From Flavobacteriaceae bacterium MAR_2010_72 (GTDB lineage: Bacteria > Bacteroidota > Bacteroidia > Flavobacteriales > Flavobacteriaceae): 64,000 nt of DNA. This document shows, piece by piece, positions 1 to 64,000 of the stretch (the first letter of the stretch is position 1; the number at the start of each line of letters is the position of its first letter). The stretch covers positions 744,001 through 808,000 of the forward strand of contig QXCW01000002.1 in assembly GCA_003550275.1 (NCBI GenBank). Direction: 5' to 3'. Made by a program: the position numbers and the translations under genes. Under the pieces are notes generated by a model. It was not told where the DNA came from, did not search any database, and was given only the letters and a program-made list of their open reading frames with translations.

Positions 1-677
1 TCTAATATTTCTTGTTTTACGGGCGGTCCATCAATGACATAGCGCAAATGGTGAGGATTTCGAGGTTCGTATTGCATGATATGCACTTTGTCGGTATTTA
101 GCACATAACATCTAAAATATTCAGTAAAATTTATTTCCTCCTGAAGCATCATGACCAATTGTTCGGTCTCCCCATGTTTTTTCCAAAGATCATCAGGATT
201 TTCAACACGATAGACACTTTTCCAGCCACCGCCATCATGAGGTTTCATATAAGCCGGAAAGCCTATGGTTTCGAACATTTGCTCCCAATTGAAGGGGAAT
301 TTCATATTGCGAAATGAATTTTCGGTGGTGTCTGGCGGACGATGAGATGTTGGTAAAATGAAGGTTTTAGGAACTGGAACTCCAACTTTTTCGGCAAGCG
401 CATTATTGAAAAACTTTTCATCGGCACTCCACCAAAACGGGTTGTTTATGACCGCAGTTCCAGAAATGGCCGCATTTTTTAAATAAGCTCTGTAAAAGGG
501 AACATCTTGCGAAATCCTGTCAATAATTACAGCGTAATCTGTAGGTTTTGCTTGCTCCACGATATCAATGCTAACCGCTTCGGCTTTGATGTCCTTGATG
601 CCTTTTTCGTTGACTCGATCTATAAATGCTTGTGGGAATGTGTTTTCTTGTCCGAATAGAATGCCTATTTTTTTCAT
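1..677 (-). CDS. ATP-grasp ligase-like protein (partial, C-terminus beyond window)
   Basis: An open frame of 225 codons begins at an ATG at 677 and runs off the left edge without a stop. The protein starts MKKIGILFGQENTFPQAFID, a pre-ATP-grasp type N-terminus. It continues with NNPFWWSADEKFFNNALAEK and a stretch ending in PAYMKPHDGGGWKSVYRV, which resembles the glycine-rich nucleotide-binding region of RimK/D-Ala-D-Ala-ligase-like ATP-grasp enzymes. Such enzymes join a carboxylate to an amine or thiol through an acyl-phosphate. The substrate cannot be read from the sequence. It lies 11 nt downstream of the esterase stop codon, so the two are probably co-transcribed. The family call is fairly firm; the reaction is unknown. 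Confidence 0.75.
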   Translation of the reverse strand, partial: MKKIGILFGQENTFPQAFIDRVNEKGIKDIKAEAVSIDIVEQAKPTDYAVIIDRISQDVPFYRAYLKNAAISGTAVINNPFWWSADEKFFNNALAEKVGVPVPKTFILPTSHRPPDTTENSFRNMKFPFNWEQMFETIGFPAYMKPHDGGGWKSVYRVENPDDLWKKHGETEQLVMMLQEEINFTEYFRCYVLNTDKVHIMQYEPRNPHHLRYVIDGPPVKQEIL

Positions 678-688
678 AATATCTGTGG

Positions 689-1402
689 TTAGGAATTTGT
701 TAGTTTTGATAAATAATGCGGAAACATTTGACGCCAAATAGGCCAATCATGTTCTGCCCATTTGCGTTCATCAAACCAAAATGGAATATTTTTTTCACTT
801 AAAATTTTTGCGAGATCTTGGTTGGCCTTTAAACAGATATCCCATTCGCCAACACCAAGAATGATGTTCATTTTCCATAAATCGGGATGATTGGCTCCAG
901 GAAGAAAATCAACGGGATTATTGAAAAACACATTGTCGTCATAATAGCCATCCAAAAATGACTTGATATCAAAAGAACCACTCAAACTGAACATGTGGCT
1001 TACTTTTTCAGGGTGTTTAAAAGCAAAATTGGCGGCATGGTAACCACCAAAACTTACGCCAGCCACGGCAACTTTTTGTTGACCTTTGTCATGACATATG
1101 GAACTGACTACTTCGTTTAAAATAAACTCATCATACCACATATGGTTTTTAACACGCTCTGCAGGATGGATATTTTTGTTATACCAACTTAATTCGTTAA
1201 TACTATCTGGACAATAAATTTGAACTAGGCCTTCGTCTAAAAACCATTTTGCAGACTCTATAAGTTTAAAATCCTTGCACTCGTAATAACGTCCCATCGT
1301 TGTGGGGAATAAAACAAGCGGGTAGCCCGCATGACCAAAAACAAGCATTTCGATGTGCTTGCTCAATGTTGGCGAATACCATTTGTGATATTGTTCTTTC
1401 AA
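689..1402 (-). CDS. alpha/beta-hydrolase fold esterase, TTG start
   Basis: This 237-residue protein belongs to the esterase-D-like alpha/beta hydrolases. The nucleophile elbow GVSFGG places the catalytic serine near residue 117, and the histidine in AEHDWPIWRQ near the C-terminus is a likely triad member. There is no signal peptide, so it should be cytoplasmic. No ATG lies in frame before residue 19. The TTG at 1400-1402 gives the N-terminus MKEQYHKWYSPTL, which looks like a proper start for this family, so TTG initiation is preferred over the internal ATG at 1348. The gene is followed after 11 nt by the ATP-grasp gene, suggesting linked action on an amide- or ester-containing metabolite. That functional link is inference. 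Confidence 0.75.
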   Translation of the reverse strand: MKEQYHKWYSPTLSKHIEMLVFGHAGYPLVLFPTTMGRYYECKDFKLIESAKWFLDEGLVQIYCPDSINELSWYNKNIHPAERVKNHMWYDEFILNEVVSSICHDKGQQKVAVAGVSFGGYHAANFAFKHPEKVSHMFSLSGSFDIKSFLDGYYDDNVFFNNPVDFLPGANHPDLWKMNIILGVGEWDICLKANQDLAKILSEKNIPFWFDERKWAEHDWPIWRQMFPHYLSKLTNS

Positions 1403-1529
1403 TTCTTTGAATTTGAATTAGTTATTTAATCTTTATGCTGTTAAAAAGCTTGCAAATGTATAAAAGCTTATCAATACTAATTATATTAATTTAAATAATA
1501 TTAAACTAATTATTAAGTATTTAACGCTC

Positions 1530-2189
1530 CTACAACAATATACCCTTTTTATTTAAGAAATCAAGCAATATATCACAACTTTCAATGCCTTTTTGGGTAG
1601 CTTTCAATTTCAATTCGAAGGCGCCTCGCATACTGATAATAATATTTTTCAAGAGTTTTTCGTCCTTAAAACCAAACTCTCCATTACTAAACTCATCAAA
1701 GTCAGTATTATGTATAAAATAAGGACCAACATGTTCTTTCTGAATATTTTCTAAACGGGCATAATCCTGCTGAATAATTTTGTAGGATGAGTAATGTTTT
1801 TCAATAGTGGTTTTTAATTCGAAATCATCAATTAGCTTAAAATCTCCAGAATTGATCAATGCTTTATAAGTGTTATCGTTAGGCGTGAAATTGGTTAATT
1901 GCATAAGATTGAAAATCTTGCTTACTGCCGTCATTTTATTCGAAGCGTTGGTATTGAGTAATGGTAAGACTTCTGTTGCGTTTTCAATTTTGTCCTCTAA
2001 TAGTTTTAGATTGGCTTCGAGGGCTAGTTTATCTGCTTCAACATCATTTTTAATATTGACTAAATATTGCTGCTTTTGAGCTTCGTTTTTAGAATCGTCT
2101 GCACATTTATTAATACCAAAAGCTATCGATATACCAATAATTACAATGAGAATCTCTCCAAAAGTGTATTGCCAGTTGATTTTTTTCAT
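1530..2189 (-). CDS. DUF6090 family membrane-anchored protein
   Basis: This 219-residue protein has one N-terminal membrane segment (about residues 10-26, EILIVIIGISIAFGIN) followed by a mostly helical extracytoplasmic region. The pattern matches DUF6090, a family common in Flavobacteriia with no known role. It follows the groEL terminator on the same strand, so it is probably transcribed separately. No catalytic motif is visible. Confidence 0.7.
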   Translation of the reverse strand: MKKINWQYTFGEILIVIIGISIAFGINKCADDSKNEAQKQQYLVNIKNDVEADKLALEANLKLLEDKIENATEVLPLLNTNASNKMTAVSKIFNLMQLTNFTPNDNTYKALINSGDFKLIDDFELKTTIEKHYSSYKIIQQDYARLENIQKEHVGPYFIHNTDFDEFSNGEFGFKDEKLLKNIIISMRGAFELKLKATQKGIESCDILLDFLNKKGILL

Positions 2190-2231
2190 TAAGAATGGGT
2201 TGGTCCCTAAAGTTATGAAATTTAATAAAAC

Positions 2232-2264
2232 AAAAGCGCTTCAAACTAGTTTGAAGCGCTTTTT
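2232..2264 (-). terminator. Intrinsic terminator of groES-groEL
   Basis: A perfect 32-nt palindrome (14-bp arms with core GCGCTTCAAA, centre CTAG) ends in a T-run and has an A-run on the other side. It starts about 29 nt after the groEL stop codon and lies before the DUF6090 start. It is symmetric enough to work in both directions. Confidence 0.85.
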
Positions 2265-2292
2265 AGTAATTACTTGTATACTGTTAGAGATG

Positions 2293-3930
<1,638 letters not shown>

Positions 3931-4025
3931 TTAGCTTTGTGCCTCTAGCGTTTTGCTATCGGCTTGGTTTAAATATTAATTTTAACTTATTGCTAAAAGC
4001 CTAGGGCTATTAGCTAATTGCCTTT

Positions 4026-4301
4026 TTAGATAATCGCAAGAATATCACTTTCTCTCATAATAAGGTATTCTTTGCCTTCTAATTTTAGTTCGGTTCCTGA
4101 ATACTTACCATAAAGAACAGTTTCACCCACTTTTACGGTCATTGGTTCATCTTTTGTGCCCTTACCAACGGCAATAACTTTGCCTTTTTGTGGTTTTTCT
4201 TTGGCGTTATCGGGAATGATGATTCCAGAAGCGGTTTTAGTTTCGGCTTCTACAGGCTCAATTAGAACTCTGTCTGCTAAAGGTTTAATGTTTAATGCCA
4301 T
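4026..4301 (-). CDS. groES: Co-chaperonin GroES (Hsp10)
   Basis: This 91-residue protein is the GroES lid of the chaperonin. It starts [16 protein letters not shown] and includes the mobile-loop segment [19 protein letters not shown] and the conserved [22 protein letters not shown]. The length is normal. It is the first gene of a groES-groEL operon with its own control region at 4338-4395, separated from secG by a stem-loop. Confidence 0.97.
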
Positions 4302-4337
4302 TTGAATTTATATTATTTGATTAATTAAACTTGCTTT

Positions 4338-4353
4338 TAACGCTTAAGCGTTA
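4338..4353. promoter_or_regulatory. 16-bp perfect palindrome at the groES start region
   Basis: TAACGCTTAAGCGTTA is a perfect palindrome located 36 nt upstream of the groES ATG. It sits just downstream of the -12 element at 4355, so it would cover the expected transcription start near 4343. It could be a repressor operator or a short 5'-end hairpin in the mRNA. It does not match the CIRCE/HrcA consensus. Confidence 0.5.
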
Positions 4354-4370
4354 TGCTAAAAATGTGCCAA
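4353..4370 (-). promoter_or_regulatory. Sigma-54-type (-24/-12) promoter candidate for groESL
   Basis: On the minus strand the sequence TTGGCACATTTTTAGCAT gives a perfect -24 box (TTGGCAC) and a -12 box TTAGC (consensus TTGC) with the exact 12-nt spacing between the GG and GC pairs. The predicted start is near 4343, about 40 nt before the groES ATG. A gene for a sigma-54 activator lies about 2 kb upstream on the same strand. Similarity and spacing are seen; function is inferred. Confidence 0.55.
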
Positions 4371-4380
4371 TACAAAAGGA

Positions 4381-4395
4381 CTGACAAACTTTCAG
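4381..4395. promoter_or_regulatory. TGACA-N3-TTTCA imperfect palindrome upstream of groES
   Basis: CTGACAAACTTTCAG is a near-palindrome centred about 45 nt upstream of the predicted groES start. It matches the core of the perfect palindrome at 9173-9197 (TGACA-N3-TGTCA) with one mismatch, so both could bind the same regulator. The nearby sigma-54 activator is the obvious candidate. Confidence 0.45.
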
Positions 4396-4401
4396 TAACA
4401 G

Positions 4402-4430
4402 AAAATGCCAACCATTTAAGTTGACATTTT
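4402..4430 (-). terminator. Stem-loop after secG
   Basis: Arms AAAATGCCAAC and GTTGACATTTT (one mismatch) enclose a 7-nt loop, 22 nt after the secG stop codon. Read on the minus strand the stem ends in TTTT. It probably ends the miaB-to-secG transcript before the groES promoter. Confidence 0.6.
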
Positions 4431-4451
4431 TATACGGTATGTATTAATGAT

Positions 4452-4811
4452 TTAATTTCCTGTAGTGTCACTAGCAGGTGTAGTTGCAGCATCATTAGTG
4501 TTAGTTTGAGGAGCAACAGGTAATTCTGTCGTAGTCTCATCTGGATTTAATGCCTTTGACTCAATACCTTCTTCTGGACCACCAATAGCGATATTAGATA
4601 AAAGAATAAGCGCCAATAACATGGTAGCCAAGGCCCAAGTGCTTTTATCTAAAAAATCTCCTGTTTTTTTAACGCCTCCTAATTGTTGGGTGCCACCTCC
4701 TCCAAAAGAAGAAGATAAGCCTCCGCCTTTAGGGTTTTGTACCATAATTACTACCACTAACAAAAAGGCAACTAATACGATTAGAACTAAAAATATTGTA
4801 AACTGTCCCAT
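4452..4811 (-). CDS. secG: Preprotein translocase subunit SecG
   Basis: This 119-residue inner-membrane protein is SecG, the accessory subunit of the SecYEG channel. The first membrane segment (FTIFLVLIVLVAFLLVVVIMVQ) is followed by the family signature NPKGGGLSSSFGGGG, then a second membrane segment (TWALATMLLALILLSNIAIG). It ends in a long Thr/Pro/Asn-rich tail. The tail makes it longer than enterobacterial SecG (about 110 residues), as is usual in this group. Its start codon overlaps the stop codon of the upstream TPR gene by one base. Confidence 0.93.
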   Translation of the reverse strand: MGQFTIFLVLIVLVAFLLVVVIMVQNPKGGGLSSSFGGGGTQQLGGVKKTGDFLDKSTWALATMLLALILLSNIAIGGPEEGIESKALNPDETTTELPVAPQTNTNDAATTPASDTTGN

Positions 4812-5758
4812 TATGATTTAATATTATTTTCTTGTAATTGTTTTACTGCTTTAATTTGGTCTGCAAAGAAACCACTTTTTTCTGGATATTTCAAACTTAA
4901 AATTTTATAAGATTGAATGGCTTTATCATAGTTTTTTTGCTCCAAATATATTCGAGCTAAAGTCTCTGTCATAAGTCCGTCATGCGGTGTATCTTCATCT
5001 TTTATCAGGTTTGTTGGTGAAGTCTCTTTTGAAGGAATTATTTTAGGATTGCTTTCTAAAAATTTGTCGATGAGTTCAAATTTTTTAGTTTGAGAATTGT
5101 CATCTGAAACTTCCACCTTGACTGGTGCTGACGTGTTATCTTCATCCCGATTGATAGGTTTGAAACTTGTGATTTTCAACCATTCGGCAAACGAATGCGT
5201 TTCTTCTTTTTCAAATTCTAGAGGTTTTCCTAAATTTAATTTAGCCTCTGGAGTTTCTGCAATGTTTTTAGCATCAACCTCAATGATTGGAAGTTTGGGA
5301 GCTTCATTAATGTCTGAAATAAATTGCGCTACTTTTTCAGGGTCTATTTTTTCTTCAAATAAATGAGGGTCTAAAACACCTTCGGTTTCTTTTATGTACT
5401 GTTTTAAGGCATCATCAATAATGACGCTTTTATTAACCGAGATATCGTCAACATCTACTACCATAATGTCTTTTAATTGCTCGGAATTTTGCTTTATGGT
5501 TTGAGAAATTTCGTTTTGGTTAAACATTTCCGAAGTTATAAAATCAAACAAGATACTGCGATCGGTTGTGTAGGCAGCCGTAATTTTTAGTTCAGAATTA
5601 TATTTGAAACTGTCTTCGTTCTTTAACCCTTTTAAATATAAAGCACGTGCTGGTTGAAAATAGGGATACTCCGAAAGTATTGTGGTAAGATCACTGGTGT
5701 GTTGTGTTGTGATCCTTTCGGGATGTTGTAATAAATATGTAAATTGATTTAATTGCAT
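4811..5758 (-). CDS. TPR-containing protein of unknown function
   Basis: This 315-residue protein is probably cytoplasmic: no signal peptide is visible. The N-terminal part (MQLNQFTYLLQHPERI) is typical of a conserved flavobacterial protein found beside lptE and secG. The middle is acidic and low in complexity. The C-terminus carries a tetratricopeptide-like unit (TETLARIYLEQKNYDKAIQSYKILSLKYPEKSG, written here in pieces: residues about 265-300). It sits 13 nt after lptE and overlaps secG by one base, so it belongs to the same operon. Its function is not known. Confidence 0.75.
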   Translation of the reverse strand: MQLNQFTYLLQHPERITTQHTSDLTTILSEYPYFQPARALYLKGLKNEDSFKYNSELKITAAYTTDRSILFDFITSEMFNQNEISQTIKQNSEQLKDIMVVDVDDISVNKSVIIDDALKQYIKETEGVLDPHLFEEKIDPEKVAQFISDINEAPKLPIIEVDAKNIAETPEAKLNLGKPLEFEKEETHSFAEWLKITSFKPINRDEDNTSAPVKVEVSDDNSQTKKFELIDKFLESNPKIIPSKETSPTNLIKDEDTPHDGLMTETLARIYLEQKNYDKAIQSYKILSLKYPEKSGFFADQIKAVKQLQENNIKS

Positions 5759-5771
5759 TTAGTTATAAGCA

Positions 5772-6278
5772 TTACCATTTGGCTAATGTGGCATTAAAAA
5801 CATCTTGGGTTAAGCGTTCGAAAATTTCATCAATGGCCGTAGCCTTTTGTGCACCAACTAGCTGTGCTGCTCCAGGGTAATCATAAAAAAACGAAAACGC
5901 TTGGTCAAACTCTTCGTCTGGTGAATTTTTATCATAAAATCGAACCTTAACGCCAATGGTTAATCTGTTTTGAGCTGCCGTGCTATTTGATTGTGCAGTT
6001 GTTGGCGATATACGATATTCGGTAATTTCACCTTCATAGGTTAAATCGCCACCAGAATTTACCAAACTTAAATTGGTTTGGTTCAATATTAAATCCTGCA
6101 AGGCAATCGTAAAATCTCGTTCTAGCCCAGGTTCAATTAAGGGTGCATTATTTTGAAAATAATTTACCTGAAATGTTTTTGTCCCTGCTGGAATTGAAGT
6201 TCCGGTAAATGAATAAGCTCCACAGCCTAAAATTGCTATTGAGCATATAAAAAACGTGATGTATTTTATTATTTTCAT
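5772..6278 (-). CDS. lptE: LPS-assembly lipoprotein LptE
   Basis: This 168-residue lipoprotein has a short signal peptide with lipobox IAILGC (lipidated Cys19). It continues as the compact LptE-like domain (SFTGTSIPAGTKTFQVNYF, then the LERDFTIALQDLI helix). LptE plugs the LptD barrel that inserts lipopolysaccharide in the outer membrane. It is encoded between a sigma-54 activator and a TPR gene in what looks like one operon. The family call rests on length, lipobox and overall pattern. Confidence 0.82.
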   Translation of the reverse strand: MKIIKYITFFICSIAILGCGAYSFTGTSIPAGTKTFQVNYFQNNAPLIEPGLERDFTIALQDLILNQTNLSLVNSGGDLTYEGEITEYRISPTTAQSNSTAAQNRLTIGVKVRFYDKNSPDEEFDQAFSFFYDYPGAAQLVGAQKATAIDEIFERLTQDVFNATLAKW

Positions 6279-6374
6279 TTGATTAAATCCTTTAAAAAGG
6301 ACGGTCTTAATATTTTAGAAAACAAACGTACAATTAAAAATCATATTTTGTTGCGTTAGTTTAAAACATAGTTT

Positions 6375-7640
6375 TCACAGATCATATTGCTTAATCTTTC
6401 TGTAAAGCGTACGTTCGCTAATGCCTAATTCTGCAGCTGCAAGTTTTCGCTTACCATGATGCCGCTCTAATGATTTTTTTATCAATTCTAGTTCCTTGTC
6501 ATGTAACGAGAGTGTTTCCTCTTCTTCAATTTCTTCTGCAAAATGGTATTTATCATTAGTGCTTTCATCCTTTTCAGATTCTTCATCACTATTTTGGGCA
6601 ACAGGCAATAATTCCAAATCTTCTATAGCTTCATCATAGTCATCAGCTTCAGAAGTACCATAAATTTTTTGGATCAATCGCTCATTATCTTTTTCAACCT
6701 CTTTCACATTTCCCTTTTTCATGAGTTCCATAGTGAGTTTTTTGAGATCGTTGAGGTCACCTTTCATATCAAATAGCACCTTGTACAAAATCTCGCGCTC
6801 ACTACTAAAATCACTTTCAGCTTTTGATGTATTAATTACAGCGGGCAAGTTGTTCCCCAAATTTGGTAAATAGCCGTGTAGGGTTTGTGCGTTTATGGTT
6901 CTGTTTTGTTCTAAAACTGAAATTTGTTCAGCCACGTTACGCAGTTGACGAATATTACCATTCCATCGGTATTTAAGCAAGATGCTCACAGCATCATCAC
7001 TTAACTTGATGGTTGGCATTTTGTATTTTAAGGCAAAATCACTTGCAAATTTTCTGAATAATAAATGAATATCATCTTTGCGTTCACGAAGCGGTGGAAT
7101 ATTGATCTCAATAGTACTTAACCTGTAATAAAGATCTTCCCTGAATTTTTCCTTTTTAATGGCCTCAAACATATTCACGTTAGTGGCAGCAACAATGCGG
7201 ACATTGGTTTTTTGAACTTTGCTTGAACCTACTTTGATAAATTCTCCATTTTCCAATACACGCAGTAACCGAACTTGAGTTGTTAAGGGAAGTTCACCAA
7301 CTTCGTCGAGAAAAATGGTGCCGCCATCGGCAACTTCAAAATAACCTTCCCTGGTTTGTGTGGCACCTGTAAACGACCCTTTCTCATGACCAAAAAGCTC
7401 ACTATCTATTGTGCCTTCTGGGATGGCTCCACAATTCACTGCAATGTATTTGCCGTGTTTACGATGGGAAAGTTGGTGTATAATTTTAGGAATGCTTTCT
7501 TTTCCAACACCACTTTCGCCGGTCACCAAAACCGAAATATCAGTTGGTGCGACCTGAATGGCTTTTTCTATAGCACGATTAAGTTTAGCATCGTTACCAA
7601 TGATGCCAAATCGTTGTTTTATAGCTTGAATAGATTCCAT
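6375..7640 (-). CDS. Sigma-54-interacting transcriptional activator (no receiver domain)
   Basis: This 421-residue protein is a bacterial enhancer-binding protein. The AAA+ domain occupies about residues 10-240. It has Walker A GESGVGKE (41-48), the sigma-54 contact loop GSFTGA (88-93, a Ser variant of GAFTGA) and Walker B GGTIFLDEV (about 106-114). An acidic linker follows. The last 45 residues form a Fis-type helix-turn-helix (KRKLAAAELGISERTLYRKI). There is no receiver, GAF or PAS domain, so its activity may be set by an unlinked partner or by its amount. It starts 8 nt after miaB. A sigma-54-like element precedes groES nearby, making groESL a candidate target by inference. Confidence 0.92.
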   Translation of the reverse strand: MESIQAIKQRFGIIGNDAKLNRAIEKAIQVAPTDISVLVTGESGVGKESIPKIIHQLSHRKHGKYIAVNCGAIPEGTIDSELFGHEKGSFTGATQTREGYFEVADGGTIFLDEVGELPLTTQVRLLRVLENGEFIKVGSSKVQKTNVRIVAATNVNMFEAIKKEKFREDLYYRLSTIEINIPPLRERKDDIHLLFRKFASDFALKYKMPTIKLSDDAVSILLKYRWNGNIRQLRNVAEQISVLEQNRTINAQTLHGYLPNLGNNLPAVINTSKAESDFSSEREILYKVLFDMKGDLNDLKKLTMELMKKGNVKEVEKDNERLIQKIYGTSEADDYDEAIEDLELLPVAQNSDEESEKDESTNDKYHFAEEIEEEETLSLHDKELELIKKSLERHHGKRKLAAAELGISERTLYRKIKQYDL

Positions 7641-7648
7641 TGTTGTGT

Positions 7649-9094
7649 TTAATTATTTTCAGAATACCCAACGGCTTCACCAATAAGGGTTGCGCTGGTA
7701 CAATCGGTAATTTTTACATTTACAAAATTACCAACCTTGTAGTGTGCTTTTGGGAAAACTACCATTGTATTTTGGCTATTGCGTCCTGCCCAATGCGCAT
7801 CCGATTTTTTTGAAGACTTTTCAATTAAAACTTCTTCAACTTTACCTAAATGCTGCTCGGTTCGGTAGGCACTGTGTTTTTGTTGTAAGTCGACAATTTC
7901 GGCCAGCCTACGTTTTTTGATAGCTTCGGGTACATCATCTTCCATCTTACGTTCAGCCATGGTTCCTGGGCGTTCGGAATACGCAAACATATAACCAAAA
8001 TCATATTTTACATAGTTCATAAGACTTAAGGTGTCTTGATGATCTGCTTCAGTTTCAGTTGGAAATCCTGTAATCATGTCCTGACTAATACCGCAATCTG
8101 GAATGATACGTCTAATATTATCAATTAAGGTTTTATATTCTTCAACGGTATGCTGACGATTCATCTCTTTTAAAATGCGATCACTTCCACTTTGAACTGG
8201 TAAGTGGATGTAGTTGCAGATGTTCCTATATTTTGCCATGGTTTTAACCACATCTAAGGTCATATCCTGTGGATTTGAGGTTGAAAAGCGAATACGCATT
8301 TTGGGTTGTGCTTTTGCACAAAGTTCTAATAGATTTGAAAAATTGACTGCCGTTGCTTTTTGAAGTTCGGAAGCTTTCTCGAAATCTTTTTTCAAGCCAC
8401 CGCCATACCATAAATAACTGTCTACATTTTGCCCTAAAAGCGTTATTTCTTTATAGCCTTTATTCCATAGGTCGTTAACTTCTTCAATAATACTTTGTGG
8501 GTCCCGGCTTCGTTCTCTTCCACGGGTAAAAGGAACCACACAAAACGTACACATATTGTCACAGCCTCGAGTTATGGATACAAAAGCTGTAACACCGTTG
8601 CTATTTAATCTCACAGGGGAAATATCACCGTAGGTTTCATCTTTGGAGAGAATCACGTTTACCGCATCTCTACCTTCATCAACTTCAGCAATTAAGTTGG
8701 GTAGATCTTTATAGGCATCTGGCCCTACAACAAGGTCTACAATTTTTTCTTCTTCAAGGAATTTGCTTTTTAAACGCTCGGCCATACAGCCTAAAACCCC
8801 AACCTTCATATTAGGATTGATTTTTTTTACGGCATTGTATTTTTGAAGACGTTTTCGCACGGTTTGTTCGGCCTTGTCCCTTATGGAGCAAGTATTCACC
8901 AGAACTAAATCGGCTTCTTCCAAATGCGCTGTAGTATTAAAGCCTTCAGAAGATAAAATTGAGGCTACAATCTCACTATCGCTAAAGTTCATCGCGCAAC
9001 CGTAGCTTTCTATATAAAGTTTGCGGGTATTCTCTTTTTTTTCTTCTAAAATAAGATGTTCACCCTGTTTCTTTTCGTCTATTATCTTTTCCAT
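7649..9094 (-). CDS. miaB: tRNA-2-methylthio-N6-dimethylallyladenosine synthase MiaB
   Basis: This 481-residue radical-SAM enzyme adds the methylthio group to i6A37 of tRNAs. It has an N-terminal UPF0004 domain with the first iron-sulfur cysteines ([13 protein letters not shown] and later NTCSIR and LGCMAER). The radical-SAM CxxxCxxC is in [19 protein letters not shown], and a C-terminal TRAM domain follows. The start is the ATG at 9092-9094 ([12 protein letters not shown]). An upstream TTG at 9121 would add nine unlikely residues. It is the first gene of the operon that continues into the sigma-54 activator, lptE, the TPR gene and secG. Its promoter lies at 9154-9185. Confidence 0.95.
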
Positions 9095-9153
9095 AAAATT
9101 ACTGAAACAACTGTAGGTCAATATTCATGCCGCCCTAGAAAAAAGAGCAGGTG

Positions 9154-9185
9154 CAAAGATACAATTTTTTAAACATTATGACAAA
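9154..9185 (-). promoter_or_regulatory. Primary-sigma promoter of the miaB operon
   Basis: On the minus strand a perfect -7 element TATCTTTG (9154-9161) is preceded by TTTG (9182-9185) with 20 nt between them, which fits the Bacteroidota consensus. The -33 element lies inside the palindrome at 9173-9197, so a protein bound there would compete with RNA polymerase. Confidence 0.65.
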
Positions 9186-9197
9186 GTGTCATAATGT
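9173..9197. promoter_or_regulatory. Perfect palindrome ACATTATGACA-N3-TGTCATAATGT in a divergent promoter region
   Basis: Two perfect 11-bp arms are separated by AAG between the divergent miaB and membrane-protein genes. It overlaps the miaB -33 element and lies just upstream of the probable rightward promoter (TTTG 9207-9210, TTACTTTG 9231-9238). Its core TGACA-N3-TGTCA recurs with one mismatch upstream of groES. Confidence 0.6.
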
Positions 9198-9265
9198 GAT
9201 TTATTTTTTGAATATGTTAAATAATTAAACTTACTTTGAATTATTGCTAACCAAAATATTTAAAG

Positions 9266-10048
9266 ATGACACTTTCAGAAATTCAGCAAAGAATAAGAAA
9301 TGCCAAGGCACTCGAGTTTGGTGATATTTTTAATAAGTCAATTGAGTTGTTTAAAAAGAGCTGGCTTTATGGTTTTTTATATCAGTTGTTTGTTATTATC
9401 ATAATGTTACCGTTTTTAATCGTTTTATATGTGCCCTTGTTAATGTCAATGCTCGCACAGGCAGAGAATGGAGACATTGATCCAAATACATTTAGTGGCT
9501 TATTTGCTGGCTTTACAGCGTTTTATTTGGTGCTTTTCTTTATAGGAATTTTGGCAGCTTCAGTTATTCAGTTGGCGCTTCACGCTGGATTTTACAGGAT
9601 TATAAAATCAATTGATGAAGGTAAGGATGTAAAAGCGTCTGACCTGTTTTACTTTTTAAAAGGAAAATATTTTGGGAGTGTTACTTTGTTAATGGTAGCA
9701 ACGTTTCTAGTTTCTTTGGCTTTTGCATTATTATGTTATATTCCACTTATTTATGCATTTATCCCGATTTCATTTTTCACCATTGTTTACGCATTTAATC
9801 CAGAAATGAGTATTGGAGATATTGTAAAGGTTAGTTTTAATTTAGGCACTAAAAAGTGGCTGTTATCATTTGGTTTGATGGTGGTTGCTTACTTACTTGT
9901 GGTTCTACTTATTATAGTTACTTGTGGTATAGGCTCTTTATTTTTATCACCTTTTATGTATTTGCCTTTGTATTTTATTTATAAAGAAGTTGTTGGCTTT
10001 GAAGATCAAGATGAAGTAGATTCCATTGGAAAATCGGAAACGTTTTAA
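9266..10048 (+). CDS. Polytopic membrane protein of unknown function
   Basis: This 260-residue protein has a soluble N-terminus (MTLSEIQQRIRNAKALEFGDIFNKS) and about six hydrophobic membrane segments, several of them long and rich in Leu/Ile/Val. The layout resembles the YciC/DUF4013-like glycerophosphoryl-diester-type membrane proteins. Flavobacterial relatives are often labelled beta-carotene monooxygenase without support, and no enzyme motif is seen here. It is divergent from miaB across a shared palindrome at 9173-9197. Confidence 0.6.
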   Translation: MTLSEIQQRIRNAKALEFGDIFNKSIELFKKSWLYGFLYQLFVIIIMLPFLIVLYVPLLMSMLAQAENGDIDPNTFSGLFAGFTAFYLVLFFIGILAASVIQLALHAGFYRIIKSIDEGKDVKASDLFYFLKGKYFGSVTLLMVATFLVSLAFALLCYIPLIYAFIPISFFTIVYAFNPEMSIGDIVKVSFNLGTKKWLLSFGLMVVAYLLVVLLIIVTCGIGSLFLSPFMYLPLYFIYKEVVGFEDQDEVDSIGKSETF

Positions 10049-10092
10049 CGCAACCAATTTCAATATGTTGTATCTATAGGTAAACTCTAGTT

Positions 10093-11344
10093 ATGAGAAC
10101 ATGCTTATACATTCATTTGTGTCTTGTTGATATGGTCTTGTAGTAAGGATAATTCAGATTTTGAAATTATTGATGTTGCCATACCTGAAGTTATTACAAA
10201 GGCAGATTTCAGGTCACAAATTGTACCCCAATCTCCAAAACCAATCACTGAAGCCGGAAAAATTTATGCTTATAATAATTTAATTTTTATCAGTGATAAA
10301 TTGCTTGGTATTCATGTTTTAGATAACTCTAATCCTTCAAACCCATCTCCATTGACCTTTTTAAAGGTGCCTGGCAACGAGGACATGGCTGTAAAAGACG
10401 GGTTTTTATATGCCGACAGTTTTATCGATCTTGTAGTTTTCGATATTTCAAATACTAGCGATATTAAGCGTGTTGAAATCCTTGAAGATGTTTTTGACAA
10501 CTATAATTTTCAATTTCCATTCGATTTTTGGAGCACAAGAATTGATATGGAAGATTTTGATTCTAACAACGAAATCATTGTAGGTTGGACTGTTGAGAAA
10601 AGAATAGTTCCCAAAGAAGATGGTTCTTTAGTTTATCAAACTTTTGAAAATTCTCTTGGCAATAGTGGTGGTGGTAATAGTGGCGATGGTGGTAATATAG
10701 GTGCTGGTGGTTCGTTAGCGCGTTTTCAAATCGTCGAAAATTATCTTTATACTGTGGGCTGGCACGAAATGAGCATATTTAATATTGCAAATCTTTCCCA
10801 ACCTAGTTTTATAACTACCAATTATGCAGGAAATAATATTGAAACCTTATTTGAAGCAGACGGCTACCTATATATAGGAAGTACGGATGGTATGTATATT
10901 TACGGATTAGAAAACCCTGAAAGTCCAAACTATATTTCCGAGTTTGTGCATTGGACAGGTTGTGATCCCGTTGTTGTAGATGGGAATTATGCCTATCTAA
11001 CTATTAGAGGAGGAAATAATTGTGGAAACCAACAAAGTGTACTAGAGGTTATTGATGTAAGTAACAAAGCTACCCCAACATTGGTGGCAACATACAGTTT
11101 GGATAACCCTTATGGATTAGGTTTTAAAAACGATAACCTATTTGTTTGTGATGGTTCTTCAGGCTTAAAGGTTTACAAAAAAAATGACCCATTAAATCTT
11201 CAGTTGGCACAAAAATTTGAGAATATTCAAGCTACTGATGTTATTCCTTTAAACAACACATTGGTTATGGTGGGAGACAATGTGATCTACCAATATGAAT
11301 ATAGTAACGATGTGCTAACCTTATTAAGTACCTATAATTTTTAA
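10093..11344 (+). pseudogene. LVIVD-repeat lipoprotein with a probable frameshift in the signal peptide
   Basis: The long frame from about 10124 to 11344 encodes some 400 residues. They contain repeated beta-propeller-like units such as LLGIHVLDNSNPSNPSPLTF and LVVFDISNTSDI, plus a Gly/Asn-rich insert. This is the LVIVD family of surface lipoproteins. The frame opens with LLIWSCSKDNSDF, a good lipobox, but has no ATG. An ATG at 10093 in the next frame encodes MRTCLYIHLCLVDMVL and stops at 10141. Skipping one base near 10117-10123 joins them into MRTCLYIHLCLLIWSCSKD, a normal lipoprotein signal. It is therefore either a one-base frameshift mutation or a sequence error. The rest of the gene is intact, so recent damage or an error is more likely than old decay. 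Confidence 0.65.
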
Positions 11345-11365
11345 TCCTAGTAGTCTAGTATACTT

Positions 11366-11391
11366 AAAGCCTGATGTATCAGGCTTTTTTT
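11366..11391 (+). terminator. Intrinsic terminator after the LVIVD lipoprotein gene
   Basis: Perfect 9-bp arms AAAGCCTGA and TCAGGCTTT enclose TGTA and are followed by a T-run. It lies 22 nt after the stop codon. Confidence 0.85.
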
Positions 11392-11479
11392 ATTTGGTTT
11401 AGCCATGAAAATCCTTTAAATAATGGACTTAATTACAATTGATGAAATTAAAAATTAGGTTCGATAATTTTTTTTCATA

Positions 11480-11487
11480 TACATTTG
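11480..11487 (+). promoter_or_regulatory. -7 element (TACATTTG) upstream of topA
   Basis: TACATTTG matches the Bacteroidota -7 consensus TAnnTTTG, 20 nt upstream of the topA ATG. This gives a short leader. No clear -33 element is seen. Confidence 0.5.
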
Positions 11488-11507
11488 TAGCCTGAAAAAA
11501 TCTCAAT

Positions 11508-13997
11508 ATGGCGAAGAATTTAGTAATTGTAGAGTCACCAGCAAAGGCAAAAACTATAGAAAAATTTCTTGGAAAAGAATATAAAGTTGAATCCAGTTTT
11601 GGGCATATCGCAGACTTGCCTTCAAAGGAATTGGGTGTGGATGTCGATGGTGATTTCAAACCTAAATATCAAGTATCAAGAGATAAGCGGGATGTCGTAA
11701 AAAAACTCAAAGATCTAGCAAGTAAAGCCGATATGGTTTGGCTCGCAAGTGATGAAGATCGCGAAGGAGAAGCCATAGCTTGGCATCTGGCCGAAACGCT
11801 CAAATTAGACAAAAATAAAACCAAGCGTATTGTTTTTCATGAGATTACCAAAACTGCTATTCAAAAAGCTATTGAGAATCCCAGAGGAATAGATTATGAT
11901 TTGGTAGATGCACAACAGGCACGTCGTGTATTGGATAGAATAGTGGGTTACGAATTATCTCCAGTGCTTTGGCGCAAGGTAAAAGGTGGTCTTTCTGCCG
12001 GGCGTGTGCAATCAGTTTCGGTACGTTTGATTGTAGAACGTGAACGTGAAATACAAGATTTTAAAACGGAAGCTTTTTTTAGAATTGATGCCGAATTTGC
12101 GAATTCTGACGGCCAGACCTTCAAAGCCAAACTACCTAAAAACTTTTCATCCAAAGCCGAAGCCAACCAGTTTTTACAATCAAACGCAACAGCAAGTTTT
12201 AAAGTAGGTGAGTTAGAGAAAAAACCTGCTAAAAAATCGCCAGCAGCTCCGTTTACAACATCTACCTTACAACAGGAAGCAGCTCGTAAATTGGGGTTTT
12301 CAGTTAGTAGAACCATGACGAATGCCCAGCGCTTGTATGAATCTGGATTAATCACATACATGAGAACGGATAGTGTTAACTTATCACAAGAAGCTAGAAA
12401 CGGTGCCAAAGCGGCGATTGAAAGTGCCTTTGGTTCGAAATACTCCAAACCAAGAAACTATAAAGGAAAAACTAAAGGTGCCCAAGAAGCTCATGAGGCC
12501 ATTAGGCCAACCGATTTTTCAAGACATTCTGTATCAGTTGATAGGGATCAAGACCGTTTATACGATTTAATTTGGAAACGTTCCATAGCTTCACAAATGG
12601 CTGAAGCCGAATTAGAGCGTACCAATGTGAAAATTGATGCTTCAACCCATCAAGAATCGTTTGCGGCTAATGGAGAAGTGATAAAGTTCGATGGATTTTT
12701 AAAAGTGTATCTAGAGGGAACTGATGATGAAGATTTAGAACAAGAAGGCATGTTGCCTACCTTAAAGGTTAACGAAACACTTCAGAATAATTATATCACA
12801 GCTACCGAACGCTATACCAGACCGCCATATCGCTATACCGAAGCGTCGTTGGTTAAAAAACTCGAAGAATTAGGTATTGGACGTCCTTCAACTTATGCGC
12901 CAACAATTTCTACAATTCAAAATAGAAATTATGTCGAAAAAGGTAATGTAGAAGGCGTCGAGCGTAAATACGTTCAGCTTACACTTAAAAAAGGATCGGT
13001 CAATGATAAAACCCTTACAGAGAAAGTAGGTTCAGACAAAGGTAAACTCGTACCTACAGATATAGGTATGATCGTTACCGATTTTCTCGTAACCCATTTT
13101 GAGCATATTTTGGATTATCATTTTACGGCAAAGGTTGAAGAAGATTTTGATGACATTGCCGAAGGAAAGGTAGATTGGTCAAAAATGATGAAAGATTTTT
13201 ATAAAGAATTTCATCCGAAGGTTGAAGATGTTCAGGAGAATGCCGATAGAGAATCTGGCGAACGCGTATTAGGAACCGACCCAAAAACAGGACGACAAGT
13301 TAGTGTGCGATTAGGTAAGTTTGGTCCAATGGTTCAAATTGGAACTGCTGAAGAAGACGAAAAACCATTGTTTGCAAGTTTATCTCCAGACCAACAGTTA
13401 AATACCATTACTTATGAAGAAGCAATGGATTTGTTTAAGCTGCCAAAACAACTTGGTGATTACAGAGGTGAAACACTTGAAGTAAATAATGGCCGTTTTG
13501 GTCCTTATGTTAGATATGGTAAAAAGTTCGTGTCTTTGCCAGCAGGTGTTGATGCATTAAGTGTTGAATTAGAGGACGCCATTGAATTGATAAAAGAAAA
13601 GGAAGCTGCCGATGCTCCTATATATACGTACAAAGGATTGCCAGTTCAAAAAGGAAAAGGGCGTTTTGGGCCATTTATCAAATGGGACAACACATTTATT
13701 AATGTAAGTAAAAAATACGATTGGGATAATTTATCTGATAACGATATCATAACTTTGATAGAAGATAAAATTCAAAAAGAAAAGGATAAATTAGTCCAAA
13801 ATTGGGAGTCAGAAGGTATTCGTATTGAAAAAGCACGTTGGGGTAGACACCATATTATTAAAGGTAAGGTAAAAGTTGAGTTGCCAAAAACCGTTGATGT
13901 GTCTAAAATGACTTTGGAACAAGCAAAAGCAGAGATAGAAAAGAAAGCACCTAAAAAGAAAACTACTAAAAAAGCAAGTACTACTAAAAAGAAATAA
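11508..13997 (+). CDS. topA: DNA topoisomerase I
   Basis: This 829-residue type IA topoisomerase relaxes negative supercoils. The TOPRIM domain is N-terminal (AKNLVIVESPAKAKTIEKFL, then ASDEDREGEAIAWHLAE with the acidic metal site). The catalytic tyrosine is Y284 in GLITYMRTDS. The C-terminal part carries several short repeats of the form GRFGPFIKWDN / GRFGPYVRYGK in place of zinc fingers. It ends in a Lys/Thr-rich basic tail (APKKKTTKKASTTKKK). The length is normal for Bacteroidota. The arginase-fold gene follows after only 3 nt, so they share a transcript. Confidence 0.96.
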   Translation: MAKNLVIVESPAKAKTIEKFLGKEYKVESSFGHIADLPSKELGVDVDGDFKPKYQVSRDKRDVVKKLKDLASKADMVWLASDEDREGEAIAWHLAETLKLDKNKTKRIVFHEITKTAIQKAIENPRGIDYDLVDAQQARRVLDRIVGYELSPVLWRKVKGGLSAGRVQSVSVRLIVEREREIQDFKTEAFFRIDAEFANSDGQTFKAKLPKNFSSKAEANQFLQSNATASFKVGELEKKPAKKSPAAPFTTSTLQQEAARKLGFSVSRTMTNAQRLYESGLITYMRTDSVNLSQEARNGAKAAIESAFGSKYSKPRNYKGKTKGAQEAHEAIRPTDFSRHSVSVDRDQDRLYDLIWKRSIASQMAEAELERTNVKIDASTHQESFAANGEVIKFDGFLKVYLEGTDDEDLEQEGMLPTLKVNETLQNNYITATERYTRPPYRYTEASLVKKLEELGIGRPSTYAPTISTIQNRNYVEKGNVEGVERKYVQLTLKKGSVNDKTLTEKVGSDKGKLVPTDIGMIVTDFLVTHFEHILDYHFTAKVEEDFDDIAEGKVDWSKMMKDFYKEFHPKVEDVQENADRESGERVLGTDPKTGRQVSVRLGKFGPMVQIGTAEEDEKPLFASLSPDQQLNTITYEEAMDLFKLPKQLGDYRGETLEVNNGRFGPYVRYGKKFVSLPAGVDALSVELEDAIELIKEKEAADAPIYTYKGLPVQKGKGRFGPFIKWDNTFINVSKKYDWDNLSDNDIITLIEDKIQKEKDKLVQNWESEGIRIEKARWGRHHIIKGKVKVELPKTVDVSKMTLEQAKAEIEKKAPKKKTTKKASTTKKK

Positions 13998-14000
13998 TAT

Positions 14001-15164
14001 ATGACCTTTAATTTTTTATCTCCAGTTTCTGATGAGGTTTTAGCACATAATGAATTATTGCCTGACCAAACGCTTGGAAAAAAATTAAAGATCCATACCA
14101 AACAAAGAGGTGTTCCTGAATTAGATAACGTAAAACTTGCAATAATTGGTGTCCTTGAAAATAGAAACGACATCAATTATTTAGATGAGACCATTCACTT
14201 TAATGAAGTGAGACGGTCATTATATGGTTTATTTCCTGGTAATTGGTATACAGATATTGCTGACTTGGGAGATATTTTAAAAGGAGATTCTGTTGAAGAC
14301 ACGTATTTTGCCCTCCGCACCACGATAACTGTTTTAATAGAGAAAAAGATTATACCTATTATATTAGGAGGAAGTCAGGATTTGACCTATGCCGTTTATC
14401 GTGCTTATGACAATTTGCAGCCTATGGTTAATATTGTCAATGTTGATAGTAACTTTGATTTAGGAGATTCATCTTTACCTATTAATAACAATAGTTACTT
14501 GGGTAAAATTATTTTGGAGCAACCCTATAACCTGTTCAATTATTCAACTATAGGTTACCAAACCTATTTTAATTCACAGGAAGAAATTGATTTGATGGAT
14601 AATCTTTATTTTGAAGCTTATCGTTTGGGTGAGGTTTCAAATAAACTTAATTTGGTCGAGCCAGTCATGAGAGATGCTCATATAGTGAGTATGGATCTTA
14701 AATCGGTAAAGGCTTCCGAAGTTTGTTTTAAACAATCTATTTCTCCAAACGGTTTAGATGGAAAGCAAATTTGTGCCATTTCACGTTATGCAGGAATTAG
14801 TAATAAAGTATCATCGTTTGGGGTGTATGAATATAAACCAACTCAAGGAGGTTTAAATGCAATGCTAACCGCACAAATAATATGGTATTTTGTAGAAGGT
14901 GTAAATTGTCGGACAAAAGATGATGATTTCAGTGATGAAAAAAGTTATCAAAAATACAACGTACTCATTGATAATGAGGAATTAATCTTTCTTAAAAGTG
15001 TAAAAACGGGTAGATGGTGGATTGAAATACCTTTTTTGCCAGATGTTAATAATAAATTAAAAAAACATACGTTATTACCATGCACTCATGAGGATTACAT
15101 AGAGGCTAGCCATGGTAAAATCCCCGAAAGGTGGTATAAAGCCTACAAAAAGAATAGCTTTTAG
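14001..15164 (+). CDS. Arginase/formimidoylglutamase-fold protein with degenerate metal site
   Basis: This 387-residue protein aligns by motif with the ureohydrolase (arginase, agmatinase, formiminoglutamase) fold, but the manganese ligands are partly lost. The usual GGDHS is GGSQD (about residues 122-126). The usual DAHxD is DSNFD (about 148-152), with no histidine. The usual SxDxDxxDP is SMDLKSVKA (230-238), with the second Asp replaced. It is therefore unlikely to be an active two-metal ureohydrolase. It lies between topA (3 nt upstream) and gldK. Its role may be structural or regulatory; a link to secretion or gliding is only suggested by position. Confidence 0.8.
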   Translation: MTFNFLSPVSDEVLAHNELLPDQTLGKKLKIHTKQRGVPELDNVKLAIIGVLENRNDINYLDETIHFNEVRRSLYGLFPGNWYTDIADLGDILKGDSVEDTYFALRTTITVLIEKKIIPIILGGSQDLTYAVYRAYDNLQPMVNIVNVDSNFDLGDSSLPINNNSYLGKIILEQPYNLFNYSTIGYQTYFNSQEEIDLMDNLYFEAYRLGEVSNKLNLVEPVMRDAHIVSMDLKSVKASEVCFKQSISPNGLDGKQICAISRYAGISNKVSSFGVYEYKPTQGGLNAMLTAQIIWYFVEGVNCRTKDDDFSDEKSYQKYNVLIDNEELIFLKSVKTGRWWIEIPFLPDVNNKLKKHTLLPCTHEDYIEASHGKIPERWYKAYKKNSF

Positions 15165-15177
15165 TACGGTTTTAAGT

Positions 15178-15208
15178 ACACGTTTTATCGATAAAGTGCA
15201 TTTTTTTT
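15178..15208 (+). terminator. Weak terminator-like hairpin after topA operon
   Basis: A CAC...TTTATCGATAAA...GTG imperfect inverted repeat is followed by eight T residues, 14 nt after the arginase-fold gene. The stem is AT-rich and weak, so termination may be partial and allow reading into gldK. Confidence 0.35.
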
Positions 15209-15352
15209 AGGACGAAATGCAAAAAAGTTGCAAAAAAAATTGTTTTTTTGAAAATATATAAATATGTTTACTGCCTTGAAATGAATTAGTAACATTTTGT
15301 GTCACTATGATTTTCGTAAATTATAACTAAATAATTTAACCTCGAGTTTATT

Positions 15353-16723
15353 ATGAATATGAAGAAGTTTGCTTTATTAACCGCTGTTTTAGCTCTATTA
15401 GTAAGTTGTGGCTCTGGAGACAGAGGAGAACTTGTTGGAGTTAAAGGAAAGAAATGGCATCCTGAAAAGCCTTATGGTATGACACTAGTTCCTGGTGGAG
15501 CATTTATAATGGGTAAGTCAGATGATGACCTAGCCGGAGTAAATGATGCCCCAACGCGAACAGCAACCGTTAGGGCATTTTATATGGATGAAACTGAAAT
15601 CACTAACAGTGAGTATCGTCAGTTTGTGTATTGGGTTCGAGACTCGATAATAAGAACGAAACTTGCAATTTTAGCAGATGAGATTGGAAAAACACCTGAC
15701 GATGGAGGCATTGGTGAATTTGCATTTAAGGATGCCGATACCGCCAACATGAGTGTTTATGAAAAATACATGATGGATAACTACAGTGGTTTAGGGCCTA
15801 CTGGGTATGAAGGCAGAAAATTAAATAGAGATATCGATTTAATTTTTGATATTAATGAATATCCAGACGAATACTATGTAGAAGTTATGGATACCATGTA
15901 TTTGCCTATTGAAGAATCTTATAATGGTATGCGCACATGGGATGTTGATAAATTTAAGTTTCAGTATACGTTTATGGACTTTCAAAAAGCTGCCAAGAAC
16001 AAAAATTTGAGACGTAAAGATGTATTGATAACTGAAGAAGTTAAAGTATATCCAGATACTACCGCTTGGATTAGAGACTTCTCTTATTCATATAACGAGC
16101 CAATGCATAATGATTATTTCTGGCATGATGCCTATGGTGATTATCCTGTAGTTGGTGTATCTTGGAAGCAAGCAAATGCATTTTGTCAATGGCGAACCAT
16201 GTATAAAAATGGTGACCAGAAGCAACGTGGAAAACAATTTGTTAATTCGTTCAGATTACCTTCTGAAGCCGAATGGGAGTATGCCGCCAGAGGTGGCCTA
16301 CAAGGCGCAACCTATCCTTGGGGTGGACCATATATTAAAAATGATAGAGGATGCTTTATGGCAAACTTTAAGCCACTCCGTGGTGATTATGCAGCAGACC
16401 AAGCCTTATATACGGTTGAGGCTGATGCCTATGAGCCAAACGATTTCAATCTTTACAACATGGCAGGTAACGTTTCAGAATGGGTGCAAGGATCGTACGA
16501 TCCAGGGTCGTATGAATACGCTGCCACATTCAATCCAAGTGTAAATGATATTAGAAACCAACGTAAAGTGGTTCGTGGAGGATCTTGGAAGGATGTTGCT
16601 TACTACCTTCAAGTGAGTTCAAGGGATTATGAATATCAGGATTCCGCTAGAAGTTATATCGGATTCAGAACCGTACAGGATTATATGGGTACCGAGGTAA
16701 CAGCAAATGCTAGAACCAAATAA
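15353..16723 (+). CDS. gldK: T9SS/gliding lipoprotein GldK
   Basis: This 456-residue lipoprotein (signal ALLTAVLALLVSC, lipidated Cys near residue 20) contains a formylglycine-generating-enzyme-type fold. It has GMTLVPGGAFIMGKSDDD, FRLPSEAEWEYAARGG and NVSEWVQGSYD. It ends in the core VVRGGSWKDVAYYLQVSSRDY, where the cysteines needed for FGE catalysis are absent. GldK forms, with GldN, the periplasmic ring attached to the outer membrane in the type IX secretion and gliding apparatus. Two ATGs stand close together (15353 and 15359); the first is used. gldL follows after 74 nt. Confidence 0.96.
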   Translation: MNMKKFALLTAVLALLVSCGSGDRGELVGVKGKKWHPEKPYGMTLVPGGAFIMGKSDDDLAGVNDAPTRTATVRAFYMDETEITNSEYRQFVYWVRDSIIRTKLAILADEIGKTPDDGGIGEFAFKDADTANMSVYEKYMMDNYSGLGPTGYEGRKLNRDIDLIFDINEYPDEYYVEVMDTMYLPIEESYNGMRTWDVDKFKFQYTFMDFQKAAKNKNLRRKDVLITEEVKVYPDTTAWIRDFSYSYNEPMHNDYFWHDAYGDYPVVGVSWKQANAFCQWRTMYKNGDQKQRGKQFVNSFRLPSEAEWEYAARGGLQGATYPWGGPYIKNDRGCFMANFKPLRGDYAADQALYTVEADAYEPNDFNLYNMAGNVSEWVQGSYDPGSYEYAATFNPSVNDIRNQRKVVRGGSWKDVAYYLQVSSRDYEYQDSARSYIGFRTVQDYMGTEVTANARTK

Positions 16724-16797
16724 ATTTAAAACTAAACACAATTAAATAAATTATTAACCTACTTAAGTATTTTAACTTAAACTAAAAACAACAAATT

Positions 16798-17436
16798 ATG
16801 GCACAATCAAGAGCAAGTAAGAGGTTCATGAACATGGCTTACGGATTCGGAGCATCAATCGTTATTATTGGAGCTTTATTCAAAATTATCCATTTTGAAA
16901 TAGGAATTTTAACAGGTAACGTGATGTTAGCAATCGGACTTATCACAGAAGCAATCATATTTGCAATTTCAGCTTTCGAACCAGTAGACGAAGATTTAGA
17001 CTGGTCATTAGTTTATCCAGAATTAGCTGGAGGCTCTAAATCTGAAAAAGAAACTAAAAACCCAGAAGGATTATTATCTAAAAAACTAGACGAGTTACTT
17101 AAAGACGCTAAAATTGATGGCGAATTAATGGCAAGTTTAGGCGAAAGCATCAAAAACTTTGAAGGTGCGGCGAAAAGCATTTCTCCAACTGTAGAATCTA
17201 TGGCAGCGACTAAAAAATATGGCGAAGAGCTATCTTTGGCAGCAGCACAAATGGAATCACTTAACAGCCTTTATAAAGTGCAATTAGAAAGTGTGAACCG
17301 ACAAGCCTCTATTAATGAAGAAGCAGTTGAAAACGCTACTAAACTTAAAGAGCAAATGCAATCTTTAGCTTCTAATTTATCATCCTTAAATGGTGTATAT
17401 GGCGGAATGCTTTCTGCAATGAATAAAACTAATTAG
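16798..17436 (+). CDS. gldL: T9SS motor protein GldL
   Basis: This 212-residue inner-membrane protein has two transmembrane helices near the N-terminus (about residues 13-33 and 38-57), followed by a cytoplasmic coiled-coil tail. Residues Y15, K29, H32 and E51 sit in the helices at positions that correspond, with an offset of two, to charged and polar residues known to matter for proton flow in GldL. GldL and GldM form the rotary proton-driven motor that powers type IX secretion and gliding. The gene lies 74 nt after gldK and 47 nt before gldM. Confidence 0.96.
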   Translation: MAQSRASKRFMNMAYGFGASIVIIGALFKIIHFEIGILTGNVMLAIGLITEAIIFAISAFEPVDEDLDWSLVYPELAGGSKSEKETKNPEGLLSKKLDELLKDAKIDGELMASLGESIKNFEGAAKSISPTVESMAATKKYGEELSLAAAQMESLNSLYKVQLESVNRQASINEEAVENATKLKEQMQSLASNLSSLNGVYGGMLSAMNKTN

Positions 17437-17483
17437 TTTTTAATAACCTAGATCAATTAATTAACCACAAAAACTAATTAGAA

Positions 17484-19037
17484 ATGGCAGGAGCAAAATT
17501 ATCTGCAAGGCAGAAAATGATAAACTTGATGTATTTGATCTTCATTGCGATGTTAGCATTGAATATGTCAAAAGAAGTGCTATCAGCATTTGGATTAATG
17601 AACGAAAAGCTCACCGAGTCCAATAAAGCAGCTACCGAAAGGAATACAGCTTTTATGGCAGGTTTAGCGCAACAGGTTGAGGACCAACCTGAAAAATATA
17701 GACCTTTAAAAGCACAAGCAGATCAAATTTCCAGTTTGGCAAATGAGTTTAATTCCTATTTAGCAAACCTGAAATCTAAAATGTCTGCTACGGTTGAAGA
17801 TGCGACGGATTATGAAGTCATGGACAAAGGAGATTATTTAGACAATAACTTCTTTATTGGTGATAAACTGAAGCCTGAAGGCCAAGAGTTTTTAAACCAA
17901 ATGAAAAAGTTTAGAGAAGGTGTTGCGGAAGTGCTGGGTGATAGTCCTGAATTTGCGAGTATTGTAAAAGACGTTCAGGACAAATTTAATACAGATCCAG
18001 TTAAGGTAACAGACCAGATAAATAAACAAGATTGGTTGGATTACCATTATAAGGGATTTCCTTTAGTGGCATCTCTTACTAAAATGACCCAGTTACAAGC
18101 GGATATTAAAACTACAGAGTCTGAAGTATTATCTTCAATGCTTGCCGGGAAACTTAAAGTCGAAGCCTCTTTGACCAATTTTGATGCTATTGTTGTGCCA
18201 GACAAAACAGCGTTTTTTAATGGCGAAAACTTTACAGGTAAAATTATTCTTGGTAAAAAGGATACAACCTTGAGAGCTGATAAAGTAATAGTAAACGGAA
18301 AAGAACTATCAGCCGATGCTATGCAAGAAGGAAAAACATTATTGGATTTTCCAGCAGGTAGTGTTGGTGAGCAACCCATCAAAGGTCAATTCATTTTTAA
18401 AGAAGATGGAGAAGATATTGTGATTGATTTTGAAAGTTCTTACTCGGTTGTCCCAAAACCAAACGCAGCTACAATTTCAGCTGATAAAATGAATGTGGTG
18501 TATCGTGGTGTTACTAACCCAATGACTATATCATTTGCTGGTATTCCAGACAACTTGGTTAATGCAAGTGCTGCTGGTTTAAGCAAAGGTTCTGGTGTAG
18601 GTAAATACAACATGAACCCAGGTTCTGGTCGAGAAGTAGTTATTAATGTAACTGGAAAACTTCCTGACGGTACTTCGGTGTCTGACAGAGCTACCTTTAG
18701 AATTAAAGATATTCCAAAACCATCGGGTACAATTGCTGGTCAAATAGACAATGCAAGTTTACCAAGAAATACTGTAGAAATTGCTACTATTGGCGCAGTA
18801 CTTGAAGATTTTGATTTTGAATTACCAATTCAAGTGACTTCATTTAAGATTAAAGTTCCAGGGCAGCCTTCAGTGTCTGTTAACGGTACTAAATTAAATG
18901 ATCAAGCTAAATTAGCGTTACGTAAAGCGAGACGTGGAGATGGTATTCAAATATTTGATATTAAAGCACAAATTCAAAATAATTCCTCTTATAAGTTAAA
19001 AGGAGTATCACCAGTATTTGTAGAGCTTACAAACTAG
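17484..19037 (+). CDS. gldM: T9SS motor protein GldM
   Basis: This 517-residue protein has one N-terminal transmembrane helix (MINLMYLIFIAMLALNMS) and a long periplasmic part made of four successive domains. Typical GldM segments are visible: SANEFN-like helical region near residues 85-130, VPDKTAFFNGENFTG near 235, VVYRGVTNPMTISFAG near 335 and DFDFELPIQVTSF near 440. With GldL it makes the motor, and its periplasmic rod reaches toward the GldK/GldN ring. Length and order are normal for the family. Confidence 0.97.
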   Translation: MAGAKLSARQKMINLMYLIFIAMLALNMSKEVLSAFGLMNEKLTESNKAATERNTAFMAGLAQQVEDQPEKYRPLKAQADQISSLANEFNSYLANLKSKMSATVEDATDYEVMDKGDYLDNNFFIGDKLKPEGQEFLNQMKKFREGVAEVLGDSPEFASIVKDVQDKFNTDPVKVTDQINKQDWLDYHYKGFPLVASLTKMTQLQADIKTTESEVLSSMLAGKLKVEASLTNFDAIVVPDKTAFFNGENFTGKIILGKKDTTLRADKVIVNGKELSADAMQEGKTLLDFPAGSVGEQPIKGQFIFKEDGEDIVIDFESSYSVVPKPNAATISADKMNVVYRGVTNPMTISFAGIPDNLVNASAAGLSKGSGVGKYNMNPGSGREVVINVTGKLPDGTSVSDRATFRIKDIPKPSGTIAGQIDNASLPRNTVEIATIGAVLEDFDFELPIQVTSFKIKVPGQPSVSVNGTKLNDQAKLALRKARRGDGIQIFDIKAQIQNNSSYKLKGVSPVFVELTN

Positions 19038-19109
19038 AATAATTTTGAATTAAATGCTACGTTATTACGTATAAAGAAGGCCTTGTCCCAAATTAATAAA
19101 TGTAAGAAG

Positions 19110-20009
19110 ATGAATTTAAAAAAATTTTTATTAACCGGTTTGAGTGTTTTTGCAATCACTACAACATTTGCACAAGCAAATTTGTTGAATGCCAAAAAAA
19201 CTGAAGAAATAGGTGTTAAAACCGAAGCCCAGTTAGCTTTGGATAATGACAAACCATTAGAGTACGGTTATGTAGATGACAGAGACATTCTGTTTTCGAA
19301 ACTAACTTGGGAGAAAGTGGTTCTTGACGAGCGCGTTAACTTCCCTTTGTATTTCCCTGTTGATACTAATAATATTGGCTCAAACAGACGTTCATTATTT
19401 GACGTGTTGGTGAAAGCCATTAAAGATGGGAAAATTGAGAACATGTATGACGACTCTTACTTTACTACAAAATTGACCGTAAAGGATTTGGGGCCTAGAA
19501 TGTCCAGAATCGATACTTTAGATATTGGATATGAGCAATACAATGCAGATGGTTTTGTTGATCCAGAATACATTGTAAAGCGAGATATTCAAGCCTATGA
19601 CATCAGTGCCTATTTAATTAAAGGCCTTTGGTATTTTGATAAGCGTCACGGCGAGTTAAAATATCGCATATTAGGTCTAGCGCCTGCCGCACCAGATGTT
19701 AACTTTATTGATTCTGAAGATGAAGCCAATAAAATGCCTATTCCGTTATTTTGGATATTTTTCCCAGAAGCACGAGGGGTGTTGCACGAAGCCAAATCGT
19801 TTAACAATAAAAATAGTGCCATGCCAGTTACCTTCGATCATTTATTGAATTCGAGGCGCTTCAATGGCTACATGTACAAAGAAGAAAATGTATATGGAGA
19901 CAGGGAAGTTAAAGATTATGTGGCGGACAATGCCTTAATGCAACTATTAGAATCTGATCGTATAAAAGACAAGATTCGTAATTTTGAAATGGATATGTGG
20001 TCATACTAG
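19110..20009 (+). CDS. gldN: T9SS/gliding periplasmic protein GldN
   Basis: This 299-residue exported protein starts at the ATG at 19110 (MNLKKFLLTGLSVFAITTTFAQA), which gives a proper signal peptide. A TTG at 19083 would put nine polar residues in front and is rejected. Family features include the block DRDILFSKLTWEKVVLDERV, the KRDIQAYDISAYLIKGLWYF block and the conserved IPLFWIFFPEARGVLHEA. GldN pairs with GldK in the T9SS ring. It is the last gene of the gldKLMN cluster and is followed by a strong terminator. No gldO duplicate follows, unlike in Flavobacterium johnsoniae. Confidence 0.95.
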   Translation: MNLKKFLLTGLSVFAITTTFAQANLLNAKKTEEIGVKTEAQLALDNDKPLEYGYVDDRDILFSKLTWEKVVLDERVNFPLYFPVDTNNIGSNRRSLFDVLVKAIKDGKIENMYDDSYFTTKLTVKDLGPRMSRIDTLDIGYEQYNADGFVDPEYIVKRDIQAYDISAYLIKGLWYFDKRHGELKYRILGLAPAAPDVNFIDSEDEANKMPIPLFWIFFPEARGVLHEAKSFNNKNSAMPVTFDHLLNSRRFNGYMYKEENVYGDREVKDYVADNALMQLLESDRIKDKIRNFEMDMWSY

Positions 20010-20033
20010 CCATAGTATATCTATATAAACTCG

Positions 20034-20067
20034 AAAGCGCTCACAAATTGTTGTGAGCGCTTTTTTT
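20034..20067 (+). terminator. Intrinsic terminator of gldKLMN
   Basis: A perfect 13-bp stem (arm AAAGCGCTCACAA) with loop ATTG is followed by a run of seven T residues. It starts 24 nt after the gldN stop codon. Confidence 0.9.
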
Positions 20068-20129
20068 ATGAAGGTATTTGTTTAGCGTGAGCAATCTAGA
20101 TCCAGTTTATTTGAAGTATTTTTGTTCAG

Positions 20130-21191
20130 ATGAAACACGTTGACTATATCGTTGTGGGCTGTGGTTTGGCAGGAATCGCTTTTTGTGAGCAATTACGGGA
20201 GCATAGCAAATCCTTTATTGTATTCGATAATGAGTCCCAACATTCATCTACAGTAGCAGCGGGGCTATATAATCCTATAATTTTAAAGCGTTTTACAGAG
20301 GTTTGGAAGGCAAAACAGCAATTAGATCTAGCCTTGCCTAAATATGCTCAACTAGAAGAATTATTAGGTGTCAAATTGGATTATAAGCTTCCAGTGTATC
20401 GTAAGTTTGCTTCTATTGAGGAGCAAAACGAATGGTTTTCGGCCAGTGATAAGCCTTCATTAGAACCATTCTTGTCACCAAAACTGGTTAAGAATCATAA
20501 TGTGCATATGAATGCGCCTTTTGGTTTTGGAGAAGTACTTGGTACTGGTCGTATCGATACTGAAGCTCTTGTTAAAAACTACAGAGCGTTTTTGAAAAAC
20601 AGCAATAGACTAATTATCGAGCGATTTGAATATCCTGAAGTCAATGGCTCTAATAATGAAATTAATTATAAAAATATAAAAGCCAATTACATCATTTTTG
20701 CTGAAGGCTTTGGGCTTGTGAAAAATCCTTATTTCAAAAATTTGCCGTTACGGGTCGCCAAAGGCGAACTGTTAACGATCAAGGCTCCAGAGTTGAAGTT
20801 GAATGGGATTATAAAATCAGCCGTGTTTATAAGTCCATTGGGTGATGACCTTTACTCGGTTGGTGCTACTTACAATTGGGAAGACCAAACCAACGCCGTT
20901 ACATCACAGGCCAGAAATGAACTGACTAGCAAATTAAAACGTATAATTAATTGTGAATTTGAAATTGTAGATCAACGTGCAGGAATTCGCCCAACGGTTA
21001 ATGACAGAAGGCCACTGGTTGGCGTTCATCCAAAACATAAAACCATCTTCGTCTTAAATGGTTTAGGAACGCGAGGTGTAATGTTAGCGCCTTATCTCGC
21101 CAAACAATTATATGAATTCATTGAAGAAAACACAGCTTTGGAAAATGAAATCAATATAACCCGATTCACTTCCTTAATTTGGGAAAATTAG
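20130..21191 (+). CDS. FAD-dependent oxidoreductase (DAO family)
   Basis: This 353-residue protein belongs to the D-amino-acid-oxidase/glycine-oxidase-like flavoproteins. The N-terminal dinucleotide-binding site is DYIVVGCGLAGIAFCEQL followed by an acidic residue that would hold the ribose. The C-terminus has the FAD-contacting RAGIRPTVNDRRPLVGVHP and NGLGTRGVMLAPYLAK. It is likely cytoplasmic, and the amine or amino-acid substrate is unknown. A TATTTTTG -7-like box at 20117-20124 lies only 5 nt before the ATG, so the transcript may be almost leaderless. Confidence 0.85.
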   Translation: MKHVDYIVVGCGLAGIAFCEQLREHSKSFIVFDNESQHSSTVAAGLYNPIILKRFTEVWKAKQQLDLALPKYAQLEELLGVKLDYKLPVYRKFASIEEQNEWFSASDKPSLEPFLSPKLVKNHNVHMNAPFGFGEVLGTGRIDTEALVKNYRAFLKNSNRLIIERFEYPEVNGSNNEINYKNIKANYIIFAEGFGLVKNPYFKNLPLRVAKGELLTIKAPELKLNGIIKSAVFISPLGDDLYSVGATYNWEDQTNAVTSQARNELTSKLKRIINCEFEIVDQRAGIRPTVNDRRPLVGVHPKHKTIFVLNGLGTRGVMLAPYLAKQLYEFIEENTALENEINITRFTSLIWEN

Positions 21192-21199
21192 TGATGGCT

Positions 21200-21592
21200 T
21201 TAAGCAATCTTATCTTTTGCCAAAGATTTGTCATAATGCATAAACAAATTGATCCAGATGTTACGGGATACTCTCGTAATAACTGGTCCAAATACTACTA
21301 AAGTGCCAATAATGCTTATAAAAGTAATGTTCAAGCTTGCCTCAAAACCAAAATAACTAATAACAAAAGCCGCAACCGCAAAAGCAATACCTACACCATA
21401 ACTCACATACATCGAGCCATAAAAAAACGACGGTTCTAATCTGTATTTCGTTTTACAGTTAGAGCAGTGATCATTAATTTTTAAGGTATCTGTTAATATA
21501 TATGGGTTTTTAGTAGTGTACATCGATTCTTCGTGGCACTTTGGGCATGCGCCCTTAAAAATACTATAGAGTTTAGTTCCTTTTTTTATCAT
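21200..21592 (-). CDS. DUF983 membrane protein
   Basis: This 130-residue protein has an N-terminal zinc-ribbon (CPKC near residues 15-18 and CSNC near 43-46) and two membrane helices (about residues 57-85 and 89-108). This matches DUF983, a small family with no established role. It converges on the FAD oxidoreductase with 8 nt between the stop codons and is divergent from the ABC-F gene. Confidence 0.82.
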   Translation of the reverse strand: MIKKGTKLYSIFKGACPKCHEESMYTTKNPYILTDTLKINDHCSNCKTKYRLEPSFFYGSMYVSYGVGIAFAVAAFVISYFGFEASLNITFISIIGTLVVFGPVITRVSRNIWINLFMHYDKSLAKDKIA

Positions 21593-21697
21593 AGATATTG
21601 ATTACTTTTGCAGTCTTAAAATTAGTAGTCAGTATAAATTTCTGATTGCAAAATTAAGGTTTAGAAACGAAAACGTTTGTAACAAGACTCACAAAAA

Positions 21698-23605
21698 ATG
21701 CTAAACATTCATAATCTTTCCATTTCATTTCAAGGCGAATACTTATTCGAAGATATTACGTTTAAGTTAAGTCCAGGAGATCGCGTTGGCTTAATTGGAA
21801 AGAATGGCGCAGGTAAGTCAACTATGCTAAAAATTCTTTCTAAAGAATTAGAACCAGATTCAGGCCAAATTGCTGCCGATAAAAATTTGAGTATCGGGTT
21901 TTTAAAACAGGATATTGATTTTACTTACGGAAGAACGGTTTTGCAAGAAGCTTATGAAGCGTTCAAGCAAATAAAAGAACTCGAATCTAAAATAGATGAT
22001 ATTAATGAGCAATTGGTGGAGCGCACCGACTATGAAAGTGATGTTTATCATCAGCTCATGGTTAACCTCAATGAAGTGCAACATCAATATGAAATATTAG
22101 GAGGCTATAATTATCAAGGTGAAACCGAAAAGATATTACAAGGTCTTGGATTCAAAAGAGAGGATTTCAACAAACTTACCGATACGTTTTCAGGTGGTTG
22201 GCGCATGCGCATTGAGTTAGCTAAATTATTACTTCAAAATAATGACCTACTACTTCTAGATGAGCCTACTAACCACTTGGATATCGAGTCTATTATTTGG
22301 TTAGAGGGCTTTCTGAAAGGCTTTAATGGTGCTGTGGTGATCGTGTCACATGACAAGATGTTTTTAGATAATGTCACCAACCGAACCATTGAGATTTCGT
22401 TAGGCAGAATTTATGATTATAATAAGCCTTATTCCAAATTTCTGGTATTAAGAAACGAAATAAAGACCCAACAATTGGCGGCCCAAAAAAATCAAGCTAA
22501 ACAAATAGAGCAGACCGAAAAACTGATCGAGAAGTTTAGGGCAAAGGCATCCAAAGCTTCAATGGCACAGTCCTTAATTAAAAAGCTGGATAGAATTGAC
22601 CGAATTGAGGTTGATGAAGATGATAATAGTGTGATGACACTTAACTTTCCAGTGTCAATTACGCCTGGGAAAGTTGTGGTAGAAGCGCGTCATATTTCAA
22701 AGCGTTATGGTGATTTAGAAATTTTAAGAAATATTGATTTAACTATAGAGCGCGAGAGTAAAACAGCATTTGTTGGTCAAAACGGTCAGGGAAAATCGAC
22801 CTTGGCAAAAATTATAGTGGGTGAGTTAAAACATGAAGGACAACTCAAATTAGGGCATAACGTTCAAATTGGATATTTTGCGCAAAATCAGGCCGAGTAT
22901 TTAGATGGTACTAAAACGGTTCTGGACACTATGATCGATGCAGCCAATGAAACCAATAGAAGCAAGGTTCGGGATATTCTTGGAGCTTTTTTATTTAGGG
23001 GTGATGAGGTTGATAAATACGTAAGGGTGCTCTCTGGTGGTGAACGAAATCGTCTAGCATTGGCAAAATTGTTGTTACAGCCTTTCAATGTGCTGGTTAT
23101 GGATGAGCCTACAAACCATTTAGATATCAAATCAAAAAATGTGCTAAAGGATGCGCTTAAAAAGTTTGAAGGTACGTTGTTATTGGTTTCGCATGATCGT
23201 GATTTTCTTCAAGGCTTGGCTAGCAAGATTTATGAATTCAAGGATCATAAAATAAAGGAGTATTTAGGCAATATCGATTATTATTTGGAACAGCGCAATG
23301 TTGAAAATTTAAGGGAAGTCGAAAAACGGACAATTGTAAAAGAACAGCCTAAAGAAACAAGCAAACAATCCTATGAAGATCAAAAAAAGCTTAAGTCACT
23401 TAACAACAAGTTGAGCAATATTGAAGCTAAAATCAATCAGATTGAAAAAGAAATCAAATCGATTGATGTTGATTTAGCTACAAACTACGACCAAACGGTT
23501 TCAGATCCACAATTTTTTGATCGCTATCAAGCAAAAAAGGATAAGCTAGAACACTTAATGAAGGACTGGGAAGTGGTTCAGGATGAATTGGATCAAATGT
23601 CCTAA
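21698..23605 (+). CDS. ABC-F family ATPase
   Basis: This 635-residue soluble protein has two ATP-binding cassettes and no membrane domain, as in the ABC-F family of ribosome-associated translation factors. The first cassette has Walker A GLIGKNGAGKST and signature FSGGWRMR with LLLDEPTNHLD. The second has FVGQNGQGKST, LSGGERNRLALAK and VMDEPTNHLD. The inter-domain linker (about residues 245-310) is charged and helical. The C-terminal 80 residues are a coiled coil (LNNKLSNIEAKINQIEKEIK), which resembles Uup. It could be a Uup/YdiF-type housekeeping factor; an antibiotic-protection role is not indicated. Confidence 0.92.
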   Translation: MLNIHNLSISFQGEYLFEDITFKLSPGDRVGLIGKNGAGKSTMLKILSKELEPDSGQIAADKNLSIGFLKQDIDFTYGRTVLQEAYEAFKQIKELESKIDDINEQLVERTDYESDVYHQLMVNLNEVQHQYEILGGYNYQGETEKILQGLGFKREDFNKLTDTFSGGWRMRIELAKLLLQNNDLLLLDEPTNHLDIESIIWLEGFLKGFNGAVVIVSHDKMFLDNVTNRTIEISLGRIYDYNKPYSKFLVLRNEIKTQQLAAQKNQAKQIEQTEKLIEKFRAKASKASMAQSLIKKLDRIDRIEVDEDDNSVMTLNFPVSITPGKVVVEARHISKRYGDLEILRNIDLTIERESKTAFVGQNGQGKSTLAKIIVGELKHEGQLKLGHNVQIGYFAQNQAEYLDGTKTVLDTMIDAANETNRSKVRDILGAFLFRGDEVDKYVRVLSGGERNRLALAKLLLQPFNVLVMDEPTNHLDIKSKNVLKDALKKFEGTLLLVSHDRDFLQGLASKIYEFKDHKIKEYLGNIDYYLEQRNVENLREVEKRTIVKEQPKETSKQSYEDQKKLKSLNNKLSNIEAKINQIEKEIKSIDVDLATNYDQTVSDPQFFDRYQAKKDKLEHLMKDWEVVQDELDQMS

Positions 23606-23690
23606 AATCAATTCTTTTAAGTTTTTTTTAACTATATACCAAGTGTCAAAAGGATAATTTTGTAGCTTATACCATCAAAACATATCCTTA

Positions 23691-24842
23691 ATGCGAAAAT
23701 TAATACTGCTAGGTATTGGTATTGTGATTATTTCAGGAGCTTTATTAGGTGCCTATTTCATCATAATAAACAGCAATAAACCCAAACCCAAGTTCGAAAA
23801 GGTAGTGAAAACCGTTTTTGTTGAAACGGTAAAAAATACTACAGTTCCCATTATCATTCCTGCCAATGGCAATTTAATTGCAAAACACCGTTTAGAACTG
23901 TTTTCTGAAGTTCAGGGAATATTTCAAAATAGTGCCCATGATTTTAAGGCAGGACAAACGTACAGGCAAGGTGAAACATTGATCAAGATCAACTCAAGTG
24001 AGTATTATGCTTCAGTTCAATCCGCAAAAAGTAATCTCTACAACTTGATCACAGCCATAATGCCCGATTTAAGGTTGGATTTTCCTGAATATTATCGTCC
24101 ATGGGAAACCTATTTAGAGAACTTTAGTATGGACAAGAGCATTGCGCCTTTGCCCGTTATGGAAGATGAAAAAATCAATTATTTTATTACAGGAAGAGGC
24201 ATAATTTCTGCATTTTACAATGTTAAGAATTTAGAACAACGACTTTCAAAATATAGTATTTATGCGCCTTTTACAGGAGTATTAACTGAAGCTCTGGTTA
24301 CTAAAGGCACATTGATTCGTCCCGGCCAGAAACTTGGAGAGTTTATTGATACATCAGTGTATGAATTAGAATTGGCAATTGCTAAATCTTTTAGTGATTT
24401 ACTCGAAATAGGGGAGTCGGTAGAGCTGAAAACAATTGAAGGGCATCACTCCTACCAGGGCAAGGTGACCCGCATAAATGGCAGAATAGACCAAGCAACG
24501 CAAACCATTAATGTTTATGTTGAAGTAGAGGGCAAAACACTAAAAGAAGGCATGTACCTCGAAGCGCAACTTCAAGCAGCTGATGAACCTAACGCCATCA
24601 AAATTTCTAGAAAATTATTGGTTAATAGCTCTGAAATATTCATTGTTAGAGATAGTATATTGGATCTTATAGAAGTCAAGCCGGTTTATTTTTCTCCCAA
24701 TGATGTGGTTGTAAAAGGGGTTCCAGATGGTACTCAAATGCTTTCTAAACCTTTAGCCGGTTCTTACGCCGGAATGTTGGTAAAAGTTCATCAAGAGAAG
24801 AGTTCAGAGGTGATACAAACTTCTGATTCAATCAGCGAATAG
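23691..24842 (+). CDS. RND efflux periplasmic adaptor (HlyD/MFP family)
   Basis: This 383-residue protein has an N-terminal membrane anchor (LILLGIGIVIISGALLGAYF). A split biotinyl-lipoyl-like domain (IPANGNLIAKHRLELFSEVQG, later YSIYAPFTGVLTEALVTKGTL) and beta-barrel (KVTRINGRIDQATQTINVYV) follow. It connects the RND pump in the inner membrane to the TolC channel. The helical hairpin between the lipoyl halves is short. A -7 box TAATTTTG (23655-23662) precedes the gene. The pump gene starts one base after its stop codon. Confidence 0.92.
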   Translation: MRKLILLGIGIVIISGALLGAYFIIINSNKPKPKFEKVVKTVFVETVKNTTVPIIIPANGNLIAKHRLELFSEVQGIFQNSAHDFKAGQTYRQGETLIKINSSEYYASVQSAKSNLYNLITAIMPDLRLDFPEYYRPWETYLENFSMDKSIAPLPVMEDEKINYFITGRGIISAFYNVKNLEQRLSKYSIYAPFTGVLTEALVTKGTLIRPGQKLGEFIDTSVYELELAIAKSFSDLLEIGESVELKTIEGHHSYQGKVTRINGRIDQATQTINVYVEVEGKTLKEGMYLEAQLQAADEPNAIKISRKLLVNSSEIFIVRDSILDLIEVKPVYFSPNDVVVKGVPDGTQMLSKPLAGSYAGMLVKVHQEKSSEVIQTSDSISE

Positions 24843-24843
24843 T

Positions 24844-27800
24844 ATGAGAGGATTAATTTCATATTTTATAAAATATAGTGTTGCCGTAAACGTGGTTCTT
24901 ATTGGCTTTGTGCTGTTTGGAGTATTTGGTATTCTACAGTTAAAGTCATCTTATTTACCCTTGGTTGATGCCAAAAATATCAGTATTAATATTGCCTATC
25001 CAGGTGCTGCGCCTCAAGAGATTGAAGAAGGAATCGTTTTAAAGATTGAAGATAATTTAAAAGGCCTCAAGGGTATCGAAAGGGTAACTTCAACCGCTAG
25101 GGAAAATGGAGGTAATATTAATATTGAAATCGATATTGATGAAGATGTCAACGATATGTTGGCTGAAGTTAAAAATGCTGTGGATAGAGTTCCTAATTTC
25201 CCAACGGGAATGGAGCCCTTGGTGGTTGCAAAACAAGAAAGTTTTAGACAGACCATTGTTTTTGCTATTAGTGGTGATAATATAGATTTAGCAACGCTTA
25301 AGGAAATAGGTCGCCAAGTGGAGAACGATTTACGAGCAATTGAAGGGATTTCACAGATTAATATTTCTGGTTATCCACAAGAAGAAATTGAAATTGCAGT
25401 TAGAGAAAATGATCTACTCGCTTATGATTTAACCTTTTCAGAAGTGGCTTCGGCAGTATCCCAAGCTAATATTCTTACTACAGGGGGAAATATAAAAACA
25501 GAAGCTGAAGATTATTTAATTAGAGCTAATAATAGATCCTATTACGGAGTAGAGCTTAATCATCTTCCAGTTAGAGCGCAAGCTGATGGAACAATAGTGT
25601 TGTTGCAAGATGTGGCTACTGTGAGAGACCGTTTTTCTGAAACACCAAATGCATCGTATTTTAACGGTAATGCTTCAGTAAATGTTGAGATTACCAATAC
25701 CAATACTGAAGACCTCTTGGGTTCTGCAGAGAAAGTAAATGAATATATAGATGAGTTTAACCAAAAATATACAGGTGTTCAAATTGACGTTGTTAATGAC
25801 AATTCCATAAACTTAAGAGCAAGGACCAAGTTGCTTTTAGAAAATGGAGCCATGGGTATCTTTTTGGTACTGATTTTTTTATCCCTATTCTTAAATACAC
25901 GATTGGCATTTTGGGTGGCTTTAGGACTCCCAGTTTCGTTTTTGGGAATGTTCATTTTTGCAGCCTATTTTAATATCACCATCAATTTGGTCTCCTTATT
26001 CGGGATGATAATTGTTATCGGAATTTTAGTTGACGATGGAATTGTTATCTCCGAAAATATTTATCAGCATTTTGAAAGAGGAAAACCAAGAGTTCAAGCC
26101 GCTATTGATGGAACCATGGAGGTATTGCCTGCAATCACTTCCGCGATTATTACTACAGTCTTGGCATTTTCAACCTTCTTGTTTTTGGAAGGGCGAATAG
26201 GTGATATTTTTGGTGAAGTTTCAGTCATCGTAATCCTAACACTGGTTGTTTCGTTGGTTGAAGCCTTACTCCTTTTACCAGCACACATTGCTCATTCCAA
26301 AGCATTGGTTGTAGAGAGTAAAAAGGAAAGGGAAAGAAAAAGAGGTATTGGCAAGCTGTTTTTAAAGTTGAGAACGTTTAACGAGTATGGTGACCGTTTT
26401 ATGGTCTATTTACGAGATAACCTTTACACGCCTGTACTTCATTTTGCCTTAAGACAACGGTTTATAACCTTCTCAATTCTTTTGGCATTAATGATTCTTA
26501 CCGTAGGTTCATACCAAGCAGGAATTATAAAAAGTGCCTTTTTTCCGAATTTGGATAGTGATAGGGTTAGTATTAATTTATTGATGCCTGAAGGAACCAA
26601 TCCAAAAGTAACAGATTCAATAATCACCTTAACAGAGGAGGCTTCTTGGAGAATTAATGAAGTATTCACCGAGCGTCAAACCGACAATAAGCAGGTAGTT
26701 CAGAACGTTGTTAAAAATGTCGGCCCAGGAAATAATAAAGCCAGTTTAACTGTGAATTTACTCCCTGGAGAAGAACGCGATTTTTCAGCGGCAGAAATTA
26801 CGACTGCAATTAGAAATGAAGTTGGCGAAGTCTATGGCGTAGAGTTGCTCACCTTTGGATCTGGTAGAAATTTTGGAGGAAGCCCCGTATCGGTTTCCTT
26901 ATTGGGCTATAATACCGGCGAATTAAAAGCTGCTACAGCCGAATTGCGTTCGCATCTGGAAAACAATTCGCAATTGGCAGATATCACAGATACAGACCCA
27001 GAAGGTATAAAGGAAATTAATGTTCGGCTCAAACAATCTGCCTACGCTTTAGGTTTAAACTTAAGGGATGTTATGGCCCAGATTAGGTCAGGCTTCTTTG
27101 GACTTCAGGCGCAGCGTTTTCAAAGAGGGCAGGACGAGATTAGGGTATGGGTACGTTATGACAGGTCAAACCGTGAATCTATTAATGATCTTGACGATAT
27201 GCGTATTTTAACCCCTAGTGGTCAAAGAGTTCCATTTGCCGAAATTGCCGACTATGAGATTAAAAGAGGCGAGGAAAGTATAAGGCATTTAGATGGTTTA
27301 CGTGAGATTCAGGTGAATGCCGATATGGCTGATGCTAAAGGAAGTCCTACAGAAGTTATGGCCGATATCAAGGATAATATCATGCCAGGGATCTTATCAA
27401 AATATCCAACCATTACAGCTTCGTACGAAGGACAAAATAGAGAGGCAAATAAGCTTGTCAATTCTGCTAAAACCACAATCCCTATAGTTATATTTCTAAT
27501 TTATGTAGTTATAGCGTTTACTTTTAGAAGTTACAGTCAACCATTGTTGTTAATTTTACTTATTCCATTTAGTTTTATTGCAGTAGGTTGGGGACATTGG
27601 CTTCATGGCTTTCCAATAAATATTTCATCAATGTTAGGAATTATTGCCTTAATTGGGATTATGGTGAATGATGGTTTGGTGCTGATTGGTAAGTTCAATT
27701 CTTTTTTAATCTCTGGAATGTCATTTAATGAAGCTTTATTTGAAGCTGGAAGAAATAGATTTAGAGCTATCTTTCTTACTTCTCTAACCACCATTGCAGG

Positions 27801-28035
27801 TATAGCGCCATTGCTACTTGAAAAAAGTAGAGCTGCCCAATTTTTGCAGCCTATGGCAATTTCAATAGCTTACGGAATAGGTATTGCTACAGTATTAACA
27901 TTACTTATTTTGCCTATTTTATTATCGGCTACAAATAGCGTTAAAGTTACCTATAAGTGGTTAGTAACTGGAGCGACAGTAAAAAAAGAAGACGTAGAAC
28001 GCGCAGTAATAGAACAACGATATGAGGAACACTAG
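24844..28035 (+). CDS. RND-family efflux transporter permease
   Basis: This 1063-residue inner-membrane protein is an RND (AcrB/MexF-like, hydrophobe/amphiphile) pump. A first membrane helix (residues about 8-30) is followed by a large periplasmic porter domain. A block of six helices includes the signature GMIIVIGILVDDGIVISENIY with proton-relay aspartates. The second half repeats the layout (SMLGIIALIGIMVNDGLVLIGKFN, where one Asp and Asn replace the DD pair of the first half). The length is normal. It lies in an adaptor-pump-TolC operon, overlapping tolC by 14 nt. The substrate cannot be told from sequence. Confidence 0.94.
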   Translation: MRGLISYFIKYSVAVNVVLIGFVLFGVFGILQLKSSYLPLVDAKNISINIAYPGAAPQEIEEGIVLKIEDNLKGLKGIERVTSTARENGGNINIEIDIDEDVNDMLAEVKNAVDRVPNFPTGMEPLVVAKQESFRQTIVFAISGDNIDLATLKEIGRQVENDLRAIEGISQINISGYPQEEIEIAVRENDLLAYDLTFSEVASAVSQANILTTGGNIKTEAEDYLIRANNRSYYGVELNHLPVRAQADGTIVLLQDVATVRDRFSETPNASYFNGNASVNVEITNTNTEDLLGSAEKVNEYIDEFNQKYTGVQIDVVNDNSINLRARTKLLLENGAMGIFLVLIFLSLFLNTRLAFWVALGLPVSFLGMFIFAAYFNITINLVSLFGMIIVIGILVDDGIVISENIYQHFERGKPRVQAAIDGTMEVLPAITSAIITTVLAFSTFLFLEGRIGDIFGEVSVIVILTLVVSLVEALLLLPAHIAHSKALVVESKKERERKRGIGKLFLKLRTFNEYGDRFMVYLRDNLYTPVLHFALRQRFITFSILLALMILTVGSYQAGIIKSAFFPNLDSDRVSINLLMPEGTNPKVTDSIITLTEEASWRINEVFTERQTDNKQVVQNVVKNVGPGNNKASLTVNLLPGEERDFSAAEITTAIRNEVGEVYGVELLTFGSGRNFGGSPVSVSLLGYNTGELKAATAELRSHLENNSQLADITDTDPEGIKEINVRLKQSAYALGLNLRDVMAQIRSGFFGLQAQRFQRGQDEIRVWVRYDRSNRESINDLDDMRILTPSGQRVPFAEIADYEIKRGEESIRHLDGLREIQVNADMADAKGSPTEVMADIKDNIMPGILSKYPTITASYEGQNREANKLVNSAKTTIPIVIFLIYVVIAFTFRSYSQPLLLILLIPFSFIAVGWGHWLHGFPINISSMLGIIALIGIMVNDGLVLIGKFNSFLISGMSFNEALFEAGRNRFRAIFLTSLTTIAGIAPLLLEKSRAAQFLQPMAISIAYGIGIATVLTLLILPILLSATNSVKVTYKWLVTGATVKKEDVERAVIEQRYEEH

Positions 28036-29344
28036 AACTTTTGTTCTTGCCATCACGGCTTTTGCTTGTTCAGTGGTTATTAAGGCACAGAATGTGGTGA
28101 CAACGCAAAGCGCTGTTGAACTGGCTTTAGAGCATAACTATGGAATTCAAATCTCAAAGAACAATGTTGAAATTGCAGAGAATAATACCAATGTGTTAAA
28201 TTCTGGGTTTTTGCCAAGATTGACAGGAAATGCGGGGGCAACTTATAATTTAGACAACACTGAGGCTGAATTCTCTGATGGTTCAACCAGAACTTTGGAT
28301 GGTGCTGAAAGTTCACGATATAACGCATCCGTTAATCTTAACTATACACTATTTGATGGTTTAGGGCGACAATACAATTATAGACGACTTAAGGAGGAAA
28401 AGCAATTAACAGAGCTTGAAGCCAGAGAAACTATTGAGAATACCATGATTCAGTTGCTGTCTATCTACTATAATGTTGCTCAAATTTCAGAAAACACTGA
28501 TGCACTGCAGCAAACCTTAAATATTTCGAGAAACCGATTGATTAGGGCTGAATATCAGTTCGAGTACGGACAAAATTCAAAACTAGGAGTATTAAATGCA
28601 CAAGTTGATATCAATAACGATAGTATTAATGTTATTAATGCCAATCAGCGTTTAATAAATGCCAAACGCGACCTTAATGTGGTGACAGGAAATGAACTGC
28701 CAGCGAATTTTGAAGTCGATACCTTAATCACCTTCGCACTTGGCCTTGACCGGATGGATTTACTCCAAAAAGTAAAATCAAATAATGTAACCTTGCTGCA
28801 ACTGGAAAAAAACTTGCTTATAGGTCAATACAATCTAAAATCATGGAAATCTGATTACTTACCCACTTTAGGATTAACCGGTTCTTATGGTTGGAATAAA
28901 AATAATAATAACGCAGCATCGTTTTTGGCGGTATCAACAAGTACCGGGCTTTCTGCAGGATTAAATTTAAGCTGGAACCTATTTGATGGAGGCGGCACAA
29001 TCACTCGAGTTAAAAATGCTCAAATTGACCTTGAAAATTTGCAACTTCAAAAGGAACAGATAGTAATGAACGTTGAGCGGGATTTTGATAATGCTTGGGA
29101 CGATTATCAAAATAAACTTACAATTTATAACGTTCGGGAGAATAATATTGTAACCTTCAAAAATAACTTTGAACGTACAGAAGAAAAGTTTAGAATTGGC
29201 CAAGCCACTTCTTTAGAATTTAGGCAAGCACAATTAAATTTATTAGGTGCTGAACTCAACCGAAACCAGGCCAAATATGAGGCCAAATTAGCTGAACTCA
29301 TTCTTTTGCAATTGAGTGGTGAATTGCTTAATGTAAATTTTTAA
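28022..29344 (+). CDS. TolC-family outer-membrane efflux protein
   Basis: This 440-residue exported protein (signal RTFVLAITAFACSVVIKAQ) has the two repeated halves of TolC-like factors. Each half has long coiled helices and an LNYTLFDGLGRQ / LSWNLFDGGGTI beta-strand signature. It forms the outer-membrane duct for the RND pump encoded just upstream. The start codon lies within the end of the pump gene (14-nt overlap), showing tight coupling. Confidence 0.92.
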   Translation: MRNTRTFVLAITAFACSVVIKAQNVVTTQSAVELALEHNYGIQISKNNVEIAENNTNVLNSGFLPRLTGNAGATYNLDNTEAEFSDGSTRTLDGAESSRYNASVNLNYTLFDGLGRQYNYRRLKEEKQLTELEARETIENTMIQLLSIYYNVAQISENTDALQQTLNISRNRLIRAEYQFEYGQNSKLGVLNAQVDINNDSINVINANQRLINAKRDLNVVTGNELPANFEVDTLITFALGLDRMDLLQKVKSNNVTLLQLEKNLLIGQYNLKSWKSDYLPTLGLTGSYGWNKNNNNAASFLAVSTSTGLSAGLNLSWNLFDGGGTITRVKNAQIDLENLQLQKEQIVMNVERDFDNAWDDYQNKLTIYNVRENNIVTFKNNFERTEEKFRIGQATSLEFRQAQLNLLGAELNRNQAKYEAKLAELILLQLSGELLNVNF

Positions 29345-29352
29345 ATTGATAC

Positions 29353-29529
29353 ATGGACGAACATTTTTTTCAATGTCCGTATTGCTGGGAGACAATTTCA
29401 GTATTAGTCGATAACTCGATTTCATTTCAAAATTATATCGAAGATTGCGAAGTTTGTTGCAATCCAATTCAAATAGGCGTTAGTAGTGAAGCGGGTGAAA
29501 TCACTAGTTTTTCTGCTGAAAAACCTTAA
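29353..29529 (+). CDS. Small CPXCG-motif cysteine-rich protein
   Basis: This 58-residue protein starts MDEHFFQCPYCWETISV and contains a second cysteine group CEVCC near residues 32-36, giving a probable zinc ribbon. It matches the CPXCG small-protein family found widely in proteobacteria and flavobacteria, with no known function. It starts 8 nt after the tolC stop codon, so it is co-transcribed with the efflux operon. Confidence 0.8.
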   Translation: MDEHFFQCPYCWETISVLVDNSISFQNYIEDCEVCCNPIQIGVSSEAGEITSFSAEKP

Positions 29530-29678
29530 TTTCGAGTAATTTTTAAATAATTGATAATCAATGGGTTGTAGAATAAATTGTTAACAAATACTGCATTTCA
29601 TCGAAAATAATTGGTAGTTCAACGATGATTATATATATTCGTTGGTATAAATGTGCTCCCTCACAAAATCTACTAACT

Positions 29679-30587
29679 ATGAAGACTTTAAAACTAACCT
29701 TGTTATTTTGCCTAGTAACACTGTTTACATTCGCAAATATCTCTTCCAAAGAAGAACAAGCGCTAATAGCTTTACATAAAACAACAAAAGGTACTGAATG
29801 GAATACAACCTGGGATTTAAGTACTTCAGCTTCAAAATGGTACGGCGTTGTCATTGAAAATGATAAAGTTGTAGAATTAAATTTAGAATTCAACAATTTA
29901 CAAGGCCCATTACCAGAGTCATTTGGAGATTTAGTACACTTAAGAAAAATCAATTTTTTCAGAAACAGTATAACAGGAACTATTCCGAACTCAATTGGCA
30001 ACTTGTTGTTGTTGAAAGAATGCAATATGGCCTTTAATAAACTTGAAGGACAGTTGCCAGAATCCATTACAAATCTTGCATCATTAGAAACTTTACAATT
30101 GTTTATGAATCAATTGGAAGGATCTATCCCGGCATCAATCGATAAGCTTCAAAACCTACAGGTATTGGAGCTATATAATAATGAATTTAGTGGTGAATTA
30201 CCAGCCTCAATAGGAAAGCTGTCTAACTTAAAAGAGTTAATGTTGAGCAGTAACATGCTGATTGGAAAGTTACCCTCTGAAATTTCGCAGTTGAAAGAAT
30301 TAAAAGTGTTAAGTCTTTTTGATAATAACTTTTTTGGAGTTGTACCAGCATCAATAGGAAATTTGGCCAATCTAGAAGAATTAGTGATTTCAAATAATGC
30401 CTTTTACGGAGATTTACCTACTGAAATGGCAAACCTTACCAACCTTAAAATATTTTTATTAGGGAACAATGATTTTCAAGGAAATATAGGTGTATTAAAA
30501 GATAGAATGCCACCTAGCCTTGTTCAATTTGATTTTAACAATTTCAATGCCAAAGGAGTAATAGTAACATTAGATACCGAAGATTAG
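29679..30587 (+). CDS. Secreted leucine-rich-repeat protein (plant-type LRR)
   Basis: This 302-residue protein starts at the ATG at 29679 (MKTLKLTLLFCLVTLFTFA), which gives a signal peptide. An ATG at 29625 would place a polar 18-residue stretch in front. A short cap (KEEQALIALHKTTKGTEWNT) is followed by about nine 24-residue repeats of the plant-type pattern LxxLxxLxLxxNxLxGxLPxSIGxL. The C-terminus lacks an obvious T9SS sorting domain, so the final location is unclear. Such proteins usually bind proteins or glycans. A strong terminator follows. Confidence 0.88.
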   Translation: MKTLKLTLLFCLVTLFTFANISSKEEQALIALHKTTKGTEWNTTWDLSTSASKWYGVVIENDKVVELNLEFNNLQGPLPESFGDLVHLRKINFFRNSITGTIPNSIGNLLLLKECNMAFNKLEGQLPESITNLASLETLQLFMNQLEGSIPASIDKLQNLQVLELYNNEFSGELPASIGKLSNLKELMLSSNMLIGKLPSEISQLKELKVLSLFDNNFFGVVPASIGNLANLEELVISNNAFYGDLPTEMANLTNLKIFLLGNNDFQGNIGVLKDRMPPSLVQFDFNNFNAKGVIVTLDTED

Positions 30588-30611
30588 TTTTAAAGTTTTG
30601 ATTAGTTAATG

Positions 30612-30650
30612 AAAAACTCCTGCTAGTAATTATTAGCAGGAGTTTTTTTT
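30612..30650 (+). terminator. Intrinsic terminator after the LRR gene
   Basis: 14-bp arms (AAAAACTCCTGCTA and its complement) enclose an 8-nt loop and end in a T-run. It lies 25 nt after the LRR stop codon. Confidence 0.88.
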
Positions 30651-30658
30651 AATAATCT

Positions 30659-30688
30659 TTTGAAATCGGAAAAAACATATTATATTTG
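30659..30688 (+). promoter_or_regulatory. Promoter of the initiator tRNA gene
   Basis: TTTG (30659-30662) and a perfect -7 element TATATTTG (30681-30688) are 18 nt apart. The mature tRNA begins 12 nt after the -7 element. Confidence 0.7.
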
Positions 30689-30699
30689 CAGTCCTATAT

Positions 30700-30773
<74 letters not shown>

Positions 30774-30796
30774 AAAGATTAAATTCATTCAAAACC

Positions 30797-30827
30797 AACG
30801 GTTTAGTTCGCTCTAAACCGTTTTTTT
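30797..30827 (+). terminator. Terminator after tRNA-fMet
   Basis: Perfect 10-bp arms AACGGTTTAG and CTAAACCGTT, loop TTCGCT, are followed by T residues, 24 nt after the tRNA. Confidence 0.85.
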
Positions 30828-30828
30828 A

Positions 30829-31139
30829 TGCATTTAATTAATGAATTAATTACATTTAGTACCAGAAATGAACACAATTTAGAACACGATTTGGAACACA
30901 AAGCCTAATATTCACATCCAAAAACCAACCATCACAAATACAGTTTCCAAATAGAGCAGATCAGTTATTTATGTATTTTTTAAATAAGAAGTTTTTGGCT
31001 AGTACGTCGTTAGAATTTAATCATGGGTTAATTGTATGAGGATACCAACGTAGCAAGTAAAAACTAAATTTAAAGCAGACTAGCATACCTACCCACTCTA
31101 AATTGCCCAATTTAGTGCAAACTAAAAATGTTTATATAC
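30829..31139. other. Gene-free region downstream of tRNA-fMet
   Basis: No convincing coding frame is seen. At 30870-30903 the sequence holds two and a half imperfect 12-bp direct repeats, GAACACAATTTA, GAACACGATTTG and GAACACAAAG. Their place just after an intact tRNA could mark an old integration site. No integrase gene or second att copy lies in the window. Confidence 0.35.
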
Positions 31140-31170
31140 AAAAAGGCCATCAAAATTACTGATGGCCTTC
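31140..31170 (-). terminator. Terminator of the MBOAT operon
   Basis: Perfect 10-bp arms AAGGCCATCA and TGATGGCCTT enclose a 7-nt loop. Read on the minus strand the stem runs into a T-run, 41 nt after the MBOAT stop codon. Confidence 0.85.
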
Positions 31171-31210
31171 AGATGAAGTCTACCTATGACATTATTTTAA
31201 TTCACTTAAA

Positions 31211-32620
31211 TTAAAACTGAAAATAGATAAACTGTTCACCATTACTTTGTGCAACTATAAGTAGTACTAACATCACTCCCCAAGCTAAACCAATTACAGG
31301 TTGCTTTTTGGCTGCATACGACTCCAATGTTTGAGTTCTCATTATCCAATGAGAAATAAACATCAAACTAATCACAATGAAGGTTATATAGATATCAAGA
31401 TGTTGAATGACCATATGTCCGTCTGCGCTAAACGAAAACATTGCTTTAAGTATGGCCATTGCGGTACTAAAGTCATTCGCTCTAAAAAAGACCCATGTAA
31501 TATTAACACAGACAAATGTAACTAATGCAAGCAATATACCTGTAAGACCATCAATCTTTATGTTTACTTTATGTTTTAGCAAACGTTCAACAATTAGGAA
31601 GGCCCCATGTAAGGCTCCCCAAGCAACAAATGTCCAAGCAGCACCATGCCATAAGCCGCCCAGTAACATAGTTGTCATCAAGAAAACATAGGTTCTAACC
31701 AAGCCTTTACGGTTTCCGCCCATTGGAATGTAAAGATAGTCTCTTAACCAAGTTGATAACGAAATATGCCATCTTCTCCATAAATCTGAAAAACCAATTG
31801 CGGCGTATGGATATAGAAAGTTATGGGGAAGTATAAATCCTAACATCATAGCGATACCAATAGCACTAGTAGAATAGCCAGCAAAGTCAAAGAATATTTG
31901 CCCTGAAAATGCCAAAACACCACTCCATGCGTCTATACTTGCCAAACCTAGAGGAGTCTTAAAAACCGAATCAACTGTTGGTGCCAACAAAGTATCTGCC
32001 AATACCACTTTTTGAAATAATCCAAATGTCAGTAAGAAGGCTCCCCAAATAAATTGATCTTTGGTGGCTTTTCTAGGTTCCACAAACTGTTCTAATAATC
32101 CTTTAGCTCTAACAATTGGTCCAGCTACTAATTGCGGGAAAAACGTAACATATAAGGCAAAATCCAAGAAGCTATTAGCAGGTTTTATTTTTTTATGGTA
32201 AATATCTATGGTATAGGACATGGTTTGGAACGTATAGAACGATATTCCCATTGGCAATAAAATATCAGGCTTTGCAGGATGAAAATCGGCACCAAGACTA
32301 TTAACTAGTAAGGTGAAGTTTTCGAGCAAGAATCCCCCATATTTAAAAAAGGCTAGAAACCCAAGGTTAACCGACATACTTAATAATAACCAAAGCTTAC
32401 GTTTTGAGGCGGAATGCTCTTTATAAAGCATTTTTCCGGTTTTCCAGTCTACTAAAGTAGAAATCCAAAGTAGTAAAATCAATGGAGGGTTCCACAATCC
32501 GTAGAAGATATAACTTGCCCCAAGTAACATTGATTTTTTTCCTTTCCAAGTTATTGGAGAGTAATAAAGGGCAAGAACAGCAATAAAAAATACGATGAAT
32601 CCAATTGAATTAAATAACAT
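31211..32620 (-). CDS. MBOAT-family O-acyltransferase (AlgI/DltB-like)
   Basis: This 469-residue polytopic membrane protein belongs to the membrane-bound O-acyltransferases. It has about eleven hydrophobic segments. Family motifs are PMGISFYTFQTMSYTIDIY, FFPQLVAGPIVRAK, DLWRRWHISLSTWLRDYLYI and the catalytic-histidine segment LLGGLWHGAAWTF (near residue 320). Such proteins pass acetyl or other acyl groups across the membrane onto exported glycans. The gene lies 22 nt after the SGNH-like gene, its usual partner in AlgI/AlgJ-type O-acylation systems. The acceptor glycan is unknown, and no polysaccharide synthase gene is near. Confidence 0.93.
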   Translation of the reverse strand: MLFNSIGFIVFFIAVLALYYSPITWKGKKSMLLGASYIFYGLWNPPLILLLWISTLVDWKTGKMLYKEHSASKRKLWLLLSMSVNLGFLAFFKYGGFLLENFTLLVNSLGADFHPAKPDILLPMGISFYTFQTMSYTIDIYHKKIKPANSFLDFALYVTFFPQLVAGPIVRAKGLLEQFVEPRKATKDQFIWGAFLLTFGLFQKVVLADTLLAPTVDSVFKTPLGLASIDAWSGVLAFSGQIFFDFAGYSTSAIGIAMMLGFILPHNFLYPYAAIGFSDLWRRWHISLSTWLRDYLYIPMGGNRKGLVRTYVFLMTTMLLGGLWHGAAWTFVAWGALHGAFLIVERLLKHKVNIKIDGLTGILLALVTFVCVNITWVFFRANDFSTAMAILKAMFSFSADGHMVIQHLDIYITFIVISLMFISHWIMRTQTLESYAAKKQPVIGLAWGVMLVLLIVAQSNGEQFIYFQF

Positions 32621-32642
32621 GACTATAAATGTTAAACGGTTA

Positions 32643-33707
32643 TTAAAGTAAGTTGTCTTTTTTTAGTAGGTCGATAAAGTCCTTTGTAAAAGACTTTGCA
32701 TCAGAGGTTGAGAGGTGAGACCACTCGGGAAGTTTGTATTTATTCATAATTGAATAGTCTTCAAAGTGATACGCTGGAGCATCGACTTCTTTTACCAAGG
32801 CATTCCAGTAGGTTGCTCTAGGGTATAAACTATTTTCAATTTCTCTGACTTTATTTTGCGAAGGGCATCTGACCATAATAACTCTTCCGCCTCTTGCTTT
32901 AAATTTTGACAGCAATTGAGCTGATTTATCTATGATTGACCTACGATTTTCTTCAATCATTTCCATAGTGATATTTGGGTCACTTGGTGGTTGAAATATA
33001 AATGACCAGAAGTCTGTAATTTCTTTGACATAGCCTTCATCAGTAGCCATTTGAGGTACTAGACTTACATTTCTGAAGTCGTCAACTTGATAAAGAATAG
33101 GAAAAGGGGGCATTTTTGGTATCCTACTAGGGGAAGGAATTTGTTCTATAAGAGTTCTCAAGTCAAGTTCATTATAAAAAAATTCTGGAGAAGACGTTAA
33201 AAACGAAAATCCTTTTTGCGGTCCATGTTTTGAAAGGAAATGATTAAGCCTTTCTGCATAAGTTTGGTTATGAAAGTGATTCACGAAATTTTGAATTCTA
33301 GCATAAGGAAACACATCCATAGATTGAGGAACCCAATACAGTGGAGGTGTAACACCAACTATTAGGGTTCCACTAAAACTGCTGTTCTCAACTATATCTT
33401 CTAATACGGGTAAAACGGTTGATCCTGCAGCAGCAATATTTACCGGTTTCCTTCCTTGAATTTTTTCCCATTCATCCAATTGGAAGTTGAACATAACTCT
33501 TGACGAACCAATGATAACGATATCATCCTTTTCAAGATCATCAACTTTTGCTCTGTGATGTGCCCATAAATATTTGTCGTCATTTGGAGCGACTTGATAT
33601 TGCTTTGAGCGACAATATAGTTCCCAAGTTGTGAGGGAAATGACTGCAAACCCTATGGCAATCCATAAAGTACTCAATTTCATTTTAGCTATTTCCTGTG
33701 TTTTCAT
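32643..33707 (-). CDS. Membrane-anchored SGNH-like protein, partner of the MBOAT acyltransferase
   Basis: This 354-residue protein has an N-terminal signal anchor (TLWIAIGFAVISLTTWELY). A large extracytoplasmic domain follows with VIIGSSRVMFNFQ (SGNH block I-like Ser) and NIAAAGSTVLPVLEDIV (block II-like Gly). The C-terminal part, WSHLSTSDAKSFTKDFIDLL, includes a conserved His. The layout fits AlgJ/AlgX or DUF1574-like acyl-transfer partners that finish the reaction begun by MBOAT proteins. The catalytic residues are proposed by position only. It is transcribed first in a two-gene operon. Confidence 0.75.
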   Translation of the reverse strand: MKTQEIAKMKLSTLWIAIGFAVISLTTWELYCRSKQYQVAPNDDKYLWAHHRAKVDDLEKDDIVIIGSSRVMFNFQLDEWEKIQGRKPVNIAAAGSTVLPVLEDIVENSSFSGTLIVGVTPPLYWVPQSMDVFPYARIQNFVNHFHNQTYAERLNHFLSKHGPQKGFSFLTSSPEFFYNELDLRTLIEQIPSPSRIPKMPPFPILYQVDDFRNVSLVPQMATDEGYVKEITDFWSFIFQPPSDPNITMEMIEENRRSIIDKSAQLLSKFKARGGRVIMVRCPSQNKVREIENSLYPRATYWNALVKEVDAPAYHFEDYSIMNKYKLPEWSHLSTSDAKSFTKDFIDLLKKDNLL

Positions 33708-33825
33708 TTTGTTGAATATTAAGTGAATTAAAACAGTACAAATGTGAGAGTAATAGCTTGAGCGTACTTATAATGTATTTTAAGAAATAGCCTTAAGGTA
33801 GGTTAAGAGAGCATCTTAATATAGA

Positions 33826-34413
33826 TTAAGATTTTGCGATTTTTTTTCTGATGATACTTAAAAATTCAGGAGTTACACCTAGGTAAGAAGCAATTTGTAC
33901 ATTAGAAATTCTGTTGAAAAGTTCAGGGCGTTTTTTTGCGAAATCCAGATAACGCTCTTCAGCCGTGGAACTAACATATTGTAGAATGCGTTGCTGTTGA
34001 CTTACTAATGCATTTTGAGTTAGAATTCTAAATATATGACTAAAAGTAGGGTAGTCTTCAAAAAGTTGAAGCAATTCATCTATGGTTGTATAAAGTACAG
34101 TAGAATTTTCTAAAGCTTCTATATAGAGTCGACTTGGTTCTCTTTTGAATAAACTGTACAAATCAGAAATCCACCAATTTTCCGTAGAAAACTGTAAGTT
34201 ATGCTCTTTCCCATTTTTATCAACCATAAACATGCGAAAGCAGCCTTCTACAACAAAACAATTGTTTATGCAAATGTCACCTTCTTGAAGTAAGTAGTGT
34301 CTTCTGCGTATTTTGCGCTCTTTAAAAAGAGCTTTGACAGCTTCTTCTTCTTCATAATTAAGTGGGATATGACGATTAAAATACGCTATAAGTATATTGG
34401 TGCTGTCGCTCAT
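33826..34413 (-). CDS. Crp/Fnr-family transcriptional regulator
   Basis: This 195-residue protein has an N-terminal cyclic-nucleotide-binding-type beta-barrel (RRRHYLLQEGDICINNCFVV) and a C-terminal helix-turn-helix region (RISNVQIASYLGVTPEFLS). It lacks the cysteines of Fnr, and the residues that contact cAMP are not obvious. This fits the many Bacteroidota members of unknown ligand. It lies upstream of the MBOAT pair on the same strand with 118 nt between, so it could control it. Confidence 0.85.
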   Translation of the reverse strand: MSDSTNILIAYFNRHIPLNYEEEEAVKALFKERKIRRRHYLLQEGDICINNCFVVEGCFRMFMVDKNGKEHNLQFSTENWWISDLYSLFKREPSRLYIEALENSTVLYTTIDELLQLFEDYPTFSHIFRILTQNALVSQQQRILQYVSSTAEERYLDFAKKRPELFNRISNVQIASYLGVTPEFLSIIRKKIAKS

Positions 34414-34567
34414 GCTATTGAGATTATCTTATCTGCGTTAATTAATCAAATCAAAGATAATAATTTAGTGAATATAATGTTCTGTTTTTATGCGGTGATA
34501 AAGGTTAATTTATTCAAAAGAATAAGGTCATCCTTTTTAAAAGTATGAATAAGGTATATCGGATAAA

Positions 34568-34604
34568 CGGATTGATTTATAAAAACTTCAATCCGCTTTT
34601 TTTT
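34568..34604 (+). terminator. Orphan terminator-like hairpin
   Basis: Arms CGGATTGA and TCAATCCG enclose 12 nt and are followed by a run of eight T residues on the plus strand. No plus-strand gene lies upstream: the next gene to the left is on the minus strand. It may mark a small RNA or a lost gene. Confidence 0.5.
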
Positions 34605-34681
34605 TGCCAAAGATTATTGTCAAATACATCATTAGAAATTCATGTACTTTACCCTTATTAATGCAATTTCTTATTCTATGC

Positions 34682-35296
34682 TTAATTCGATTTAGCACCA
34701 GCTATAATGGGCTGGCTTGCAATTGTGTTGTAAGCATAATCAACTAGGGTTACAATTTCTGTCAGTTTATCAAACTCAATACGCAGCCAACCGAAATAAA
34801 CCAAACCGTTTATTTTATTTTGTATTCCTACTATTTGTTTCGAATCTGCCCAGTCACCTTCATAAGAAATTCCTCCATTGGTAAATGTATTTCGTATTAC
34901 CAAAGCACTATGGTCGCTTGTCCATTGCTGATTTTAGTCTAGATTAAAATCTATAGTTTCACCCACTGATTCTGCAATCAAAAACCCCATATTAAGAAAA
35001 TTGTCATCAATGGGAGGTCCCGATTTTATTTGATTGGTATCAATAGGATTAACTCCTGCATATAGACGATCACCTTGGCTATTAGCGGTCAGCTCTACAA
35101 ATATGGTAAAATCAACCTGCCCATTTCCAGACAAGTCTAGTGCAATAGGAAGTGGGTCTCCTAATCTTACAGTTCTTCCATCCAATATGTAATTAATGGA
35201 ATTGTTATTTACAGGAGTTTCATCATTATTGCTACATCCAGAAAAGAACCAGCATCCCAGGGTAATTGTAAACAAAAAACAAATTTTATTTTTCAT
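34682..35296 (-). pseudogene. Lipoprotein gene interrupted by an in-frame stop codon
   Basis: Starting at the ATG at 35296, the frame encodes MKNKICFLFTITLGCWFFSG with lipobox FFSGC. It then reads an Asp/Asn-containing beta-rich domain and hits TAA at 34934-34936, after 120 residues. The same frame then reads on without interruption for 83 further codons (NQQWTSDHSALVIRN to IAGAKSN) to the TAA at 34682. Both halves are plausible protein, so a single nonsense change (or sequence error) has split one gene of about 204 residues. I do not recognise the family. The TTG at 35305 is not the likely start. Confidence 0.75.
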
Positions 35297-35467
35297 AGGT
35301 TTCAATTAAATATTTCTATTTTTTTATGATTATGGCGGTCTCTGCTACGAGATGATGTCATTTAGCATTTAACTTGGCAAGCACACTCCAAACTGAAAAT
35401 CTGTTAGGAATTTAAGAATTAGGCGAGAACAAGCAATTTATAGCCATTGTCGTATGCAGCCTTTCTT

Positions 35468-36049
35468 TTAAGGATATATACAAACCTGTCCTTGTCCGAT
35501 AGGTAAAACCGAAGCAATAACATCCTCCTTTACTTTTTTGTCAAACAGTTTCTCTATGGCCCAACCAATCAAATCAACTGCTGCTAAACAACCTGCAGCT
35601 GTTGCTATATTTCCGTGAGTTACTAAATGCGAATCTTCAATAACTTCAACGCCAAGACCTCTTAATGTTTCAAATGCTGTTGGATACGTTGTTGCTGAAA
35701 TTCCTTTTAGATGTCCCAGTGCAGCAATTATTAAAGCACCTGAACACATTGAAGCTATGATTTGCTTATCTGGATTTAGATTGAAACGGTTTAAGTAAGA
35801 ATTGTCTTTGATAACATTTCTTGTTCCTGGACCACTACTAAAAAACACAAAATCAGCATCATGGCATTCTTCAATTAGTCCGTGTGTTGCTAATTCAATT
35901 CCACATACCGACTTATGAGATTTTTCAGAACCAACTATTTTAACTTGAAACTCCTTATCTATAAATTTGACTCGATTTAATAAGTCCCAAGGTAAAAATA
36001 CGTCTACATCTGTAAATTTGTCAAATATTACAATTACTGCTTTTTTCAT
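35468..36049 (-). CDS. DJ-1/PfpI family protein
   Basis: This 193-residue protein has the class-I glutamine-amidotransferase-like fold. The nucleophile elbow is ASMCSGALII with Cys102, preceded by FFSSGPGTRN and followed by a basic segment. This fits the DJ-1/PfpI group (isonitrile hydratase or deglycase-like; the exact activity is unclear). There is no signal peptide. It lies downstream of an MDR reductase on the same strand with a 197-nt gap that may hold its own promoter. Confidence 0.85.
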   Translation of the reverse strand: MKKAVIVIFDKFTDVDVFLPWDLLNRVKFIDKEFQVKIVGSEKSHKSVCGIELATHGLIEECHDADFVFFSSGPGTRNVIKDNSYLNRFNLNPDKQIIASMCSGALIIAALGHLKGISATTYPTAFETLRGLGVEVIEDSHLVTHGNIATAAGCLAAVDLIGWAIEKLFDKKVKEDVIASVLPIGQGQVCIYP

Positions 36050-36127
36050 AATTTCATTACTGTTAAAATTGTTATTTTAAGTGGGCAACAACATCTTACT
36101 TAAGGTCTGATATCATCATTATTTTGT

Positions 36128-36141
36128 CAAAGTATCGTACT
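36128..36141. promoter_or_regulatory. AGTA-N3-TACT operator candidate upstream of the DJ-1/PfpI gene
   Basis: AGTATCGTACT (36131-36141) is a short palindrome of the type bound by HxlR/DUF24 redox regulators. It overlaps a weak minus-strand -7-like box ATACTTTG (36128-36135), about 80 nt before the gene. No HxlR gene is in the window, so this is a weak call. Confidence 0.25.
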
Positions 36142-36246
36142 ATCAGTTAAAACAATTTCCTGAAACAAGCTGGTTCTGACTATCACGAAATGATCAATAT
36201 TTAACAAGTTTAATTTTAATAACAGCTACTTTTTTAAAGTATAACG

Positions 36247-37251
36247 CTATATTTCAATACACACTTTCCCAAAATGACTTCCATTTTTCAAATACGAAAG
36301 GGCTTCTGGCACTTTGTCAAATGGAAATACTTTATTAATCACAGGTTTAACCTTATGCAGATTCATAGCAATTAACATGCGCTGATACATTTCGGTGGAA
36401 CCAGTTTCAATACCTTGTATTTTTGCTGCTTTATACATTATGGTTCCGGTATTTATTGAGCCGACTGTTGCACCGTCAATGACCCCAACCATACTTATAA
36501 TACCTTCGCTTTTAATACATTTTAAGGATTCGCTTATATGGCTTCCACCAACAACATCTACTACCTGATTAACACCTTGGCCTGAAGTAAAATTCATTAC
36601 TTCTTGTATCCAATCTTTATGGGCTTTATAGTTTATTGTATGATGAGCCCCCAGTGCTTTGGCTTTTTCAAGCTTATCATCACTGCTTGAAGTAATGATG
36701 ATGTTATAACCTGCCAGTTTTGAAAACTGTAATGCAAATAATGATACGCCACCGGTACCAATAATTAAAATGGTATCTCCCAGCTTTAAGTTAGATTGCT
36801 CAATAATTGCATTCCAGGCTGTTAGCGCAGCCACAGGAAGCGTTGCGGCTTCTTCATAACTAAGATAATCTGGGATTTTGCAAAAGTAATTTTCCGGAAA
36901 TGCAACATATTCGGCTAAAACGCCATCACTAGATGGTCCGCCAATAGCCACATTTATTTTATCAGGAGTTAGTTTACCTTGTTCCCAATTTGGAACAATT
37001 AAACTGGTTACTCTGTCACCTACTTTAAATCGGTCACTACCTTCGCCAATTTCAACAATTTCACCAGCAGCATCCGAAAAGGGTACTCTATTTTCCTTTG
37101 GTTTCCAATGAGCAATTCCTTCGGTAACGAGTAAATCTCTATAATTTAAAGATAGCGCCTTAATTTTTACAATAATTTCATTATTCTTGATGCTCGGGAT
37201 ATTTTCTTCAGTAAGCTCCAGCTTATTATTCTGAATTCGATATACTTTCAT
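36247..37251 (-). CDS. NAD(P)-dependent medium-chain dehydrogenase/reductase (zinc-independent type)
   Basis: This 334-residue protein is an MDR-family reductase of the quinone-oxidoreductase kind. The N-terminal GroES-like domain (SLNYRDLLVTEG, VPFSDAAGEIVEIGEG) lacks the four-cysteine structural zinc loop. The Rossmann domain has IIGTGGVSLFALQFSKL and a serine-rich region after beta-2 (TSSSDDKLEKAKALGAHHTI) that favours NADPH. It probably reduces quinones or activated double bonds. It lies 9 nt after the SnoaL-like gene. Confidence 0.88.
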   Translation of the reverse strand: MKVYRIQNNKLELTEENIPSIKNNEIIVKIKALSLNYRDLLVTEGIAHWKPKENRVPFSDAAGEIVEIGEGSDRFKVGDRVTSLIVPNWEQGKLTPDKINVAIGGPSSDGVLAEYVAFPENYFCKIPDYLSYEEAATLPVAALTAWNAIIEQSNLKLGDTILIIGTGGVSLFALQFSKLAGYNIIITSSSDDKLEKAKALGAHHTINYKAHKDWIQEVMNFTSGQGVNQVVDVVGGSHISESLKCIKSEGIISMVGVIDGATVGSINTGTIMYKAAKIQGIETGSTEMYQRMLIAMNLHKVKPVINKVFPFDKVPEALSYLKNGSHFGKVCIEI

Positions 37252-37260
37252 AGGCTTTAA

Positions 37261-37716
37261 TTAAACAAAGCTGTTCTCTTTTTTTCCAGATATTAAGTCC
37301 TGATACAATTCGTGCGCGCTGCGCTCTGCCCAGCATTCAGATAACCTGTTATCGCGGATTGACCAGATTGCGATCCCAGAAAAGGAAACAAATCTACCGT
37401 CGGCTTTAAGGCCAAATAATCCGTTGTTTCGTCCCGAGCAGACCCATCGAGAAACCACTTTATCCTGCTGCTCGTTATAAAAAACATCTATACTTTCGGT
37501 TTTGGCATCAAGGAGGAGGCGATGAAAATCCGTCACCCAATTTTTAAAGGCCGTACGCCCAATGACAACCTTACCAGCCGTAGTGATTCTATAGTCTTCA
37601 GTCATTAATTCGTCTATGGCATCCAGCTCATGTGGAGCGTGCCATACTCTGTCAAAAAACTCAAGCACGAGCTTATCTGGCAGTTGATTTGCGATTTTTG
37701 TTTGATCATTTTTCAT
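37261..37716 (-). CDS. SnoaL-like / NTF2-fold protein
   Basis: This 151-residue protein has the NTF2-like cone fold pattern of the SnoaL polyketide-cyclase/ester-cyclase group. It has LVLEFFDRVWHAPHELDAIDELM, DYRITTAGKVVIGR and FSGIAIWSIRDNRLSECWAER. Such proteins often act in small-molecule turnover, but no catalytic residues can be assigned. Its G+C appears higher than its neighbours (GC-rich runs near 37310-37330), hinting at transfer. It is the first gene of a two-gene unit with the MDR reductase. A TATTTTTG box on the minus strand at 37810-37817 may be its -7 element. Confidence 0.75.
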   Translation of the reverse strand: MKNDQTKIANQLPDKLVLEFFDRVWHAPHELDAIDELMTEDYRITTAGKVVIGRTAFKNWVTDFHRLLLDAKTESIDVFYNEQQDKVVSRWVCSGRNNGLFGLKADGRFVSFSGIAIWSIRDNRLSECWAERSAHELYQDLISGKKENSFV

Positions 37717-37856
37717 GATTACACTATTTTAATTTGAAGTATCGAGTGGAAATTTAGTGGTTATCCCATCCAAATTTTATAGCTACCACTACATTTGTTT
37801 TATTATATACAAAAATACTAATTATTGTTTTTGATTACTCTTTTGATTTGCTAGAA

Positions 37857-38942
37857 TTAGATTAAAGAGTTCTCTAAAATTGGATAGGTTATATAACCTT
37901 CTTCTCCTAGCGTATATAATGTGCTTTCATCAACTTCATTCAACTCTGCATCTAATTTAATACGTTCAATAAAATCTGGATTAGAAACAAATGGCATTGC
38001 AATTGAAACTAAATATCTGTTGTTTTTTGATAGAATTTTTTCTGCGCTAGCTAAATCATAACCATATCCACCATTGAAAATTACAATGCCTTTGAATTTT
38101 GACGCTAGTCCCTCTAAAAATTCTTCCGAAATTGCATTAGACATTCTTGCTAAATGTAGGTAAGCTATATCCATAGAATTTAATTGCTCTACTAAATAGT
38201 TGTAAGTCTTGTTTATGTCTTCATACACAGTCATATCGTTAAATTGACCTAAAGGAGAAATACGAATTGCCGTTTTTTCATTCCCTATGGCATTTACAAT
38301 CTTTTGAGTTAACTCGAGGACAAATCGGCATCTATTTTCTATAGATCCACCATATTCATCATTTCTGCGATTAGACCCTTTGTCAAGAAATTGATTAGGT
38401 AAATAGCCATTGGCGGCATGAATTTCAATACCATCGAAACCAGCTTTAATAGCATTTTGGGCTGCTCGCAAATATTCATTTTGAGTTTTCTCAATATCTT
38501 GTTTTGTCATTTCACGTGGAATAGCTTTGGCCTTCATTCCTTCAATTGTGAAAATTTCCCCAGCTGCTGGAATCGGTGAAGGCCCTACAACCTCACCACC
38601 TTTTGGCAAATTCAAAACGTGCGCAATTCGACCAGTATGCATGATTTGCAAGAAAATCTTACCTCCTTTGGCATGCACAGCATCTGATACCTTTCTCCAT
38701 CCTGCTGTTTGTTCATCAGAATATATAGCTGGAATATTGGGATAGCCTAATCCATTTTTAGATGGCGATACGCCTTCAGTAATAATTAGCCCAGTTTCTG
38801 CACGTAAAGCATAATAGGTTACCATGATGTCATTTGGCGTATTTCCAACAGCACGACACCTAGTCATAGGCGCCATGACCACGCGATTGCTTAGTTTTAA
38901 GGGTTTTGAGTTGAAGGCTGTAAGTAATTTAGAATTTTTCAT
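37857..38942 (-). CDS. Old Yellow Enzyme family alkene reductase
   Basis: This 361-residue FMN enzyme is of the NemA/xenobiotic-reductase type. It has RVVMAPMTRCRA with the FMN-binding N-terminus, LQIMHTGRIAH, and the substrate-binding pair in GFDGIEIHAANGYLPNQFL. The phosphate-binding site lies near FNGGYGYDLA. It reduces alpha,beta-unsaturated carbonyls, nitro-esters or quinones with NAD(P)H. It is divergent from a TetR-family gene with two operator candidates covering its promoter, so it is probably a TetR-repressed detoxification enzyme. Confidence 0.93.
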   Translation of the reverse strand: MKNSKLLTAFNSKPLKLSNRVVMAPMTRCRAVGNTPNDIMVTYYALRAETGLIITEGVSPSKNGLGYPNIPAIYSDEQTAGWRKVSDAVHAKGGKIFLQIMHTGRIAHVLNLPKGGEVVGPSPIPAAGEIFTIEGMKAKAIPREMTKQDIEKTQNEYLRAAQNAIKAGFDGIEIHAANGYLPNQFLDKGSNRRNDEYGGSIENRCRFVLELTQKIVNAIGNEKTAIRISPLGQFNDMTVYEDINKTYNYLVEQLNSMDIAYLHLARMSNAISEEFLEGLASKFKGIVIFNGGYGYDLASAEKILSKNNRYLVSIAMPFVSNPDFIERIKLDAELNEVDESTLYTLGEEGYITYPILENSLI

Positions 38943-38991
38943 TTCGTTTTTCTTAATTAAATTGACACAATACGTTTGTTGATAGTCTTAA

Positions 38992-39005
38992 ACCGACTAG
39001 ACGGT
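38992..39005. promoter_or_regulatory. TetR operator candidate O1 at the alkene-reductase start site
   Basis: ACCGACTAGACGGT is a near-perfect palindrome (CTAG centre). It lies directly downstream of the minus-strand -7 element TATTTTTG (39007-39014), covering the expected start site. The same layout recurs exactly 40 bp away at 39032. Confidence 0.65.
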
Positions 39006-39006
39006 A

Positions 39007-39036
39007 CAAAAATAAAAAATAATTTAATTATACCAA
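39007..39036 (-). promoter_or_regulatory. Promoter of the alkene-reductase gene
   Basis: On the minus strand TTG (39034-39036) and the -7 element TATTTTTG (39007-39014) are separated by 19 nt, matching the Bacteroidota consensus. Operator candidates O1 and O2 cover its start site and -33 element. Confidence 0.65.
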
Positions 39037-39045
39037 CTAGTTTGT
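39032..39045. promoter_or_regulatory. TetR operator candidate O2 between the divergent genes
   Basis: ACCAACTAGTTTGT shares the ACC-ACTAG core with O1. It overlaps the -33 element of the alkene-reductase promoter and lies 22 nt before the tetR-family ATG, so it could also serve self-repression. Confidence 0.6.
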
Positions 39046-39066
39046 AATATTTTTTATATTTACTGT

Positions 39067-39678
39067 ATGGCAAGAGATGGAAAACTTACTAGAGATAAAA
39101 TTTTACTCGAGTCGAAAGCCCTGATATTTAAGCATGGTTTTTCGGGTACGAGTATCGATCAAATATTAGATAAAACAGGCATTACAAAAGGTGCGTTTTT
39201 TTATCATTTCAAGACTAAGAATGCGTTAGCTATGGCATTAATTGAAGAGTTTGCCAAAGCAGATATGGTCAAATTGAACGAAGCATTAGAGAGAACGGAA
39301 TCGCTAAAGGGCAATTCACTGAATCGCCTTTTACAATATATTCAAGAGTTCATTGATGCGGAAACGGGTCAAAATGAACCTCCTGGATGTCTTTATGCAT
39401 CCTATCTATATGAACCACAACAATTTGAACCCGAAGTAATGGACCATATCTCGGAAGCGATTTTGGTTTGGAGAACTGTTATCGGAAATTTAATCGAGGA
39501 GGTTCTTAAAGATTACAATTCCAAATACCCTACTGATGTTGAATCATTGGCAGATCACGTAACCGTTATATTTGAAGGAGCATTTATAGTGTCAAGAGCA
39601 TTAAATGACCCAAATATTGCAGCCAAGCAGTTACAACATCTTAAAAATTATGTAGCATTGCTTTTTGAGAAAAAGTAA
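39067..39678 (+). CDS. TetR/AcrR-family transcriptional repressor
   Basis: This 203-residue regulator has an N-terminal TetR helix-turn-helix (ILLESKALIFKHGFSGTSID, then ITKGAFFYHFKTKNALAMAL) and a C-terminal ligand-binding helical domain. Its layout resembles NemR/AcrR-type regulators that control alkene reductases. A cysteine near residue 115 (EPPGCLYASYL) could sense electrophiles; this is inference. It is divergent from the alkene reductase with two operators in the 124-nt gap. A TATATTTA box at 39055-39062 would make its transcript nearly leaderless. Confidence 0.92.
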   Translation: MARDGKLTRDKILLESKALIFKHGFSGTSIDQILDKTGITKGAFFYHFKTKNALAMALIEEFAKADMVKLNEALERTESLKGNSLNRLLQYIQEFIDAETGQNEPPGCLYASYLYEPQQFEPEVMDHISEAILVWRTVIGNLIEEVLKDYNSKYPTDVESLADHVTVIFEGAFIVSRALNDPNIAAKQLQHLKNYVALLFEKK

Positions 39679-39758
39679 ATTTTAATACTAAATTTTTTAA
39701 AATACCCAATTATGTACATCCTACAAATTTGGATGGCGGTAGTTTGATTAGGGTGACT

Positions 39759-39911
39759 TTATTTTAATTCTGATTTCCAATTAAATAATGTTGCTGTTGC
39801 TTCGACCTTAATGAAGTTGTTTTTTTCGATAACTTTAAAAGACGCTGTATTCGTTTTGTCGGTTGAAGCAACAATAGATTTAAGGATATGAGGAATTATT
39901 AAAATTGTCAT
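39759..39911 (-). pseudogene. C-terminal fragment of a GNAT acetyltransferase
   Basis: A 50-residue frame ends in VASTDKTNTASFKVIEKNNF followed by IKVEATATLFNWKSELK. This is the typical last part of a GNAT N-acetyltransferase (asparagine-rich motif and EK-x-GF turn). The acetyl-CoA-binding core is missing. It is a gene remnant in a non-coding gap of about 280 nt, together with a truncated beta-barrel gene next to it. The rest of that gap shows nothing. Confidence 0.6.
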
Positions 39912-39958
39912 CCTATTTTAGGATTCAAATAATTGAAAAACAGATTGGATTCTTTATT

Positions 39959-40123
39959 TTAAAGTCCAAAATGGTATCCAAGAATATACTTTTCTCCATT
40001 TAAATCAGTTTTTAATGTGGACATGTTAACCTTTACTTTTACACCCCAATTTATTTCTTGGGCCGAAACCAATTTACAAGCCAATAATATAATGCTTGTA
40101 AGTACTAAAATTCTAATTTTCAT
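39959..40123 (-). pseudogene. Truncated outer-membrane beta-barrel (porin-family) gene
   Basis: The frame encodes MKIRILVLTSIILLACKLVS, a signal peptide ending in AQ. It is followed by the first strand of a PorT/OmpW-like barrel (INWGVKVKVNMSTLKTD) and stops at residue 54, where the family normally runs to about 200. The gene still has a full promoter (-7 at 40178-40185), a LytTR site upstream and the AATCAAAAAACGAACA leader just before its ATG. It is therefore a decayed member of a regulated group. An in-frame extension to the TTG/ATG at 40180 is less likely. Confidence 0.65.
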
Positions 40124-40125
40124 AA

Positions 40126-40141
40126 TGTTCGTTTTTTGATT
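40126..40141 (-). promoter_or_regulatory. Conserved leader copy A (AATCAAAAAACGAACA)
   Basis: This 16-nt leader, read on the minus strand, precedes the ATG at 40123 by two bases. Identical copies lie at 43566-43581 and 43739-43754. Confidence 0.6.
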
Positions 40142-40177
40142 AATGATGATGTTTACTAGAGATAATTTTATTATAAA

Positions 40178-40185
40178 CAAATATA
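40178..40185 (-). promoter_or_regulatory. -7 element of the truncated barrel gene
   Basis: TATATTTG on the minus strand is a perfect -7 element. The LytTR repeat at 40220-40249 lies 34 nt upstream. Confidence 0.6.
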
Positions 40186-40219
40186 TTTTAGTTTTTAACG
40201 AAGACTAGTTTAGAATGTA

Positions 40220-40249
40220 ATGAAAGTGTAAAATATTGATATGAAAGTG
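40220..40249 (-). promoter_or_regulatory. LytTR-type direct repeat, site A
   Basis: Two identical 9-mers ATGAAAGTG (40220-40228 and 40241-40249) are separated by exactly 12 nt (21-bp period), the classic LytTR arrangement. Relative to the downstream minus-strand gene they read CACTTTCAT twice, the same orientation as sites B and C. Confidence 0.7.
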
Positions 40250-40310
40250 ATTAAATGAAGAATTCAATTAAATAAGGATAAACTGATAAAGGTTTGTATG
40301 AAAACAACCC

Positions 40311-41060
40311 TTAACGATTGAGCCACTTTTTGAACTCACCTGACTTGTCGATGCTTACAATAACATCAAATCCGGCAGGAGGATTTAATTCCAACTTTAC
40401 GCGACTTTTAGACCAGATAATCATTTGATTAATACTATAGAAATTGACAATGATTTGCCTATTAATACGATAAAACAAATCGGGATCTAATTTATTGTCC
40501 AGATTTTCTAACGATTGGTCAAGAAGATAACGTTCATTGGTTTTTGTAACAAGCTTTACGTAACGCCCTTCAGACAAGAAATAGGCAACTTGATCCACCA
40601 AGATACTTTTTATTTTCTGTCCACTAACAACCATAAACCGTTCTTGATAGTTTTCCTTTTGTTGAAGTGTTTCCATTAGTTTTTGAAAATCGAATGGCAC
40701 TGATTCAGAGATTCTAGATTGTAACTTAGTAATAGCAGCTTCTAATTCTTCCTCGTCTATTGGCTTTAAGAGATAATCAATACTGTTTAATTTAAATGCT
40801 TTTATAGCATATTCGTTATAAGCTGTTGTAAAAATAATAGGCGTTGTAATTTGAAGCTTTTCAAAAATTGAGAAGCTCAAGTCATCTCCCAGATGAATGT
40901 CGAGAAAAATAATGTCGACCGTATGTTGTGAAAGCCATTGGATAGCATCTTTTACATTATCAATAATTTTTACAACTTCAATATTTAAATTACGGTTTTG
41001 AAGGAGAGAGTTCAAATAGTCTGATGCTAATTTTTCGTCTTCAATAATTACGGCTTTCAT
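40311..41060 (-). CDS. LytTR-family response regulator
   Basis: This 249-residue protein has an N-terminal receiver domain (phospho-acceptor D54 in IIFLDIHLGDD, acidic pair near residues 7-8) and a C-terminal LytTR DNA-binding domain (KIKSILVDQVAYFLSEGRYV, DLFYRINRQIIVNFYSINQM). LytTR proteins bind pairs of 9-bp direct repeats 21 bp apart. Three such pairs are seen close by (40220, 42914, 43458). The gene follows its histidine kinase with a 2-nt gap. Confidence 0.94.
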   Translation of the reverse strand: MKAVIIEDEKLASDYLNSLLQNRNLNIEVVKIIDNVKDAIQWLSQHTVDIIFLDIHLGDDLSFSIFEKLQITTPIIFTTAYNEYAIKAFKLNSIDYLLKPIDEEELEAAITKLQSRISESVPFDFQKLMETLQQKENYQERFMVVSGQKIKSILVDQVAYFLSEGRYVKLVTKTNERYLLDQSLENLDNKLDPDLFYRINRQIIVNFYSINQMIIWSKSRVKLELNPPAGFDVIVSIDKSGEFKKWLNR

Positions 41061-41062
41061 GA

Positions 41063-42802
41063 TTATTCTTTAATTAAAGGAAGTTTAACATAGAAAAGAT
41101 TGTTTTTAATTTCGAATGAGGGCTCTAATTCCGAAATGTATTGATAGCGTGAGGTTATGTTTTTTACGCCTGTTTTCGTCGAATCTTCTGTAACTTGTCT
41201 GGGTTGGAGATTGTTTGTTACAATTAAAAAATCTTGTGTTGCTTTAATTTTAATGTACAGTGGCGATTCTGATGTAATGGTATTATGTTTAATGGCATTT
41301 TCTATAACCATCTGCAATGAAAAGGGTGGTAAATAGTGATTTAAAAAATCAGAATCTATATTTATTTTGATGTTTAAATTAGAATCAAATCGCATTCGTT
41401 GAAGGTATAAGTAAGAATTCACATGGTCCAATTCTTCTTTTAGGGTAATGATGTTTTTTGCCTTCAATTCTAAAGTGCTTCTAAAAATTTTTGAAAACTC
41501 TTTTGTAAACTTTAAAGCTTTCTCCTTATCGGTTTTTATAAGTGAGGTAAGTGCATTCAACGAATTGAACAAAAAATGTGGACTTACCTGGGTTTTCAGT
41601 GTTTCAAATTGCACCAAAACATTTTCGCCTTCCAAAAGCTGGTTGCGTTCGGCCAATTGTATTTTTTCTAAGCGTAATAGTTCATTTGATTTTTTATTTC
41701 CTTTATAGTTTTGGTATAATACCACAATACCTGCAAAACATAATATGGTCACCAAAATGAGGATCAAAGCCCAGAATTTATTTTTCTCGACTTGAGCTGT
41801 GGCCAAATCTTTTTGGGTTTTTAATAGTTGAATTTCACTAGTTTTTAATTCGCTTTGAAATTTTTCTTCAATTTCATTATTCGATTTTACGATTTCCAAG
41901 GAGTAAAAGGAGTCTCTTAACGTAGTCAACTTTTCGTGTTGTTCTAAAGCCGCCCGATAGTTACCTTTGGCTTTATACCAATTCACTAAATGTTTATAAT
42001 AGATTTCTAAATAATAGGGGGAATTGAATTCGTGAGCAGCCTTACCACCAATATCGAGATATTTTTTTGAAAGTAGGAGCTGATTTTGATCCAAATAAAG
42101 CTCGCCAAGTGAGAGTGCCAATCCTGACAAAACATAGTCTGAATTTCCATTTCTTTGATAATCCAATCCCTTAATGTAATAAGACTCTGCCAAATCTCTA
42201 TTATTTAATTTATGGTGTGCAATGGCTATTCCATGATACATTAAGGCCATCGCATCGGGATTATCACTTTTTCGGTAATGAATCAATGCTTTTTCATAGT
42301 AATCAATACCTTCATTAAATTCACCTAACTCTGTACTGGCAGTGCCTAAATTGGCATAAATACTAATTAAAAGCTTGCGATTTTCTTTATCTGTCATTGC
42401 CAAAGTCTGTAATAAATAGTCTTTGGCCTTTTGATAATTATGTAAATGGATTTGCGAAAAGGAAATATTAAGCAGTGCAATAGCTTTTCCGGTGAGATCA
42501 TTTATAGAGTCAAACAATTTGTAAGCCTCCATTTGATGCTCTAATGCCTCCTTATTCTTTCCTAAAAAAGAAAAGGCTGTTCCTTTGGATAGGGTCAAGG
42601 AAGCATACAATTTAGTGTCATTTTTTTGCTTGGCAAGAGCTAAAAGAGAATCCGATTGCTTAATAACAAGTTCAGGATTAGTGGCACTTTTCCTCATAAA
42701 TATACCTAAACTGTCCTGGTAGCTGGAAGCTTTAACAATTTGCGCTATTGCCGAAGCTCCGAAAGCGAAAAACAAAACAAATAAAGTAGTTCTAAACCAC
42801 AT
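41063..42802 (-). CDS. TPR-containing LytS-type sensor histidine kinase
   Basis: This 579-residue kinase has a signal/anchor at the N-terminus and about seven TPR units (for example NLGTASTELGEFNEGIDYYE and YHGIAIAHHKLNNRDLAESY) in the periplasm. A coiled coil, one transmembrane helix (about residues 340-362) and a LytS-type kinase core follow. The core has LKTQVSPHFLFNSLNALTSL with the phospho-accepting His, then an N-box region near VIENAIKHN. The TPR sensor suggests it senses a protein or peptide partner. The kinase and regulator form one operon. Confidence 0.92.
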   Translation of the reverse strand: MWFRTTLFVLFFAFGASAIAQIVKASSYQDSLGIFMRKSATNPELVIKQSDSLLALAKQKNDTKLYASLTLSKGTAFSFLGKNKEALEHQMEAYKLFDSINDLTGKAIALLNISFSQIHLHNYQKAKDYLLQTLAMTDKENRKLLISIYANLGTASTELGEFNEGIDYYEKALIHYRKSDNPDAMALMYHGIAIAHHKLNNRDLAESYYIKGLDYQRNGNSDYVLSGLALSLGELYLDQNQLLLSKKYLDIGGKAAHEFNSPYYLEIYYKHLVNWYKAKGNYRAALEQHEKLTTLRDSFYSLEIVKSNNEIEEKFQSELKTSEIQLLKTQKDLATAQVEKNKFWALILILVTILCFAGIVVLYQNYKGNKKSNELLRLEKIQLAERNQLLEGENVLVQFETLKTQVSPHFLFNSLNALTSLIKTDKEKALKFTKEFSKIFRSTLELKAKNIITLKEELDHVNSYLYLQRMRFDSNLNIKINIDSDFLNHYLPPFSLQMVIENAIKHNTITSESPLYIKIKATQDFLIVTNNLQPRQVTEDSTKTGVKNITSRYQYISELEPSFEIKNNLFYVKLPLIKE

Positions 42803-42913
42803 AAAATTATTGGAGATTTGTGTTCATTTAATCGAATAAAAGTATAGTGAAAGTATCGATTTTTTTTAAATTTTTGTAATGAAAGTGAATTATTATGTAA
42901 TAAACCCTATGAT

Positions 42914-42943
42914 GATTTTCAATACAATTTAATTCACTTTCAT
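42914..42943 (+). promoter_or_regulatory. LytTR-type direct repeat, site B
   Basis: GATTTTCAA (42914-42922) and CACTTTCAT (42935-42943) are 21 bp apart. The second equals the site-A 9-mer in the same orientation toward the gene, and the first matches it at 6 of 9 positions. A perfect -7 box TAGTTTTG (42977-42984) lies 33 nt downstream. Confidence 0.6.
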
Positions 42944-42976
42944 TGCATCTTAATCGTATATCCTTGGAGTGATAAA

Positions 42977-42984
42977 TAGTTTTG
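42977..42984 (+). promoter_or_regulatory. -7 element of the small lipoprotein gene at 43007
   Basis: TAGTTTTG fits TAnnTTTG, 22 nt before the ATG at 43007. No -33 element is seen, as expected for an activator-dependent promoter. Confidence 0.55.
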
Positions 42985-43006
42985 CAGAATCATCAATAGT
43001 GCTAAC

Positions 43007-43426
43007 ATGAAAACATATCACGCTTTCGCTTTGGGCCTTATTCTAATCATGGTATTTTATTGTAATCAAAAACCAATTGACTACTATTTTGTAGAAAGAC
43101 AATCAGAGGCTATCCAAACTTACAGACAACAGGCCTATTACGAATATAGCTCCCGTTTTAATGATTCAATATGGAAAGTACTTCAAAGCTTTGATAACAA
43201 CCTCCTTAATGATGCTGCTTTTGAAACCATTAAAAATTTAAATTATAAAGTAATACAAGAGAAGCACTCGACAGGATGTTACATAATACCTTGGAGGCAT
43301 AACAAGAATATACTTCAGTATAATGACATCATCATGTTGGAATGGAATCCTAATTTTGGGGTGATTTTTAGGGTATTTACTAAGTCAGAACATATTAAAG
43401 AATTACTTCCATTCCAATCTTATTAA
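43007..43426 (+). CDS. Small probable lipoprotein of unknown function
   Basis: This 139-residue protein has a signal of the form HAFALGLILIMVFYC with a lipobox-like end (VFYC, Cys near residue 19). It then reads NQKPIDYYFVERQSEAIQTY and a compact domain rich in aromatic residues. I do not recognise a family. Its promoter carries a LytTR site and a perfect -7 element, so the adjacent kinase/regulator pair probably controls it. It is divergent from the kinase operon. Confidence 0.7.
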   Translation: MKTYHAFALGLILIMVFYCNQKPIDYYFVERQSEAIQTYRQQAYYEYSSRFNDSIWKVLQSFDNNLLNDAAFETIKNLNYKVIQEKHSTGCYIIPWRHNKNILQYNDIIMLEWNPNFGVIFRVFTKSEHIKELLPFQSY

Positions 43427-43457
43427 ATGTGCAATTAACGTATAATCAAGCTTTATA

Positions 43458-43487
43458 GCCATTCATTTCAGGTTTTTTCGCTTTCAT
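43458..43487 (+). promoter_or_regulatory. LytTR-type direct repeat, site C
   Basis: GCCATTCAT (43458-43466) and CGCTTTCAT (43479-43487) are 21 bp apart and point toward the right. A perfect -7 element TACATTTG (43521-43528) lies 33 nt downstream, exactly as at site B. Confidence 0.55.
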
Positions 43488-43520
43488 GACATTTCTAGAT
43501 AATAACCGTTGATGAGATGA

Positions 43521-43623
43521 TACATTTGTGTTGCAATAGTAAAATATCCATGCATTACAATCAAAAATCAAAAAACGAACAATCAGTTTGAGAACCCATT
43601 AGCTCATATTGAGCTAATGGTTT
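43521..43623 (+). ncRNA. Short transcript unit: promoter, conserved leader and hairpin without a gene
   Basis: A perfect -7 element (TACATTTG, 43521-43528) predicts a transcript from about 43535. It contains leader copy B (43566-43581) and then, where a start codon is expected, AATCAGTTTGAGAAC instead of ATG. It ends in a hairpin with perfect 11-bp arms CCATTAGCTCA / TGAGCTAATGG (43596-43606 and 43610-43620). It could be a roughly 90-nt small RNA, an attenuator for the gene at 43757, or a scar of a deleted gene. The T-run is weak. The remaining sequence to 43756 shows only the palindrome at 43651 and leader copy C. Confidence 0.45.
43566..43581 (+). promoter_or_regulatory. Conserved leader copy B (AATCAAAAAACGAACA)
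   Basis: Identical to the leaders at 40126 and 43739 but not followed by a start codon. Confidence 0.55.
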
Positions 43624-43650
43624 ATCATGTTTAGACTTAAAAATATATTC

Positions 43651-43664
43651 TTAATCTAGATTAA
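43651..43664. promoter_or_regulatory. Perfect palindrome TTAATCTAGATTAA upstream of the DUF5689 lipoprotein gene
   Basis: A 14-bp perfect palindrome overlaps a weak -7-like box AATATTTG (43663-43670). It could be an operator for a second start of the gene at 43757. Confidence 0.4.
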
Positions 43665-43738
43665 TATTTGCAAATTATTTTTAACGAAATGTAACAAATA
43701 ATTACAAAAACAGTCTTAATCAAACATCAAAAATTAAA

Positions 43739-43754
43739 AATCAAAAAACGAACA
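43739..43754 (+). promoter_or_regulatory. Conserved leader copy C (AATCAAAAAACGAACA)
   Basis: Two bases before the ATG at 43757. Identity to copy A extends through TT and the first ATGAAA, so leader and translation start are shared between two unrelated genes. Confidence 0.6.
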
Positions 43755-43756
43755 TT

Positions 43757-45172
43757 ATGAAATCATTTATTTTAAATCGATTACTTTTTTATTTCCTAAT
43801 TGGAACACTAATTTTCAACTGTAGTCTAGACGAAGAACCAAATCAAGGAGGTAGCACCAATTCTGCCGTTGTGTCTTTTACACAACAAAATTTTTCAGTT
43901 TTGGCAGACATGGAGACCATTATCATTCCATTAAAGCTTGAACCTAAAGCTTATAATAACGGCTTTGTGACTATAGAACTATCAGGTGAAGCTACCTATG
44001 GTACAGATTACACAACAGTTCCTGCCGCTGTCAATGGTAAAATAGTTATTGAGCAACTAGCCAACACGCAGATAACTAATTTAACAATTTCTAAAGTTAA
44101 TATGAATTTTAACGCTGAAAAAACCTTGAATTTGAAATTGAAAGATCCAACCACTGGTTTTTCAATTGGTACATTAAACACCACGATTGTCACATTCAAA
44201 ATGGCCGACCAAATTACAAACACATTAAATTTTAATGGTGTAGCTTCATCAATTTCAGAGGGCAGCAATGAGGGCTTAACTATAGAATTGAAAGCTACCA
44301 ATTCGCTCACTAATGGCGGTTCAGCTTATGTTAAACTTCAATATCCTGAAGGTAAAGTTTATGGTACTAACTTCTACACCGTTCCAGCTGCGATTATGAA
44401 TGAAATAGCACTTAATTTTAATCAAAATTCACAAAGTATGAGTTTCAAAATCATCCCAGTGGACGACAATTGGGCTTTAGATAATTACAACGTTGTATTT
44501 GAAATTATTACAGCTGGAAATATGGTCATAGGTGAAAATAAAGTATATACCGCTACTATTTTGGATAATGACCACACCACTGAAACCATAAACACCATTG
44601 CACAATTGAGGTCAAAATTTAATCAGCATCAAGGCGATTGGTATTTGCCTACAGATTATTTTATTGAAGGTGTTATAACCTCCAATGGCAATACATTGGA
44701 TAACAAAACGGTGTATATCCAAGATGCTACAGGTGGTATTTTAATACGTTTTATGATGCCAAATATTTTCAATTTAGGGGATAAGATTAGACTCAACCTA
44801 GTCAATGGATCAGGAATCACTATTAACTATCAAAAGGGTATAGATCAAGTCAGTATCAGTGGTTATGCCAAGTATGCTGAAAATGTAATTGTACAAGCCG
44901 AAGTTATCACAATACCACAATTGCTATCAGGTGATTTTGAAGGAAAGCGCGTTAAGATAGAAAATGTACACTTTGTAAATGCTGATAATGTTAGAACGTT
45001 TTTAGGAAGTCATACCATAAAACATGATAATGACGTTGCAGCAGTAGCGACCTATGAGTCGGCTGCCTTTAGCAATACAGTATTACCTCAAGGAACACTA
45101 TCCGTTACAGGAATTGTAGGAGATTGGGGCCGTGTGATGCCTCAAAAATATTCGCACGACATCACTAACTAG
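43757..45172 (+). CDS. Surface lipoprotein with Calx-beta-like repeats and DUF5689 domain
   Basis: This 471-residue lipoprotein (lipobox LIFNC, Cys near residue 22) has a short linker and two Calx-beta-like domains. Each has a YGTDYTTVPAAV / YGTNFYTVPAAI turn, in about residues 30-140 and 145-265. From residue 275 a DUF5689 OB-like domain follows (YFIEGVITSNGNTLDNKTVY, GGILIRFMMPN). DUF5689 is widespread in Bacteroidota lipoproteins, often with calcium- or ligand-binding modules. Leader copy C and the nearby LytTR site C suggest control by the neighbouring two-component system. Confidence 0.85.
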   Translation: MKSFILNRLLFYFLIGTLIFNCSLDEEPNQGGSTNSAVVSFTQQNFSVLADMETIIIPLKLEPKAYNNGFVTIELSGEATYGTDYTTVPAAVNGKIVIEQLANTQITNLTISKVNMNFNAEKTLNLKLKDPTTGFSIGTLNTTIVTFKMADQITNTLNFNGVASSISEGSNEGLTIELKATNSLTNGGSAYVKLQYPEGKVYGTNFYTVPAAIMNEIALNFNQNSQSMSFKIIPVDDNWALDNYNVVFEIITAGNMVIGENKVYTATILDNDHTTETINTIAQLRSKFNQHQGDWYLPTDYFIEGVITSNGNTLDNKTVYIQDATGGILIRFMMPNIFNLGDKIRLNLVNGSGITINYQKGIDQVSISGYAKYAENVIVQAEVITIPQLLSGDFEGKRVKIENVHFVNADNVRTFLGSHTIKHDNDVAAVATYESAAFSNTVLPQGTLSVTGIVGDWGRVMPQKYSHDITN

Positions 45173-45232
45173 TATAAATTCACCCAAGAACAGATAGGTA
45201 TAAGAATTTGTTATTGTTAGATCATAATAGAT

Positions 45233-45271
45233 AAAACCCATGGTAAAGCAACTCAATTACTATGGGTTTTT
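45233..45271 (+). terminator. Terminator after the DUF5689 lipoprotein gene
   Basis: Arms AAAACCCAT and ATGGGTTTT, extended by GTAA/TTAC with one bulged base on each side, form a long stem ending in TTTTT. Confidence 0.8.
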
Positions 45272-45321
45272 AAGTGTAGTTTTATACCTTAAAGTATTTG
45301 AGGAAACATAAACCATAATTT

Positions 45322-46146
45322 ATGCATATTAAAAATTTAAATACAATTGCTTTCGATACTATTGTAAATTGCTTTTTGCAAGCCTTTGAAAATTATTATG
45401 TTGAGTTTCCAAAAGATAAAGACTACTTTAAGCAACGATGGGAAATGTCTAATATTGATTATGCACTTTCTTATGGGATGTTTGATGAAGACCAACTCGT
45501 GGGCTTTATTTTACATGGTATTGAAGAAAGAGATAATCATTTAACAGCCTTCAATTTAGCAACCGGAGTCCTACCAAATTACAGAGGTAAAAAAATCACA
45601 AAGTCTATTTATGAATTTGCCATAAACGACTTGATAGAAAAAGGGATTTCGAAATGCCAGTTAGAAGTCATTACAAAAAATACCTTTGCCATTAAAGCCT
45701 ATCAAAGTATTGGTTTCAATATTACAAAAAAGTATAAGTGTTTTGCGGGTAAAATCAATAGTAATAATCAGCACCATTTTGATTTAAAAGAAACATCGAT
45801 TCAAAATTTGAAGTTTAATCAAATATCAAATCAAAAATTATACTCTTGGGAAAACCAAATTGAATCGGTAAGACGAGGAAATTTTAAGGCTTATCAAGTT
45901 ATGAATGGCAGTGCTATTGAATCTTTTTTTATTATCAATAAAGTTAATGGCTACATCCCCCAGTTTGAGGTAATTATAGATGTCGATGAAACTTGGAATC
46001 GTTTATTTTTAGCCATTAAGAGTATTTCAGAAACAATTAAAATCAATAATGTTGATGAACGGTTAGAACGTAAAATTTATTGGCTCGAAAAATTCAACCT
46101 TAAAAATACTATCGATCAATATGAAATGGAATTATGGCTTAACTAA
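45322..46146 (+). CDS. GNAT-family N-acetyltransferase
   Basis: This 274-residue protein has an N-terminal GNAT domain (about residues 1-145) with the acetyl-CoA loop GVLPNYRGKKITKSIYEFAI and the NTFAIKAYQSIGFNITKK end. The C-terminal 120 residues resemble a degenerate second GNAT half. The substrate is unknown. It is probably a single-gene unit between terminators. Confidence 0.85.
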   Translation: MHIKNLNTIAFDTIVNCFLQAFENYYVEFPKDKDYFKQRWEMSNIDYALSYGMFDEDQLVGFILHGIEERDNHLTAFNLATGVLPNYRGKKITKSIYEFAINDLIEKGISKCQLEVITKNTFAIKAYQSIGFNITKKYKCFAGKINSNNQHHFDLKETSIQNLKFNQISNQKLYSWENQIESVRRGNFKAYQVMNGSAIESFFIINKVNGYIPQFEVIIDVDETWNRLFLAIKSISETIKINNVDERLERKIYWLEKFNLKNTIDQYEMELWLN

Positions 46147-46230
46147 TTATAAAATCCTATTTTGAAAAACCATATCGATGAATGTTTTCTCACTAATGGT
46201 GAATAGATAATAATTTACCAATGTTAAATT

Positions 46231-47310
46231 TTAGTTTAGCATATCTACAGTGGCCACAGTTCTGAATCCAGTATGGTCTGATCCAGAATCAGGACTCATT
46301 CCCATTTTGGCCGAAATCCTAAAACTTGCACAATAGGATGCATGGCATAAAAAAGATCCTCCTTTTATAACATGCTCTTTTTGGTAGGGATTGTTAGGAC
46401 TAAAAGCCTGACTTGCACCCTTGGGGTTTACAATTGGTTTTGAGCTTCCAAGCTCATTGTAGTAATTAACATTGAATAGGTCGCTAGTCATTTCCCAAAC
46501 GTTCCCTAGCATATCAAAAATACCAATACTATTTGGAGGGAAGGATTTTACTGGGGCTATAAGTTCAAAACCGTCTTTTGATTCATTTTTAATAGGAAAT
46601 ATGCCTTGCCAAGTATTTGCTTTTTCATCTAGAACTTCTGGATTGTTTCCCCAAGTATAAATGTAATTATTTCCGTTACCTTGGGCGGCAGCTTCCCATT
46701 CGGCTTCTGTAGGTAGCCTTCTGTTTGCCCACTTACAATAAGCCAAAGCATCTTTATAAGCAATATGTACAACGGGATAATTTTCCTTATTCTCGATTGT
46801 ACTGTTAGGGCCTTCTGGATGCTTCCAATTGGCGCCTATCTTCCATGTCCACCACTGACTGTAATTGCCCATACCGGCCACGTTTTTTACATTCTTGTTG
46901 AAAATTAAACTGCCTGGCTGCAAGATGGAGTCGGCTGGCTTTGGTGTGCCTTCTGGTAAATCTTTCTTCATAACTTCCCAATCAATGGGGCGTTCAGCAA
47001 TGGTAACATAGCCTGTTGCATCAACAAAGGCCTTGAACTGTTTATTGGTGACTTCGGTAATGTCAATAAAGAAACCATCGACCGTAACATCATGGGCCGG
47101 TTTTTCTCTAGGCATGGCATAAGCATCTCCAGATTTAGCACCTTGTATAAAGGTTTTGCCTTCAACCCAAACCATCCCATTTAGGGTGTCTATACGTTTT
47201 TGACCTTCTAAATCATTTGTTTTGGATGTATTGTTGTTTTGCTTACATCCTACAATTAAAATGCCAAAAAAAAAGGCAATTATGGTCGTTTTGAAAATAG
47301 AAGTTGTCAT
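46231..47310 (-). CDS. FGE-type sulfatase-modifying lipoprotein with both catalytic cysteines
   Basis: This 359-residue protein starts at the ATG at 47310; a TTG at 47313 would add one residue. The signal ends in lipobox LIVGC, so it should be an envelope lipoprotein. The fold is formylglycine-generating enzyme: MVWVEGKTFIQGAKSGDA, DGFFIDITEVTNKQFKAFVD, RRLPTEAEWEAAAQG, LGNVWEMTSD. The catalytic core GGSFLCHASYCASFRISAK keeps the two cysteines (C322 and C327) that bind copper and oxidise the sulfatase cysteine in true FGEs. GldK in this window lacks them. A perfect -7 box TATATTTG lies on the minus strand at 47364-47371. Confidence 0.9.
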   Translation of the reverse strand: MTTSIFKTTIIAFFFGILIVGCKQNNNTSKTNDLEGQKRIDTLNGMVWVEGKTFIQGAKSGDAYAMPREKPAHDVTVDGFFIDITEVTNKQFKAFVDATGYVTIAERPIDWEVMKKDLPEGTPKPADSILQPGSLIFNKNVKNVAGMGNYSQWWTWKIGANWKHPEGPNSTIENKENYPVVHIAYKDALAYCKWANRRLPTEAEWEAAAQGNGNNYIYTWGNNPEVLDEKANTWQGIFPIKNESKDGFELIAPVKSFPPNSIGIFDMLGNVWEMTSDLFNVNYYNELGSSKPIVNPKGASQAFSPNNPYQKEHVIKGGSFLCHASYCASFRISAKMGMSPDSGSDHTGFRTVATVDMLN

Positions 47311-47363
47311 CAATACGTCGAGATTTTTCGTTCATATTTAACTTTCCGAAACTAAAAGCTAAA

Positions 47364-47371
47364 CAAATATA
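47364..47371 (-). promoter_or_regulatory. -7 element of the FGE lipoprotein gene
   Basis: TATATTTG on the minus strand, 53 nt before the ATG at 47310. No -33 element is obvious. Confidence 0.5.
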
Positions 47372-47456
47372 AACATTGAAGCAAGTGCCATGCTACTAAT
47401 TGAGATCATTATTTTGTCTAGTATTCACAATTCCTATTAATAAATTACTCCTCAAT

Positions 47457-48164
47457 TTAATTTTCAAGCAAAGGCTCGAGAACTTTCCAAACATTATCGG
47501 CTAAAATTTGCTGACCTTCAACTGTAGGATGAATGCCGTCATTCTGGTTTAATTCAGGTATTCCGGCAACATTGTTCAATAAAAAAGGAATGAGATAAGT
47601 GTCATTTTTTTCTGCAAGTTCAGGGAAAATACTTTTAAATTCTTCAGTATAACTAGGCCCTAAATTTGGAGGCATCTGCATCCCGGCAAGAATTATTTTT
47701 GTAGTGCTATCTTTTTCCTTGACATAATCTATAATACTTTGAAGATTACTTCGGGTTTCACTTAATGGTACACCTCGCAGTCCATCATTGGCACCCAATT
47801 CTAATACAAAAATGTCTATAGGCTGATTCAATACCCAAGAAATTCTGCTTTTTCCAGCTGCTGTGGTTTCGCCACTCAAGCCAGCATTTATGGTTTCATA
47901 AGGCAAGCCTAGTGAGTCAATTTTAGTTTGAATAATCGCCGGAAATGCATCGCTAGGATCCAATCCCATGCCAGCGGTAAGGCTATTGCCAAAAAAAAGA
48001 ATCACTTTTGTACTATCTGAAGCTTTGGTTTCAACGGTCTCCTTTTCAGAAGTCGTCTCTTTAGCTTTTTTGGAAGCGTTACCACCACATGAAGCAATAA
48101 AGAGTAAAATATAACAAAACATTAACAGCCTGTAATATTGTATGGGGATTTGTTTTAAAATCAT
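47457..48164 (-). CDS. TesA-like SGNH esterase/lysophospholipase lipoprotein
   Basis: This 235-residue lipoprotein (signal MFCYILLFIASC, Cys near 26) has a GDSL/SGNH hydrolase domain. The nucleophile Ser is in LFFGNSLTAGMGLD, the oxyanion Asn in LELGANDGLRG and the DxxH pair in NDGIHPT. It probably cleaves acyl esters or thioesters in the periplasm, like TesA/arylesterases. It is divergent from the LolD/FtsX-like ABC exporter with a 44-nt gap. The pairing of tesA with ybbA-ybbP is conserved in many bacteria, which supports the assignment. Confidence 0.9.
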   Translation of the reverse strand: MILKQIPIQYYRLLMFCYILLFIASCGGNASKKAKETTSEKETVETKASDSTKVILFFGNSLTAGMGLDPSDAFPAIIQTKIDSLGLPYETINAGLSGETTAAGKSRISWVLNQPIDIFVLELGANDGLRGVPLSETRSNLQSIIDYVKEKDSTTKIILAGMQMPPNLGPSYTEEFKSIFPELAEKNDTYLIPFLLNNVAGIPELNQNDGIHPTVEGQQILADNVWKVLEPLLEN

Positions 48165-48208
48165 TTGTTTATTTTGTAATCTTAAAGACTAAAAAAATTG
48201 TACTGAAT

Positions 48209-48895
48209 ATGGCAAAGATATTAAACGTAGAGCACCTAAAGAAAAGTTATTCAAGTGGTTCTAAAAAATTGGATATTTTAATTGATATCAGTTTTAGGGT
48301 GGAACAAGGTGAAACGTTTGCTATCGTTGGCCCATCAGGAAGTGGAAAAACGACCTTACTGGGCTTATGTGCCGGACTCGATAAAGTAGATTCAGGACGA
48401 ATTGAGTTGTGCGGGCAATTGATTAAAGATCTAACTGAAGATGAACGCGCTCAATTACGAAATCAGAATGTTGGATTCATTTTTCAGGATTTTCAACTCA
48501 TTTCTACATTAACAGCACTTGAAAATGTGGCGGTACCTTTGGAGCTTCAAGGGTCAAAAAATGCCGTAAACGTAGCAAAGGAATTATTGGAGAAAGTTGG
48601 ACTTGCAGATAGGGGGCATCATTATCCGTCGCAACTTTCGGGAGGTGAACAACAACGTGTCGCACTGGCAAGAGCGTTTTCAAATACACCTTCCATTTTA
48701 TTTGCCGATGAACCTACCGGTAATCTCGATGCCGAAACAGGTGAAAAAGTAGTTGAATTACTCTTCAATCTCAATAAGGAATTGGGAACTACGCTTATTA
48801 TAGTAACTCATGATATGGATCTTGCCAAACGAACAGAACGCATTTTGAAACTCAAAGGTGGTCGGGTTGTTCAAGAAAATTCGATAGCTATATGA
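48209..48895 (+). CDS. ABC transporter ATP-binding protein (YbbA/LolD-like)
   Basis: This 228-residue ATPase has Walker A GPSGSGKTTLLG, signature LSGGEQQRVALARA, Walker B ILFADEPTGNLD and the H-loop VTHDMD. It drives the FtsX-type permease encoded next, whose start codon overlaps its stop by 4 nt. It is divergent from a TesA-like lipase, the context of YbbA in other bacteria. The role in lipid or lipoprotein handling is inferred. Confidence 0.92.
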   Translation: MAKILNVEHLKKSYSSGSKKLDILIDISFRVEQGETFAIVGPSGSGKTTLLGLCAGLDKVDSGRIELCGQLIKDLTEDERAQLRNQNVGFIFQDFQLISTLTALENVAVPLELQGSKNAVNVAKELLEKVGLADRGHHYPSQLSGGEQQRVALARAFSNTPSILFADEPTGNLDAETGEKVVELLFNLNKELGTTLIIVTHDMDLAKRTERILKLKGGRVVQENSIAI

Positions 48896-51450
48896 GTGCA
48901 GCTCAAAAATTAAAAAATAAAACCGTCAGCTTCATTTGGATATCAAAAATGGCCTGGAGAGATGGCAAAGCAAGTTGGAGTAAACTGTTGCTGTTTATGG
49001 CATCTATTATCCTTGGTATTGCTGCCGTTGTTGCCATTCAATCGTTTGGGGACAATGTGAGGGACAATATCGTTTCACAATCTAAATCCCTTATGGGGTC
49101 GGATTATAAAATAGACACTGACAAACCACCAAAGCCTGAACTTTTGGCTGTGATTGATTCTTTGGGAGGTGCTGATGCCAAGGAAATTAGTTTTCCTTCA
49201 ATGGCCGCTTTTAAGAATAATAGTTTGACAAAACTTGTTAGGGTAAGAGGTATAGAAGGTGCGTTTCCATTTTATGGCAAATTAAATACCGATCCTAAAG
49301 AAGCAGCTCAAGACTATCAATCACAAGGTAAAGCACTTGTCGATGCCACTTTGATGCTTCAATTTCAGCTTCAACCGGGTGATAGTATTAAAATAGGAAA
49401 TATAAAGCTTCCTATTGGAGGGGCTTTAAAATCAGTTCCCGGATCCAGTTCGTTTTTCAGTGCTGTGGCTCCACCAGTTCTTATTCCCTACCGTTTTATT
49501 GAAGCTAGTGGCCTAGTCCAAATGGGTAGCCGTATTGACTATGACTACTATTTTACAGCCAAACCAGAAACTGATCTCGATGCTTTAGATGATCGTATCG
49601 ATCCTAAACTCGATCTGCTAGATGCCGATATTGATACACATACAAGCACAAGCAGAAGGCTAGGCAGGCGATATGAAGACTTTGGAAAATTCCTTAATCT
49701 GGTTGCTTTTATTGCACTTTTATTGGGCTGTGTTGGTATTGCCAGCGCCATTCATATTTATATCAAACAAAAATTAGCAGCGGTTGCCATCCTTAAATGC
49801 TTGGGAGCAACACGAAAACAAACCTTTTCAATCTTTTTATTTCAGATAGCGGTTATGGGATTGATTGGCGGTATTATTGGTACCGCTTTAGGAATTGGTC
49901 TTCAGTATTTATTCCCGTTGTTGCTGGAAGGCTTGTTACCACTGGATTTAGTAATTAATGTTTCTGCTAAAGCAATTGTTATTGGCTTGTCACTTGGCCT
50001 ATCAATGTCGGTGCTTTTTGCGCTCTATCCTTTAATGGGAACACTTCATATTTCTCCACTTCAAACCTTAAGAGTTCAGGAAGAAAAAGTAACAAGATCG
50101 TTAAGATCGGGAATACTGGTTGTTTTAGGAATCATACTATTCATTTTCACCTTTTCCTATTGGTTGTTGGAGCGTGTAAGTTATTCGGCGATGTTTGTGA
50201 CAGGCATTGTAGTGACCTTCTTTATTTTAGGTGCTATCGCTACCCTATTTATGAATGCCGTAAAGAAGTTTTTTCCGCATTCGTTTGGGTTTATAGCAAG
50301 GCAAAGCTTATTAAATCTTTTCAGGCCGCAGAATCAAACCATTATTTTGGTGCTCGCTATTGGCGTGGGCAGTTTCTTAATCAGTACCTTATATTTTAGT
50401 AAAGATCTGTTATTGCAGCAAGCTACTTTGGAAGATCAGGCTTCTAGCCCAAATATTTTTATGTTGGATGTTCAAGCCGAACAGAAGGATGCTGTAGAAG
50501 AACGGATTTTAGGTAATGAGCTTCCTGTTATTGATAATATTCCTATTGTGACGATGCGAATTGAAAGCTTAAATGGAAGAAAGATAACTGACTTAAAAAA
50601 GGATACAACATCTCAAGTCAATCGATGGATTCTCAATCACGAGTTTAGGGCTACATACAGAGATTCATTGATCGCTTCTGAATCTTTAATAGAAGGAAGC
50701 TTGCCCGAAACTATTGACAATAGCAACCCAATTCCTATTTCAGTAAGCGATAATTTTATAGAAGATTCTAAACTGAAAGTTGGCGATGAGATAACCTTTA
50801 ATGTTCAAGGCGTGCTCATCAATACAGTGATAGGAAGTATTAGAACGGTAGATTGGAGTAGGATGCAACTCAACTTTATGGTTGTTTTTCCCGAAAGTGT
50901 TTTAGAAAATGCACCCCAATTTAGAGTGTTTTCGACCAAAGTTGGTAGTGAAATGGAGTCCGCCCAGTTACAGCAACAATTGGTATCTAGGTTTCCAAAT
51001 ATTTCTATTATCGACGTTCAGAAGATTTTGGACCTTGTACAGGATCTGTTAGGTAAAATCTCCTGGATTATCAACTTTATGGCGTTTTTCAGTATCCTCA
51101 CAGGCGTAATTGTATTAATCGGTGCCGTTAGAACGAGTAAACACCAACGAATCAAAGAAAGTGTGTTACTGCGCACGCTTGGTGCTAAAAACGGGCAAAT
51201 TGTAAAAATAATGACCTTGGAGTATATCTATCTTGGAGTACTTGGATCTTTGTCTGGTATTTTATTGTCGCTAATTGGAAGTCAATTGCTCGCATGGGGA
51301 TTGTTTGATACGACCTTTAAACCATCATGGATTCCATTCACGATCATTTTCCCTGCAATTGCGATTTTAGTCATTTTTATTGGAATGACTAACAGTATTG
51401 GTGTTGTAAAAAGTTCTCCTCTTGAGGTGTTGCGCAAAGAGAATAAATAG
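48892..51450 (+). CDS. FtsX-like ABC permease (YbbP type)
   Basis: This 852-residue membrane protein has an N-terminal helix (residues about 28-48) and a large periplasmic domain (about 50-260). A block of several helices contains the first FtsX domain (AAVAILKCLGATRKQTFSIF), followed by a middle helix pair. A second periplasmic domain precedes the C-terminal FtsX domain (KESVLLRTLGAKNGQIVKIM). This double-FtsX layout with ten or so helices matches YbbP. It works with the ATPase encoded just upstream. Confidence 0.9.
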   Translation: MSAAQKLKNKTVSFIWISKMAWRDGKASWSKLLLFMASIILGIAAVVAIQSFGDNVRDNIVSQSKSLMGSDYKIDTDKPPKPELLAVIDSLGGADAKEISFPSMAAFKNNSLTKLVRVRGIEGAFPFYGKLNTDPKEAAQDYQSQGKALVDATLMLQFQLQPGDSIKIGNIKLPIGGALKSVPGSSSFFSAVAPPVLIPYRFIEASGLVQMGSRIDYDYYFTAKPETDLDALDDRIDPKLDLLDADIDTHTSTSRRLGRRYEDFGKFLNLVAFIALLLGCVGIASAIHIYIKQKLAAVAILKCLGATRKQTFSIFLFQIAVMGLIGGIIGTALGIGLQYLFPLLLEGLLPLDLVINVSAKAIVIGLSLGLSMSVLFALYPLMGTLHISPLQTLRVQEEKVTRSLRSGILVVLGIILFIFTFSYWLLERVSYSAMFVTGIVVTFFILGAIATLFMNAVKKFFPHSFGFIARQSLLNLFRPQNQTIILVLAIGVGSFLISTLYFSKDLLLQQATLEDQASSPNIFMLDVQAEQKDAVEERILGNELPVIDNIPIVTMRIESLNGRKITDLKKDTTSQVNRWILNHEFRATYRDSLIASESLIEGSLPETIDNSNPIPISVSDNFIEDSKLKVGDEITFNVQGVLINTVIGSIRTVDWSRMQLNFMVVFPESVLENAPQFRVFSTKVGSEMESAQLQQQLVSRFPNISIIDVQKILDLVQDLLGKISWIINFMAFFSILTGVIVLIGAVRTSKHQRIKESVLLRTLGAKNGQIVKIMTLEYIYLGVLGSLSGILLSLIGSQLLAWGLFDTTFKPSWIPFTIIFPAIAILVIFIGMTNSIGVVKSSPLEVLRKENK

Positions 51451-51579
51451 AACTATTTTGAAGTAATTATAGTGGCAAGGCTTTAGAGCAATTATTGTAT
51501 TTGTCTATATATGCATAAAGATTTCGTATAAAAACTATCGCCAATAATGTTGTAAATTAGTGCTTTAAGTAATCTATAA

Positions 51580-53826
<2,247 letters not shown>

Positions 53827-53850
53827 GTATAATCTAAATTTTAACTGATA

Positions 53851-53882
53851 AAAGGTGGTCTGATGAAGGTCACCTTTTTTTT
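53851..53882 (+). terminator. Terminator after katG
   Basis: Arms AAAGGTG and CACCTTT (7 bp) are followed by a T-run, 24 nt after the katG stop codon. Confidence 0.8.
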
Positions 53883-54123
53883 ACATTTTAGCGTCATAAT
53901 TTATTGATATTTCATTCTTTGTTTTGGAGGATTTGGCTAGGCTATCCCTCCTTTTAGGGATAATATTCGCCTGCTCATATGATTTAAATCCATTTAGAAG
54001 GTTTAAATGCTTTTTGTCGATTTATTTTGAATGGATTTTTTCACTGTACTACATTTAACTGCCCAAATCTCAACTCATTAATATGTTATAAGTAATACTG
54101 CATGCCTCGAATGTTGTTGTAGA

Positions 54124-57100
54124 ATGAAAAAAAATTACATCTTTCTTTTAGTTTTGTTATGCACAACTATATACACATATGGTCAATGCACCCTGACGTG
54201 TCCTGCTAATGTTACAACAACCTGCCCTTATGACGTTCCTTTTATTTCACCTTCGGCTTATACCAATTGTGGTACGATTGTTTTACAGACTTGGACCTTA
54301 ACTGGTGCCACAACGGGTTCAAGCCCTGCAACAGGAATTAATGATGCCAGTTTAGAGGTTTTTCAATATGGTGTAACCACAGTAACTTATAATGTTCGAG
54401 ATCATCTTGGTAATACCGCCAGTTGTAGTTTTACGGTGACTATTACAGATTCCCAGCCACCTTTATTGATTTGCCCAACGGATATAACAGTTAATAACAA
54501 CCCCGGGTTGTGCAGTGCCGTGGTAAATGATTTTGGATTTATGAGTGCTTGGGATAATTGTTCTGGAATAACTTTGGAATTAGTTAGTGGTTTACCACGA
54601 AGGTCAGCCTTTCCAGTGGGGACGACTACTAATGTATTTAAGTTTACCGACGCTGCGGGTAATTCTTCAACTTGCACCTTTAAAATTAATGTCATAGACA
54701 ATGAAGCGCCTACTGTAAATTGTCCAGTAAATATTGTTGCTAATACGAACCCGGGTTTATGTAATGCTTATGTTACGGTTCCTGTTGTGACAGCTTCAGA
54801 TAATTGTGGAATTACTTCCATAACAAACAGTTTCAATAGTAGCGGAGCCAATGCAAGCGGAACCTATCCTTTAGGAACAACAACGGTAACTTACACGGTT
54901 ACTGATTCCGCTAATAAAATATCTACTTGCTCTATTGATGTTACCGTGGTCAATTCACAAAACCCGGTAATTACCTTAAACGGTCCAAATACAATTACGC
55001 TTGAAGCGTGTGGCACGTATTCAGAACTAGGTGCAACTGCGACAGATAATTGTCTTGGAGATATTTCGACTAGCATTGTAGTCGATACGTCCTCATTAAA
55101 TACAAATAGTGTAGGATCTTATCTCGTTTCCTATAAAATTGTGAATGCCAGTGGTGTGATTACTGCCCAAGTGAACAGAACAGTAAACATCGTAGATACA
55201 ACGGTTCCAAGCATTACGCTTAATGGCCCAAATCCTTTAAATATAGGTGATTGTGCAACTTATACAGAATTAGGTGCTGTGGCTACCGACCCTTGTTTTG
55301 GTAATATTACTGGTGCCTTGGTGATTGATAATTCCAGTGTTAATTCTGGTGTGTTGGGTTCCTATAATGTAACCTATAATGTAGTGGATGCGCAAGGAAA
55401 TGCGGCAGCACAAGTTACTCGGGTTGTCAATATTATAGAAATCACCGCGCCTATTATAAATTTAATTGGAGACGATCCTCAAATTATGGATGCCTGCACG
55501 CTGTATGTCGAATTAGGGGCAACAGCTACCGATCCCTGTTTTAACACGGATTATACGGCAGATATTGTGATCGATGCATCTGATGTAGACACTAGTACGG
55601 TTGGGTCTTATATAGTGACCTACAATGTCATGGACAACTTTGGCAATCCTGCCATTGAAGTGATTAGAACTGTTGAGGTGGTAGATACCACAATTAGTGC
55701 ACAGGTGGGTTCAGATATTACAAATACAGTTTGTACAGAGACTACAATCACATTAGCTGGTAATGCAGTTACAGGAAGTTCTACCGGACTTTGGTCTGTT
55801 ACTTCAGGTCAAACTAGCGGATTCTATTTTTTAGATCCAACCAATCCAACGACGACATTTACAGGGGATGTTGGTGAAAATTATGAACTTACATGGTCAA
55901 TTTATAATCCATGTGGAATATCCAGCGATACCATGAATGTCACGTTTATAGGCTGTAGCGCTTTGGATTTTGACGGTGTTGACGATAACATCACCTTCAA
56001 GAATAATTATAATTTTACTGGCGATTTTACCCTAGAAGTCTGGATTAAGGAAGATCTTCAAAACGGAACCATTCAAACCATTTTTTCAAAGCGGGATGCG
56101 AATAATCTAATTAACGGTTACGATTTACGTGTGGTGAATAATTATGTGTCCTTCAATTGGAACAACGGACAATCATTAGTATCACCGTATCAAATTGCAA
56201 CAGGAAAATGGCATCATGTTGCGGTAGCCCACGGTGCTAATACCTATAAACTTTATATTGATGGGGTTCAAGTGAATTCGGCTTCAGGAAGTTTACCTAT
56301 TGCTAATACAGCCGATTGTATTGTTGGCGCTATGGATCAGAGGTCTGTTCCTCCATTTAAACCGTTCAACTATTTTACTGGTGGAATGGACGAATTACGA
56401 ATTTGGAATACGGCTTTAACATCAGCACAACTTCGACAGATGATGAATCAGGAAATTGAAGCTGATTCTGGGAATATAAAAGGGGCAATTCTGCCCTTAA
56501 CCATCCAAGGTTTAACTTGGAATAACTTAAGAGGCTACTACCAAATGAATCAAGGTACAGACCTTTCTGCAGGAAATTTAGTATCTAACGGTTCTGCAAC
56601 TATCAACGGTAAATTAAGGTACATGACCACCTTACAGCCTGAAACTGCACCTTTACCATATAGCTCAAAAGCGAACGGCTTGTGGACGGATTCAAATACG
56701 TGGCTTTACGGAAACTCTCAATACCTACCTAATAGTATCAGCGTGGATGGAACAACAGCTATAGATTGGAACATTGTTAAAACTGCACACAATATCTCAT
56801 CTACAAATAAAGATATTGTCCTTTTAGGCTTATTCGTCAATGCAAATACATTGAAAATTGAAAATACAAATCCGCTCGATGGGCAAAGCCTACGTGTAGC
56901 TAAATACCTGAAAATTGATGGCATGATAGATCTTGTTGGCGAATCGCAGCTTTTACAGGATATAGGTAGTATGTTGGATAATACCGGAATAGGAAGTTTA
57001 CAACGGGATCAACAAGGCACCAGTAATCTCTACAATTACAATTACTGGGGATCACCAGTAAACCAAAACGGTAGTAATTATACCGTAAAAGGGGTTTTAA

Positions 57101-58506
57101 ATGATGGTACAAATCCTAATAATCCTCTAAATCTGCAATGGACTTCAAACTACAATGCCAATGCAAGTTCAACCCCAATTGCTATTAGTGGTAGATGGCT
57201 TTACAGTTACGAAAACTTTGTTTTAAATTCCTATGCCGATTGGCAATTTGTAGGAGAAAATGGAAGCCTAAAAGCCGGACTTGGATTTACAATGAAAGGT
57301 AGCGGCGCAGCTACTACAGCACAAAATTACGTCTTTGAAGGAAAACCAAATAATGGAACAATAACACTACCAATTAGTGCAGGAAATGAGGCTTTGATCG
57401 GCAATCCGTATCCATCCGCAATTGATGCCCATGAGTTCATTTTGGACAATATGGCCAGCATACAAGGAACCTTATATTTTTGGGAGCATTATACATCAAA
57501 TACGACACACGTTTTAGAAGATTATGAAGGTGGTTACGCAGCTTATAATTTAACTGGTGGAAACCCTGCAATATCACCTCCAGAAGTCAGTGGTAATGGG
57601 ACGCCTATCAAAATACCAGAACGTTACGTTCCTGTAGCACAAGGTTTTTTTGTAAAAGCGAATACAACCTCTGGCGGAACTATAAAGTTCGAGAATGACC
57701 AACGTGTTTTTGTTAAAGAGGCGGTTACGGGAGCTAATGACAAAGGGTCTGTGTTTTTTAGACAAAATGCCACAACAATTGAAAACAGCAAAACCAAAAA
57801 AGATTCCGACATTATCAAAAGAATTAGGCTAGCATTTAAAACCCCTGAAGGAGCCATTCGTCCGTTGTTACTTGGATTTGTACCAAATAATAAGGCGACA
57901 GATGGCTTTGACTTTGGTTATGATGCCTTCAATACTGAAAGTTTCCCTAATGATATCTCATGGATGATTAATGAAGAAAAGTACATCATTCAAGGCGTTG
58001 GTGATTTTGATCAAACAAAAAACTATCCTTTAGGAATATTTTTAAAATCAGCAGGAAATGTTCAGATCGCATTAACAGGTCTTGAAAATTTTGAAAGTGA
58101 AATGGATGTATACGTGTATGATGCTATCTTGAATCAATTTTTTAAAATAGATGACCAGCACACGTATAGTATGTATTTGACCCAAGGTGATTACCTCAAT
58201 AGATTTTATATTGCCTTTATGCCTTCTAATACCTTGTCGGTTAATGAGTTTTTTGATCAGGATATGGTTGTAAGTTATTTAAATAATCTTCAAGAAATTT
58301 ACATCAGACTTCCGTTTGGCATTGAGGTTAATAATGTGCATTTGACAAATACAATTGGTCAGAAAGTAAAATCCTGGAAAAAACCTAATGCCAATAGTTT
58401 GGGGGAAATAAGGATTCCAGTGACCAAAATTTCGGAAGCCATTTATGTGATTACAGTTGAAACAACAGGAGGCATGGTTTCAAAAAAAGTATTGGTCAAG
58501 CAATAA
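54124..58506 (+). CDS. Large T9SS-secreted multidomain adhesin-like protein (HYR, DUF5011, LamG)
   Basis: This 1460-residue protein has a signal peptide (MKKNYIFLLVLLCTTIYTYG). HYR-type domains with paired cysteines cover roughly residues 20-275, and three DUF5011-like Ig domains follow (NGPNTITLEACGTYSELGAT and two repeats, about 280-525). A LamG/concanavalin-like domain spans about residues 615-800 (LDFDGVDDNITFKNNYNFTG), then a long beta-rich region. The tail GGMVSKKVLVKQ fits a C-terminal type A sorting domain for the type IX system. HYR and LamG modules usually mediate adhesion or sugar binding. The gene lacks an obvious promoter. Confidence 0.85.
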   Translation: MKKNYIFLLVLLCTTIYTYGQCTLTCPANVTTTCPYDVPFISPSAYTNCGTIVLQTWTLTGATTGSSPATGINDASLEVFQYGVTTVTYNVRDHLGNTASCSFTVTITDSQPPLLICPTDITVNNNPGLCSAVVNDFGFMSAWDNCSGITLELVSGLPRRSAFPVGTTTNVFKFTDAAGNSSTCTFKINVIDNEAPTVNCPVNIVANTNPGLCNAYVTVPVVTASDNCGITSITNSFNSSGANASGTYPLGTTTVTYTVTDSANKISTCSIDVTVVNSQNPVITLNGPNTITLEACGTYSELGATATDNCLGDISTSIVVDTSSLNTNSVGSYLVSYKIVNASGVITAQVNRTVNIVDTTVPSITLNGPNPLNIGDCATYTELGAVATDPCFGNITGALVIDNSSVNSGVLGSYNVTYNVVDAQGNAAAQVTRVVNIIEITAPIINLIGDDPQIMDACTLYVELGATATDPCFNTDYTADIVIDASDVDTSTVGSYIVTYNVMDNFGNPAIEVIRTVEVVDTTISAQVGSDITNTVCTETTITLAGNAVTGSSTGLWSVTSGQTSGFYFLDPTNPTTTFTGDVGENYELTWSIYNPCGISSDTMNVTFIGCSALDFDGVDDNITFKNNYNFTGDFTLEVWIKEDLQNGTIQTIFSKRDANNLINGYDLRVVNNYVSFNWNNGQSLVSPYQIATGKWHHVAVAHGANTYKLYIDGVQVNSASGSLPIANTADCIVGAMDQRSVPPFKPFNYFTGGMDELRIWNTALTSAQLRQMMNQEIEADSGNIKGAILPLTIQGLTWNNLRGYYQMNQGTDLSAGNLVSNGSATINGKLRYMTTLQPETAPLPYSSKANGLWTDSNTWLYGNSQYLPNSISVDGTTAIDWNIVKTAHNISSTNKDIVLLGLFVNANTLKIENTNPLDGQSLRVAKYLKIDGMIDLVGESQLLQDIGSMLDNTGIGSLQRDQQGTSNLYNYNYWGSPVNQNGSNYTVKGVLNDGTNPNNPLNLQWTSNYNANASSTPIAISGRWLYSYENFVLNSYADWQFVGENGSLKAGLGFTMKGSGAATTAQNYVFEGKPNNGTITLPISAGNEALIGNPYPSAIDAHEFILDNMASIQGTLYFWEHYTSNTTHVLEDYEGGYAAYNLTGGNPAISPPEVSGNGTPIKIPERYVPVAQGFFVKANTTSGGTIKFENDQRVFVKEAVTGANDKGSVFFRQNATTIENSKTKKDSDIIKRIRLAFKTPEGAIRPLLLGFVPNNKATDGFDFGYDAFNTESFPNDISWMINEEKYIIQGVGDFDQTKNYPLGIFLKSAGNVQIALTGLENFESEMDVYVYDAILNQFFKIDDQHTYSMYLTQGDYLNRFYIAFMPSNTLSVNEFFDQDMVVSYLNNLQEIYIRLPFGIEVNNVHLTNTIGQKVKSWKKPNANSLGEIRIPVTKISEAIYVITVETTGGMVSKKVLVKQ

Positions 58507-58947
58507 TGTTAGTTTTTAAGGCCAAAACAAAGTGGAAATTTTATTAAAATAAAGGATAAGCTTAAGAGTTACAGGGATTTCCAATCTTTTAAACCGCCTT
58601 TTTTTGCGCTATATCGATGATTTAAGAAGGACCTATTTATTTTGGCTAGGGAATGATACAAAACATCGAAAACTGGCTCTAAATTTAACAACCATTAACA
58701 CTTTAAATTATTTTAGTCTGCTTTTATAGAGAGAGGGATTGCCTATGAAAAAATAAATAGCTTTTAGAATGCTAAGCACTTTTGGATGACCATAGAATGG
58801 GGTTCACTATAGTGTTTTTTTTTGTCCAAAAAGTTAAAATAGCATGCCTCTTCATTTCAGCACTTTGTAAATAAGAACATATTTAAAAAAATATTAAAAC
58901 TAACAATATAGAGTACCTCCGTTTTTACCAACACTAACTACCTAATT
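58507..58947. other. Gene-free gap between the two large secreted-protein genes
   Basis: About 440 nt of AT-rich sequence with no coding frame. A small palindrome CACTATAGTG followed by nine T residues (58805-58823) could be a weak terminator. No clear -7 element was found before the ATG at 58948. Confidence 0.4.
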
Positions 58948-61900
58948 ATGAAAAAATTTCTACTCCTTCTTCTGTGTGTTGCCTCGCTTAATGCAACATT
59001 TTCGTTGACCTCAAATTGGCATAGCAATAGTATAGTATCCACTAGTCACAATAGCTTTACAAATGGTCTAACATCTTTAATTTTTAAAGTGTTTAATAAC
59101 CAATTTAGTTCAGCTAAAACGAACAAATCAAATACCAAATCACAGTTCACAGCATCTAACGCAACTAATTTAAGTGCGAATTCAGGGGCTTTAAAAGCCT
59201 CAACGTATAAAGCCGCTATGTTTTTTGTTGATCAGCCAGGTGATTATATATCAGTTGGAGATGGTCCATGGACTTCACTTTCATCTTGGAAAGTCTTTGA
59301 TGGCACTTCATGGGTAACTCCAAATGGTCCGTTACCTTTTCCTGGAAACGGATATGGATATCCTGGTCAATATTCAGATACACCAACACCACCAACTATA
59401 TTACCACCAACTACATTTAGAACAAATAATGTAACCATTCAAGCTGGGCATACCATCACAATTGCAAACACTTTTACAACACCTAATACTATGGGTGACC
59501 TAAATATTAATGGTACATTACAATTAGGAACAGGAACTAATGCTCAACGTGATATTACACTTTTAACTAACAAGATTACAATTGAAAATGAAGGGGATTT
59601 ATATTTTAATAATGGCAATAAAATAGCCCTTAAATTACCGAACACTAATGCAGTTTTAGTTGTTTTACAGGGTGGAAACATAACTTATAACAACCCATGT
59701 ACATCAAATCTGGAAATTTTTATTGCAGGCAACTTATATTCTACCTGTAATGGTGGTGGAAGTTCTGGAACTGTAACATTTGGTAATGTTGTTGCTGGAG
59801 GTGGTACAATAAACGCAGAAATTACAAATCCAACTACTAATTCTATTAATATTTGTTTAGGACAATCGGTTAGTTTAACCGGAGGCTACATTGGTTCTGA
59901 AACAAATGTAACTTATACATGGAAAAATAATGGTTCAATTATACAATCTGGTACATTACCAGATGACATTAATACTATACCATTTTCTGCTTCAAATTTT
60001 ACAACCATTTCGTTTACACCAAATGCCGCTGGTCTAAATTTGGTGACTTTGGAGGTCACTAAAAATGGATTTACAAATATTGAATCTAGGTCTATTAATG
60101 TAACAGGTCCAATTGATTATGCCAATTTACAGTTTCCAGCCTCTGCAACTATATGTCTGGGCGGAAATATTACTGCTTATGGACAAGTATATAAATCTGG
60201 AGTTACAGAAGCTGCTGGTGCAGGAACAGGAATTATAGCCCAATTTGGATATAATACTTCAAACAATAATCCGTCTACTTGGACCAATTGGTTAAATGCT
60301 ACTTTTAATATAAATGTTGGTAATAATGACGAATACCAATATACATTTACTCCAAGTTCTTCAGGAACCTACTATTATACCTTCCGCTATGCTTTAAATG
60401 GTTGCGATTGGGTGTATGGTGGTTACGATACACAAAATAATCCAAATGATGAAGATTTTTGGGATGGTAATGATGACGTTAGTGGTGTACTTACCGTAAA
60501 TGCAAACCACGCCATAAGTCTGTTATCAGGATCAAATACTCAAACAGTATGTAACAATTCAGCCATTGAAGATATAGCGTATACTTTAAGTGGTGGCGCA
60601 ACCAACGCAAATGTTTCAGGGTTGCCTTCTGGTGTAAATGGAAGTTTAAGTGGATCTACTTATAGTATTAGCGGAACACCAACACAAGCTGGAACATTTA
60701 ACTATATAATCACAACTACGGGTAATAATTGTACAACCCAACAATTGGGTGGTACCATTACTGTGAAGAGTTTGGATTACGTCAATCTACAATTTCCTTC
60801 ATCAGGCGCAATATGCCCAGGCGGTAGTCATACGATTTATGGACAGGTTTATGAACCAGAAATCACTGAAGCTGCTGGCCAAGGCGCTGGCATCGAAGCT
60901 GAATTCGGTTATAATAATACAAACAACAATCCGTCAACATGGACTAATTGGGCTGCAGCCTCGTTCAACGTTCAAGTTGGAAACAATGATGAATATCAAG
61001 GAACCTTTGGAAATACTTTAACTGTGGGTACTTATTATTATGCGTTCCGTTATAGATTAACAGGTTGCGATTGGCAATATGGAGGATTAGGAGGTACTTG
61101 GAATAATGATAGTGGTGTACTAACGGTACAAAGCTTGGATTATGTGAATTTACAACATCCTGCATCAGATACTATTTGTGAAGGTGGAAGTATAACAGCC
61201 TATGGCCAGGTTTATGAACCAGGTCTTACTGAAAGTGCAGGTGCTGGAAGCGGTATTGTAGCAGAGTTAGGATATGGAACTAACTCAAATCCTGCATCTT
61301 GGACAAATTGGAACACAGCCTCATTCAATAACCAAGTAGGGAACAACGACGAATATCAAGCAACTTTTGGGTCTTCACTTTTACCGGGTACGTATTATTA
61401 TACATTCAGATATTCATTGAACAACTGCGAATGGCAGTATGGATACTTTGTTAATACAACAGATTATGGAGTACTTACTGTGAATTCTGCACCTTCAATT
61501 ACAACTAATTACACTAATATTTCTAAAAATAATGACGCTGGCCAATGTGGTGCAATCGTGAATTATGCAGCAGCTTCGGTTTCAGGTGTTCCTACACCAA
61601 GCATTAGCTATTCACAGGCTTCTGGAACCTTTTTCCCAGTAGGAACTACAACGGTAACTGTTGAAGCAACTAACAGTTGTGGTACTGACACAAAGACTTT
61701 TGATGTAACTGTAGCAGACAATGAAGACCCAGTGGTAACATGTCCTGCAAACATTACGGTTGCAACAGATGTCAATCAATGTGGTGCCGTGGTGAATTTT
61801 ACCCCTAACTTAACAGATAATTGTGCCGGTGGTTCGGTCGTGGCATCTCCAGCCTCTGGAAGTTTCTTTAACGTAGGTACGACCCAAGTAACTGTTACGG

Positions 61901-64000
61901 CTTCTGATGCTGTTGGAAACACCAATGTTTGTACATTTACGGTCACGGTAAATGATAAACCAGCCCCAGTAGTTAGCCATAATATAATTGAGTTATTTGT
62001 CTGTGTAGGGTCTAACCCCGCTAATATTACTACTTCAATTGTAAATGGAAACCCACCATTTTCTTACCAATGGCAGTTAAATGGTTCTGATATTTTAGAT
62101 GCTACTGATTCAAGCTATGACCCACCTGTCATAAATAGCGTTGGAATTCACCAGTACCGTGTTGTGGTTACCGATGTTTGTGGAAAATCGGCGACCTCTG
62201 CTCCAAAAACCATTAATGTAAATCCAGACCCCTCAATTTCTGTAATTGCGGGTAATACCGAAATATGTAGTGGCTATACAGCCACCTTAGAAGTTTTAGG
62301 AATTCCTGGTGCGGGTAATTGTAGTTATACGTGGCAAACAGGACCTTCTGTGTCTGGTCCTTGGACTAGCATTAATCCTGCAGAAAATAATGCACAGTAT
62401 ACAACTCCATCATTAACTCAAACTTCTTATTACAGAGTGATATATAATTGTTCAGGAAGTGGTTGTGGTCAATCAACACAAGTTTTTACTGTCACAGTGA
62501 AAAGTTTAATTGATTATGCAAACCTTCAATTTCCTGGTTCTGAAACCATATGCCCTGGTAATACTATTACGGCGTATGGTCAAGTGTTTGAAAATGGATT
62601 AACTAATACTTCAAACAGCCTAGTAACTAGTATCAGTGCCCAATTTGCTTATCATACTAGTGATACGGATCCTTCGACTTGGCCAGAAGCCAATTGGACT
62701 ACTGCTAATCCAACGCCTGGATATAATTTTGCTCAGAATAACGATGAATATTTCGCTACTTTTGGTGATGCACTTTCACCGGGTACTTATTATTATACAT
62801 TCCGATATTCTTTAGAGGGTTGTGATTGGCAATATGGGGGTTATCCCAGTGGCTTCTGGAATGGAAATAACCAAAACAATGGGGTGCTTACGGTATTAGA
62901 AGATCATACCTTAAGCTTATCATCTGCAAACAATAATCAAACAGTCTGTCCAAATACGGCAATCAACGACATCGTATATACATTCGGTGGTGGAGCGACC
63001 TCTGCATCGATTTCACCAGCACTGCCAGAAGGCTTGAACTTCAACCCTGCCACTGCAACCCTTAGTGGAACTCCAACGCAGCCTGGTATCTATAATTATA
63101 CAGTAACAACTGTTGGAAATAATTGTGAAACGCAGCAACTTCCAGGTTTAATTACCGTAAAAGAACTTCTAGATTATGTAAATCTTCAACATCCTGCTTC
63201 AGCAACCATTTGTGAAGGTGAAACTATAGATGTTTATGGTCAGGTTTACGAACCTGAATTGACAGAAGCCAATGGAGCAGGAAGCGGAATTGTAGCGCAG
63301 TTGGGATATGGAACGACTACAGATCCTACCTCTTGGACCAATTGGATTTCAACAGATTATTATGGTCAAGGTGGAATAAATAATAACAATGACGAATATA
63401 AAGCTACTTTCGGGGCTTCACTATCGCAAGGGACATATTATTATACTTTCCGTTATTCACTGAATAATTGTGAATGGCAGTATGGATTTTTTGTAGGGAC
63501 TTCTGATTTGGGTCAGCTTACTGTTAATTCAGTGCCAGTAATTACAACAACATATAATAATATTACTGCAGGTAACGATTCTGGACAATGTGGTGCTATA
63601 ATAATCTATGCAGACGCATCGGTTTCAGGAGTGCCAACGCCAAACATAACCTATTCACTGGCTTCAGGGTCATCTTTCCCTGTCGGTACAACTACAGTAA
63701 CTGTAACAGCTTCTAATAGTTGTGGAACAGATACAAAAACGTTTGATGTGACAGTTGAAGACAATGAAGCTCCTATTATCACTTGTGTTGCTAATAGCAT
63801 ACGAGATACTGATGCTGGACAATGTACGTATACCATTCAAGGAGCTGAATTTGATGCAACCTTCACCGACAACTGTGCTATTGGAAGTATTACAAACAAC
63901 TATACTAATAGTACATCTTTAGCCGGAGCAGTATTTCTAGAAGGTGCAACTACAGTTACTTGGACTGTTGATGATGGTCATGGTCAAACAGCAACTTGTA
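58948..64000 (+). CDS. Giant secreted repeat protein (partial, C-terminus beyond window)
   Basis: An uninterrupted frame of at least 1684 codons starts at the ATG at 58948 with a signal peptide (MKKFLLLLLCVASLNATFS) and runs off the right edge. Five copies of a roughly 120-residue module start at 60112, 60772, 61135, 62509 and 63169. The pattern is DYVNLQxPxSxTIC, then AYGQVYEPGLTEAAGAG, GNNDEYQATFG, PGTYYYTFRYSLNNCxWQYG and GVLTV. Between them lie putative Ig domains (TPTQAGTFNYIITTTG) and HYR domains (PVGTTTVTV). Such modules occur in T9SS clients and often bind carbohydrate or protein. It is likely co-functional with the protein at 54 kb, but the C-terminal sorting domain is not visible. 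Confidence 0.85.
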   Translation, partial: MKKFLLLLLCVASLNATFSLTSNWHSNSIVSTSHNSFTNGLTSLIFKVFNNQFSSAKTNKSNTKSQFTASNATNLSANSGALKASTYKAAMFFVDQPGDYISVGDGPWTSLSSWKVFDGTSWVTPNGPLPFPGNGYGYPGQYSDTPTPPTILPPTTFRTNNVTIQAGHTITIANTFTTPNTMGDLNINGTLQLGTGTNAQRDITLLTNKITIENEGDLYFNNGNKIALKLPNTNAVLVVLQGGNITYNNPCTSNLEIFIAGNLYSTCNGGGSSGTVTFGNVVAGGGTINAEITNPTTNSINICLGQSVSLTGGYIGSETNVTYTWKNNGSIIQSGTLPDDINTIPFSASNFTTISFTPNAAGLNLVTLEVTKNGFTNIESRSINVTGPIDYANLQFPASATICLGGNITAYGQVYKSGVTEAAGAGTGIIAQFGYNTSNNNPSTWTNWLNATFNINVGNNDEYQYTFTPSSSGTYYYTFRYALNGCDWVYGGYDTQNNPNDEDFWDGNDDVSGVLTVNANHAISLLSGSNTQTVCNNSAIEDIAYTLSGGATNANVSGLPSGVNGSLSGSTYSISGTPTQAGTFNYIITTTGNNCTTQQLGGTITVKSLDYVNLQFPSSGAICPGGSHTIYGQVYEPEITEAAGQGAGIEAEFGYNNTNNNPSTWTNWAAASFNVQVGNNDEYQGTFGNTLTVGTYYYAFRYRLTGCDWQYGGLGGTWNNDSGVLTVQSLDYVNLQHPASDTICEGGSITAYGQVYEPGLTESAGAGSGIVAELGYGTNSNPASWTNWNTASFNNQVGNNDEYQATFGSSLLPGTYYYTFRYSLNNCEWQYGYFVNTTDYGVLTVNSAPSITTNYTNISKNNDAGQCGAIVNYAAASVSGVPTPSISYSQASGTFFPVGTTTVTVEATNSCGTDTKTFDVTVADNEDPVVTCPANITVATDVNQCGAVVNFTPNLTDNCAGGSVVASPASGSFFNVGTTQVTVTASDAVGNTNVCTFTVTVNDKPAPVVSHNIIELFVCVGSNPANITTSIVNGNPPFSYQWQLNGSDILDATDSSYDPPVINSVGIHQYRVVVTDVCGKSATSAPKTINVNPDPSISVIAGNTEICSGYTATLEVLGIPGAGNCSYTWQTGPSVSGPWTSINPAENNAQYTTPSLTQTSYYRVIYNCSGSGCGQSTQVFTVTVKSLIDYANLQFPGSETICPGNTITAYGQVFENGLTNTSNSLVTSISAQFAYHTSDTDPSTWPEANWTTANPTPGYNFAQNNDEYFATFGDALSPGTYYYTFRYSLEGCDWQYGGYPSGFWNGNNQNNGVLTVLEDHTLSLSSANNNQTVCPNTAINDIVYTFGGGATSASISPALPEGLNFNPATATLSGTPTQPGIYNYTVTTVGNNCETQQLPGLITVKELLDYVNLQHPASATICEGETIDVYGQVYEPELTEANGAGSGIVAQLGYGTTTDPTSWTNWISTDYYGQGGINNNNDEYKATFGASLSQGTYYYTFRYSLNNCEWQYGFFVGTSDLGQLTVNSVPVITTTYNNITAGNDSGQCGAIIIYADASVSGVPTPNITYSLASGSSFPVGTTTVTVTASNSCGTDTKTFDVTVEDNEAPIITCVANSIRDTDAGQCTYTIQGAEFDATFTDNCAIGSITNNYTNSTSLAGAVFLEGATTVTWTVDDGHGQTATC
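60112..63525 (+). repeat. Five-copy module with a higher-order duplication inside the giant protein
   Basis: Module copies at 60112-60498, 60772-61128, 61135-61482, 62509-62895 and 63169-63525 share the frame and about 110-130 residues. The order module, Ig domain, module(s), HYR occurs twice (60112-61965 and 62509 to the edge), so a block of about 2 kb was duplicated after the single modules. Confidence 0.75.

Follow-up and report, generated by a model that had tools for sequence, protein, structure and literature searches.

A probable local, autoregulated LytTR regulon of envelope-protein genes in Flavobacteriaceae bacterium MAR_2010_72

The window analysed here is a stretch of 64,000 nt from the genome of Flavobacteriaceae bacterium MAR_2010_72. 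It carries an operon for a kinase and a regulator, with genes for a barrel protein and for lipoproteins on either side. The kinase gene (41063..42802, - strand) encodes a 579-aa TPR sensor histidine kinase of the LytS/YpdA type (Pfam His_kinase PF06580, 83 bits, and TPR). It ends 2 nt before the start of the gene for a 249-aa response regulator with a LytTR DNA-binding domain (40311..41060, -; above the cut-off for Pfam Response_reg with 64 bits and for LytTR with 67). The features of a LytTR-type two-component system are found together: a regulator with receiver and LytTR domains and a LytS/YpdA-type kinase in one operon, and paired repeats before promoters. The kinase displays a signal peptide, TPRs, a membrane segment (as judged by eye) and the His_kinase domain, an architecture that would fit an envelope sensor. 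As for assignment to named families, the regulator stayed under the cut-off of the NCBIfam equivalogs BtsR (99 bits versus 246) and LytR (111 versus 375), and no YpdB model was found among its NCBIfam matches.

Three neighbouring genes are of interest. On the same strand as the operon lies the 54-aa remnant of a barrel gene (39959..40123, -), whose orthologues are 222-aa OMP_b-brl_2 (Pfam) proteins. On the other strand, a small lipoprotein-like protein of 139 aa (43007..43426, +) belongs to no Pfam or NCBIfam family; its orthologues are encoded divergently from the kinase in the MAGs UBA5534 and UBA6231. It is followed by a 471-aa DUF5689 lipoprotein (Pfam DUF5689; 43757..45172, +), which is also encoded at this locus in Mariniflexile gromovii and UBA6231. 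A search of five genomes placed the DUF5689 lipoprotein at the regulator locus only, save for one extra copy in the genome of MAR_2010_72 itself.

Each of these genes is preceded by a LytTR-type direct repeat with a 21-bp period, located before a perfect TAnnTTTG box. Site A (40220..40249, -), 5' of the barrel gene, reads CACTTTCAT-N12-CACTTTCAT and matches the motif at 18/18 positions. The -7 box of the barrel promoter, TATATTTG (40178..40185, -), lies 34 nt past it and shows no variation in an alignment of three species. In site B (42914..42943, +; GATTTTCAA-N12-CACTTTCAT) and site C (43458..43487, +; GCCATTCAT-N12-CGCTTTCAT), the downstream half is good and the upstream half matches at 6/9 positions. 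Both sites are followed after 33 nt by their -7 boxes, TAGTTTTG (42977..42984, +) and TACATTTG (43521..43528, +), respectively. The coordinates, strands and distances of 34, 33 and 33 nt had been given for A-C in an earlier sequence-only reading and were found exact to the base on direct reading. The three repeat pairs described there are real, but the repeat unit is longer than the proposed 9-mer: aligned across species, the half-site extends over about 14 nt (cnCTTTCATtACAwt). A fourth site, D, had been overlooked.

Site D (42879..42908, -) is located before the kinase/LytTR operon and associates a degenerate upstream half, AGGGTTTAT (4/9), with a perfect CACTTTCAT at a period of 21 bp. A -7-like box with one mismatch, TACTTTTA (42837..42844, -), lies 34 nt past it. 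With 3 mismatches to the full motif in the combined-pattern scan described below, site D is weak in MAR_2010_72 when taken alone. In the orthologous kinase promoters of UBA5534, M. gromovii and UBA6231, 33 nt separate a fully matching CACTTTCAT from a perfect box, and AATTCACTTTCATtAC stands out as a conserved block of the kinase promoters in a four-way alignment. Since the orthologous promoters carry these better copies of site D together with the conserved block, the kinase/LytTR operon is very probably autoregulated through this site. Sites B and D together are a divergent control region.

Orthologous loci were found in M. gromovii, UBA5534 and UBA6231, with kinases 64-68% identical to that of MAR_2010_72, and a fourth, at 41%, in a Flavobacterium MAG. 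The comparison of upstream regions suggested by the sequence-only reading revealed that the sites are kept before orthologous genes. A counterpart of site A precedes the full-length 222-aa barrel gene (OMP_b-brl_2) in M. gromovii and UBA5534, and a counterpart of site C precedes the DUF5689 gene in M. gromovii and UBA6231. The counterpart of site B is good in UBA6231 (TAGTTTTG at 33 nt) and poor in UBA5534. At the Flavobacterium MAG locus, two strong sites stand before genes for secreted proteins, and the scan gave no site at the kinase promoter of this 41% orthologue. As judged by footprinting, invariant columns make up 76, 58 and 61% of the sites versus 42, 23 and 24% of the remaining intergenic sequence.

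Two side observations concern the barrel gene and its surroundings. In MAR_2010_72, the gene ends past codon 54 (39690-40123), yet no regulator site in the genome is better than the one at its promoter; the 270 bases that follow the truncated gene in this region do not match any part of the barrel. An intact barrel elsewhere in the genome was considered as a substitute and rejected, the best other match being 35% identical. In UBA5534, an extra strong site (L056:14479-14550) lies downstream of the barrel gene and a CAAX-protease-like gene, and a cytochrome c-domain gene follows within 0.4 kb.

We further examined the specificity of the motif by counting. The single 9-mer with at most 1 mismatch occurred 29 times in the window versus 24.7 expected; its frequency being the same as in shuffles, it was rejected as evidence. 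The paired repeat with at most 3 mismatches was found twice in the window versus 0.14 expected, a number reached by 1 of 100 shuffles. Genome-wide, 19 such pairs were present; site A was the sole perfect one, and A and B were the only ones with a TAnnTTTG within 80 nt downstream. TTTCAT-N33-TAnnTTTG without mismatch occurred 4 times in the 3.4 Mb genome, two of these being sites B and C. A scan for the sigma-70 consensus, the wrong promoter type for Bacteroidota, gave no excess.

A combined pattern (two TTTCATNNCA cores at 21 bp, N33 or N34, TAnnTTTG, at most 3 mismatches) was then used on five whole genomes carrying the regulator, at both spacings and with the reversed pattern as control. The regulator locus accounted for 14 of the 17 matches (4 in MAR_2010_72, 3 in UBA5534, 2 in M. 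gromovii, 3 in UBA6231 and 2 in the Flavobacterium MAG) compared to 0 and 2 for the reversed controls, a count that partly reflects the common ancestry of close relatives, while the four sites of MAR_2010_72 itself are mutually independent. The three off-locus matches appear chance-like, inside open frames of 185, 674 and 1000 codons. In MAR_2010_72, four of the five matches are at the locus and the fifth falls in a polyphosphate kinase-like reading frame. Among 494 combinations of period (14-32) and spacing (20-45) applied to the five loci, period 21 with spacing 33 or 34 gave 7 + 7 matches and every other cell at most 3. A genome-wide regulon was considered and rejected: off-locus matches were no commoner than reversed controls, and those inspected sit in long reading frames. 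The idea that a 21-bp repeat generally precedes LytS-type kinase genes was likewise rejected, as 29 other kinase loci and 5 loci of regulator homologues gave no excess. The genome scan that the sequence-only reading had called for restricts motif and promoter spacing to the locus, in MAR_2010_72 as in its relatives.

These counts bear directly on chance, according to which AT-rich intergenic DNA would yield look-alike repeats beside common TAnnTTTG boxes: the single 9-mer does occur at its expected frequency, and the B and C pairs are 3-4 mismatches off the motif as first described, but the whole-genome scans at both spacings and the grid of periods and spacings, with the full motif confined to the locus in five genomes, specific in spacing and kept in relatives, refute this explanation, which we regard as hardly credible and which the sequence-only reading had likewise judged hard to sustain.

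The sites could instead be genuine but occupied by another protein, for instance a different LytTR paralogue. The genome does encode several further LytS-type kinases (8 kinase matches), and similar repeats are present at LytTR loci with different regulators in two other genomes. Against this, the sites go with the orthologous regulator: they are restricted to the locus of this gene, and its own promoter is among the places where they lie. We consider another binder very improbable. Binding by the adjacent LytTR regulator is the reading to which the arrangement of the locus points.

As to the sign of regulation, the -7 box is found at -12 to -5 in Flavobacterium (PMC9723704), which places the 9-mer repeats at about -76 to -46 and the extended half-site to about -41. 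By analogy with characterised systems, this would be where LytTR activators usually sit, immediately before the promoter (PMC6193735, PMC4847170). The regulator might instead repress, or the sites might be mainly autoregulatory with silent neighbours, since sequence cannot give the sign of regulation. However, the sites stop short of the promoter, at about -46/-41, and leave the -7 box free; their position is that of activating LytTR sites, just upstream of -35 in HdrR-type systems (PMC6193735). Such a reading is thus improbable, and from the position of the sites we infer activation rather than repression.

Taken together, these results argue strongly for a strictly local, autoregulated LytTR regulon, in which a self-contained two-component pair would act on its own operon and three envelope-protein genes. 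Four repeat pairs at a fixed promoter distance, conserved and almost absent elsewhere, make it very probable that the pair switches on itself and its three neighbours. The earlier proposal of a local LytTR pair acting on the barrel gene, the lipoprotein gene at 43007 and the transcript at 43535 gains support from the confinement to the locus and the conserved sites. In the mechanism we propose, the membrane kinase, with its periplasmic TPR domain and LytS/YpdA-type kinase domain, would sense an envelope signal and phosphorylate the LytTR regulator encoded beside it; both the signal and the dependence on phosphorylation are presumed. Two regulator monomers would then occupy the two half-sites of about 14 nt, 21 bp or two helical turns apart, spanning about -76 to -41 relative to the start site, and recruit the housekeeping RNA polymerase to the TAnnTTTG promoters. 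Predicted targets are the operon itself (site D, positive feedback), the outer-membrane barrel (A), which is a truncated remnant in MAR_2010_72, the small lipoprotein (B) and the DUF5689 lipoprotein (C).

Several known systems resemble this arrangement. Like the pair described here, E. coli YpdA/YpdB associates a LytS-type kinase with a LytTR regulator, and a TTTCAT core is common to the YpdB half-site and ours. The YpdB site reportedly has a 21-nt period and an 11-nt spacer. In contrast, YpdA is not known to have a TPR domain and responds to pyruvate, the regulated transporter gene lies far away, and the promoter is of the E. coli sigma-70 type instead of one with a Bacteroidota -7 box. AgrA, ComE and VirR differ from the present regulator in half-site sequence, signals and targets. 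They are nevertheless, like ours, response regulators with a LytTR domain, and they bind pairs of direct repeats before the promoters of their targets (PMC4847170). The E. coli YpdB half-site GGCATTTCAT occurs as a direct repeat upstream of the yhjX promoter, and known LytTR sites are built from two repeats of 9-11 nt around a spacer of 11-13 nt (PMC4847170). Sites A-D, with two 9-mers and a 12-nt spacer before the predicted target promoters, display this geometry.

In LytTR regulatory systems (LRS), two 9-bp direct repeats, mostly 12 bp apart, are found at a constant distance before the operon promoter (PMC6193735). Direct repeats before the promoter of the own operon are found here with site D, weakly in MAR_2010_72, and in the orthologous kinase promoters; the probable autoregulation of the LytTR operon is likewise shared with HdrRM/BrsRM and relatives. 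In those systems, however, the regulator's partner is a membrane inhibitor protein. The present partner is a histidine kinase with a Pfam His_kinase domain instead of a transmembrane inhibitor, and the regulator itself contains a receiver domain, which sets the pair apart from HdrRM-type LRS. Porphyromonas FimS (NCBIfam HK_Porph_FimS) is, like our kinase, a TPR-containing sensor kinase from the same phylum. The match is weak (residues 123-285) and, at 56 bits versus a cut-off of 600, the kinase is not a member of this family.

The mechanism is known from YpdB, BtsR, AgrA and HdrR, while the motif and the gene set appear new. A literature search yielded hardly any LytTR binding sites reported in Bacteroidota. 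LytTR regulators are numerous in this phylum, and the locus supplies a precise motif, a spacing and a target list. Through it, an unstudied TPR sensor is also linked with genes of uncharacterised function for outer-membrane proteins and lipoproteins, including that of the DUF5689 protein. Natural transformation in Riemerella anatipestifer requires a DUF5689-domain protein (PMC8459023); for the protein of this regulon, the analogy is a lead only.

Site C was originally assigned to a transcript at 43535. What starts there is the 5' leader of the downstream DUF5689 gene, which begins at 43757 and is the predicted target of site C. This leader of about 220 nt (43535..43756, +) has the same layout in M. 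gromovii and is shorter in UBA6231. It contains a terminator- or attenuator-like hairpin (43593..43624, +) conserved in both relatives. The fold of the three sequences has 17 predicted pairs, 3 of them with changes on both sides, and single-sequence z-scores are -2.9, -5.9 and -4.3. The hairpin could act as an attenuator, terminate a short RNA or influence RNA stability; an Rfam search gave no match. A leader peptide before it (MHYNQKSKNEQSV, noticed by eye) was rejected, as it is not kept in relatives.

The lipoprotein unit (43566-45275) is duplicated at L050:6337-8046 (-), 0.52 Mb away; over 1712 bp, the two are 96.3% identical. This second unit lacks site C and lies behind a different, HMA-like small gene. 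Its boundaries, one within the 5' leader and the other at the transcription terminator, give it the look of a transcript copied without its promoter, and without site C it should have left the regulon. A leader of the AATCAAAAAACGAACA type was also considered as a mark of the regulon and rejected, being found before unrelated ABC-permease genes too. At L052:1451-16118, six MacB-like ABC permease genes follow one another, four of them after such an A-rich leader (exact or with one mismatch).

We further searched 397 genomes of the family, in which all matches with at most 1 mismatch belong to MAR_2010_72 or UBA5534. At 2 mismatches, a match in genome G016 coincides with an operon promoter, the operon encoding a LytTR regulator and two LytS-type kinases, and another, in G338, lies directly past a regulator gene aligning to ours over residues 1-214. 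Both suggest a broader use of the same code. That TTTCRTTACAT-type half-sites with a 21-bp period, 33/34 nt before TAnnTTTG, might represent a wider Flavobacteriaceae LytTR code, supplemented by RNA-level control through the DUF5689 leader hairpin, is a tentative and rather doubtful extension.

The two matches have the following context. In G016, a distant genus, TTTCGTTACATT / GTTCATTACATT stand 33 nt from TATATTTG (L131:3700-3767), before a 487-aa gene, the two LytS-type kinase genes and the LytTR regulator gene. In G338, which represents another genus, the 2-mismatch motif (L122:1501-1568) is located between the LytTR-like regulator gene and a 169-aa gene.
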